Shown piece after piece: positions 1 through 38,590 of a stretch of DNA of 38,590 nt; the stretch's first letter is position 1; each line of letters begins with the position of its first letter. The notes beneath the pieces were generated by a model. The model was not told where the DNA came from and did no database searches. It saw nothing but the letters and a program-made list of their open reading frames with translations. Both the position numbers and the translations under genes were made by a program. The stretch is from Porticoccaceae bacterium (GTDB lineage Bacteria; Pseudomonadota; Gammaproteobacteria; Pseudomonadales; Porticoccaceae), in assembly GCA_018654575.1 (NCBI GenBank), contig JABILI010000045.1, positions 1 to 38,590 of the forward strand, in the 5' to 3' direction.

Positions 1-645
1 ACAGCATTACTTATCGCGATGCAGTTATTTGGTTACAGTATTTCAGGGTTACTGGCATTTGGTGGCATAGGCGGTATTGCGATTGGCTTTGCGGCTAAAG
101 ATCTACTCGCAAATTTCTTTGGCGGATTAATGATATACCTAGATCGCCCATTCTCTGTGGGGGATTGGATTCGATCGCCCGATAAAGAAATTGAGGGCAC
201 CGTTGAGGATATTGGTTGGCGGTTAACGCGGATACGTACGTTTGATAAGCGACCTTTGTATATTCCCAATGGAGTGTTTGCGGCTATTTCTGTAGAGAAT
301 CCCTCTCGAATGAGTAATAGACGTATTTACGAAACAGTCGGGATTCGTTACTCAGATGTTTCTTGTATGGCAACTATAGTGGCCCAAGTAACTGAAATGC
401 TTAAAACACATGATGATATAGATGCAACTCAGACTCTAATTGTGAATTTTAATGCGTTTTCTGCTAGCTCTATCGACTTCTTTATTTATACCTTTACCAA
501 GACAACTGATTGGGTAGCTTATCATCAGATTAAGCAGGACGTCCTGTTGAAGGTGGCCGCTATTATTGAGAGTGCTGGTGCAGAGATGGCATTCCCCACG
601 TCAACTGTCCATATTGAAAATTCAGGAGCATTAGACATCAGCTGA
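1..645 (+). CDS. MscS-family mechanosensitive channel, 5' end outside window
   Basis: The reading frame is open from base 1, so only the C-terminal part (about 214 residues) is present; the upstream membrane helices lie outside the window. The visible part starts with the Gly/Ala-rich pore helix of MscS channels (GGIGGIAIGFAAKDLLANFF), followed by the beta domain with the typical DRPFSVGDWI turn and the EGTVEDIGWRLTRIRT and IPNG segments, then the alpha/beta cytoplasmic vestibule domain. Channels of this family open under membrane tension and release solutes on hypo-osmotic shock in the inner membrane. The pattern is closer to the larger YnaI/YbdG-type members than to E. coli MscS, but without the N-terminus the subfamily is uncertain. 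A short hairpin (669-685, TTCTCG/CGAGAA) follows the stop but has no T tract. Confidence 0.85.
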   Translation, partial: TALLIAMQLFGYSISGLLAFGGIGGIAIGFAAKDLLANFFGGLMIYLDRPFSVGDWIRSPDKEIEGTVEDIGWRLTRIRTFDKRPLYIPNGVFAAISVENPSRMSNRRIYETVGIRYSDVSCMATIVAQVTEMLKTHDDIDATQTLIVNFNAFSASSIDFFIYTFTKTTDWVAYHQIKQDVLLKVAAIIESAGAEMAFPTSTVHIENSGALDIS

Positions 646-732
646 TGCTAAAGAGGGCATTACGGTCTTTCTCGAGAAGCGAGAACCTAACTTCCCGGCG
701 AAAGTGAGCAAGGATATGCCTGAGTTCTTCCC

Positions 733-931
733 ATGGCGGGAAAAATAAGAGCTTTAACCCTCATCCTTGCGATGAGACTGAAGTTTCTTTGCTTGGTCTT
801 GGTTTTGTCAGGGCTATCTAGCTGTCTGGGTGCTCCGGGGGGTGTATCCTGTTCAAAATTTCCAACTGGAGCGCTATCTTGGGCAGTGGTACGCAATTGC
901 TAGATTAGATCATTCTTTTGAGGGTGGCTAA
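733..931 (+). pseudogene. Broken Blc-type lipocalin lipoprotein remnant
   Basis: From ATG 772 (or in-frame ATG 733) a frame encodes a lipoprotein-like signal ending LSGLSSC, then Gly-Ala-Pro-Gly. At a run of six G (837-842) the frame is lost. In the frame shifted by one base the text continues as YPVQNFQLERYLGQWYAIAR and LDHSFE, then stops at 929-931. RYLGQWYAIAR-LDHSFE matches the first conserved lipocalin block (GxWY and the following ARxDHxFE) of bacterial outer-membrane lipocalins. Normal members are about 170-180 residues; only the first 50 or so remain. The likely history is one extra G in the homopolymer plus a later stop and loss of the 3' two thirds. I see no continuation of the lipocalin fold in 932-1064. 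A sequencing error could explain the G run but not the missing remainder. Confidence 0.65.
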
Positions 932-1064
932 TTCATAAGAGCTATCTACCAAGGTAGGCTACTCAAGCGTTTCTTTAATCCCAGAGCCTTATCGTCGTCG
1001 GTCATAAGCAACAGCTGTAATCCCCATAGGAATAACCCGTTCATCCGTTAAATATTCACTTAGT

Positions 1065-2222
1065 TTAGTCCTGTATTTCAGACTCTATTGCGCCTTCATC
1101 TTCGTTGATTGCTTGTGGATTTAGAGGTTCGGGTTCATAGGCCTTAATGGTCAGCATAATGCCGAGTTCAGGATGATCTAGATAATAGACACTGCTCTCT
1201 TCAATGCGCTTAGATTGCTTGATAGGCCATATCTCTGCAATCGGGTACTGGTTGATGTCGCTAAGATTTTGTTGGTCTTCTACCTCATCTAAAACAAGGG
1301 CTTCTAGGGCATGGTCAACACTACCGATGTTAACTAGCTCTGATTCGGCATTTAGGTCAGTCAGATACTCTGGTAAAACGGGAATCTGCCATTGTTGTTC
1401 GGGCGAATCTTCTATAGCCAATTGAAAATTTGGAATATCTGGGAGCTTGACCGTTAAGGTATCGACTAAGGAATCTTGACTGACGAATTTGAGTCGCCAT
1501 AGGTCAGTTTCAACGTGTAAAAACCGTGATTTATAAAACCGAAGGCTACCCTCAATTTCAGATCGATCATCTAGCCTTTTACCTGCGCTGATATGAATCC
1601 AAGGATCCTCGCCACCAGCGTCTGCCTCAAAACGCCAGGCTTCGTGAAAGACGACATTATAATTCCTGCGATTAAGTGCCCTTGCGCTGTCATTAAGATC
1701 TCGGACCCTAGCGTCTAAAATAATGAAAGATTCTTCATATTCGGGGATATAAGGCTCGTCAGGCAGACTGTCTTCGACAATCTGTGTTTCTGTTTCTATC
1801 GCTATCTCGCCGGTTAAGGTAATGGGTTCCTGATTAGACGAATTAAGTGTAATGGCAGGGTCCTCCATTTCTTCGATGGGTATCCAGGTTAGAGTTGTGG
1901 GTAACACTGGCGTCGCCTCTGGATCCAAAAGAAGAGCGGCCTGTATTTGAGAGAGTGTAAATTGATGAGATCTTGCTTCAGCATCAATCAATGCGAGCAA
2001 ATTTTTCGGGTACTCAAGGTGGTGGTCTAAAGGCGCTATTTCGCCGCTAAGATTATCAGGCTGTGTGAACAAAATTATCTCTACCTGATACCAATTTTCA
2101 GGCGGCACCAAGGGGGTGGGTAGTTGATTTTCTTGAGCTGAGACAAAGCTGCTAGCAATCACGGCTGCTAGCATGAAAAGATAAGTCCTCGCGTTATCTA
2201 AAAACCGCTTGTTGCTACTCAT
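1065..2222 (-). CDS. csiV: CsiV-family peptidoglycan-binding periplasmic protein
   Basis: A 385-residue protein with an N-terminal signal sequence (about residues 13-29, hydrophobic, ending SFVSA-QE) followed by the WYQVEIILFTQ segment that marks the CsiV family. The rest is acidic and contains a repeated AWRFEADAGGEDPWIHISAG-type beta segment near the middle. CsiV is known in Vibrio as a periplasmic peptidoglycan-binding protein needed for PBP1A-dependent wall synthesis; that this homologue does the same is inference. It lies 49 bp downstream of mfd on the same strand and is probably cotranscribed with it. Proline and acidic residues are enriched at both ends of the mature protein. The assignment rests on the N-terminal motif and the neighbour; the remainder is weakly conserved. 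Confidence 0.7.
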   Translation of the reverse strand: MSSNKRFLDNARTYLFMLAAVIASSFVSAQENQLPTPLVPPENWYQVEIILFTQPDNLSGEIAPLDHHLEYPKNLLALIDAEARSHQFTLSQIQAALLLDPEATPVLPTTLTWIPIEEMEDPAITLNSSNQEPITLTGEIAIETETQIVEDSLPDEPYIPEYEESFIILDARVRDLNDSARALNRRNYNVVFHEAWRFEADAGGEDPWIHISAGKRLDDRSEIEGSLRFYKSRFLHVETDLWRLKFVSQDSLVDTLTVKLPDIPNFQLAIEDSPEQQWQIPVLPEYLTDLNAESELVNIGSVDHALEALVLDEVEDQQNLSDINQYPIAEIWPIKQSKRIEESSVYYLDHPELGIMLTIKAYEPEPLNPQAINEDEGAIESEIQD

Positions 2223-2271
2223 TAATATTCCGTCTAATGGCCGTTATCTGCATTTGTTCGGCTCGTTTTCT

Positions 2272-5200
2272 TCATGTAGGTGGCAATAACCCCTGCAGTA
2301 TATTATGCACTATGGAGAAGCGTTGCTCGGGATTCTCCATGTCCATAGTGAAACTCAGTTGATCATTGTTTTGCAAGCGGTAAGTGGAAGGTTTTGATTG
2401 GACCATTTTAATAATAGTGATCGGTTCCACAATCGTGGTCGATTTAAACTGTAAACGACCGCGGGTTAGGCCGGCTTCTATTTTCTTCAGTCCTAGTTGC
2501 TCACCTACCAGTCTAAGCTCCGCAAGTTTAAATAAGGTTTTTGATACCTCAGGGAGCAAGCCAAAGCGATCTATCATCTCTACTTGCAGTTCGTGCAAGT
2601 CAGACTCTGATTGGCAGTCAGCTAATCTTTTGTAGATAGTGAGGCGCATATTCACATCAGGCAGATAGTCATCTGGAAGTAGGGCCGGCATGTGCATATT
2701 GACCTCAAGACCTTGGTTGAGTGCCTCATCGAAATCAGGTTCTGAACCATTTCTAATGGCCGCAACGGCGCTATCTAGCATTTCCAGATAAAGGGTAAAA
2801 CCAATAGCTTGAATATGACCGCTCTGTTCTTCGCCTAAAAGTTCTCCAGCCCCTCTAATTTCAAGGTCGTTAGTCGCTAGCGTGAAGCCAGACCCGAGTT
2901 GATCTGCGGCCGATATAGCTTCGAGCCTTTTGGTGGCATCTGAGGTGATTTTCTTATCTTGTGGAAGCATCAAGTACGCATAGGCTTGGTGGTGTGATCT
3001 GCCGACGCGTCCACGCAGCTGATGTAGCTGGGCAAGACCAAATTTGTCGGCACGGCCAATCAAAATTGTATTTGCGCTAGGTATGTCAATACCCGTCTCA
3101 ATGATGGTGGTGCAGACTAGTACATTAAAGCGCTGGTGATAGAAATCTGACATAACCTGCTCGAGGTTACGCTCGCGCATTTGGCCGTGAGCAATATTGA
3201 CCCTTGCTTCTGGGACCAGGGTAGCAAGCTCATCGGCAACTCTTTGGATGCTCTTGACATCATTGTGCAAGAAGTAGACTTGGCCCCCCCTCAGTATCTC
3301 CCGAAGAATCGCCTCTCTGGTAACCCTTGATTCTTGCTTGCGGACAAAGGTCTTCACCGATAATCTTTTGGCTGGAGGCGTTGCAATAATCGACAGGTCC
3401 CGAATACTATGCATTGACATATTCAACGTGCGAGGTATTGGCGTGGCGGTCATGGTCAATATGTCCACCTCACTGCGCAAAGATTTAATCTTTTCTTTTT
3501 GTCTCACACCAAAGCGATGTTCTTCATCGATGATCATGAGGCCTAATTGTTTAAAATTGATTTCGGCATAAAGCAGCTTATGTGTACTGATTAAGATATC
3601 GACTTTGCCGGCCTCGGTATCACCAATCACTGCCGTTTGCTCTTTCCCGCTTCTAAATCGAGACAGTTCTTCAACATTAACCGGCCAGTTGGCAAAACGA
3701 TCTCGAAAATTCTGGAGATGCTGGTGCGCGAGCAGGGTGGTCGGGACTAAGATGACTACCTGTTTACCGCTGCTAACAGCTGTAAAGGCTGCGCGCATGG
3801 CAACTTCGGTCTTTCCAAAACCTACATCACCGCAGACCAGCCGATCCATAGGTTGAGCGCTTAATAAGTCTTGCCTAACCGCATCGATAGCGGCCTGTTG
3901 GTCGGCTGTTTCCTCAAAGGCGAAGTCGCCGCTAAATTTTAGATAGTCTTGCTCATTAGCTGAGCATGCAAAACCTTGGCGAGCCGCTCTCCTAGAGTAA
4001 ATATCAAGGAGTTCAGCGGCGGTATCTCGAACTTGTTTAGCAGCTTTTTGTTTAGCCTTATCCCACTTGTCACTACCAAGGTGATTAAGTGGCGCTGCGA
4101 CCTGATCACCACCTCCGAAGCGGCTGATTAGGTGTAGGGACGACACTGGTACGTAGAGTTTTGCGTCGTTGGCGTAAGAGAGCATCAGAAACTCTTGCGC
4201 GGTCTTATCTACATCTAAGGTAACCAACCCTTGATAGCGGCCGACTCCATGTTCTATGTGGACTACTGGGGCACCAATTTTTAATTCGGCAAGACTTTTG
4301 AAAATGTAGTCGGGTGACTCAGACGCCTTGGAGCGCCGTCGTCGCTGCATGACCTGCTGGCCAAATAGCTCGCCTTCAGTGATAAGGCACAGGCCATTGT
4401 TAGGGCAAGCAATTCCCTGCTCTAAAGGGTAGGTAATTATACCGTACTGTAGATCTGAATCGACAAATTGTAACCAACTATCGACCTCTGTGGGGTGGAC
4501 TTGAATGGTCTTTAGTAGGTCAGTTAATACCTCACGACGGCCTGAGGATTCAGCGCAAAATAGAACTCGAGAGCCTGCCTTGTCAGCCTCAAAAGCAATT
4601 AAAAAGTCATGTAATTTTTGCAGAGGACTTGTTTGTTTGGCATTTACCGACATATCAGGGACAGGCACGATGCCTGAGTCTTGGAGATGAGCAGCCGGGT
4701 CTATGGGTTGACTATCAAGAATCGTTCTTGGTCGTTTTTTTATTTCATGAAAAAGGCGATCAACAGGCAGAAATATTTCCTCTGGCTTTAAAAGAGGACG
4801 TTCAGGATCCACTCCATATTCTTGGTAACGATTGTTGATGTCGCTCCAAAATTGCTCTGCTGCCTGTTCTATTCCGCTACTGGTAAATAGCTGTAAGTTA
4901 GTTGGCAAGTAGTCGAAAAGAGTCGCTGTTTGTTCAAAGAACAAGCTTAGGTAGTACTCTATTCCTTGGGGTGCAATACCGTCTTTAATGTCGCGATAAA
5001 CTGGGCATTTGGTTGGGTTATGATCAAAGCCTTCATGCCAGTTATTTAAAAATAGATTGATGGACTCTTTGTCCATCGGAAATTCTCTTGCGGGCAGTAA
5101 TTCAATTTGTTCGACATTTTCCAAGGTGCGTTGTGATTCTGGATCAAAGAGCCGCAGAGACTCTATATCATCATCCAAAAGATCTATTCGAAAAGGCGTT

Positions 5201-5736
5201 TTAACGCCCATAGGGAAAACGTCGATGATTGAGCCGCGAAAGGCAAACTCACCATGTTCATAAACGGTATCCACACGTTTATAGCCTGCTCGCGATAGCT
5301 GGTCTTGCAATAACCCGCGGTCAAGTTGTTCGCCAATGCTGTAACAGAACGTTCTGGAGGCCACAAAATCAATAGGCGCAATACGATGCATTAATGTCGT
5401 CAGAGGGACAATCAGAACGCCGTGGTTCGCGTTTGGCAATTTTGCTAAGGTTTGGAGGCGCGCTGAAATAATATCCTGATGCGGCGAGAAAATATCGTAG
5501 GGCAGTATTTCCCAGTCGGGGAATGTGAAGATCGATAGGTTCTGTTGTGCGGCGAAAAACTCTAAGGCACGACTTTGGGTACTTGCCTGTTGTGCAGTGT
5601 CGGTAATAATTAAGGTCAGACCTGAATACTTAAGCGCGGATTCAACCACGGCCAAGGCTCGGCCCGATGACGGTAACCCACCCCAAAGACATTTATCGCC
5701 AGGCTTAAGAGAGGGTTGTTGATTAAAAATATTCAT
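2272..5736 (-). CDS. mfd: Transcription-repair coupling factor Mfd
   Basis: A 1154-residue protein, full length for Mfd (about 1150). Order of domains: UvrB-like N-terminal module (residues about 1-330), RNA polymerase interaction region with the GAPVVHIEHGVGRYQGL signature (about 490-510), then a RecG-like superfamily 2 translocase with Walker A GDVGFGKTE (Lys642) and DEEH box (Asp737-His740), the TMTATPIPRTL motif III, the RGRVGRS motif VI and the C-terminal TRCF domain. It removes RNA polymerase stalled at DNA lesions and recruits UvrA for nucleotide-excision repair. The ATG at 5734-5736 gives the conserved N-terminus; no strong Shine-Dalgarno is visible before it. It is divergent from the GAPDH gene (178 bp between starts) and is followed by csiV. 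Confidence 0.97.
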   Translation of the reverse strand: MNIFNQQPSLKPGDKCLWGGLPSSGRALAVVESALKYSGLTLIITDTAQQASTQSRALEFFAAQQNLSIFTFPDWEILPYDIFSPHQDIISARLQTLAKLPNANHGVLIVPLTTLMHRIAPIDFVASRTFCYSIGEQLDRGLLQDQLSRAGYKRVDTVYEHGEFAFRGSIIDVFPMGVKTPFRIDLLDDDIESLRLFDPESQRTLENVEQIELLPAREFPMDKESINLFLNNWHEGFDHNPTKCPVYRDIKDGIAPQGIEYYLSLFFEQTATLFDYLPTNLQLFTSSGIEQAAEQFWSDINNRYQEYGVDPERPLLKPEEIFLPVDRLFHEIKKRPRTILDSQPIDPAAHLQDSGIVPVPDMSVNAKQTSPLQKLHDFLIAFEADKAGSRVLFCAESSGRREVLTDLLKTIQVHPTEVDSWLQFVDSDLQYGIITYPLEQGIACPNNGLCLITEGELFGQQVMQRRRRSKASESPDYIFKSLAELKIGAPVVHIEHGVGRYQGLVTLDVDKTAQEFLMLSYANDAKLYVPVSSLHLISRFGGGDQVAAPLNHLGSDKWDKAKQKAAKQVRDTAAELLDIYSRRAARQGFACSANEQDYLKFSGDFAFEETADQQAAIDAVRQDLLSAQPMDRLVCGDVGFGKTEVAMRAAFTAVSSGKQVVILVPTTLLAHQHLQNFRDRFANWPVNVEELSRFRSGKEQTAVIGDTEAGKVDILISTHKLLYAEINFKQLGLMIIDEEHRFGVRQKEKIKSLRSEVDILTMTATPIPRTLNMSMHSIRDLSIIATPPAKRLSVKTFVRKQESRVTREAILREILRGGQVYFLHNDVKSIQRVADELATLVPEARVNIAHGQMRERNLEQVMSDFYHQRFNVLVCTTIIETGIDIPSANTILIGRADKFGLAQLHQLRGRVGRSHHQAYAYLMLPQDKKITSDATKRLEAISAADQLGSGFTLATNDLEIRGAGELLGEEQSGHIQAIGFTLYLEMLDSAVAAIRNGSEPDFDEALNQGLEVNMHMPALLPDDYLPDVNMRLTIYKRLADCQSESDLHELQVEMIDRFGLLPEVSKTLFKLAELRLVGEQLGLKKIEAGLTRGRLQFKSTTIVEPITIIKMVQSKPSTYRLQNNDQLSFTMDMENPEQRFSIVHNILQGLLPPT

Positions 5737-5848
5737 AATGGGGTTCTGTTGATCTCATTTTATGCTGCTTTACCGGCGGGTATTCTACTTATCTCAGGCT
5801 ATTAGTTATAGAAATAATGCCTATCTTGCTATTTTAAAGCTCGATTAG

Positions 5849-5877
5849 TTGCCTGATTCGATTTCGTGTCCGATAAT
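5849..5877 (+). promoter_or_regulatory. Likely sigma-70 promoter of the GAPDH gene
   Basis: A -35 hexamer TTGCCT (5849-5854) and a -10 hexamer GATAAT (5872-5877) are separated by 17 bp. Transcription would begin near 5884, leaving a leader of about 30 nt that contains the AAGGA ribosome site (5902-5906) before the GTG start at 5915. Predicted from consensus only. Confidence 0.45.
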
Positions 5878-5914
5878 ATCGTTTATCAAACACTTCTGCA
5901 TAAGGACTTAATTC

Positions 5915-7378
5915 GTGGACGAACAGCAAAGACCCCTCCCTGACGATTTTTTCAAAGACTGGAAAGAAAGAGAAGCATTGGCAGAGGGCATGATTCCGTT
6001 GATTGGCAAATTGTACCGTGAGTATAATATTAACACTTATATGTATGGTAACAGCATGGTCAATCAGTCGGTGACTGACTTGATGAAGGAGCATCGATTT
6101 GTTCGTCAGGTTGAGAATAATGAGCTCTCTGAGTTTGATACTTACCCAATGCTTGAAGGTATCTCTAAACTGAAACTTGGTCCCGCCCATATTGATGTGG
6201 GTAAATTAGTGGTTAAGTATCAAAATAGTAATGAAAATGGATCGAGTCTGAGTGATTTTTTATCCGCTGAACTTGATGAGATTATCGGTTCTGATGTTAA
6301 ACCGCTTCCTGAACCCCAAGACGTTGTGCTCTATGGTTTTGGCCGAATCGGGAGACTGATCGCTCGAATTCTAGTTGATAAGGCGGGTGGTGGTGATGTG
6401 CTGCGATTACGCGCTATCGTTATCCGTAAAGGAAAGTTAAACCATGATCTTGAAAAGCGAGCAGCATTGCTTCGCAGAGACTCCGTTCATGGTCCCTTCA
6501 AAGGTACAGTTCGGGTTCTAGAAGATAAAAATATTCTGGTCGTCAATGGTAATCCGATTAAAATAATCTATGCCAATTCTCCTGAAGAAATCGACTACAA
6601 CGATTATGGCATCACTAATGCGTTGATTGTCGACAACACTGGCGTTTGGAAAGATACAGAAGGACTTAGTGGACACCTCCGGCCTGGTGCGAGCAAAGTG
6701 CTCTTAACGGCACCTGCTGGCGATGATATTCCCAACATCGTTTATGGCGTTAATCATGATCAGATTACGTTGGATAGAAAAATCATTTCTGCAGCGTCTT
6801 GTACGACCAATGCGATTGTCCCAGTTCTGAAGTGCTTATTAGACGAATTTGGTATTAATGGTGGCCATGTTGAGACTGTCCACGCTTACACCAATGATCA
6901 AAATTTGATCGATAACTACCATAAGGGTGGACGCCGTGGTCGAAGTGCCGCTCTCAACATGGTACTTACGTCAACCGGTGCGGCTAAAGCGGTTGCTAAG
7001 GTGATACCTGAGCTAAAAGGCAAGTTGACGGGTAATGCGATAAGAGTTCCGACACCGAATGTGTCTATGGCTATTCTAAACCTACAGTTGGGTCGAGACA
7101 CCACGGTTGAGGAATTGAACGAATTTCTACGGCAGAAGGCATTGCATTCAGATCTTCAGCAGCAAATAGGATATACAATTTCAACGGAAGCTGTTTCAAC
7201 CGATTTTGTGGGATCTCGGCAGGCTTGCGTTATTGATGCTCAGGCGACGATTGTTGAAGGTCGCAGCTGCGTACTATATTGCTGGTATGACAATGAATTT
7301 GGCTACAGCTGTCAGGTGGTCAGATGTTTAGAGAAATTTGCAGGTGTTGTTTGGCCATCATACCCAAGAGAAGCCTAA
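5915..7378 (+). CDS. Glyceraldehyde-3-phosphate dehydrogenase, N-terminally extended type
   Basis: A 487-residue protein against about 335 for ordinary GAPDH. Residues 1 to about 130 are an extension of unknown function; then the NAD fold begins with VVLYGFGRIGRLIARIL. Catalytic signature SAASCTTNA puts the active Cys at 296, followed by ETVHAYTNDQ, RVPTPNVS and CWYDNEFGYS near the end. It oxidises glyceraldehyde-3-phosphate to 1,3-bisphosphoglycerate, or runs in reverse in gluconeogenesis. Long GAPDHs of this kind occur next to mfd in other gammaproteobacteria such as Pseudomonas (family knowledge from memory). The start is GTG at 5915 with AAGGA 8 nt upstream. A strong terminator follows. 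The physiological direction cannot be told from sequence. Confidence 0.92.
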   Translation: MDEQQRPLPDDFFKDWKEREALAEGMIPLIGKLYREYNINTYMYGNSMVNQSVTDLMKEHRFVRQVENNELSEFDTYPMLEGISKLKLGPAHIDVGKLVVKYQNSNENGSSLSDFLSAELDEIIGSDVKPLPEPQDVVLYGFGRIGRLIARILVDKAGGGDVLRLRAIVIRKGKLNHDLEKRAALLRRDSVHGPFKGTVRVLEDKNILVVNGNPIKIIYANSPEEIDYNDYGITNALIVDNTGVWKDTEGLSGHLRPGASKVLLTAPAGDDIPNIVYGVNHDQITLDRKIISAASCTTNAIVPVLKCLLDEFGINGGHVETVHAYTNDQNLIDNYHKGGRRGRSAALNMVLTSTGAAKAVAKVIPELKGKLTGNAIRVPTPNVSMAILNLQLGRDTTVEELNEFLRQKALHSDLQQQIGYTISTEAVSTDFVGSRQACVIDAQATIVEGRSCVLYCWYDNEFGYSCQVVRCLEKFAGVVWPSYPREA

Positions 7379-7405
7379 TCTAAATCTGCTCAAGTGTCGT
7401 AACAG

Positions 7406-7428
7406 GCTCGGGCAACCGAGCTTTTTTT
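7406..7428 (+). terminator. Rho-independent terminator after the GAPDH gene
   Basis: A perfect 6-bp GC-rich stem GCTCGG/CCGAGC with a GCAA tetraloop, followed at once by seven T (7422-7428), starting 28 bp after the GAPDH stop codon. It separates this gene from the nqr operon. Confidence 0.9.
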
Positions 7429-7543
7429 GTCTGAATATTGTGCTGCCTTCCTAGTTTCCACCCCTTCGGGCAAAAAGCATCATTTTATGCGGTGATAAGG
7501 GCGTTTTAGGTGTTATAAACTGGCGTCTGGGGCCATAGGCCAT

Positions 7544-7673
7544 TATACTCTCGCGCACAAATTTCTCACTCAAGGTCTCTATCCTAGAGCGGGCAGAAAA
7601 TTGCCTAGTGAGTAACAGCAGGTTCGCTACAAATCCAATATTTTATTGACTGTATGCGAGGTGCGCTTAATAG
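7544..7673 (+). promoter_or_regulatory. nqr operon upstream region with candidate promoters
   Basis: The 327-bp gap between the GAPDH and nqrA genes holds the GAPDH terminator and then no coding sequence. The best promoter candidate is TTGACT (7646-7651), 16 bp, TAATAG (7668-7673), giving a leader of about 25 nt. A second -10-like TATACT lies at 7544-7549 without a good -35. No recognised riboswitch or operator is visible. Confidence 0.35.
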
Positions 7674-7705
7674 TCATTATATAAATGTGAACACGGGTAA
7701 ACTCT

Positions 7706-9046
7706 ATGATTAAAGTTCGTCGCGGTTTGGATCTCCCCATTTCGGGGACTCCAGAGCAGGTGGTTTATAATGGCCCGGCCGTTAGCCAAGTCGCTCTGGT
7801 CGGTCTAGATTACCAGGGTATGAAACCAACCATGGCAGTGCGCGAAGGCGACCAGGTCAAACTGGGCCAACTACTATTTACTGATAAGAAAAATGCATCT
7901 GCACGTTATACAGCACCAGCTGCCGGAACAGTGGCGGCCATTAATCGTGGTGAAAGGCGAATTTTCCAATCTTTAGTTATTGATATCGATGGCGATGATA
8001 GTGAAACTTTTGAGACATACTCGGCGGAGCAGTTGCATACCCTAGATCGATCTAATGTCATTGAAAATTTGGTTAAGTCGGGACAATGGACTGCGTTGCG
8101 AACTAGACCGTTTTCAAAAGTACCAGCCGCTGACACCATGGCATCATCTATTTTCGTCACTGCCATGGATACTAATCCTCTGTCAGCAGATCCCTCGGTG
8201 GTTATCGATCAGCGACGAGAAGATTTTATCAACGGTTTAAAAATACTTGCTCGACTGACGGATGGGCCTGTCAACCTATGCGTGGCTCCGAATTCGATAA
8301 TACCCGGAGATGATATAGACGGTGTCAGGGAGATTGCTTTTAGTGGTCCTCATCCTGCCGGCCTTGCTGGGACTCATATTCATTTGGTTGATCCCGTGAG
8401 CATAGGGAAAACAGTGTGGTCGATTGGTTACCAGGACGTCATTGCCATTGGTGCTTTGTTTACGACAGGTTGCATTGATGTTAGACGTGTTATTGCCCTA
8501 GCTGGGCCTCAGGTGACACAGCCGAGACTTTTGGGTACGCGATTAGGGGCTAATATCAATCAATTAGTCATTGGCGAGCTTAAAAATGATGAAAATAGGG
8601 TGATTTCTGGTTCAGTCCTTTCCGGGCGTCAAGCCGTTTCAGAATTTGCTTTCCTGGGTCGTTACCATAGCCAAGTCTCTGTTATTCAAGAGGGGCGTGA
8701 GCGGCAATTTCTGCATTATCTCCGAGCGGGAGTGAACAAGCATTCTTCATTACCGGTGTTTGTCTCTTCACTCACCAAGAAGCTATTCAATATGACCACC
8801 AGCACCAATGGAAGTGAGCGAGCAATGGTGCCCGTAGGTGGTTATGAGAAGGTGACTGCTCTGGATATCTTGCCCATACAACTTTTGCGGGCACTTATTG
8901 TCGGCGATACTGAAATGGCTCAAAAGCTCGGTTGTCTAGAGCTGGATGAAGACGATATGGGTTTGTACACCTACGTCTGTGTTGGAAAATATGAGTACGG
9001 CCGAATCCTGCGAGATAATCTGACCAGAATTGAGAAGGAGGGGTAA
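7706..9046 (+). CDS. nqrA: Na+-translocating NADH:quinone reductase subunit A
   Basis: A 446-residue protein with the standard NqrA N-terminus ([14 protein letters not shown]) and Rnf/Nqr family features such as the lipoyl-like [18 protein letters not shown] segment near residues 68-85. NqrA is the peripheral cytoplasmic subunit of the six-subunit sodium pump that oxidises NADH and reduces ubiquinone while exporting Na+; it contributes to the quinone site. First gene of nqrABCDEF, with 4 bp to the nqrB start. Length matches the family (about 445-450). Confidence 0.96.
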
Positions 9047-9050
9047 GAGT

Positions 9051-10247
9051 ATGATGCGAAATCTTCTCGATAAATATGAGCCACATTTTCATAAAGGTGG
9101 TAAATGGGAAAAGTGGTATGCCTTATATGAGGCCATTGATACAGGTCTTTTTAAACCTGCAGATGTAACCAAAAATAGTTCACACGTGCGCGATGGCATA
9201 GATCTAAAGCGCGTAATGATAACTGTTTGGGCGGCGACATTCCCGACGATGTTTTTTGGGATGTGGAATATTGGTTTCCAGGCAAACACCATTATGGCTG
9301 AGATGGGCATGTTATCTCAGGATGGCCTGCGTGGTCTTTTAATTGGTCTACTTGCGGGTTATGACGCTACTAGTATTTGGGATAATATCGTTCATGGAGC
9401 TGCGTATTTCTTACCCATATACATGACTACTTTCATTGTGGGTGGGATATGGGAAGTCCTATTTGCCAGTATACGTGGCCACGAGGTCAATGAAGGCTTT
9501 TTCGTCACCTCTGTTCTATTCGCACTCTGTTGTCCGCCAGATTTACCGCTGTGGATGGTGGCTATGGGTATTAGTTTTGGTATCGTCATTGGCAAAGAAG
9601 TGTTCGGTGGTACCGGTAAAAATTTCCTTAATCCAGCCTTAACAGGTCGCGCATTTCTATATTTCGCTTATCCAGCGTACATGAGTGGCGATGCGGTATG
9701 GTCCGCGGTTGATGGCTACACCGGAGCTACTATGCTTTCGGTTGCATCAGCTAAGGGAGTTGTTGCTCTAGAGCAGACCGCTACCTGGACACAATCGTTC
9801 ATTGGTACCATACAGGGGTCTATTGGTGAAACTTCAACCCTAGCCATACTGATGGGTGCGGCCTTATTGTTAATAACCAAGATTGCTTCTTGGCGCATTA
9901 TCAGCGGTGTATTGATTGGATCGGCTCTTTTGGCGACGTTATTTAATAATATTGATTCAACCAATCCCATGTTTGCGCTACCGTTTTATTGGCACTGGGT
10001 TATCGGAGGATTTGCCTTTGGTGCCATCTTTATGGCAACTGATCCGGTTTCTGCAGCAATGACGAATACGGGGAAGTTTTGGTACGGCATGCTGATTGGG
10101 GTGATGGTCATTCTGATTCGTGTGGTTAATCCTGCATTTCCTGAAGGTATGATGCTGGCGATCTTGTTTGCAAATTTGTTCGCACCGCTGATGGACCATT
10201 TTGTGGTTAATGCGAATATTAAAAGGAGATTAGCTCGTGGCCAGTGA
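9051..10247 (+). CDS. nqrB: Na+-NQR subunit B, covalent FMN membrane subunit
   Basis: A 398-residue multi-helix inner-membrane protein. ATG 9051 is chosen because AAGGAGG (9035-9041) lies 9 nt upstream and the resulting start ([17 protein letters not shown]) fits the family; the frame also reads from an upstream TTG at 9030. The flavinylation motif GYTGATMLS places the FMN-bearing threonine at Thr227, in a form matching the S/T-G-A-T consensus. NqrB forms part of the Na+ path and binds FMN, and riboflavin with other subunits (family knowledge). Its 3' end overlaps nqrC by 11 bp. Confidence 0.96.
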
Positions 10248-11004
10248 TTCAGTTCAAAAGACATTTGGTGTGGCGCTCGTTCTTTGTGTGGTTTGTGCGG
10301 TTGTTGTCTCAAGCGCGGCCGTTATCTTGCGGCCACAGCAACAAGAAAATAAGTTGTTAGACCTGAAGACCAATATTCTCGCTTCAGCAGGCTTGCTGCA
10401 ACCCGGCATTGATATTGAGAAGCAATTTGAGCAGATTACGGCGCGAATTGTTGATCTTGATACGGGCTATTTTACTGACGGTGTAGATGCGTCGATCTAC
10501 GACCAGCGTAAAGCTTCGAAAGACCCTTCTATGTCAGTGCCTCTGGATCCAAAAAATGATCCCGCAAAGATTAAGCGTCGAGCTAAATTTGCGACTGTTT
10601 ATATTGTTGATGGAGAGCAGGGCATAGAGAAAGTCATTCTGCCGATCAAAGGTTACGGTCTTTGGTCCACGCTTTATGGGTTCTTGGCCTTAGAGTCAGA
10701 TCTTCAGACCGTTGCAGGTATCGGTTTTTACGAACATACAGAAACACCAGGCTTGGGTGGCGAAGTTGATAACCCTAATTGGAAGGCTGGATGGGTTGGT
10801 AAACAGGCCTATAAGTCGGGCGAGGTCGCTATTAGTGTGATTAAAGGCAAAGCTGATATGGGGCGAGAAGGCTCCGAGTACCAGATTGATGGGTTGGCGG
10901 GTGCGACCCTCACCACGCGTGGTGTTAACAATCTCATTCAGTATTGGCTTGGCGAAGAGGGCTTTGCGCCGCTCATTGGCCACTTGAAAACAGGAGATGC
11001 CTAG
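10237..11004 (+). CDS. nqrC: Na+-NQR subunit C, periplasmic FMN-bearing subunit
   Basis: A 255-residue protein with one N-terminal membrane anchor (about residues 7-27) and an FMN-binding domain. The start is GTG 10237 with AAAGGAG (10222-10228) 8 nt upstream, inside the end of nqrB. The flavinylation motif reads [10 protein letters not shown] with the expected acceptor Thr224. The residue before Gly is Ala, where Ser or Thr is usual (compare SGAT in Vibrio NqrC and TGAT in this NqrB). The acceptor itself is intact, so the protein is probably still a substrate for the ApbE encoded five genes downstream of this one. Confidence 0.95.
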
Positions 11005-11005
11005 C

Positions 11006-11668
11006 ATGGCGAACATCAAAGACACTCTACTTGAGCCAGTTGCCGCTAATAACCCTATTGCTTTGCAGATTTTGGGTATTTGTTCAGCGCTGGCAGTAAC
11101 CTCTAGCATGAAGGTTGCCTTCGTTATGTGCCTAGCCCTTACTATAGTTACGGCGTTCTCTAATTTCTTTGTCTCATTGATTAGGCACCATATTCCCGGC
11201 AGTATCAGGATTATCGTGCAAATGACGATTATCGCGTCACTGGTTATTGTTGTCGATCAGGTACTCAAGGCCGTTGCCTATGATATTAGTAAGCAGCTGT
11301 CAGTATTTGTCGGACTGATCATTACCAACTGTATCGTTATGGGTCGGGCTGAGGCCTTTGCCATGAAGAACCCGCCGATTCCAAGCTTTCTTGATGGCAT
11401 TGGCAATGGCTTAGGTTATAGCGCAATACTCATGCTGGTGGCCTTTGTGCGTGAACTTTTTGGCGCCGGCAAATTGTGGGGCTACGAAATATTTACGCCT
11501 ATTAGTGACGGTGGCTGGTACGTGCCAAATGGCATGATGTTGATGCCGCCCAGTGCCTTTTTCTTGATCGGTATACTTATTTGGGTTTTGCGCACTTGGA
11601 AGAAATCTCAGGTTGAAAAAGCTGACTTTAAAATTACCCATAATAGTCAGCCTAGTGAGGTGCTCTAA
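11006..11668 (+). CDS. nqrD: Na+-NQR subunit D
   Basis: A 220-residue integral membrane protein with about six helices. ATG 11006 is preferred over an in-frame ATG at 10997 because AGGAG (10992-10996) sits 9 nt upstream of the former and directly abuts the latter. The segment [17 protein letters not shown] carries the conserved Cys of the NqrD/NqrE intramembrane iron-sulfur centre. Pairs with NqrE as a pseudo-symmetric membrane core. Its TAA overlaps the nqrE ATG (TAATG), indicating translational coupling. Confidence 0.96.
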
Positions 11669-12276
11669 TGGAACATTATCTTAGCTTGCTCGTTCGCTCT
11701 ATTTTTATTGATAATATCGCCTTAAGTATGTTCTTAGGCATGTGCACATTTATCGCATTGTCGAAAAAAATCGACGCTGCAATAGGCTTAGGGATCGCCG
11801 TCATTGTGGTGCAAACCATTACTGTTCCAGTCAATAACCTGCTGTTGACCTGTCTTTTGTCCGACGGCGCACTTGCTTGGGCAGGTCTTCCTGACGTTGA
11901 TCTTAGCTTCTTAGTTTATCTATGTTTTATTGGCGTTATTGCGGCCATTGTGCAGATTTTGGAAATGGTGCTAGATAAGTATGTCCCAGCGCTTTATAAC
12001 GCGCTAGGCGTTTTCTTACCGCTCATTACGGTGAATTGTGCCATTTTAGGGGGTTCCTTACTCATGGCCGAACGCGGGTTCAATTTTACAGAAAGTGTTG
12101 TTTATGGTCTCGGCTCGGGAACCTCATGGGCGCTGGCTATTGCTGTTTTGGCAGGTATCCGTGAAAAATTGAAATATAGTGATATTCCAGAAGGCCTACA
12201 GGGACTGGGTATCGTATTCATTACCGTGGGCTTAGTTTCCCTTGGGTTTATGTCTTTTGGTGGAATTGATCTGTAA
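11668..12276 (+). CDS. nqrE: Na+-NQR subunit E
   Basis: A 202-residue six-helix membrane protein, the partner of NqrD. The segments [17 protein letters not shown] and [14 protein letters not shown] carry the two conserved Cys positions of the D/E family that hold the iron-sulfur cluster at the interface. ATG overlaps the nqrD stop. Length equals the family's usual length (about 200). It is 20 bp from nqrF. Confidence 0.96.
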
Positions 12277-12296
12277 TAACGGAGAAGTAACTGAGT

Positions 12297-13520
12297 ATGA
12301 ATACTGAAATTATTCTTGGTGTAAGCATGTTTACGGCGGTGATTCTCGCACTCGTGGCGTTTATCTTGGCTGCTCGAAGCAAGCTTGTATCCTCCGGTAG
12401 TGTGAATATAGAGATCAATGGTGAGAAAACCATTACCGTGCCTGCTGGCGATAAACTACTCCAGACTTTGTCTTCCGCGGGGCTCTTTTTACCCTCGGCG
12501 TGCGGAGGTGGTGGCAGCTGTGCCCAGTGCAAGTGCGTGATAAGCGATGGTGGCGGGTCGATGTTGCCAACCGAAGAGGGACATTTTACTCGTCGTGAGG
12601 CGGCTGAAGGCTGGCGCTTGTCCTGTCAGACTCCCGTCAAACAGGACATGAAGGTGCAGGTCCCTGAAGAGGTATTTGGTGTTAAACGTTGGGATTGTAC
12701 CGTTGAATCCAATCCAAATATGGCAACCTTTATTAAAGAGCTGACGTTGAAGCTGCCTGAAGGCGTAGACGTCAATTTCCGAGCTGGAGGGTATGTTCAG
12801 CTCGAGTGTCCACCGCATCATATTAAATATTCTGATTTTGATATTGAAGAGGAATATCGTGGTGATTGGGAGCGTTTTGGTTTTTTCAACCACGAATCAA
12901 TCGTGGATGAAACTGTTATCCGAGCCTATTCAATGGCTAACTATCCTGACGAGAAGGGTGTGGTTAAATTTAATATTCGTATTGCGACTCCACCTCCAGG
13001 TTCGGTAGGGATCAAGCCTGGTGTGATGTCTTCTTATGTGTTTGGTTTAAAGCCTGGCGATACTATCCCTGTTTATGGTCCCTTCGGAGAGTTCTTTGCG
13101 AAAGAGACTAGTAATGAGATGGTCTTTATCGGCGGTGGCGCGGGCATGGCTCCTATGCGGTCACATATTTTTGACCAGCTTAAACGTGTCAATTCAGACC
13201 GTAAAATCAGCTTCTGGTATGGCGCTCGTTCGCTGCGCGAATGCTTTTATGACGATGAGTATGACGCCTTAGCATCTGAAAATGACAATTTCGATTGGCA
13301 CCTAGCGTTGTCCGATCCTCAACCAGAAGATAAATGGGATGGGCTAACAGGGTTTATTCATAATGTGCTTTATGAGCAGTATTTGAAAGATCATGAGGCC
13401 CCAGAGGATTGTGAATTTTACATGTGTGGTCCGCCAATGATGAATGCAGCGGTCGTTAAAATGTTGACCGATTTGGGTGTAGAGCAAGAGAATATTTTCC
13501 TTGATGACTTTGGTGGATAA
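12297..13520 (+). CDS. nqrF: Na+-NQR subunit F, NADH-oxidising FAD/2Fe-2S subunit
   Basis: A 407-residue electron-entry subunit. One N-terminal membrane helix (residues about 4-26), a plant-type ferredoxin domain with cluster ligands Cys69, Cys75, Cys78 and Cys110, then a ferredoxin-reductase-like module with the FAD motif RAYSMANYP and the NADH-binding [14 protein letters not shown], ending in the aromatic-containing IFLDDFGG tail. It takes a hydride from NADH and passes electrons through FAD and 2Fe-2S into the membrane subunits. The end overlaps the start of apbE. Confidence 0.97.
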
Positions 13521-14589
13521 GCAGAGCATTAATTCGCTAACGTGGCTTCGCAAAGCCTCGTTTTCGTTTAACTGTGTCCTGTTTTTTACCGTTGTAGCAA
13601 TATTGGGCGGTTGTGATCACGGCCCAGACATTATCAAAATATCTGGTAGTAAGATGGGTACCAGTTATCATGTGACGATCGTTGCAGACCAGCCGGCGCC
13701 AGCAGATCTAGCCAAACAAATTGAACAGGTCCTTGATCGAGTTGATCGGTCCATGTCGACGTACAAGGTTGATTCTGAGATCAGTCAGTTTAATCAGTTA
13801 GCTGTCGGAGAGTTTCTCGTTATTTCTGATGACTTTGATCGGGTGTTGCAGATAGCACGAAAAGTTTGGCAGAACAGCGGTGGTACGCTTGATCCTACGA
13901 TTGGACCTTTGGTAGATATTTGGGGTTTTGGTCCAATATTTACGGGAGATATTGTGCCGAGTGATAGTGCTATTCAGAAAAGCCTTGCCGGCATTGGTTT
14001 TGATGCGGTTAATCGAACGGTTGATAATCAACAGGTATTGATGAGCAAAAGTCGTCCATTGAGATTGGACCTGTCTGCCGTAGCAAAGGGTTACGCTGTA
14101 GATTTGGTGGCCGATCTTTTGGAAATGAATGCACTCCCTGATTACTTAGTTGAGGTGGGTGGGGAGACGCGAATAAGTGGGCTTAACCCCGAGGGATATC
14201 CTTGGCGATTAGCCATAGAGTCGCCATCGCCAACTGAGGCGGTGGCTCAGGTGCTTAATTTAGAGGCAGGGGCCGTGGCTACGTCAGGGGACTACCGAAA
14301 TTATTTTGAGCGAGATGGTGTGCGCTACTCCCACACCATTGATCCGCGCTCGGGACGTCCAACGACTCATTCCGTGGCTTCGGTTACGGTGATCGCAGAC
14401 ACCTGTGCCGAGGCCGATGCTTGGGCAACAGCATTAATGGTCATGAATAGTGACCAAGCTATCAATTTAGCTAATGAGTTAGAGATTCCAGTTTATATAA
14501 TTGCTCGACAAGATAAAGGTTATACCGTTTCTTACAGTGAAACTTTTAGGCCACTCTTGGCAACCAACGAACGGATAGAGGCCCAGTAA
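13504..14589 (+). CDS. apbE: FAD:protein FMN transferase ApbE, lipoprotein
   Basis: A 361-residue lipoprotein with a signal peptide ending in lipobox LGGC (Cys37). The ApbE core has [58 protein letters not shown] and the late metal-binding block [15 protein letters not shown]. ApbE uses FAD to attach FMN to threonines of NqrB and NqrC in the periplasm, so its place directly after nqrF fits its substrate. The start at ATG 13504 lies inside nqrF; GTG 13513 is an alternative. No strong ribosome site is visible, so coupling to nqrF translation is likely. Confidence 0.94.
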
Positions 14590-14590
14590 C

Positions 14591-14833
14591 ATGGCAGAAA
14601 TTATTTTAGCAGTTGTGATGTTTGGGCTACTAGTGGGCGGCATGTCGATTGGTGTTCTGATGGGTCGCAAGCCTATAACCGGCTCCTGTGGTGGCGTCGG
14701 CGCGGCTTTAGGTGAAACTGATTATACCTGCGATATCTGCGGTGATGACCCCAATAAGTGTAACGAGAAAAATACTGAGATCAGTGAGTCAGAATCTTAT
14801 AACGCAATGGACGCCCAACAAAAGAGTTTTTAG
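14591..14833 (+). CDS. nqrM: NqrM, Na+-NQR maturation factor
   Basis: An 80-residue protein with one N-terminal membrane helix (residues about 3-24) and four cysteines (33, 47, 50, 57) in the pattern SCGGVG...CDICGDDPNKC, the NqrM (DUF539) signature. NqrM is needed for assembly of Na+-NQR and is thought to deliver iron for the NqrD/NqrE centre (family knowledge). It begins 1 bp after apbE and completes the eight-gene operon. The tail after residue 60 is acidic and not conserved. Confidence 0.92.
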   Translation: MAEIILAVVMFGLLVGGMSIGVLMGRKPITGSCGGVGAALGETDYTCDICGDDPNKCNEKNTEISESESYNAMDAQQKSF

Positions 14834-15021
14834 ATATGGCTGAAGCCTGTCGAATTGCGTCCATGAACGGACTGAATCGGGTCAGCAGACAGCACCGTTA
14901 TTTTGATGAAAAACAGAGCTAAACGCCTGATCTTCCTTTTTGCCCCTCAGAATGATCAAGATTATTGAACTCTGTTGGACTCTTTGTTGTTTGTGATCGG
15001 GCTTTCGGGTTTAATCTATTC

Positions 15022-16275
15022 ATGTTAAAAAATCTCCCATTTTTTATTGGATATCGCTATACCCGTAGTAAGCGAAGAGAGGGATTTGTGTCCTTTATTT
15101 CAAGCTTCTCGGTGGCTGCGATGGCACTTGGTGTGATGGCACTTATCGTAGTTCTGTCGGTGATGAATGGTTTCGATAAAGAAATAAAACAGCGCCTACT
15201 GCGGATTATTCCCCATGCTACGGTCGCAGGTCACCCTAGATTGACATTAGATCAACTCGTCGATATTAGACAGCAGATTATCGCTAGTGGTGATAGGGAC
15301 GTTACTGCAGTTGTTCCTATGGTGCAGGGTTTTGTGATGTTGTCCAAAGACGACAGTCAGGTTGGGGTTAGTTTACAGGGCATAGATGAGGCCTGGCCAA
15401 CGGCCGATCTACTAAAAGAGAATATGCTGAGTGGGTATGTGGAACAGTTAGCTCCAGGTGATTTTAGTATTATTTTAGGTAGCCAAATAGCTCGACAATT
15501 AAGTGCTTTTATTGGCGATAAAATACAGGTTACCTTGCCGCTGATTAGTGTGACCCCCGCCGGTATTTTTCCACAGACAAAGCGTGTCACTGTTTCAGGT
15601 ATTTTTGAAGTTGGTGCCCAGGTCGATGCTTCGATAGCTTTTATGCACCAGCAAGATATGCAGAAATTAATGCGGTTAGGGGATAACTATCAGGGGTTTC
15701 AGCTGCAATTTAAAGATCCTTATAAAGTTGATAGCTGGTTGAACTCCAACGCATCTTCCATACTCCCCAATCACCAGTGGCGTTCGTGGTCTAGCACAAT
15801 GAGTTCTCTTTTTCAGGCCATGCGAATGGAGAAACTAGTGGTTAGTCTTTTGTTGTCAGTCATTATTGCTGTTGCTGCCTTTAATATTATCGCAAGTCTC
15901 GTGTTGATGGTGGCTGACAAGCGCAAAGATATTGCGGTGATCAGAACCATGGGTGCAAACTCCAGCTTAATTACCAAAATCTTCATAGTGCAAGGTATGA
16001 CGGTGGGGGCTGCTGGTGTGCTCAGCGGCGCTTTGCTAGGGTGTTTTATCGCGTACTTTATTGGTGATATTGTCGGTATCATCGAAAACTTGCTAGGAGT
16101 TTATCTGTTTGACCCAAGTATTTATCTCATCAATGCATTACCCTCAAAAATAGTATTTAGTGACGTGGCAGCAGTTGTAGGTATTGCGTTGACCGTTAGT
16201 TTTTTAGCCACGCTGTATCCGGCTTGGCGTGCAGGAAAGATATTGCCAGCGGAGGCGTTGCGTTATGACCATTGA
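15022..16275 (+). CDS. lolC: Lipoprotein-releasing ABC transporter permease LolC/LolE type (first copy)
   Basis: A 417-residue permease with the LolCE layout: helix 1 in GVMALIVVLSVMNGFDKE, a periplasmic domain of about 200 residues, then three C-terminal helices (FtsX-like) starting near residue 275, with MVADKRKDIAVIRTMGA. With LolD and the second permease it extracts outer-membrane lipoproteins and hands them to LolA. ATG 15022 is chosen because homologues start just before the PFFIGYRYTRSKRR segment; the frame also reads from a TTG at 14965. No ribosome site precedes 15022. Which of the two permeases contacts LolA (the hook function of LolC) is not certain from sequence; the symbol follows gene order. 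Confidence 0.88.
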   Translation: MLKNLPFFIGYRYTRSKRREGFVSFISSFSVAAMALGVMALIVVLSVMNGFDKEIKQRLLRIIPHATVAGHPRLTLDQLVDIRQQIIASGDRDVTAVVPMVQGFVMLSKDDSQVGVSLQGIDEAWPTADLLKENMLSGYVEQLAPGDFSIILGSQIARQLSAFIGDKIQVTLPLISVTPAGIFPQTKRVTVSGIFEVGAQVDASIAFMHQQDMQKLMRLGDNYQGFQLQFKDPYKVDSWLNSNASSILPNHQWRSWSSTMSSLFQAMRMEKLVVSLLLSVIIAVAAFNIIASLVLMVADKRKDIAVIRTMGANSSLITKIFIVQGMTVGAAGVLSGALLGCFIAYFIGDIVGIIENLLGVYLFDPSIYLINALPSKIVFSDVAAVVGIALTVSFLATLYPAWRAGKILPAEALRYDH

Positions 16276-16963
16276 ATCAGTACTCGTTGCTAAAGATCTG
16301 AGTCGTGATTATCAACAGGGAAACCTCAGCTTGTCGGTGCTTAAGGCGGTTAATCTTGATATCAAGAGAGGTGAGAAGCTGGCGATAGTAGGTGTGTCTG
16401 GTTCCGGTAAAACAACTCTACTCAATCTCCTCGGTGGTCTTGATGACCCGAGTTCTGGCACTGTGTCAGTGTGTAATAAGCAATGGAGTAGCTTGGATGC
16501 GTCTGGCCGAGCGAATTGGCGCAATCAGCATGTTGGTTTTGTTTATCAGTTTCATCACTTACTCGGTGAATTTTCGGCCTTAGAGAATGTCGCCATGCCA
16601 CTTTTAATCGGTGGTTGCCCTGTCACAGAAGCGCGAGAACGGGCCACTGCGTTATTAGAACGTGTAGGTCTTGGCAGTCGACTCAGTCATCAGCCCGCTG
16701 AACTTTCTGGCGGAGAACGGCAGCGAGTCGCGGTTGCTCGTGCTCTTGTTACCGAACCCTCAGTGGTCCTTATGGATGAACCTACCGGGAATCTTGATCC
16801 TCATACCGCCGCCTCGATACTGGCGTTATTGGTCGATCTGAACCGGTCACTAGCCATCTCTTTTGTACTAGTCACTCATGACAGCGCCATTGCCGCTCAA
16901 ATGGATCGAACGGTCAGTTTGGAAGAGGGTGAATTGGTGGCGTTGGAGCAACCTGTTGTTTAA
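16265..16963 (+). CDS. lolD: Lipoprotein-releasing ABC transporter ATPase LolD
   Basis: A 232-residue ABC ATPase: Walker A GVSGSGKTTLL with Lys49, signature LSGGERQRVAVARAL from residue 147, Walker B VVLMDEPTGNLD and switch His in LVTHD. It powers lipoprotein release by the flanking permeases. ATG 16265 overlaps the stop of the first permease by 11 bp, and the family N-terminus (short, then the LSRDYQQG strand) agrees with this start. Length is normal for LolD. Confidence 0.95.
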   Translation: MTIESVLVAKDLSRDYQQGNLSLSVLKAVNLDIKRGEKLAIVGVSGSGKTTLLNLLGGLDDPSSGTVSVCNKQWSSLDASGRANWRNQHVGFVYQFHHLLGEFSALENVAMPLLIGGCPVTEARERATALLERVGLGSRLSHQPAELSGGERQRVAVARALVTEPSVVLMDEPTGNLDPHTAASILALLVDLNRSLAISFVLVTHDSAIAAQMDRTVSLEEGELVALEQPVV

Positions 16964-18176
16964 GCCAGTCTCAATATTTATTGGCCTGCGTTATTTCTTC
17001 TCCGGTGGGCGCTCCAATCTATTAGTTTCTTTTATTTCTCTGTTGGCGATTACCGGATTAGTCCTTGGTGTCGCATTGCTGGTCATCGTTTTGTCGGTCA
17101 TGAATGGCTTCGATCGTGAATTACGCGAGAATATTCTTTCAGTGGTGCCTCATGTGCAGATTATCCATTCCCAAGGCATAGAAGACTGGCCGACAGAACA
17201 ATCGCGTATTGCTAGCTTAGGCCATGTCACTGAAGTATCGCCTTACAATCAAGTAGAGGGCCTTATTAATAGCCGTTTGCAAGCACGACCAATTCAATTG
17301 TTGGGACTCTCCTCACGGGCTTTGCCGATTGGTATTGCGAAAATGCTTGAGGAGTATCAACTCGTCATGCCTAGTGCGGGACAGATATTGCTGTCTGAGG
17401 TGGTTGCCGAGGCACTAAACGTATCGATCAAGCAATCTGTATCGGTGATTATTCCCGCGGCCGATGGTTTGCCGACACAAGCATACTCGCTGGTCGTTGC
17501 AGGTGTCTTTTCCACACACACTGAAATAGATCAGGCTTTAGCTCTAGTTTCACTAGAGCAGGCGTCGACGATTGGAGGTCTGCGCAACAGAGTGCAAGGG
17601 TTCCGATTGCAGATAGATGAACAATTTAATGCGCGTAATATTGGCTTCGAGATTGTTAATCAGTTGCCCTATGGTTATGGCTTTCGAGATTGGTTTCAGA
17701 CTCATGGCAACCTGTATAAGGCAATCCAACTATCACGCAATATGGTTGGGTTGCTGATTTTTTTGATTGTTGCTATCGCCGCTTTTAATGTCATTTCTAT
17801 GTTGATGATGACAGTCATGGATAAGCGCAAAGACATCGCTGTTTTACAAACCTTAGGTTTGTCGAGGGCTAATATACTAAGTCTATTTCTAATGCAGGGC
17901 TCAATGATAGGATTGTTCGGCATTTCAATCGGTGTCGTTTTAGGTGTGGCAGGTTGCTATTGGACGGCTGATATAGTCGTTTGGGTTGAGTCAGTGTTAG
18001 GCGCTAAATTCCTTGATACCTCGGTGTATCCCATTGATTACGTGCCCGTTGATATGCGCTGGTCAGACGTTGCCTTGATTGCAGGCTCTGCCTTAGTGCT
18101 GAATGTGCTCGCCACTATTTATCCTGCGTTGCGCGCCAGTCAAACGGCTCCAGCTGATGAATTGCGGTACGAGTAG
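16956..18176 (+). CDS. lolE: Lipoprotein-releasing ABC transporter permease, second copy, TTG start
   Basis: A 406-residue LolC/E permease: helix 1 in GVALLVIVLSVMNGFDRE, periplasmic domain, then the C-terminal three-helix unit with VMDKRKDIAVLQTLGLSR. No ATG exists near the expected N-terminus. TTG 16956 gives the family start FKPVSIFIGLRYF and has GGAG (16945-16948) 7 nt upstream. It overlaps the end of lolD by 8 bp. A longer reading from 16878 would lie inside lolD and is less likely. Called lolE by order after lolC and lolD. Confidence 0.87.
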   Translation: MFKPVSIFIGLRYFFSGGRSNLLVSFISLLAITGLVLGVALLVIVLSVMNGFDRELRENILSVVPHVQIIHSQGIEDWPTEQSRIASLGHVTEVSPYNQVEGLINSRLQARPIQLLGLSSRALPIGIAKMLEEYQLVMPSAGQILLSEVVAEALNVSIKQSVSVIIPAADGLPTQAYSLVVAGVFSTHTEIDQALALVSLEQASTIGGLRNRVQGFRLQIDEQFNARNIGFEIVNQLPYGYGFRDWFQTHGNLYKAIQLSRNMVGLLIFLIVAIAAFNVISMLMMTVMDKRKDIAVLQTLGLSRANILSLFLMQGSMIGLFGISIGVVLGVAGCYWTADIVVWVESVLGAKFLDTSVYPIDYVPVDMRWSDVALIAGSALVLNVLATIYPALRASQTAPADELRYE

Positions 18177-18209
18177 AGAGTATGCTGATTCATAAGAGAA
18201 CTGATTTAT

Positions 18210-18731
18210 TTATGAGTTATTGCGCAAGTCTTTACGCTTCTCCCAATTTCTAATCACTCTCCAACGCCACAAATAGAGAATAAAAAAGTAGCCGATAGAT
18301 GCCAGAAGAGTGCCGCATAGTAGGCTGCCGACAAACAGAGGTAGTAATATTTCTGATCCAAGTTGAGAGAACCACTGCCAGCTTAGAGTGACGGAAAACT
18401 CCCCAACCTCAGTACCCAGTAGATAGCTCCCCAATTTATAGGTTAGGTAAAACATTGGCGGAATGGTTATTGGGTTACTAAGCCATATGATCATCATGGC
18501 GATGGGCAGATTGGCACCCCACCAAAAACACATGGCTATTACCAGTAGGGTTTGAATAGGAATAGGGATAAAGGCGCAGAATATCCCGATAAATACAGAC
18601 AAGGACACCGAATGACGGTTGAGATGCAACAGATTTGGATCCTGGGGTAAGTCACTAATCCAACGCAACGAGGGGCGATCAAGCATCCCTTTTAAATCAG
18701 GCAAAAAACGTCGAATTGTTTTGCGCGGCAT
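18210..18731 (-). CDS. DUF2062 membrane protein
   Basis: A 173-residue protein with the DUF2062 features: a basic N-terminus, a helical hairpin around FCAFIPIPIQTLLVIAMCFWW, the WLSNPITIPPMFYLTYKLG block, and a C-terminal membrane helix followed by a basic tail. Function unknown. It converges on lolE with 33 bp between stops and is divergent from yadG. DUF2062 genes next to lol genes are seen in Pseudomonas, from memory. The final helix is followed by RNWEKRKDLR, so the C-terminus is probably cytoplasmic. Confidence 0.8.
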   Translation of the reverse strand: MPRKTIRRFLPDLKGMLDRPSLRWISDLPQDPNLLHLNRHSVSLSVFIGIFCAFIPIPIQTLLVIAMCFWWGANLPIAMMIIWLSNPITIPPMFYLTYKLGSYLLGTEVGEFSVTLSWQWFSQLGSEILLPLFVGSLLCGTLLASIGYFFILYLWRWRVIRNWEKRKDLRNNS

Positions 18732-18897
18732 ATTGCTCTCGATAGATCAAACTCGGTTTTCTATTATGCCCCCAACGGCTATAGGTAACTAGTAAAAACA
18801 ACATCTAAACGAGGACTTATCTGTGGATGCAGGATACAATAAGCGTTTGTAAACCTGTCTTTTTTACGCATCAATTGGAACCTATTAGTTGAAAACT

Positions 18898-19845
18898 ATG
18901 CAGCCTGCCTTATCCATCAAAAATCTTCGTAAAATCTATGATAATCAGTTCGAGGCCCTAAAAGGTATAGATCTGGATGTTGCTAAGGGTGATTTTTTTG
19001 CGCTACTTGGGCCCAATGGTGCAGGCAAATCAACGACGATAGGAATCATTTGCTCTCTGGTCAGAAAAACAGAGGGAGTGGTGACAATTTTCGGACATGA
19101 TATTGATAAAGATTTTTCTATCGCAAAGCAGTTTGTTGGCGTGGTGCCTCAAGAGTTTAACTTTAACCAGTTTGAAAAGCCCATTGAGATATTGGTCGCT
19201 CAGGCGGGTTATTATGGTATTAAAGCCAACATTGCTCTAGAGCGAGCTGAAAAATATCTTAAGCAGCTCGGTTTGTGGGAGCGTCGTAACGAAATATCTA
19301 GAACATTGTCTGGAGGTATGAAACGCCGTTTAATGATTGCTCGAGCATTGATTCACGAACCTCAGTTACTGGTGCTTGATGAGCCTACTGCCGGCGTTGA
19401 TATTGAGTTGCGCCGGTCTATGTGGGAGTTCTTGAAAGAGATTAACGATCAGGGCACGACGATCATTCTCACCACCCATTATCTTGAAGAAGCAGAGAGT
19501 CTGTGTCGTAACATAGCCATTATAGATCATGGCAGCATCGTCAAAAACACCAGTATGAAGACGTTGCTCAAACAGCTAGATCGAGAAACCTTTATTCTTG
19601 ACGTTCGCGAAGAGCTTACAGAGTGCCCAATATTGGAGGGTTATCTGTTGACCTTAGTTGATGGCCACAGTATTGAAGTTGATGTGACAAAGGGACAGTC
19701 CATGAACGAGATTTTCATAGAGCTTAGCCTTCAGAACATCCATGTGATTAGCATGAGAAATAAGGCAAACCGTTTAGAAGAATTATTTTTTGATATGGTT
19801 GAAAAGAATTTAATTGATGCAGCTGGAGGCCAAGCTGATGAATAG
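18898..19845 (+). CDS. yadG: YadG-like ABC transporter ATPase
   Basis: A 315-residue ABC ATPase nearly collinear with E. coli YadG: LLGPNGAGKSTTIGIICSLV with Walker A Lys44, VVPQEFNFNQFEKP, signature TLSGGMKRRLMIARAL, Walker B LLVLDEPTAGVDIELRRSMW, and the C-terminal ISMRNKANRLEELF block. ATG 18898 matches the YadG N-terminus; a TTG at 18889 is in frame. Paired with the YadH-like permease (8-bp overlap). Substrate is not known; the pair resembles ABC-2 exporters. No strong ribosome site is seen. Confidence 0.9.
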   Translation: MQPALSIKNLRKIYDNQFEALKGIDLDVAKGDFFALLGPNGAGKSTTIGIICSLVRKTEGVVTIFGHDIDKDFSIAKQFVGVVPQEFNFNQFEKPIEILVAQAGYYGIKANIALERAEKYLKQLGLWERRNEISRTLSGGMKRRLMIARALIHEPQLLVLDEPTAGVDIELRRSMWEFLKEINDQGTTIILTTHYLEEAESLCRNIAIIDHGSIVKNTSMKTLLKQLDRETFILDVREELTECPILEGYLLTLVDGHSIEVDVTKGQSMNEIFIELSLQNIHVISMRNKANRLEELFFDMVEKNLIDAAGGQADE

Positions 19846-20611
19846 TAATCAAAAATGGATTGCCTTCGACACTATACTGCGCCGTGAAATTCGCCGGTTT
19901 CTAAGGATTTGGCCGCAAACTTTGTTGCCACCAATCATAACTATAGTGTTGTATTTCGTCATATTCGGACAGCTAATCGGGTCTCGAATAGGCACCATGT
20001 CTGGGCTACCTTATATTCAGTTTGTGGCGCCGGGGTTGATTATGATGTCGGTGATCACCAATTCCTATTCCAATGTAGTGTCTTCATTTTTTGGCTCTAA
20101 GTTCCAGCGTAATATTGAAGAGTTACTCGTGTCGCCAACGCCTAACTGGATCATTTTGTTGGGATATGTGGCCGGAGGTATGAGTCGCGGGTTGGGGGTG
20201 GGGTTTATTGTTACTCTGCTGTCATTATATTTTGCTGACTTTAGTATCCATAGTTTACCGGTGACCATTGCTATTGTGTTGATGACCTCTTTGATGTTCT
20301 CACTGGCGGGACTTATTAACGCAATATTTGCGGCAAATTTTGATGATATTTCAATCATTCCTACGTTTGTGTTGACGCCACTTACCTATTTAGGTGGTGT
20401 TTTTTATTCTATTGATCTTCTGAGTGAGTTTTGGCGTAACCTGTCTATGATTAATCCTGTGCTTTATATGGTTAATGCGTTTCGCTATGGCATTGCAGGT
20501 ATTACTGATATCAATATTGTGTGGGCGTTTTCGATGGTAGGACTGTTTTCTGTACTGTTGTTCTTTTTAGCCTTGAGGTTGCTCGAGACAGGCTCTCGGT
20601 TGCGTAGCTAA
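19838..20611 (+). CDS. yadH: YadH-like ABC-2 transporter permease
   Basis: A 257-residue permease of the ABC-2 type, collinear with E. coli YadH: basic N-terminus RREIRRFLRIWPQTL, then FVIFGQLIGSRIG, VAPGLIMMSVITNSYSNV, FQRNIEELLVSPTPN and LTPLTYLGGVFYSIDLL; about six helices. ATG 19838 is supported by GGAGG (19825-19829) 8 nt upstream and overlaps yadG. Its TAA overlaps the queF ATG, so the three genes form one transcript. Exported compound unknown. Confidence 0.9.
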   Translation: MNSNQKWIAFDTILRREIRRFLRIWPQTLLPPIITIVLYFVIFGQLIGSRIGTMSGLPYIQFVAPGLIMMSVITNSYSNVVSSFFGSKFQRNIEELLVSPTPNWIILLGYVAGGMSRGLGVGFIVTLLSLYFADFSIHSLPVTIAIVLMTSLMFSLAGLINAIFAANFDDISIIPTFVLTPLTYLGGVFYSIDLLSEFWRNLSMINPVLYMVNAFRYGIAGITDINIVWAFSMVGLFSVLLFFLALRLLETGSRLRS

Positions 20612-21432
20612 TGGTAGATTACTCTGACACCCAATTAGGTCAAGAGACGCGCTATAGCGATCAGTACGACCCATTATTGCTCTGCCCCATTCCTCGTGCT
20701 AAAGCACGTCAGCAGACAGAGCTGGGTGCTTTACCGTTTATGGGTACCGACATATGGACCGCGTTTGAAATTTCCTGGTTAAACCCAAACGGCCTTCCGC
20801 AGGTCGCTATTGGTGAGTTTTTCTTTCCTTGCTCTAGTGAGTCTATTATTGAGTCTAAGTCTTTTAAGCTGTATCTCAATTCAGTGATTCAAACCCGCTA
20901 CGAATCCATGCAAACGTTGCAGAATGTTCTTGTTAAGGATTTGTCTGCGGCCTCAGGGTCTCTCGTTGATATAGTGCTCTATGAGCTTCCTGAGTATGCC
21001 GGGTTTCATCTAATTTCGGAGCCTGATGGAGTCTGTGTTGACCAGCAGTCAGTCGTCATTGATACCTATCAGCCTGATGCTTCGCTATTAACCGCTGATA
21101 GTGATGAGCAAGTTACAGAAACGCTTTACTCACATCTGTTAAAGACCAACTGTCCGGTAACTGATCAGCCAGATTGGGCGTCTGTCTATATTATTTATCG
21201 CGGGCCCAAAATAGGCCGAGAGGGGCTTCTCAAATATATTGTCTCTTACCGCATGCATCAAGATTTTCACGAGCAGTGCGTAGAACGAATTTTTAACGAT
21301 CTAATGGCGTTCTGCCAACCTTCAGAATTGAGCGTCTATGCACGTTATATGCGACGTGGCGGCTTGGATATTAATCCTTATCGCAGTACCACCTTTGAGC
21401 GTCCACAATCGATAAGGCAAGTTCGACAATAA
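20611..21432 (+). CDS. queF: NADPH-dependent 7-cyano-7-deazaguanine reductase, QueF type II
   Basis: A 273-residue bimodular (E. coli-like) QueF. The N-terminal tunnelling-fold domain has the QueF motif in ESIIESKSFKLYLNS; the C-terminal domain has the catalytic pair Cys181 and Asp188 in SNCPV-like KTNCPVTDQPDWASVYI. It reduces preQ0 to preQ1, a step in queuosine formation for tRNA. ATG overlaps the yadH stop (TAATG), an unusual partner. Other queuosine genes are not in the window. Confidence 0.94.
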   Translation: MVDYSDTQLGQETRYSDQYDPLLLCPIPRAKARQQTELGALPFMGTDIWTAFEISWLNPNGLPQVAIGEFFFPCSSESIIESKSFKLYLNSVIQTRYESMQTLQNVLVKDLSAASGSLVDIVLYELPEYAGFHLISEPDGVCVDQQSVVIDTYQPDASLLTADSDEQVTETLYSHLLKTNCPVTDQPDWASVYIIYRGPKIGREGLLKYIVSYRMHQDFHEQCVERIFNDLMAFCQPSELSVYARYMRRGGLDINPYRSTTFERPQSIRQVRQ

Positions 21433-21554
21433 AGCCTTATCCAGGGACTTCCTGTTTTTAGTTAAAAACTCGTCAGATAGTTGTCAATAAGTGACTGATC
21501 TTTTTTAGCTATTCTTTTTGGTTATGTCGGTATGATCAATAGTGAATATTCTTT

Positions 21555-21570
21555 AGCCATCTAAACGGCA
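21555..21570 (+). promoter_or_regulatory. Putative MetJ box before cysJ
   Basis: AGCCATCT-AAACGGCA, two adjacent 8-mers with 6/8 and 5/8 matches to the MetJ repeat AGACGTCT, and 13/16 identity to the box before metB. A -10-like TATGAT lies at 21531-21536, so the box would fall just downstream of the start of transcription, 28 bp before the cysJ ATG. No good -35 is seen, which would fit an activator-dependent promoter such as one using CysB. Confidence 0.5.
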
Positions 21571-21597
21571 ATAATCTCGCCGCATTAACGACTTAAT

Positions 21598-23412
21598 ATG
21601 GCTGGGTGTAACGTGACAGACCAAACTTCCCTACAACGTGCTACCGCAAGATTTACCAATATAGATGGTGAGTTACTGCAGAAAGTGTCCAATTTGGGGC
21701 CTAGCGAGCTACTTCTGTTGGCAGGGTACTGCGCGGGGCTGGCCGAGACTGCTCCGGCGCAGTTAAATGCTGTAGGTACCCTAGGTACGGCACATGAATC
21801 ATCTGAAGACAGTTCGCTTAAGGGTTTAATACTCTATGCATCACAAACTGGTAATGCTCAAGAAATTGCTGAAAGTTTACAACAGAGTCTGGAATCTAGT
21901 GGCTATAACACAGTCCTTGAATCTACACTCGACATTAAACTTGCCCGGCTGAAGGACTATGCACTGATAGTGGTGATCGCTTCCACTCATGGAGAGGGCG
22001 AACCTCCAGATGATGCCATAGACTTTTATGAGGCCGTTGTTTCTAAGAAGGCCCCCAGTCTTAATGGCGTGAAACACGCTGTATTAGGCTTGGGTGATTC
22101 GAGTTATGAATTTTTTTGTCAGACCGCTAAAGATTTTGAATCGGCTCTATCAGGTCTGGGTTCTGAGCCCCTAATTGAACGGCTAGATTGCGATGTCGAT
22201 TATCAGCAGGAGACGCTTAATTGGATAACTCAGCTTGTCGGCGCCATTGCTGAGTTGCAGCCACCGGTATCATCGGCTCCGGTTCTAGCTGAAAATATTA
22301 TTCAGTTTCCTTATTCTAAAGAAAAACCCTTCTCAGCGACCATTTCTATTATTCAGAAATTAACCGCGCCGGACTCCATTAAAGATACCTATCATCTTGA
22401 AATAGATTTAGCAGGTTCAGGACTTAGCTATCGCCCAGGGGATGCTCTAGGGGTTTGGGCGGATAACGACAAGGATTTGGTTGCAGAGATTTTATCTCGG
22501 CTCAGCATTGACCCGCAGACAAGCGTCAGTTTTAAAGGCGAAGGGCATAGTATTGAAGACTTATTACATCATAAGCTAGAAATTACGCTTCTAAACAAGG
22601 GTCTTATTCGAGAGCTATCATCCTTAAGTGGCTCCCAGAAATTACTCGATATTGCAGATACAGGTTACTCTGAGTACATCCGCAATCATCAGCTAATTGA
22701 CGCGCTAAAACTCGCCAATGTCACTTTACAGGCCCAGCAATTAGTTCAAATGTTAAAGCCGCTTAAGCCTCGCCTTTATTCCATCTCATCGAGTATCGAT
22801 GAGAATCCTGAAGAGGTTCATATCACTCTGAATCACCTAGAGGATGAGAACGAAGATGGAACTCGTTATGGTCAAGCATCCCACTTTTTAACACGCAAGC
22901 TCAGTGAGGGCGACATTGTTAATGTGTATGTGGATCATAACAAGAACTTCAAATTACCATCCTCGGATAAAGCAATCATTATGGTCGGGCCGGGAACCGG
23001 TATCGCTCCCTTTCGCTCCTTCCTGCAACAGCGAGAAGCTGAGCAAGCTAAAGGGCGTAATTGGTTATTCTTTGGTAATCCCAACTTTAATACTGATTTC
23101 TTGTACCAAACAGAGCTGCAAAAGCATCTAAAGTCAGGTCTTCTGACAAAAATCGACATTGCCTTTTCTCGGGATCAAGAGCAAAAAATCTACGTTCAAG
23201 ACAGGCTGCGCCAGAACGCTGAGCAGGTTTGGCAGTGGTTAGAGCAGGGTGCTTATTTTTATGTCTGTGGTGATATGTCTCGCATGGCCAAAGAGGTGGA
23301 GCTGGTATTGCTGCAGATTATTGAGAAGCAGGGCAATAATACCCAAGCCCAAGCAAAAGATTATTTAAAGCAGCTAAAGAAACAATCGAGATACCAAAGA
23401 GATGTTTATTAA
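21598..23412 (+). CDS. cysJ: Assimilatory sulfite reductase flavoprotein subunit CysJ
   Basis: A 604-residue diflavin reductase. An FMN-binding flavodoxin domain starts near residue 77 (LILYASQTGNAQEIAESL), then a FAD domain with RLYSISSS and GQASHFLT, and an NADPH domain with GPGTGIAPFRSFLQQRE, FFGNPNFNTDFLY and a terminal YQRDVY that stacks on FAD in this family. It passes electrons from NADPH to the CysI hemoprotein. Start ATG 21598 lacks a strong ribosome site; GTG 21613 is an alternative. TAATG overlap with cysI shows coupling. Confidence 0.95.
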   Translation: MAGCNVTDQTSLQRATARFTNIDGELLQKVSNLGPSELLLLAGYCAGLAETAPAQLNAVGTLGTAHESSEDSSLKGLILYASQTGNAQEIAESLQQSLESSGYNTVLESTLDIKLARLKDYALIVVIASTHGEGEPPDDAIDFYEAVVSKKAPSLNGVKHAVLGLGDSSYEFFCQTAKDFESALSGLGSEPLIERLDCDVDYQQETLNWITQLVGAIAELQPPVSSAPVLAENIIQFPYSKEKPFSATISIIQKLTAPDSIKDTYHLEIDLAGSGLSYRPGDALGVWADNDKDLVAEILSRLSIDPQTSVSFKGEGHSIEDLLHHKLEITLLNKGLIRELSSLSGSQKLLDIADTGYSEYIRNHQLIDALKLANVTLQAQQLVQMLKPLKPRLYSISSSIDENPEEVHITLNHLEDENEDGTRYGQASHFLTRKLSEGDIVNVYVDHNKNFKLPSSDKAIIMVGPGTGIAPFRSFLQQREAEQAKGRNWLFFGNPNFNTDFLYQTELQKHLKSGLLTKIDIAFSRDQEQKIYVQDRLRQNAEQVWQWLEQGAYFYVCGDMSRMAKEVELVLLQIIEKQGNNTQAQAKDYLKQLKKQSRYQRDVY

Positions 23413-25124
23413 TGAGTGATACGAAAATTACACCAACACACTATGACGCAGTCACTCATAACGACGTTGAGAGAATCAAGGTTCAGAGCGACTATTTGCG
23501 TGGAAGTATAAAAGATGGATTAGTTGACCCCGTGACAGGGTCCATTTGTGACGATGATCAGGTGTTGATTAAATTTCATGGTATTTATCAGCAAGATGAT
23601 CGGGATTTACGTAATGATCGACGAAAATCAAAGCTAGAGCCTTTATATTCTTTTATGATCCGCGCACGAGTGCCTGGCGGCGTGGCAAATGCTAAGCAGT
23701 ATTTAGTGCTAGCCGAATTGGCGAAAAACTATTCCAATGGAAGTTTACGTTTAACCACACGTCAGGCGTTTCAGTGGCATGGGGTATTTAAGAGAAATCT
23801 TAAGCAAACTATAGCCGGCATAAATTCAACATTACTCGATACGGTTGCCGCTTGCGGTGATGTAAATCGAAACGTGATGGCCACGTCTTTGCCCGAAACG
23901 TCTGAAATTCATCAAGAGATTTATCAGTGGGCGAAAAAGCTTAGCGAGCATCTATTGCCAAAGAGTAATGCCTTTCACGAAATATGGTTGGACGGGGAAA
24001 AGATCGAAACCACTGAAGAGCCCATTTATGGGAAAACGTACTTACCCCGAAAATTTAAAACGGCAATAGCAATCCCACCCCATAATGATGTTGACGTTTA
24101 CGCTAACGATTTAGCGTTTGTGGCGATTATTGAGCAACATAAGCTCGTTGGGTTTAATGTATTGGTTGGCGGCGGCATGGGCAGTGCACACAACGACAGC
24201 CAAACATACCCAAGGGTGGCCGATGTCATTGGCTTCTGTACCCCAGATAAATTGTTAGCGGTTGCTGAAAGTGTTGTTAGGGTTCAGCGGGATTACGGTA
24301 ATCGCGAGGTCCGCAAGTTGGCTCGCTTGAAGTACACCATCGATCGCCTCGGTATTGATACATTTAAGTCTATCTTGAGTGAGTATTTGGGTTGGTCATT
24401 AGATCAGGCGAAGCCTTTCGAATTTACGGGTAATGGAGATCGCTATGGTTGGCTACGAACTGAGAACAAAAAATGGCATTTAACCCTCTATATCCATAGT
24501 GGACGCATAATTGATAGCCCCCATTCCACAGTGTTCTCAGGCTTGTTGGAGATCGCCAAGATTCACCAAGGTGAATTCAGAATTACGGGTAATCAGAACT
24601 TAATTATTAGTAATATCGACCCTGAGACAAAAGATCATATTCAAACCCTAATCAACAAACATGGCATTAGTTTTGGCGAGAAAGAAACGCCGATAAGGTT
24701 GAATTCTGTAGCCTGCGTCGCTTTTCCAACCTGCTCTTTGGCGATGGCTGAAGCTGAACGCTACTTGCCGGACCTCATTAGTCGAATTGAGGGGATTCTA
24801 GAGCAGTATGAATTGTTGGAACAGCCAATTAACATTCGCATGACGGGTTGTCCAAATGGTTGCGCCAGGCCATTTTTAGGTGAAATCGGTTTTGTGGGCA
24901 AAGCGCCAGGGAAATACAATTTGTATTTGGGTGCTAGCTTCAAAGGTGATCGACTGAATAAGTTATACAAAGAAAATATCAACGAACAGCAGATTCTCGA
25001 TGAGTTGACCCCTTTACTTAAGGATTATGCCGGCCAACGCAATAAGGGAGAGTATTTTGGTGACTTTGTGATTCGCCAAGGGTACATCAGATCGGTTGTT
25101 AATGGGTTGGATTTTCATGGATAA
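23412..25124 (+). CDS. cysI: Assimilatory sulfite reductase hemoprotein subunit CysI
   Basis: A 570-residue siroheme/4Fe-4S enzyme that reduces sulfite to sulfide with six electrons. Cluster ligands are Cys435 and Cys441 (ACVAFPTC) and Cys480 and Cys484 (GCPNGC), one position from E. coli numbering. Other family segments include LRLTTRQAFQWHGV, GDVNRNVMAT and FNVLVGGGMGSAHND. Second gene of cysJIH, overlapping cysJ by one base and cysH by 8 bp. It needs siroheme, whose first dedicated step is encoded by cobA 1.9 kb away. Confidence 0.97.
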   Translation: MSDTKITPTHYDAVTHNDVERIKVQSDYLRGSIKDGLVDPVTGSICDDDQVLIKFHGIYQQDDRDLRNDRRKSKLEPLYSFMIRARVPGGVANAKQYLVLAELAKNYSNGSLRLTTRQAFQWHGVFKRNLKQTIAGINSTLLDTVAACGDVNRNVMATSLPETSEIHQEIYQWAKKLSEHLLPKSNAFHEIWLDGEKIETTEEPIYGKTYLPRKFKTAIAIPPHNDVDVYANDLAFVAIIEQHKLVGFNVLVGGGMGSAHNDSQTYPRVADVIGFCTPDKLLAVAESVVRVQRDYGNREVRKLARLKYTIDRLGIDTFKSILSEYLGWSLDQAKPFEFTGNGDRYGWLRTENKKWHLTLYIHSGRIIDSPHSTVFSGLLEIAKIHQGEFRITGNQNLIISNIDPETKDHIQTLINKHGISFGEKETPIRLNSVACVAFPTCSLAMAEAERYLPDLISRIEGILEQYELLEQPINIRMTGCPNGCARPFLGEIGFVGKAPGKYNLYLGASFKGDRLNKLYKENINEQQILDELTPLLKDYAGQRNKGEYFGDFVIRQGYIRSVVNGLDFHG

Positions 25125-25827
25125 CAGTCGAAGTTGGCTAACAAATGCAAATGAAGACCTAGAGAAAAAAACGGCACTTGAGCGAATCGAATTTGCAGCC
25201 GAGAATTTACCTGGTAAATTCTCGCTTGCATCGAGTTTTGGTGCTCAATCAGCAGTCAGCTTGCATTTAATCACTCTGGTTATGCCAAAGATTCCGGTGA
25301 TACTCATCGATACAGGGTATTTGTTCCCAGAAACGTATCAATTTGTTGACCAACTGACAGAGGCTCTAGACTTAGATGTGCATGTTTATCAAAGTAAAAT
25401 GAGTCCCGCTTGGCAAGAGGCGCGCTATGGGAAGCTCTGGGAAAAGGATACTCTCGCTTTGAATGAATACAACCAACGTAACAAAGTAGAGCCAATGGAC
25501 AGGGCCTTAAACGAGTTAGAGGTAGGTACCTGGTTTGCAGGTCTTAGGCGAGATCAATCAAAATCACGCCATGTACTGCCCATTATTCAAACCTTTAAGG
25601 GCCGAGTAAAAGTCCACCCAATTGTTGACTGGTCTAATAGAGACATCCATCAGTATTTGCAGAAGCACCGACTGCCTTATAACCCGTTATGGAACAAAGG
25701 TTATGTCTCAATTGGAGATAAGCACAGCACTAAACCCTTGACGTTGGGTTTGTCCGAAGAAGACACAAGATTCGGTGGAAAACAACGTGAATGCGGCTTA
25801 CACGTCGATACATTAGCCGGTTTATAA
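25117..25827 (+). CDS. cysH: Phosphoadenosine phosphosulfate reductase CysH
   Basis: A 236-residue thioredoxin-dependent PAPS reductase. ATP-PPase-like nucleotide site in SLASSFGAQSAVSLHLI, LIDTGYLFPETY, and the catalytic C-terminal KQRECGLHVD with Cys226. The CC...CxxC cysteines of APS reductases with an iron-sulfur cluster are absent, so the substrate is PAPS rather than APS. ATG 25117 lies inside cysI; the frame also reads from an upstream 25096 start. Its stop is 14 bp from the convergent cysB stop, with no terminator visible between them. Confidence 0.95.
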   Translation: MDNSRSWLTNANEDLEKKTALERIEFAAENLPGKFSLASSFGAQSAVSLHLITLVMPKIPVILIDTGYLFPETYQFVDQLTEALDLDVHVYQSKMSPAWQEARYGKLWEKDTLALNEYNQRNKVEPMDRALNELEVGTWFAGLRRDQSKSRHVLPIIQTFKGRVKVHPIVDWSNRDIHQYLQKHRLPYNPLWNKGYVSIGDKHSTKPLTLGLSEEDTRFGGKQRECGLHVDTLAGL

Positions 25828-25841
25828 GTTCTCGGTTAAGT

Positions 25842-26846
25842 CTATATATGCCACATTTCATGCATTGGGAGTCTTGATGCTTCTGGCTGAATTTCATTAT
25901 TTGAGGCATTTGGAGGTAATAGATTATCCTGAAATAAATAGCGCTTATAGTCTCTTTCAGAGATGTGTGGGGCAAATAACTGTATAAAATCTTTCATATA
26001 TTTACGTAAAAAAAGATTCTTGTTAAACGCTAACCAAGTTGTACAGCGGGGCAATATCTCCTTCGTAGAATAACCAATAAGATCACGATCCGATTTGGCT
26101 TCAAATGCCATGCTGGCAATAATTCCCACACCAAAGCCACGTTTAACATAGGTCTTGATGATGTCTGCATTTCGGGCGGTAAATACAATATTTGGTTCTA
26201 GGTTCTCTGCTCGACAGCTATTAATAAAGGATGACTTTTCGTTGTCACCCACATGATAGGTCACTATAGGGTATTGGGTAATATCCTCTAACGTCGGTCT
26301 GACTAAGTCACCTAATGGGTGCTCCTGAGGGAATAATAGAATCCTATCCCATTGGTAGCAGGGTATTTTTACAATATCAGGCCCCAATTCGTCATTCCCT
26401 GATGCAATGGCGAAGTCGATACTTTGTTTGTTGAGTAACTCTATAATGTGGTCGGTCGATCCTTGCTGGAGATCAATTCTCAGGTTCGGATATTGCTTAT
26501 GAAAATTCAAAAACACCTGAGGCAATACATACTGGGCTTGAGTTTGGGTAGTACCAATAGTGAAGTTGCCATGGGCCGACGCATTAATGTCGGATGTCAG
26601 GCGTTTGATGTTATTAATTTCTTGTAAGACTTTTCTTGAACGATTGAGAATCTCTTCGCCCAAGGCGGTTATTCCCACTAGCTGTTTGCCATTGCGTTCA
26701 AATATCTTTATTTGCAATTCATCTTCTAAGAGCCTCAGTTGCTTACTGATACCCGGTTGAGACGTATATATTTTTGCCGCCGCGGCAGTGATACTTAAAT
26801 TATTATCAGCGATGGCAATCAGGTATTTTAATTGGTGAAGCTTCAT
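25842..26846 (-). CDS. cysB: CysB, LysR-type regulator of cysteine biosynthesis
   Basis: A 334-residue LysR regulator close to CysB over its whole length: winged HTH (residues 1-60, MKLHQLKYLIAIADNNLSIT, YTSQPGISKQLRLLEDEL), then the inducer domain with GTTQTQAQYVLPQV, PCYQWDR, DITQYPIVTY, FTARNADIIKTYV and FIQLFAPHISERD. CysB senses N-acetylserine/O-acetylserine and activates sulfate assimilation. ATG 26844-26846 gives the conserved start; an upstream GTG (26888) would add 14 unconserved residues. No Shine-Dalgarno is seen, and a perfect AGACGTCT lies 8 bp before the start. Divergent from cobA, convergent with cysH. Confidence 0.92.
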   Translation of the reverse strand: MKLHQLKYLIAIADNNLSITAAAAKIYTSQPGISKQLRLLEDELQIKIFERNGKQLVGITALGEEILNRSRKVLQEINNIKRLTSDINASAHGNFTIGTTQTQAQYVLPQVFLNFHKQYPNLRIDLQQGSTDHIIELLNKQSIDFAIASGNDELGPDIVKIPCYQWDRILLFPQEHPLGDLVRPTLEDITQYPIVTYHVGDNEKSSFINSCRAENLEPNIVFTARNADIIKTYVKRGFGVGIIASMAFEAKSDRDLIGYSTKEILPRCTTWLAFNKNLFLRKYMKDFIQLFAPHISERDYKRYLFQDNLLPPNASNNEIQPEASRLPMHEMWHI

Positions 26847-26862
26847 GGCCGTATAGACGTCT
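26847..26862 (-). promoter_or_regulatory. Putative MetJ box abutting the cysB start codon
   Basis: On the minus strand AGACGTCT-ATACGGCC immediately precedes the cysB ATG. The first unit (26855-26862) is a perfect 8/8 MetJ repeat; the second matches 5/8. A repressor bound here would cover the ribosome-binding region or the transcription start. Confidence 0.6.
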
Positions 26863-26944
26863 AAATGGAAAGGTGCCCAATTTAACACAAGACAGATTAG
26901 AGTGCCATTATTTTTAACCGAACCCTCTAAAAAAAGATGATGCC

Positions 26945-26961
26945 CTACGGTTATAACGTAG
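26945..26961. repeat. Inverted repeat in the cysB-cobA intergenic region
   Basis: CTACG-GTTATAA-CGTAG, a 5-bp perfect inverted repeat with an AT-rich 7-bp centre, lies midway between the two divergent genes, 22 bp before the cobA-side MetJ box. It has the size and symmetry of a LysR-type operator and could be a CysB site, but this is inferred. Confidence 0.35.
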
Positions 26962-26982
26962 TGCTTTTACTTATTTAATTTT

Positions 26983-26998
26983 AGCCGTCTAGATGTTC
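26983..26998 (+). promoter_or_regulatory. Putative MetJ box before cobA
   Basis: AGCCGTCT-AGATGTTC, matching the MetJ repeat at 7/8 and 5/8. The first unit is identical to that of both metJ-metB boxes. An AT-rich -10-like TTTAAT lies just upstream at 26974-26979. The box ends 12 bp before the chosen cobA start. Confidence 0.55.
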
Positions 26999-27010
26999 AT
27001 AGTGGTGTCT

Positions 27011-27916
27011 ATGAAATACGATATGTTTATACCAAAGCTATTTATTGGGAAATGCCTTTTGGCATTTACGGCTTTTGTTGCGCGGTGGGGCCATTATCTC
27101 AATCTAAATATTTCAGTCAGACAAAAGGTGTATTTAGTTGGTGGTGGACCTGGGGACCCGGATTTATTGACGGTCAAGGCGCACAAGTTGCTTCAAAAAG
27201 CAGATGTTGTCTTATATGATGCTTTAATCAGCCCAGAAATACTTAATTTGACCAACCCAAAAGCGCTCTTGATTAGCGTCGGCAAACGAGCCAACAATCA
27301 CAGTAAAAAACAGCAAGAGATAAACCAGTTACTAGTTAAGTACGGCAAGCAAAAAAGGTCAGTGGTTCGCTTAAAAGGCGGCGATCCGTTTATTTACGGA
27401 CGTGGTGGTGAGGAGCTTCAGGCTTTGATCAGTGCGGGGATTGATTTTGAAGTTGTGCCGGGTATTACCGCAGCCTCTGGTTGCGCAAGCTATGCAGGAA
27501 TTCCCCTCACTCATCGGGATTATTCCCAAACAGTCATGTTTATTACAGCCCAGTGTAGGAATTCAGAGGAAAATCTAGACTGGACTAGTATTGCTAGGAA
27601 AAATCAGACGGTTGTGGTGTACATGGGGTTGTTAAAAAATGATGTTCTCTCTCAGCAATTGATTGCCTATGGCCGTTGCCCTGATACCCCCGTCGCTGTG
27701 GTTGAAAATGGCACGACTAGCTCTCAAAGGGTCATCACTGGGACCCTAGGTTGTCTGACTGAAATGGTTAAAGAGCATCAGGTCATATCCCCCGCATTAA
27801 TGATCATTGGCGAGGTTGTTGTTTTTGCCCGCCAACTGGATTGGCATCCAAATAGCCAAATGATTCAACATATTAGTAAAGCAAAACCATTTTATGAACT
27901 AAGAGAGGCAGTTTAG
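27011..27916 (+). CDS. cobA: Uroporphyrinogen-III C-methyltransferase (SUMT)
   Basis: The tetrapyrrole methylase domain begins near residue 36 of a 301-residue product with VYLVGGGPGDPDLLTVKA, followed by VVRLKGGDPFIYGRGGEE, EVVPGITAASGCASYAGIPL and VVVYMGL. It methylates uroporphyrinogen III at C2 and C7 to precorrin-2, the first step to siroheme for CysI. Ordinary SUMTs start a few residues before VYLVG; here about 35 extra residues, hydrophobic and not recognised, precede it, and no ATG, GTG or TTG close to the domain is preferable. ATG 26993 lies in the MetJ box, ATG 27023 is another option. The CysG dehydrogenase/ferrochelatase domain is missing, so another gene must finish siroheme. 4 bp to cysK. 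Confidence 0.88.
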   Translation: MKYDMFIPKLFIGKCLLAFTAFVARWGHYLNLNISVRQKVYLVGGGPGDPDLLTVKAHKLLQKADVVLYDALISPEILNLTNPKALLISVGKRANNHSKKQQEINQLLVKYGKQKRSVVRLKGGDPFIYGRGGEELQALISAGIDFEVVPGITAASGCASYAGIPLTHRDYSQTVMFITAQCRNSEENLDWTSIARKNQTVVVYMGLLKNDVLSQQLIAYGRCPDTPVAVVENGTTSSQRVITGTLGCLTEMVKEHQVISPALMIIGEVVVFARQLDWHPNSQMIQHISKAKPFYELREAV

Positions 27917-27920
27917 CGTC

Positions 27921-28886
27921 ATGGCACAGATTTATAATTCCATATTAGACACGATAGGCAACACACCTGTAGTAAAGATCAACCGGCTTGGACCGAAAAA
28001 GATTGATCTATATGTGAAGATTGAATATTTCAATCCTCTGGGGTCAGTTAAAGATCGCCTTGCATTTGCGATTATTAATGATGCGGAGCAAAAAGGTCAT
28101 TTAGAAGCCGGTCAAACCGTGATAGAAGCAACCTCAGGCAATACAGGCATTGCTCTAGCCATGGTATGTGCGGTCAAGGGCTATCCCTTTATTGCGGTGA
28201 TGACCGAAACCTTTTCAGTAGAACGACGAAAAATCATGCGCGCCCTTGGCGCTAAGGTGGTCTTGACTCCGGCAGCTGAACGCGGAACCGGCATGGTCAG
28301 GATTGCCAAAGAGCTTGCTGAAAAAAATGGATGGTTTTTAGCCAGCCAATTTGATAATCAAGCTAACCCCGAATATCACCGTAACACGACAGCACCCGAG
28401 ATATTACGCACCTTTGCGGGACGGCCTCTAGACTACTTTGTCAGTGGCTATGGTACCGGTGGAACAGTCACAGGCGTTGGTGAGGTTCTGAAAGTTGCTC
28501 GACCGAATATCAAAATTATCGGCACCGAACCAGAAGGCGCCGCTTTACTAAGTGGTAATGAGTGGCAACCTCACAAGATCCAAGGATGGACACCCGACTT
28601 TATACCCGATGTGATGAATCAAGCTATTTGCGATGAAGTTCTCCTCGTGAGTGATACCTTGGCGAGAGATACGGCGTTGGCACTTGCACGAAATGAAGGG
28701 ATTTTCTGTGGGATATCAGCTGGAGCTACCTTTGCAGCAGCTCTAAAAGTGGCTGAAACAGCAGCAGAAGGCTCTTCTATTTTAGCGATGTTACCTGACA
28801 CTGGAGAGCGCTATTTAAGCACCTTTTTGTTTGAGGATGTCGAAGAGGGCTCTGATGAGGCCATTTTGGCAACCCTTAATAGCTGA
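27921..28886 (+). CDS. cysK: Cysteine synthase (O-acetylserine sulfhydrylase)
   Basis: A 321-residue PLP enzyme of the CysK/CysM family. Lys44 in LGSVKDRLAF binds PLP; IEATSGNTGIALA holds the substrate loop; GTGGTVTGVGE binds the cofactor phosphate; GISAGATFAAAL and the terminal PDTGERYLSTFLF are typical of CysK. It joins sulfide from CysIJ with O-acetylserine to form cysteine. Cotranscribed with cobA (4 bp). The general sequence favours CysK over CysM, but the two cannot be separated with certainty by eye. Confidence 0.9.
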   Translation: MAQIYNSILDTIGNTPVVKINRLGPKKIDLYVKIEYFNPLGSVKDRLAFAIINDAEQKGHLEAGQTVIEATSGNTGIALAMVCAVKGYPFIAVMTETFSVERRKIMRALGAKVVLTPAAERGTGMVRIAKELAEKNGWFLASQFDNQANPEYHRNTTAPEILRTFAGRPLDYFVSGYGTGGTVTGVGEVLKVARPNIKIIGTEPEGAALLSGNEWQPHKIQGWTPDFIPDVMNQAICDEVLLVSDTLARDTALALARNEGIFCGISAGATFAAALKVAETAAEGSSILAMLPDTGERYLSTFLFEDVEEGSDEAILATLNS

Positions 28887-28919
28887 AGGCTCAGCGGTAG
28901 CTGGCTGAGTTGCCTAAGG
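28875..28919 (+). repeat. Stem-loop after cysK
   Basis: An imperfect nested hairpin: outer CCCTTA/TAAGGG and inner CTCAGC/GCTGAG, covering the cysK stop region and the start of the gap before the next gene. No T tract follows, so it is not a standard terminator; it could be a processing or pausing element. Confidence 0.3.
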
Positions 28920-28988
28920 GCTAGCGCATGGGGTAACCTAATGGGGCGGTATCGCAACAACACCTCTCCGCCCTTGAAGGTAGACCCT

Positions 28989-29657
28989 ATGGCCAAATCA
29001 GATCCCTTTATTCCCTTAGCGTTCTCTGTTCAGGAAGAGCAGGCAATGGAGGCTTCGGCAGCCTTATTTTATGAACAGATGTCCAGGCGCCGATCAGTGC
29101 GTGACTTTTCTGATCGGCCAATTCCTCGTTCCGTTCTTGAGCACGCTATATTAGCCGCCGGCTCAGCACCCAGTGGCGCCAACATGCAACCATGGCATTT
29201 TGTCGTAGTTCAGGACCCCGTAATAAAAAAACAGATTCGTGACGCTGCTGAAATAGAGGAGAGAGAGCTTTATAGCAACCGAGCACCTGATGAATGGCTG
29301 AAGGCGCTGGCACCCTTGGGGACAGACGCGAATAAACCATTCCTGGAAAAAGCACCTGTTTTGATCGCGATCTTTCTTAAAAAAGTGACAATTGACGAAA
29401 CTGGCCTGAAGCACAAAAATTATTACCCTTCTGAATCGGTAGGTATTGCCACAGGCGTATTGATTACAGCTTTGCATCAGGCCGGTTTGGGTACACTGAC
29501 GCATACGCCCAGTCCGATGAAGTTTCTAACTAAAATTCTGGACCGGCCCACATACGAGAGGGCCTTTCTGTTGTTGGTAGTGGGTTACCCCGCTGAGGGC
29601 GCGTTAGTGCCTGATATTGAGCGCTTATCGCTGGATAAAATTGCTACATTTATGTAG
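28989..29657 (+). CDS. Iodotyrosine-deiodinase-like flavoprotein (nitroreductase fold)
   Basis: A 222-residue FMN enzyme. RRRSVRDFSDRPIP (33-46) and GSAPSGANMQPWHFVVVQD bind FMN as in nitroreductases. After these it follows iodotyrosine deiodinase (IYD) instead of nitroreductase: an active-site lid with Glu91-x3-Tyr95 and Lys116, the same spacing (E, +4 Y, +21 K) as the human IYD triad that binds the amino-acid part of iodotyrosine, then YYPSESVGIATGVLITALHQ and VVGYPAEGALVPDIER. The reaction would be reductive dehalogenation of halotyrosines; this is inferred. ATG 28989 has GAAGG (28976-28980) 8 nt upstream; ATG 28941 would add 16 residues. It follows cysK by 102 bp and could be in the same transcript. 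Confidence 0.82.
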   Translation: MAKSDPFIPLAFSVQEEQAMEASAALFYEQMSRRRSVRDFSDRPIPRSVLEHAILAAGSAPSGANMQPWHFVVVQDPVIKKQIRDAAEIEERELYSNRAPDEWLKALAPLGTDANKPFLEKAPVLIAIFLKKVTIDETGLKHKNYYPSESVGIATGVLITALHQAGLGTLTHTPSPMKFLTKILDRPTYERAFLLLVVGYPAEGALVPDIERLSLDKIATFM

Positions 29658-29709
29658 AGAGGTAGCCGTAGCTCGATCAGAGCAGGCATCATTTGGGAAG
29701 ATCATACCT

Positions 29710-30006
29710 TTAGCTTCTATTTATAGTGCCTTTGTCTTCCATTTCTTGAGCATAGTCAGTGTTAGTTTTACGCAGATCATCGTCGGTCGGTAATGGTTGG
29801 CCGGTATAAGCATGCAAAAAAGCTTCACATAGAAGTTCGCTGTTAGTCGCGTGCCGAAGGTTACCGACTTGGCGGCGTGTGCGCTCGTCGGTCAGTATTT
29901 TCAATACACTGAAGGGAATAGACACAGTAATCTTTTTGACTTTGTCTTTCTTTTCGCCATGTTCAATGTAGGGATTGATGAAATTACCATTCCACGTTTT
30001 AGCCAT
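29710..30006 (-). CDS. metJ: Methionine repressor MetJ
   Basis: A 98-residue ribbon-helix-helix repressor, nearly identical to E. coli MetJ in its core: [19 protein letters not shown] (the beta ribbon that enters the DNA groove), [34 protein letters not shown] and GQPLP. It is 7 residues shorter than the 105-residue E. coli protein at the variable C-terminus. It binds S-adenosylmethionine and represses methionine genes at tandem AGACGTCT boxes. Divergent from metB with two boxes between them, as in enterics, so self-regulation is likely. Confidence 0.96.
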
Positions 30007-30049
30007 GTATACCTCAACCTTATTCGTTTTAGTTATTGTAGCTTAGTTT

Positions 30050-30065
30050 AGCCGTCTCTACATCT
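30050..30065. promoter_or_regulatory. MetJ box on the metJ side of the metJ-metB region
   Basis: AGCCGTCT-CTACATCT, 7/8 and 5/8 to the MetJ repeat. It lies 44 bp upstream of the metJ start and touches the proposed -35 of metB (30065-30070). A TACAAT -10-like hexamer for metJ lies just downstream of it on the minus strand. Confidence 0.6.
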
Positions 30066-30092
30066 TGACTTGCAAAACTTAGGCGCTAAGAT
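30065..30092 (+). promoter_or_regulatory. Likely metB promoter
   Basis: TTGACT (30065-30070), 16 bp, TAAGAT (30087-30092). Transcription would start near 30099, exactly at the edge of the second MetJ box. Predicted by consensus. Confidence 0.5.
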
Positions 30093-30097
30093 GCTTT

Positions 30098-30121
30098 AGA
30101 TGGTTAGCCGTCTATACGGCT
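30098..30121 (+). promoter_or_regulatory. MetJ box before metB (three repeats)
   Basis: AGATGGTT (5/8), AGCCGTCT (7/8) and ATACGGCT (6/8) in tandem. The last two form a near-perfect 16-bp inverted repeat. It covers the predicted metB transcription start, a position fit for repression. Confidence 0.7.
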
Positions 30122-30166
30122 TTATTATTTAAGATGAACAATAACAGGTTAATTCAGGGAATTTCA

Positions 30167-31420
30167 ATGTCAACCAACAAGACCACCTTATCCGTTAGAG
30201 CGGGCATAGATGCCGATAGTCAGTTCGGAGCTGTAACGCCACCGCTTTATCTATCAAGCAATTTTACGTTTGAAGATTTCGCGAAGCCAAGGAAATATGA
30301 TTACTCTCGCTCGGGTAACCCGACGCGTGACATACTGGGAAAGGCCTTGGCAGAATTAGAGAACGGCTATGATGGGGTTATCACCTCCAGCGGCATGTCG
30401 GCGATTTACTTGGTGACGCACCTTCTTGATAAGGGAGACGTCATAGTCGCGCCTCACGATTGTTATGGTGGCAGCTATAGGTTGTTTGATTCACTAAAAG
30501 AAAAGGGTCTTTTTGAGGTTGTTTTTGTCGATCAGGGCGACCCTGTAGCTCTTGCAGCTGCCCTCGCATTAAAGCCGAGATTGCTCTGGATAGAAACCCC
30601 CAGCAATCCTTTATTCAGAGTCGTGGATATTGCCAAAATCTGTCAGCAGGCGGGCAGTGATGTCATTAAGGTCACCGATAACACTTTCCTCTCTCCAATA
30701 CTTCAGCAGCCCCTAGACTTGGGCGCCGATATTGTTGTTCATTCAACCACTAAATATATTAATGGCCACAGCGATGTCGTCGGTGGGGCAGTTATTGCTA
30801 AAACCAAAACTCTACACGAACAGTTGGCTTGGTGGGCGAATTGCACAGGTATAACGGGATCTCCTTTTGATAGCTTTATTACTACTCGAGGCTTAAGGAC
30901 GCTCGGCGTTAGAATGAGGCAGCATGTCGAGAACGCCGAACAGGTGGTTGATTATCTTAATCAACACCCATTGATTGAAAGGGTGTTTTATCCAGGGCTT
31001 AAAGATCACCCAACGCATGAAATAGCAGCAAAACAACAAAATGGCTTTGGAGCGATGTTCTCGTTTTGTTTGAATCTAGATAAAGCTTGCTTAAAAGGCT
31101 TTGTTAATAACCTTGAATATTTTTCTTTTGCCGAGTCATTAGGTGGCGTTGAGAGTCTCATATGCCATCCAGCAACGATGACCCATGCGGCAATGAGTCC
31201 AGAGGCTCTTAAAAAAGCGGGGATAGGGACAAATTTATTACGTTTGTCGGTTGGTATAGAGGATGTTAACGACTTAATCAGTGATATTGATAATGCTTTG
31301 CAAAAAAGTCAGCAAGACAGTTTGGCTGGTGCTCAAGTGAAGAATCTTGCTGCAGGCTCACAACCCATTTCTTATGAGAGTTCAGCTGACTCAAAGGCGT
31401 TAGGCGAGACCTGTCTTTAG
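30167..31420 (+). CDS. metB: Cystathionine gamma-synthase MetB
   Basis: A 417-residue PLP enzyme collinear with E. coli MetB: DYSRSGNPTRDILGKALAEL, GMSAIYLVTHLL, PHDCYGGSYRLFDSL, VTDNTFLSPILQQPL, PLP lysine Lys196 in HSTTKYINGHSDVVGG, and SLGGVESLICHPATMTHA. It joins cysteine with activated homoserine to form cystathionine, linking the cysteine genes here to methionine. ATG 30167 has AGGGA (30156-30160) 6 nt upstream; ATG 30134 is in frame. A tail of about 30 residues beyond E. coli MetB is unrecognised. It overlaps the convergent LysR gene by 21 bp. Confidence 0.93.
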   Translation: MSTNKTTLSVRAGIDADSQFGAVTPPLYLSSNFTFEDFAKPRKYDYSRSGNPTRDILGKALAELENGYDGVITSSGMSAIYLVTHLLDKGDVIVAPHDCYGGSYRLFDSLKEKGLFEVVFVDQGDPVALAAALALKPRLLWIETPSNPLFRVVDIAKICQQAGSDVIKVTDNTFLSPILQQPLDLGADIVVHSTTKYINGHSDVVGGAVIAKTKTLHEQLAWWANCTGITGSPFDSFITTRGLRTLGVRMRQHVENAEQVVDYLNQHPLIERVFYPGLKDHPTHEIAAKQQNGFGAMFSFCLNLDKACLKGFVNNLEYFSFAESLGGVESLICHPATMTHAAMSPEALKKAGIGTNLLRLSVGIEDVNDLISDIDNALQKSQQDSLAGAQVKNLAAGSQPISYESSADSKALGETCL

Positions 31421-32254
31421 ATATTCTGCCAGTAGCTGCAAGGCTTCATTTTTGCGATGTCTGCCCGTAAAAAGAAGGCTAATGCCGACATCGCCTAGTT
31501 CAGGAAAACGAGGCGATGGGCGTAGTATCTTTAAGTTATCAGGGACGGTGCTTTTTGCTAGCACAGTGACACCCAGGCCTTCTTGAATGGCGTATTGAAT
31601 CCCGGTTAGATCTGGGTTGGTATAGACGATTTGCCAGGGCTGTTTAGACTTGTCGAGCATTCTGATTGCTCTGTTCCGATAGATACAACCTTGAGAGGCG
31701 ACTATCAAGGGTACTACCGACACCTTCTGAGATGTCATATCCGAGCCAGCCACCCATACCAAAGGGTCTGTTTTAACTAAAGCCGAGTCTTTCTCATTGG
31801 GGTCATCTTGCAGTGCCAGAATCAAATCGTGATTGGCTTTGCCGGTCTTGGTTAACAGATTCTTACTCAGTTCGCAGTTTACCTCTAGGGTGACGTTAGG
31901 GTATGCCTTAGCAAAGCGGCTTACTATTTTGGGTAATAATACAGTGGCAAATTCACTGGGGATGCCGAGCCGTATTTTTCCTGTGACTGCACTTTTGGAG
32001 AACTCAGTGACGGCTAAGTCATTGAGTGAGAGTATTTGATTGGCGTACTCATAAAACCTGTCTCCGGCCTCAGACAGGTCCATGTTTTTGCCGTTTCGAG
32101 TCAGCAATGTTTCATCAACAAGCTCCTCAAGCCGTTGCATTTGCAGGGTTATGGCAGGTTGTGATCGGCCTAATAACTCACCTGCCTTGGTGATGCTGTT
32201 GAGTTGGGCGACGGATACAAATGATCGCAGTAAGTCCATGGGTAGATTCTTCAT
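31400..32254 (-). CDS. LysR-family regulator divergent from gcvTHP
   Basis: A 284-residue LysR regulator. The HTH (residues about 6-65: MDLLRSFVSVAQLNSITKAG, RSQPAITLQMQRLE) resembles the LrhA/HexA-like branch (MQRLEE, and NxxxLSEAG), with an inducer-binding domain from about residue 95 (IRLGIPSEFATVLLPKIV). The start has AGGG 7-10 nt upstream. It is divergent from gcvT with 134 bp between the starts, containing a 15-bp palindrome. Control of glycine cleavage genes is a reasonable guess by position, comparable in role to GcvA, but the protein is not clearly GcvA. Confidence 0.85.
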   Translation of the reverse strand: MKNLPMDLLRSFVSVAQLNSITKAGELLGRSQPAITLQMQRLEELVDETLLTRNGKNMDLSEAGDRFYEYANQILSLNDLAVTEFSKSAVTGKIRLGIPSEFATVLLPKIVSRFAKAYPNVTLEVNCELSKNLLTKTGKANHDLILALQDDPNEKDSALVKTDPLVWVAGSDMTSQKVSVVPLIVASQGCIYRNRAIRMLDKSKQPWQIVYTNPDLTGIQYAIQEGLGVTVLAKSTVPDNLKILRPSPRFPELGDVGISLLFTGRHRKNEALQLLAEYLKTGLA

Positions 32255-32279
32255 ATTTAACCCTAAGTGCCCATTATGT

Positions 32280-32294
32280 ATTTATATTATAAAT
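32280..32294. promoter_or_regulatory. 15-bp palindrome between the LysR gene and gcvT
   Basis: ATTTATATTATAAAT is a perfect 7-1-7 palindrome, 26 bp before the LysR start and 94 bp before gcvT. Position and form (T-N11-A within it) fit an operator of the divergent LysR protein. The region is AT-rich, so chance is not excluded. Confidence 0.4.
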
Positions 32295-32329
32295 AATAGC
32301 ATTATAAGTATTAATTTAACATATTAGCC

Positions 32330-32387
32330 TTAGGGCCTTATCATGATGACTAATCATCAAGTCATCTGCACTAAGGGCTAAACCCTC
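32330..32387 (+). promoter_or_regulatory. Leader hairpin covering the gcvT ribosome site
   Basis: TTAGCCTTAG pairs with CTAAGGGCTAA (one bulge), enclosing a second perfect stem GATGACT/AGTCATC. The only candidate ribosome site for gcvT (AAGGG, 32373-32377) is in the outer stem. A competing short hairpin AGGG-CTAAA-CCCT uses the same bases. No glycine riboswitch consensus is visible here. Confidence 0.4.
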
Positions 32388-32388
32388 T

Positions 32389-33510
32389 ATGTTTAAAGCA
32401 CCTGATGTCAAGCGCACTACATTTTACGATTACCACGTTGAAGCGGGCGGCAAAATGGTGCCCTTTGCAGGGTATCTAATGCCTGTGCAGTACCCTGGCG
32501 GGATTATGCAAGAGCATCTTCATGCTCGAGACAAAGCTGGGCTGTTTGATGTATCCCACATGGGTCAGGTAGTTGTTGACGGCGAGGGTGCTGCTGCTGC
32601 TTTAGAGCGTCTTGTACCTATCGACTTGGAAGCCTTGGCGATCGGTCAGCAAACCTATGCTACGTTCACGTCAGAAACCGGCGGCATTTTAGACGATTTA
32701 ATTGTTACTCGATGGTCAGAGACTTGTTTCTTTCTAGTCGTCAACGCTGCCTGTAAAGAGCAAGACATCAAGCATCTTAGGGAGCACCTAGGCGACCTAG
32801 AGATTACTGAGCTAAGTGGTCAAAGTTTATTAGCCCTTCAGGGGCCAAAAGCAAAAGACGTTGTCGGAGAATTGTCTCCTGCGGCTAATGATCTTTTATT
32901 TATGAATGGCTGCCACACGACTATTGGCGGGGTTGAGTGCTATGTGACTCGTTCGGGCTATACCGGTGAAGATGGCTTTGAGATTTCAGTGAAAAATAAC
33001 GGTGCGTTGGCAATTGCTGATCAGCTATTGTCATATGACGAAGTTCAGTGGATTGGCCTTGGGGCCCGTGACTCATTACGGCTGGAGGCCGGGCTATGCC
33101 TGTATGGTCATGATATGGATGCTAGTAAATCGCCTATAGAGGCAGGCCTGAACTGGAGCGTTAGTCGGTCGCGACGAGAGGGCGGTTCCAAGCCCGGTGG
33201 GTTCTTGGGATCAGACCAAATACTCAAGCACCTAGCTGATGGGGTTTCTAAGAAAAGGGTTGGGTTTCTAATCGAGGGACGCGCCCCTGTGCGTGAAGGT
33301 GCTGAAATTGTTGACACTCAGGGCAATGTTGTTGGCGTTATCACCAGTGGCGGGTTTGGTCCGACCTTACAGACACCTATTGCCATGGGTTATGTGGATG
33401 CCGAGTTTTGTGCGGAGGGCACCAAGCTAGACGCCTTAGTACGTGGTAAAAATAGGGCAATGACTGTGGTAAAAATGCCAATGGTTCCTCAGCGCTATTT
33501 TCGAGGCTAA
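32389..33510 (+). CDS. gcvT: Aminomethyltransferase, glycine cleavage T protein
   Basis: A 373-residue T protein. N-terminal folate-binding fold with TTFYDYHVEAGGKMVPFAGY, LFDVSHMGQV, TGGILDDLIVTRW, then TRSGYTGEDGFEISV, GARDSLRLEAGLCLYGHD and the C-terminal GFGPTLQTPIAMGYV. It releases ammonia from the aminomethyl-lipoyl H protein and forms methylene-tetrahydrofolate. First gene of gcvT-gcvH-gcvP (22 bp to gcvH). The RSRREGGSKPGGFLG segment is typical of proteobacterial GcvT. Serves one-carbon supply, of which MetB-derived methionine synthesis is one user. Confidence 0.96.
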   Translation: MFKAPDVKRTTFYDYHVEAGGKMVPFAGYLMPVQYPGGIMQEHLHARDKAGLFDVSHMGQVVVDGEGAAAALERLVPIDLEALAIGQQTYATFTSETGGILDDLIVTRWSETCFFLVVNAACKEQDIKHLREHLGDLEITELSGQSLLALQGPKAKDVVGELSPAANDLLFMNGCHTTIGGVECYVTRSGYTGEDGFEISVKNNGALAIADQLLSYDEVQWIGLGARDSLRLEAGLCLYGHDMDASKSPIEAGLNWSVSRSRREGGSKPGGFLGSDQILKHLADGVSKKRVGFLIEGRAPVREGAEIVDTQGNVVGVITSGGFGPTLQTPIAMGYVDAEFCAEGTKLDALVRGKNRAMTVVKMPMVPQRYFRG

Positions 33511-33532
33511 TAAACACTAATAGGAGCCCATT

Positions 33533-33910
33533 ATGGGTGAGACAGTCTACACAAAAGACCATGAATGGTTAGTTATTGTCGATGGAATTGCGACTATAGG
33601 CGTTACTAGTTTTGCCCGAGAGCAACTTGGCGATGTTGTTTTTGTCGAGTTACCAGAAATTGGTGCCTTACTTACTAAAGGGGATGAAGTTGCGGTGATT
33701 GAGTCGGTAAAGGCTGCCGGAGAAATTAATGCACCTATCAACGGCACAGTGTTAGAGGTCAACGAAACCTTGGTCGATGAACCTGAACTACTTAATAGTT
33801 CACCAGAAGAGGGTGGGTGGATGTTTAAGATAACCTTAGATGAAGATAGCGACATTTCTGGATTAATGAATAAAGCAGAGTACCAAAACTATATTGCTGT
33901 GAATGCTTAA
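33533..33910 (+). CDS. gcvH: Glycine cleavage H protein
   Basis: A 125-residue lipoyl carrier: YTKDHEWL at the N-terminus, GDVVFVELPEIG, and lipoylation site Lys60 in VIESVKAAGEI. It shuttles the aminomethyl group from P to T protein. An AGGAG ribosome site precedes the ATG. The tail ends KAEYQNYI, typical of the family. Length is standard (about 125-130). The separate lipoamide dehydrogenase (L protein) is not in the window. Confidence 0.97.
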   Translation: MGETVYTKDHEWLVIVDGIATIGVTSFAREQLGDVVFVELPEIGALLTKGDEVAVIESVKAAGEINAPINGTVLEVNETLVDEPELLNSSPEEGGWMFKITLDEDSDISGLMNKAEYQNYIAVNA

Positions 33911-33934
33911 ATCTGAAGCTTAACTGGAGACGTC

Positions 33935-36799
33935 ATGATGTTGAAAAAGACAAGAACGCTTGCCGATTTGCAAAATTCTGCCGAATTTATTGCGCGTCAT
34001 GTGGGTCCCTCAGACAAAGATCAGCAGGCAATGCTCAAGGTGCTGGGTTGTACTAGTTTGGAGCAGTTGACCACGCAAGTGGTTCCAGCCGCTATTACAA
34101 TGACCGACAGCTTGGATATTGTTGATGGTTGCACAGAAGCCAAAGCGCTCGCTGAGTTACGTGAAATTGCCAACCATAATAAGGTGTTTAGAAGTTTTAT
34201 TGGTCAAGGCTATTACGGCACTATTACGCCTAATGTCATTCAGAGGAATATACTAGAAAACCCAGCTTGGTATACCGCCTATACGCCGTATCAACCTGAG
34301 ATCTCGCAAGGACGTCTAGAAGCACTTATTAATTTCCAAACTATGATTACCGACCTCACGGGTATGGAAATATCCAACGCATCAATGTTGGATGAGGGTA
34401 CTGCCGCCGCTGAGGCGATGGCTTTGTGTCAGCGCATGTCAAAATCAAAATCAATGTGTTTTTTCGTTGACGAAGACTGCTTCCCGCAGACCATTGAAAT
34501 CATCAAGACCCGCGCTGAACCGGTAGGTATTGAGGTCAAAGTAGGTAACCCAGATGAGTTCTCAGGAGACGCCTTTGGTATCTTACTGCAGTATCCAGGG
34601 GCCAGCGGAGAAGTCCGTAATCATCGGGATATTATTACCAAAGTCCAAGATAAGCGCGGCTTAGTGGTTATGGCTGCTGATATTCTTAGTTTAGTGCTGC
34701 TCGAATCGCCAGGATCATTGGGGGCAGATGTCGCGATCGGTTCAAGCCAAAGATTTGGGGTGCCATTAGGTTTTGGCGGGCCTCATGCTGGGTACATGGC
34801 TACCCGTGAAGCCTATAAGCGCAATCTGCCGGGCCGTTTAGTCGGTCTTTCGAAGGATTCGAGCGGTGCGCCAGCCTACCGTTTGGCACTGCAGACGCGA
34901 GAGCAACATATTCGGCGTGAGAAAGCCACATCCAACATTTGTACAGCCCAGGTTTTGCTAGCTGTGATTGCTAGTATGTATGCTGTCTATCATGGTCCTC
35001 AAGGTTTACAGAGAATTGCTCAAAGAGTGCATCTTTTGACTTCAGTCTTGGCCAGTGGATTAGAGCAACAAGGGATAAAACCGGTAAATACCAGCTGGTT
35101 TGATACCCTCACTTTACGGTTGGATGAGCGTACTCAATCAGTCGTAAAATCTGCTCAAGAGCAAGAGATTAATCTGCGTTTAGTTGACGAGCAAACCGTG
35201 GGTATTTCCTTAGATGAAACGACTGAAATTGACGATGTCAAAGCTCTGTGGAGTATTCTGTTGGGCGACCATAATTTGGATGCCGATACGCTGGCGGCAG
35301 AAATATCAGAAGCGCTGCCGGGTAATTTGATAAGAACCGACGATTTTTTAAGCCACCCTACATTTAGTAACTATCATTCTGAAACTGAGATGCTGCGGTA
35401 TTTACGCCAGCTGTCAGATAAAGATATAGCCCTGGATCGAGCGATGATCCCACTGGGTTCTTGCACCATGAAACTTAATGCGACAGCCGAAATGTTGCCC
35501 ATCACCTGGCCTGAATTTTCTAATATGCATCCTTTTGCGCCGAATTCGCAGACAGTTGGGTATCAAATAATGATTGAGCAGCTAGAGAAAATGCTATGTG
35601 CAGCTACTGGGTATGATGCCATGTCGTTGCAGCCTAATGCCGGATCTCAAGGCGAGTATGCAGGCTTGCTGGCAATTCGGGGCTACCATGAGAGTCGCGG
35701 TGATAGTCATCGAACCGTTTGTCTGATTCCTAGTTCTGCCCATGGCACTAACCCTGCGTCGGCACAAATGTGTGGCATGTCGGTCGTTGTTGTGAAATGT
35801 GATGATCAGGGCAATGTCGATATTGAAGACTTAAACGACAAAGCTACACTGCATGCTAACAAACTTTCGGCGATTATGGTGACCTATCCTTCTACCCATG
35901 GGGTATTTGAAGAAAAAATCACCGATATTTGCGATATTATTCATCAGCATGGTGGCCAAGTCTACATCGATGGTGCCAATCTAAATGCCATGGTAGGTGT
36001 TTGCCAGCCAGGTAAGTTCGGCGGCGATGTGTCGCACCTTAATCTCCATAAAACGTTCTGCATCCCTCATGGTGGAGGTGGCCCAGGTGTTGGGCCTATC
36101 GGTGTGGGCAAACATTTGGCCCCATTTTTACCAAGAGAGTCTAGCGATGGTGATCGTGAAGGCGCCCAGATATCTGCAGCTCCCTTTGGCAGTGCGAGCA
36201 TATTGCCAATTACCTGGATGTATATTCGCATGATGGGCAGAGTAGGCCTTAAACAGGCCACTGAGGTGGCAATTTTAAACGCCAATTACATCGCCAAGCG
36301 TCTCCAGGGGCACTACGAAGTACTCTACACCGGAACTAGCGGCAGAGTAGCTCATGAGTGTATTTTAGATGTTCGACCGATTAAAGACGACATTGGCATC
36401 AGCGTTGATGATATTGCTAAACGGCTAATTGACTTTGGTTTTCATGCGCCCACCATGTCATTCCCTGTCGCCGGAACCTTAATGATAGAACCAACGGAGA
36501 GTGAATCCCAAGCGGAACTTGACCGTTTTTGTGATGCAATGATTGCTATAAGAGCCGAGATAGATCAGGTCGCGAGTGGCGAATTTAGTTTAGACGACAA
36601 TCCTCTGGCAGGAGCTCCCCACACAGCCGCTGTTGTGAGTCATGATGACTGGCCCCGATCTTATACTCGCAGCCAAGCTGCCTACCCATTGGACTCATTG
36701 CGAGCAAACAAATATTGGTCGCCGGTAGGGCGACTTGATCATGTTTATGGCGATCGCAATCTAGTTTGTTCGTGTCCATCGATAGCCGAATACGAATAG
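33935..36799 (+). CDS. gcvP: Glycine dehydrogenase (decarboxylating), P protein
   Basis: A 954-residue single-chain P protein, where N and C halves correspond to the two-subunit form. [14 protein letters not shown] near the start, [20 protein letters not shown] and [15 protein letters not shown] in the first half; [33 protein letters not shown] and the PLP-binding [16 protein letters not shown] with Lys706 in the second. It decarboxylates glycine and loads the aminomethyl group onto GcvH. ATG 33935 or 33938 (GGAGA upstream) are equally possible. No terminator is visible after the gene. Confidence 0.97.
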
Positions 36800-37058
36800 A
36801 CTTATGGTGAAGTAGCAGTTTGTTGTTGGTTTTAGACGCTGGGGTATAGTTACTCAGATGAGCTATCATTATCTCGCTCTACCTTGATTGCTTTTGGTAG
36901 CCTCTTTGTGTACAGTTGCCCCCGCTAAAATTGGCCTTAAAGCCGCTTGATTGGTGGTTTTTGTGGTCCTTTAGCCCGCGGATACTGCAGTGGGAATAAA
37001 ACGAGCATGCCGATGCTCCTATTGATGTCCTATTCATAGATAATTGGCAATAGTTTAC

Positions 37059-37149
37059 GGTGAGGTGTCCGAGTGGCTGAAGGAGCACGCCTGGAAAGTG
37101 TGTAAGCGTTAATAGCGTTTCGAGGGTTCGAATCCCTCTCTCACCGCCA
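37059..37149 (+). tRNA. tRNA-Ser(GGA)
   Basis: A 91-nt tRNA with acceptor stem GGTGAGG/TCTCACC (one G-U pair), discriminator G and encoded CCA (37147-37149). D arm GAGTGGCTGAAGGAGC, anticodon GGA at 37093-37095 in loop CTGGAAA, a long variable arm (serine class II) and T arm GAGGGTTCGAATCCCTC. The 259 bp between gcvP and this gene hold no ORF or convincing promoter that I can see. Confidence 0.97.
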
Positions 37150-37279
37150 TATATCATCTTCAAAGGCTCTACAGCCCTTGTTAGCTCTCGTTTCTTGCGA
37201 GGCTGATGAGGAGCAGTAGACAATAACGTAGACACTTAAAAACTTCATCTAGTCTACAAATGCTATGACCTCAAAACGT

Positions 37280-37738
37280 CTAACCACATCTACTAAAAAC
37301 CTTTTTATCATTAGCAACTAAAGACAACCCATACTTAACCTTCACTGCATAATACTTCTGCACATACTCACAGAACCTAACAATCTCATACTCCAAACCC
37401 TTTCCATCGCGGCTTCTGCGCAAGAAATCACTAGGCCCTTCAGAGCCTTTAGAACTGTTCACACGGCCGCACGAAGGCACATGATTAGATCTGTCGTTAG
37501 CGAAGGTTTCTTTCTTAGAATCGCTCCAAGAGGATGCTCCGCTGTCGTATGCGTCCTTGAGGCTGACTACATGGTCTATGTTGATGAAGTCACAGGATTG
37601 GTTTATGTAGAAGCCTATGGATGTAGAGGGTTTGTAGCTACGATAGTTGAAGTCTGAGCGGTCGTAGCCATCTGCAAAGGACAGTGAAGCCGTTGCGATT
37701 ATTATTGCGCTGATGAGGCCTAGGAATAAGGTTTTCAT
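37280..37738 (-). CDS. Secreted HNH (DUF1524-like) nuclease candidate
   Basis: A 152-residue protein with a signal peptide (residues 1-22, SLSFA-DG). The mature part has the DUF1524/GmrSD-type HNH layout: INIDHVVSLKDAYDSGASSW with His56, TFANDRSNHVPSCGRVNSSK with Asn85, Asn94 and Lys97, then GSEGPSDF. Four cysteines (49, 90, near 126, and 151) could form disulfides in the periplasm or outside. Small secreted proteins of this family are usually taken as DNases. The usual Trp-Pro after KGxxxP is replaced by SDFLRR. AT-rich DNA next to tRNA-Ser suggests acquisition. Activity is inferred. Confidence 0.7.
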   Translation of the reverse strand: MKTLFLGLISAIIIATASLSFADGYDRSDFNYRSYKPSTSIGFYINQSCDFINIDHVVSLKDAYDSGASSWSDSKKETFANDRSNHVPSCGRVNSSKGSEGPSDFLRRSRDGKGLEYEIVRFCEYVQKYYAVKVKYGLSLVANDKKVFSRCG

Positions 37739-37810
37739 TTCACTTTAAATTCAGCTCTCAAAAAAACCATTGTAGTGTGAGGGAGATATATTTAATAGAA
37801 ACTAAAACAT

Positions 37811-38191
37811 TTATTCTAAAACTCTTGCTGTTTCTTGCTCATATGCTTTCATATCGAAATAATCTCGCCAATTTGAAATTAATCCATCCTGAAATTCCAT
37901 GACACCCATTACAAGAATATCCATCCACTGGCCATTTATCTCAAAGCGATCGGTTCTTTCTGTTAAAACAGTTCCATTAGAATCTTCGGCAATATTGTGA
38001 ACTATCCATTCAATATTTGAGGCCATCTGAATAAATGGCTCCAGATAAGCTCTAATTTCATCGTGTCCTTTTTGAGGATCCACAGGTATATTATGATAAA
38101 AACAATTTGTAGTCATTGAACCCATAATCCCTTCAATGTCACGATTATTCCAATGCTCTATAAACTTTAAAGCTCTGTCAGTGTTACTCAT
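37811..38191 (-). CDS. Limonene-1,2-epoxide hydrolase family protein
   Basis: A 126-residue SnoaL/NTF2-fold protein. Alignment by eye with limonene-1,2-epoxide hydrolase (LEH) finds all five catalytic positions: Tyr32 and Asn34 (FYHNIP), Arg79 and Asp81 (LTERTDRF), and Asp110 (NWRDYFD). The last block continues as MKAYEQE, like LEH. LEH opens epoxides with water via the Arg-Asp-Asp set, so this is probably an active epoxide hydrolase; the substrate is unknown. GGGGGA lies 5 nt before the ATG. No signal peptide. It is on the same strand as the nuclease gene, 72 bp upstream of it. Confidence 0.75.
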   Translation of the reverse strand: MSNTDRALKFIEHWNNRDIEGIMGSMTTNCFYHNIPVDPQKGHDEIRAYLEPFIQMASNIEWIVHNIAEDSNGTVLTERTDRFEINGQWMDILVMGVMEFQDGLISNWRDYFDMKAYEQETARVLE

Positions 38192-38590
38192 TTTTCCCCC
38201 GGTTTGTTCCTGAAGTAATTTATTTCGCTGTTGTTAGTTATTTAAATATCATCCTTGAGGGGCGGGTTTAATAATCTGTATAGCTTGGTAATTACGTGGC
38301 TTTTAGACCGTAAGTAGCTGATATACATGCTTTCAAGTATCAAGCCCCAAGGATAAATGGCACGATTACAGCTATTAATTGAAACAACTGAAATTTCCAG
38401 AAATCTACTATCCCTGTTCTACCTCTGAGCGTAAAACTTTTCTTATAGACATCTGTTACAACTGCCAGAATAGATATTCTCCTGCTTTAACAACATTTAA
38501 AAGTTAGTTTCATTTGTCTAGAATATCCAATTAAACACTATGGCTACGCCTAATATCAAATAAGGGCGGTGTAGTCGAGATCTAACCGAG
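38192..38590. other. AT-rich terminal region without a recognised gene
   Basis: About 400 bp to the window edge with only very short frames (the longest with an ATG is about 23 codons near 38358). It presumably holds the promoter for the epoxide hydrolase gene. No attC, inverted repeat end, tRNA or repeat of the tRNA-Ser 3' end is seen. Confidence 0.5.

Follow-up and report, generated by a model that had tools for sequence, protein, structure and literature searches.

The window analyzed here, a 38,590-nucleotide stretch of DNA from a Porticoccaceae bacterium, probably carries a self-regulated sulfur-assimilation island, repressed by AdoMet-MetJ, that would have passed as a unit from a Kangiella-like donor into this marine bacterium of the Porticoccaceae type. 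What the sequence itself shows is a set of conserved boxes, the identities of the genes, a grouping with Kangiella, a patchy distribution, and resident counterparts that are absent or truncated; MetJ binding, the co-repressor role of AdoMet here, repression, activation of cysJIH by CysB and the direction of transfer are what we infer. Most likely, AdoMet-bound MetJ would bind paired metboxes before cysJIH, cysB, cobA-cysK, metJ and metB, and plentiful AdoMet would then shut down PAPS and sulfite reduction, sirohaem methylation, and cysteine and cystathionine synthesis. MetJ would also repress the gene of the CysB-family activator, which would place cysJIH under a feed-forward loop like that of MetJ-MetR-metE in E. 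coli.

Family models supported the gene names given in the original prediction, with a qualification for CysB. The cluster begins with cysJ, encoding the NADPH sulfite reductase flavoprotein (21613..23412, forward strand; TIGR01931, 691.7 bits versus a cut-off of 668), whose open frame starts at 21598, with the GTG at 21613 being the start common to relatives in the alignment. Next on the forward strand are cysI for the sulfite reductase haemoprotein (23412..25124; TIGR02041, 841 versus 757) and cysH for PAPS reductase (25096..25827; TIGR02057, 268.5 versus 254.2), the true start of the latter probably being at about 25108-25120. The LysR regulator on the reverse strand (25842..26846, with its ATG at the 26846 end) matches CysB best, but at 347.9 bits to NF009326 it falls under the equivalog cut-off of 436, and it is accordingly a divergent member of the CysB family. 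Forward again are cobA for uroporphyrinogen-III C-methyltransferase (27053..27916; NF004790, 326.7 versus 198), with an uncertain start (the frame opens at 26993 and the domain runs from about 27122), cysK for cysteine synthase A (27921..28886; TIGR01139, 405 versus 351), and a nitroreductase-family gene (28941..29657; PF00881) that is missing from the cassette of the related genome G025. The metJ repressor gene (29710..30006, reverse strand; NF003622, 162.3 versus 110; PF01340, 152 versus 25) precedes the forward gene metB for cystathionine gamma-synthase (30167..31420; TIGR02080, 602.6 versus 504.6). As predicted, the cluster thus holds its own metJ, and the encoded protein aligned without gaps to E. 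coli MetJ of known structure over residues 4-88 (phmmer E 9.6e-40), which by sequence makes it closely homologous to that repressor. The description of the cluster as a complete path between sulfite reduction and cystathionine was borne out in part: PAPS reductase, sulfite reductase, the sirohaem methyltransferase, CysK and MetB are encoded, whereas no gene for sulfate activation, serine acetyltransferase or homoserine activation was found among the 31 window genes and ORFs typed. At gathering threshold, a riboswitch search of the window, together with six met loci from G000, G019 and G025, returned a tRNA only.

The five predicted sites of shared form are all present and all intergenic, each a run of 16 contiguous bases made of two abutting 8-bp boxes; every one has at least two abutting metboxes resembling AGACGTCT. 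A version of the motif with a spacer base, one possible meaning of the hyphen in the original prediction, had no match in the window at up to three mismatches, so the halves of the site abut. The putative MetJ operators are located before cysJIH (21555-21570, forward; AGCCATCTAAACGGCA), against the cysB start codon (26847-26862; GGCCGTATAGACGTCT, or AGACGTCTATACGGCC on the cysB strand), before cobA-cysK (26983-26998, forward; AGCCGTCTAGATGTTC), and twice in the metJ-metB intergenic region, on the metJ side (30050-30065; AGCCGTCTCTACATCT) and on the metB side, where a three-box operator (30098-30121) has its best pair at 30106-30121 (AGCCGTCTATACGGCT). Measured against the palindrome AGCCGTCTAGACGGCT, a consensus derived from the five sites themselves, the cysJ site matched at 13 of 16 positions, the cobA and metJ-side sites at 12 and the metB-side pair at 15, and the five sites, unlike every other 16-mer of the window, all reached 12 matches or more. 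Dinucleotide shuffles gave a mean of 0.94 such sites and reached five in only 1 of 500 trials, and all five sites fell in the intergenic fraction of the window, which is 0.088.

The strongest of these sites, 30106-30121, was also called by a terminator scan, as a 6-bp stem followed by a T-rich tail. We regard an intrinsic terminator in place of an operator as very improbable here, as the site lies between the divergent starts of metJ and metB and not after a gene, a second box shares the same intergenic region, and the site extends to a third box at 30098. Furthermore, each of four relatives keeps 13 of 16 positions, the sequence in G019 and G026 having drifted to AGACGTCTACACGTCT.

A foreign matrix, built from 31 distinct sites upstream of metJ at 67 loci in other gammaproteobacteria, scored the cysB, metB-side, cobA, metJ-side and cysJ sites at 16.5, 15.8, 11.9, 10.9 and 9.1, respectively, corresponding to ranks 1, 2, 5, 7 and 11 in the window; a shuffled window would be expected to contain 0.05, 0.08, 0.6, 1.2 and 3.4 matches, respectively, that score as high or higher. 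In E. coli, the same matrix recovered the operators of metJB, metF, metA and metR/E at 12.5-15.8 and that of metK at only 9.5; it also gave scores of 10-13.5 within coding frames, in both E. coli and Kangiella. Because of their modest scores, and because the 3' end of an unrelated ORF has a site, at 37266, that scored 13.8, above three of the five operators, the cysJ, cobA and metJ-side sites are unconvincing from the window alone, and the case for them depends on conservation. A consensus promoter scan found no promoter around the cysJ box, and scans of the other two box regions gave three promoter-like matches each, against 1.2 and 0.6 expected.

Conservation of the boxes before orthologous cysJ and cysB, which the original prediction had named as a check, was found in relatives. 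Despite drifting flanks, 5 of 5 cassette genomes have the cysJ box (14/16 in G027 and G019), 6 of 6 have the cysB box, and 5 of 5 the metJ-metB boxes, the window being included in each count. At the same place on the metJ side, relatives matched at 11 (G027), 12 (G019), 12 (G026) and 13 (G025) of 16 positions. Conservation before cobA was partial, with a box in four of the five readable genomes and none in G025; the corresponding region of G024 is unreadable (357 of 552 bases are N). The remaining G025 boxes persist at cassette protein identities ranging from 67% (CysJ) to 80% (CysI).

Outside the genus, a box was found upstream of cysJ in 5 of 9 and of cysB in 8 of 11 Kangiella/Marinicella-type genomes, as against 0 of 15 and 0 of 17, respectively, in other metJ-bearing gammaproteobacteria. 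The cysJ counts leave aside upstream regions shorter than 100 bp (L221, L222, L239 and L244), while the 11 for cysB include L006 (98 bp upstream, low score), and the 36-39% homologues L273 and L275 are in neither the 11 nor the 17. Among 29 class-wide cysJ upstream regions, the top matrix score was 9.9. In Kangiella shandongensis, cysK-cysG, cysB, cysHIJ, metF-metL-metB-metX and metJ occupy a single stretch with boxes between them. Kangiellaceae L011 and L022 have no box upstream of either cysB or cysJ and the cysJ upstream of Marinicella L012 scored just 5.3, so MetJ control of cys genes is not universal in these lineages.

These data bear on whether the working MetJ operators might be those between metJ and metB only, and perhaps that of cysB, as in other gammaproteobacteria, with the cysJ and cobA matches being chance or decaying and cysJIH responding to the CysB-like activator alone. 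The low matrix scores at cysJ and cobA, the G025 cassette without its cobA box, and the boxless L011 and L022 speak for this reading; we nevertheless judge it unlikely, given that the cysJ box outlasts its flanks in 5 of 5 cassette genomes and that boxes near the cysJ start recur in three Kangiella and two Marinicella. It could also be argued, from the palindromic form of the boxes and the CysB-family gene in the cluster, that the conserved sites are metbox-like operators of another regulator, for example the CysB-family protein or an RHH protein other than MetJ. This is very improbable: the boxes fit a matrix built from metJ-upstream sites elsewhere and extend in 8-bp register (30098-30121 and the dioxygenase site described below), LysR sites take the form T-N11-A, and a box was found in none of the 24 resident cysB upstream regions of metJ-less congeners (those with loci among 44 cassette-free congeners).

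An equal density of such sequences elsewhere in the genome had been named in the original prediction as grounds for refuting it, and raw counts did go against it: no genome-wide enrichment was found over a reversed-pattern control, either for the motif at up to three mismatches (8 versus 7) or for a degenerate pattern (13 versus 17). Placement and conservation, on the other hand, favored it. Three of the 8 matches are intergenic and in the cluster, and the five off-cluster matches, all inside open frames, were dropped as chance. Matches to the degenerate pattern with 0-1 mismatch occur only in the island in each of five genomes. Among the 9 of 13 G000 matches listed, four are in the island, four are inside open frames and one is a conserved site at a TauD-family dioxygenase gene; the three off-island places inspected in other genomes comprise one within a frame (G019 C33) and two that are again the dioxygenase site (G019 C43 and G027 C80). 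Taken together, the counts in the window, the intergenic placement and the conservation led us to reject a chance origin of the five sites, for which genome-wide counts alone would be insufficient. The dioxygenase site has the form of a three-box operator in 8-bp register, which suggests that the regulon may extend beyond the island.

The host's core methionine genes appear to stand outside this control. The original prediction took the regulon to be resident, but the cluster looks acquired, and the pattern differs from a classical MetJ regulon in that metB and metJ are boxed while metH, metK and metF had no upstream box in any of the five cassette genomes. The best matrix scores in these loci were at most 8.8, except for 11.9 in the G025 metK locus, where the match (L288:3138) lies about 0.7 kb past metK; additionally, G019 has a 12/16 consensus match within its metK match. 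A search for metE with an E. coli segment as query gave no match.

Evidence for acquisition came from distribution, phylogeny and location. In the family, metJ is present in 5 of 112 genomes. In trees rooted at midpoints, CysJ from the genus forms a pair with four Kangiella rows (100/99), nested in a Kangiella-type group of 12 rows, and the cassette CysB belongs to a Kangiella-type group of 14 rows (100/99); CysJ is 54-55% identical to Kangiella sequences, compared with 47% for the best of a class-wide sample of 369. The G025 cassette is inserted between the resident cysG and the next reductase gene, which adjoins cysG in relatives, whereas the other four cassettes are elsewhere. With patchy presence, foreign phylogeny and insertion between resident genes all observed, the cassette looks foreign to its host and acquired. 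Presence in 5-6 of 50 congeners would also fit multiple losses of a cluster ancestral in the genus, with the likeness to Kangiella reflecting old vertical descent, and the midpoint rooting leaves room for this; the strong support for grouping both CysJ and CysB with Kangiella, the identity gap to the rest of the class and the differing insertion places make such a history quite improbable.

Resident counterparts are absent or truncated in cassette genomes. A distant nitrite/sulfite-reductase homologue was found in none of the 6 cassette genomes and in 32 of the 44 other congeners; it scored below every curated cut-off (the best, ferredoxin-nitrite reductase, at 208-219 versus 594, with 3 of the 32 typed) and so may reduce nitrite instead of sulfite. 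In four cassette genomes, the resident CysG is truncated, with loss of the SUMT end. In G025, cysG is an open frame of 467 aa whose methyltransferase domain matches Pfam over its full length (171.7 bits); several residues differ from G031 in motifs that we take to be conserved, and decay of this domain is suspected.

In E. coli, cysJIH and cysK are CysB targets, and cysG, which had been attributed to CysB in the original prediction, belongs to the nir operon and is not known as a member of the CysB regulon. The island likewise contains a CysB-family gene, but a divergent one, and here both the activator gene and cysJIH carry predicted MetJ operators. The Kangiella locus, as the likely source arrangement, has cys and met genes contiguous with metJ as the island does; the island differs in having no metF, metL or metX and a stand-alone cobA in place of a full cysG. 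Augustus and Spicer 2011 (PMC3228920) note the Kangiella metX-metB-metL-metF / metJ locus, and state, in a survey that takes in Kangiella, that cysteine genes appear never to have metboxes; the main text of that paper does not name cysJ, cysH or cysB. With the MetJ regulon known from gammaproteobacteria of the enteric, Vibrio, Aeromonas and Alteromonas types (PMC3228920, PMC4239095), the island shares the repressor family, the tandem 8-bp metboxes and the boxed divergent metJ-metB promoter; it differs in being boxed at cysJIH, cysB and cobA-cysK, in hosts without upstream boxes at metH, metK and metF. In the MetJ-MetR feed-forward loop (PMC4239095), too, MetJ controls a LysR regulator of genes that MetJ itself targets; in the island the corresponding role would fall to the CysB-family protein. 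McbR/CysR of Corynebacterium (PMC2580772, PMC4239095) is TetR-family, S-adenosylhomocysteine-responsive and unrelated to MetJ. Leyn et al. 2014 (PMC4239095) report that they saw no potential horizontal transfers of MetJ regulons; in contrast, the island looks transferred, and the cassette genomes suggest a repressor travelling with its operators and replacing resident enzymes.

A fuller scenario, to which we give slightly less than even weight, is that of a travelling cassette. MetJ of the Kangiella/Marinicella lineages may have widened its reach from methionine to the PAPS-to-cystathionine supply, taking a divergent CysB under it in a feed-forward loop. Repressor, operators and enzymes may then have entered marine Porticoccaceae jointly, where they would have taken the place of the resident nitrite/sulfite-reductase homologue and of the SUMT half of CysG. 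The host metH, metK and metF would have stayed uncontrolled, and at least one resident gene, that of the TauD-family dioxygenase, would subsequently have been captured. Cultured Kangiella and Marinicella make MetJ control of cys genes directly testable. MetJ is the textbook repressor of methionine genes; given the predicted boxes in front of the genes for sulfite reductase, for the cys activator and for cysteine synthesis, AdoMet would serve these bacteria as a sulfur-assimilation signal.

Each of the five MetJ-type sites of the original prediction was found at its place in the window (21555-21570 before cysJ, 26847-26862 before cysB, 26983-26998 before cobA, and 30050-30065 and 30106-30121 between metJ and metB), and each is a pair of abutting 8-bp boxes. 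These five 16-mers were the only ones in the window to reach at least 12 matches to AGCCGTCTAGACGGCT; shuffled windows held a mean of 0.94 such sites, with five sites in 1 of 500. All five are intergenic, with intergenic sequence making up 8.8% of the window under our own gene starts; the cobA start is uncertain, and the cobA box would overlap the start codon if the gene starts at 26993. Scored with a MetJ matrix built from 31 distinct sites upstream of metJ (67 other loci), the five sites gave, in falling order, 16.5, 15.8, 11.9, 10.9, and 9.1 (cysJ), with 3.4 matches of the cysJ-site kind expected per shuffled window. Outside the cluster, the window's highest score was a stray match (13.8) at 37266-37281, at an unrelated ORF's 3' end.

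Family models confirmed cysJ, cysI, cysH, a CysB-family regulator, a stand-alone uroporphyrinogen-III methyltransferase (cobA), cysK, metJ, and metB. A nitroreductase/BluB-like gene (28941-29657) lies between cysK and metJ, is present in G019, G026, and G027, and is missing from the cassette of G025, all four being genomes of the same genus; an Rfam tRNA gene (37059-37146) lies ~5.6 kb past the metB end. The window corresponds to contig C46 of genome G000 (2.42 Mb, 103 contigs, 97.6% complete). Its MetJ was nearest, in the named collection, to that of a Porticoccaceae MAG (95%), and the two loci were 89.7% identical over 17.1 kb aligned.

Within the family, metJ was present in 5 of 112 genomes, all of one genus, and a cysI orthologue (at least 80% identical) in these five and, as a fragment, in G024, among 50 genomes searched. 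The expected conservation of the boxes in relatives held, window included, before cysJ (5 of 5 cassette genomes) and cysB (6 of 6), and between metJ and metB (both boxes in 5 of 5; 13-15/16 on the metB side, 11-13/16 on the metJ side); it was incomplete before cobA, where the box occurred in 4 of 5 readable genomes and was lacking in G025 (the G024 intergenic region is mostly N). Between G000 and G025 the flanks have drifted and the boxes stand out. The metB-side box of G019 and G026, AGACGTCTACACGTCT, is closer to the canonical repeat.

Beyond the genus, we took the best matrix match before cysJ and cysB among 30 metJ-bearing genomes. For cysJ, five of nine usable-length Kangiella/Marinicella-type upstreams scored at least 10 (10.3, 10.3, 14.0, 14.3, and 16.1; the other four 5.0-7.2), with all 15 upstreams of other gammaproteobacteria at or below 3.7; class-wide (n = 29) the top score was 9.9 and the next 7.0. 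For cysB, 8 of 11 Kangiella/Marinicella-type upstreams scored 13.0-24.5, with all 17 of other gammaproteobacteria at or below 8.0 and all 24 of metJ-less congeners at or below 6.3. In Kangiella shandongensis one 20-kb stretch holds cysK-cysG, cysB, cysHIJ, an oxidoreductase gene, metF-metL-metB-metX, and metJ (cysG and metX typed; metF and metL assigned by eye and from PMC3228920), with boxes in the cysG-cysB gap (13.0), before cysJ (10.3), and in the metX-metJ gap (up to 21.0); two more matches, 13.5 (in a frame) and 11.3, are unexplained. A Marinicella locus carries a 16.1 box immediately upstream of cysJIH, and the matrix scan of two Kangiellaceae loci (L011, L022) gave no box upstream of cysJ or cysB.

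In a CysJ tree (60 rows, midpoint root), the five own-genus rows paired with four Kangiella rows (100/99), nested in a 12-row Kangiella-type group (100/99); identity was 54-55% to Kangiella versus at best 47% across 369 genomes sampled class-wide, window genome excluded. For CysB (48 rows, midpoint root), the six own rows fell within a 14-row Kangiella-type group (100/99), closest to one Kangiella locus (96/83) and then to Marinicella, with resident CysB apart; some long branches leave other parts of this tree unsure. In G025 the cassette has resident cysG (after serS) on one side and a pyridine-nucleotide reductase gene on the other; in G000 that reductase gene directly adjoins cysG. In the other four genomes the cassette is flanked by queF and a LysR gene, then gcvT. 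Repressor, operators, and enzymes were apparently transferred laterally together.

Resident counterparts may have been replaced. A distant nitrite/sulfite-reductase homologue (24-32% identity) occurs in 32 of 44 cassette-free congeners, and the six cassette genomes yielded none; three such homologues, when typed, all scored under curated cut-offs, the best models being ferredoxin-nitrite reductase and NirA. Resident CysG has 483 aa in G031, a genome without the cassette, and 361-364 aa in G000, G019, G026, and G027, where it stops within the methyltransferase domain with a common tail (in G000 the model matched over positions 1-139 of 238 only); in G025 it has 467 aa and a complete domain with changed residues. 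In G000, cobA was the sole complete methyltransferase copy found in the search, and would now supply the first sirohaem step, with resident CysG supplying the rest.

The matrix recovers the E. coli operators of metJB, metF, metA, and metR/E. Because its scan found no box ahead of metH, metK, or metF in any of the five cassette genomes, MetJ here looks mainly to be a controller of its own island. The exception is a three-box site (15.4), identical in G000, G019, and G027 (L352:2063, which is G000:C66:49062; L353:2125; L354:1873), where a TauD/TfdA-family dioxygenase gene begins; it is absent among the matches listed for G025 and G026. The degenerate pattern was not enriched genome-wide over control (13 versus 17 in G000; 12 versus 20, 24 versus 19, 17 versus 21, and 13 versus 23 in the others), but its best matches (0-1 mismatch) sit in the island in every genome. 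G000 also encodes a MetY-type O-acetylhomoserine sulfhydrylase (L359:1114-2382, contig C4; TIGR01326 above cut-off), possibly giving a second way to homocysteine outside the island. The metF of G025 resembles that of E. coli (55%) and lies beside metH, behind a gene that combines an ArsR-type HTH with methyltransferase domains (L290, contig C7), whereas the other four cassette genomes have a distant metF (36-38%) near metK; the methyl cycle may be under separate control.

In a survey that took in Kangiella, Augustus and Spicer (2011; PMC3228920) state that metboxes seem never to occur at cysteine genes. The sections of Leyn et al. (2014; PMC4239095) available to us do not name cysJIH, cysB, or cobA as targets and state an absence of potential horizontal transfers, and literature searches judged by titles and abstract openings turned up no account of MetJ controlling cysJIH or cysB. 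Most likely, MetJ, identified by its sequence, would with AdoMet jointly repress the reduction of PAPS and sulfite, sirohaem methylation, and the synthesis of both cysteine and cystathionine, and most likely the CysB-family activator too, giving a feed-forward loop; here we infer that AdoMet binds, that the genes are repressed, and what the CysB-like protein does. What would be new is the wider reach of a known regulator, MetJ.
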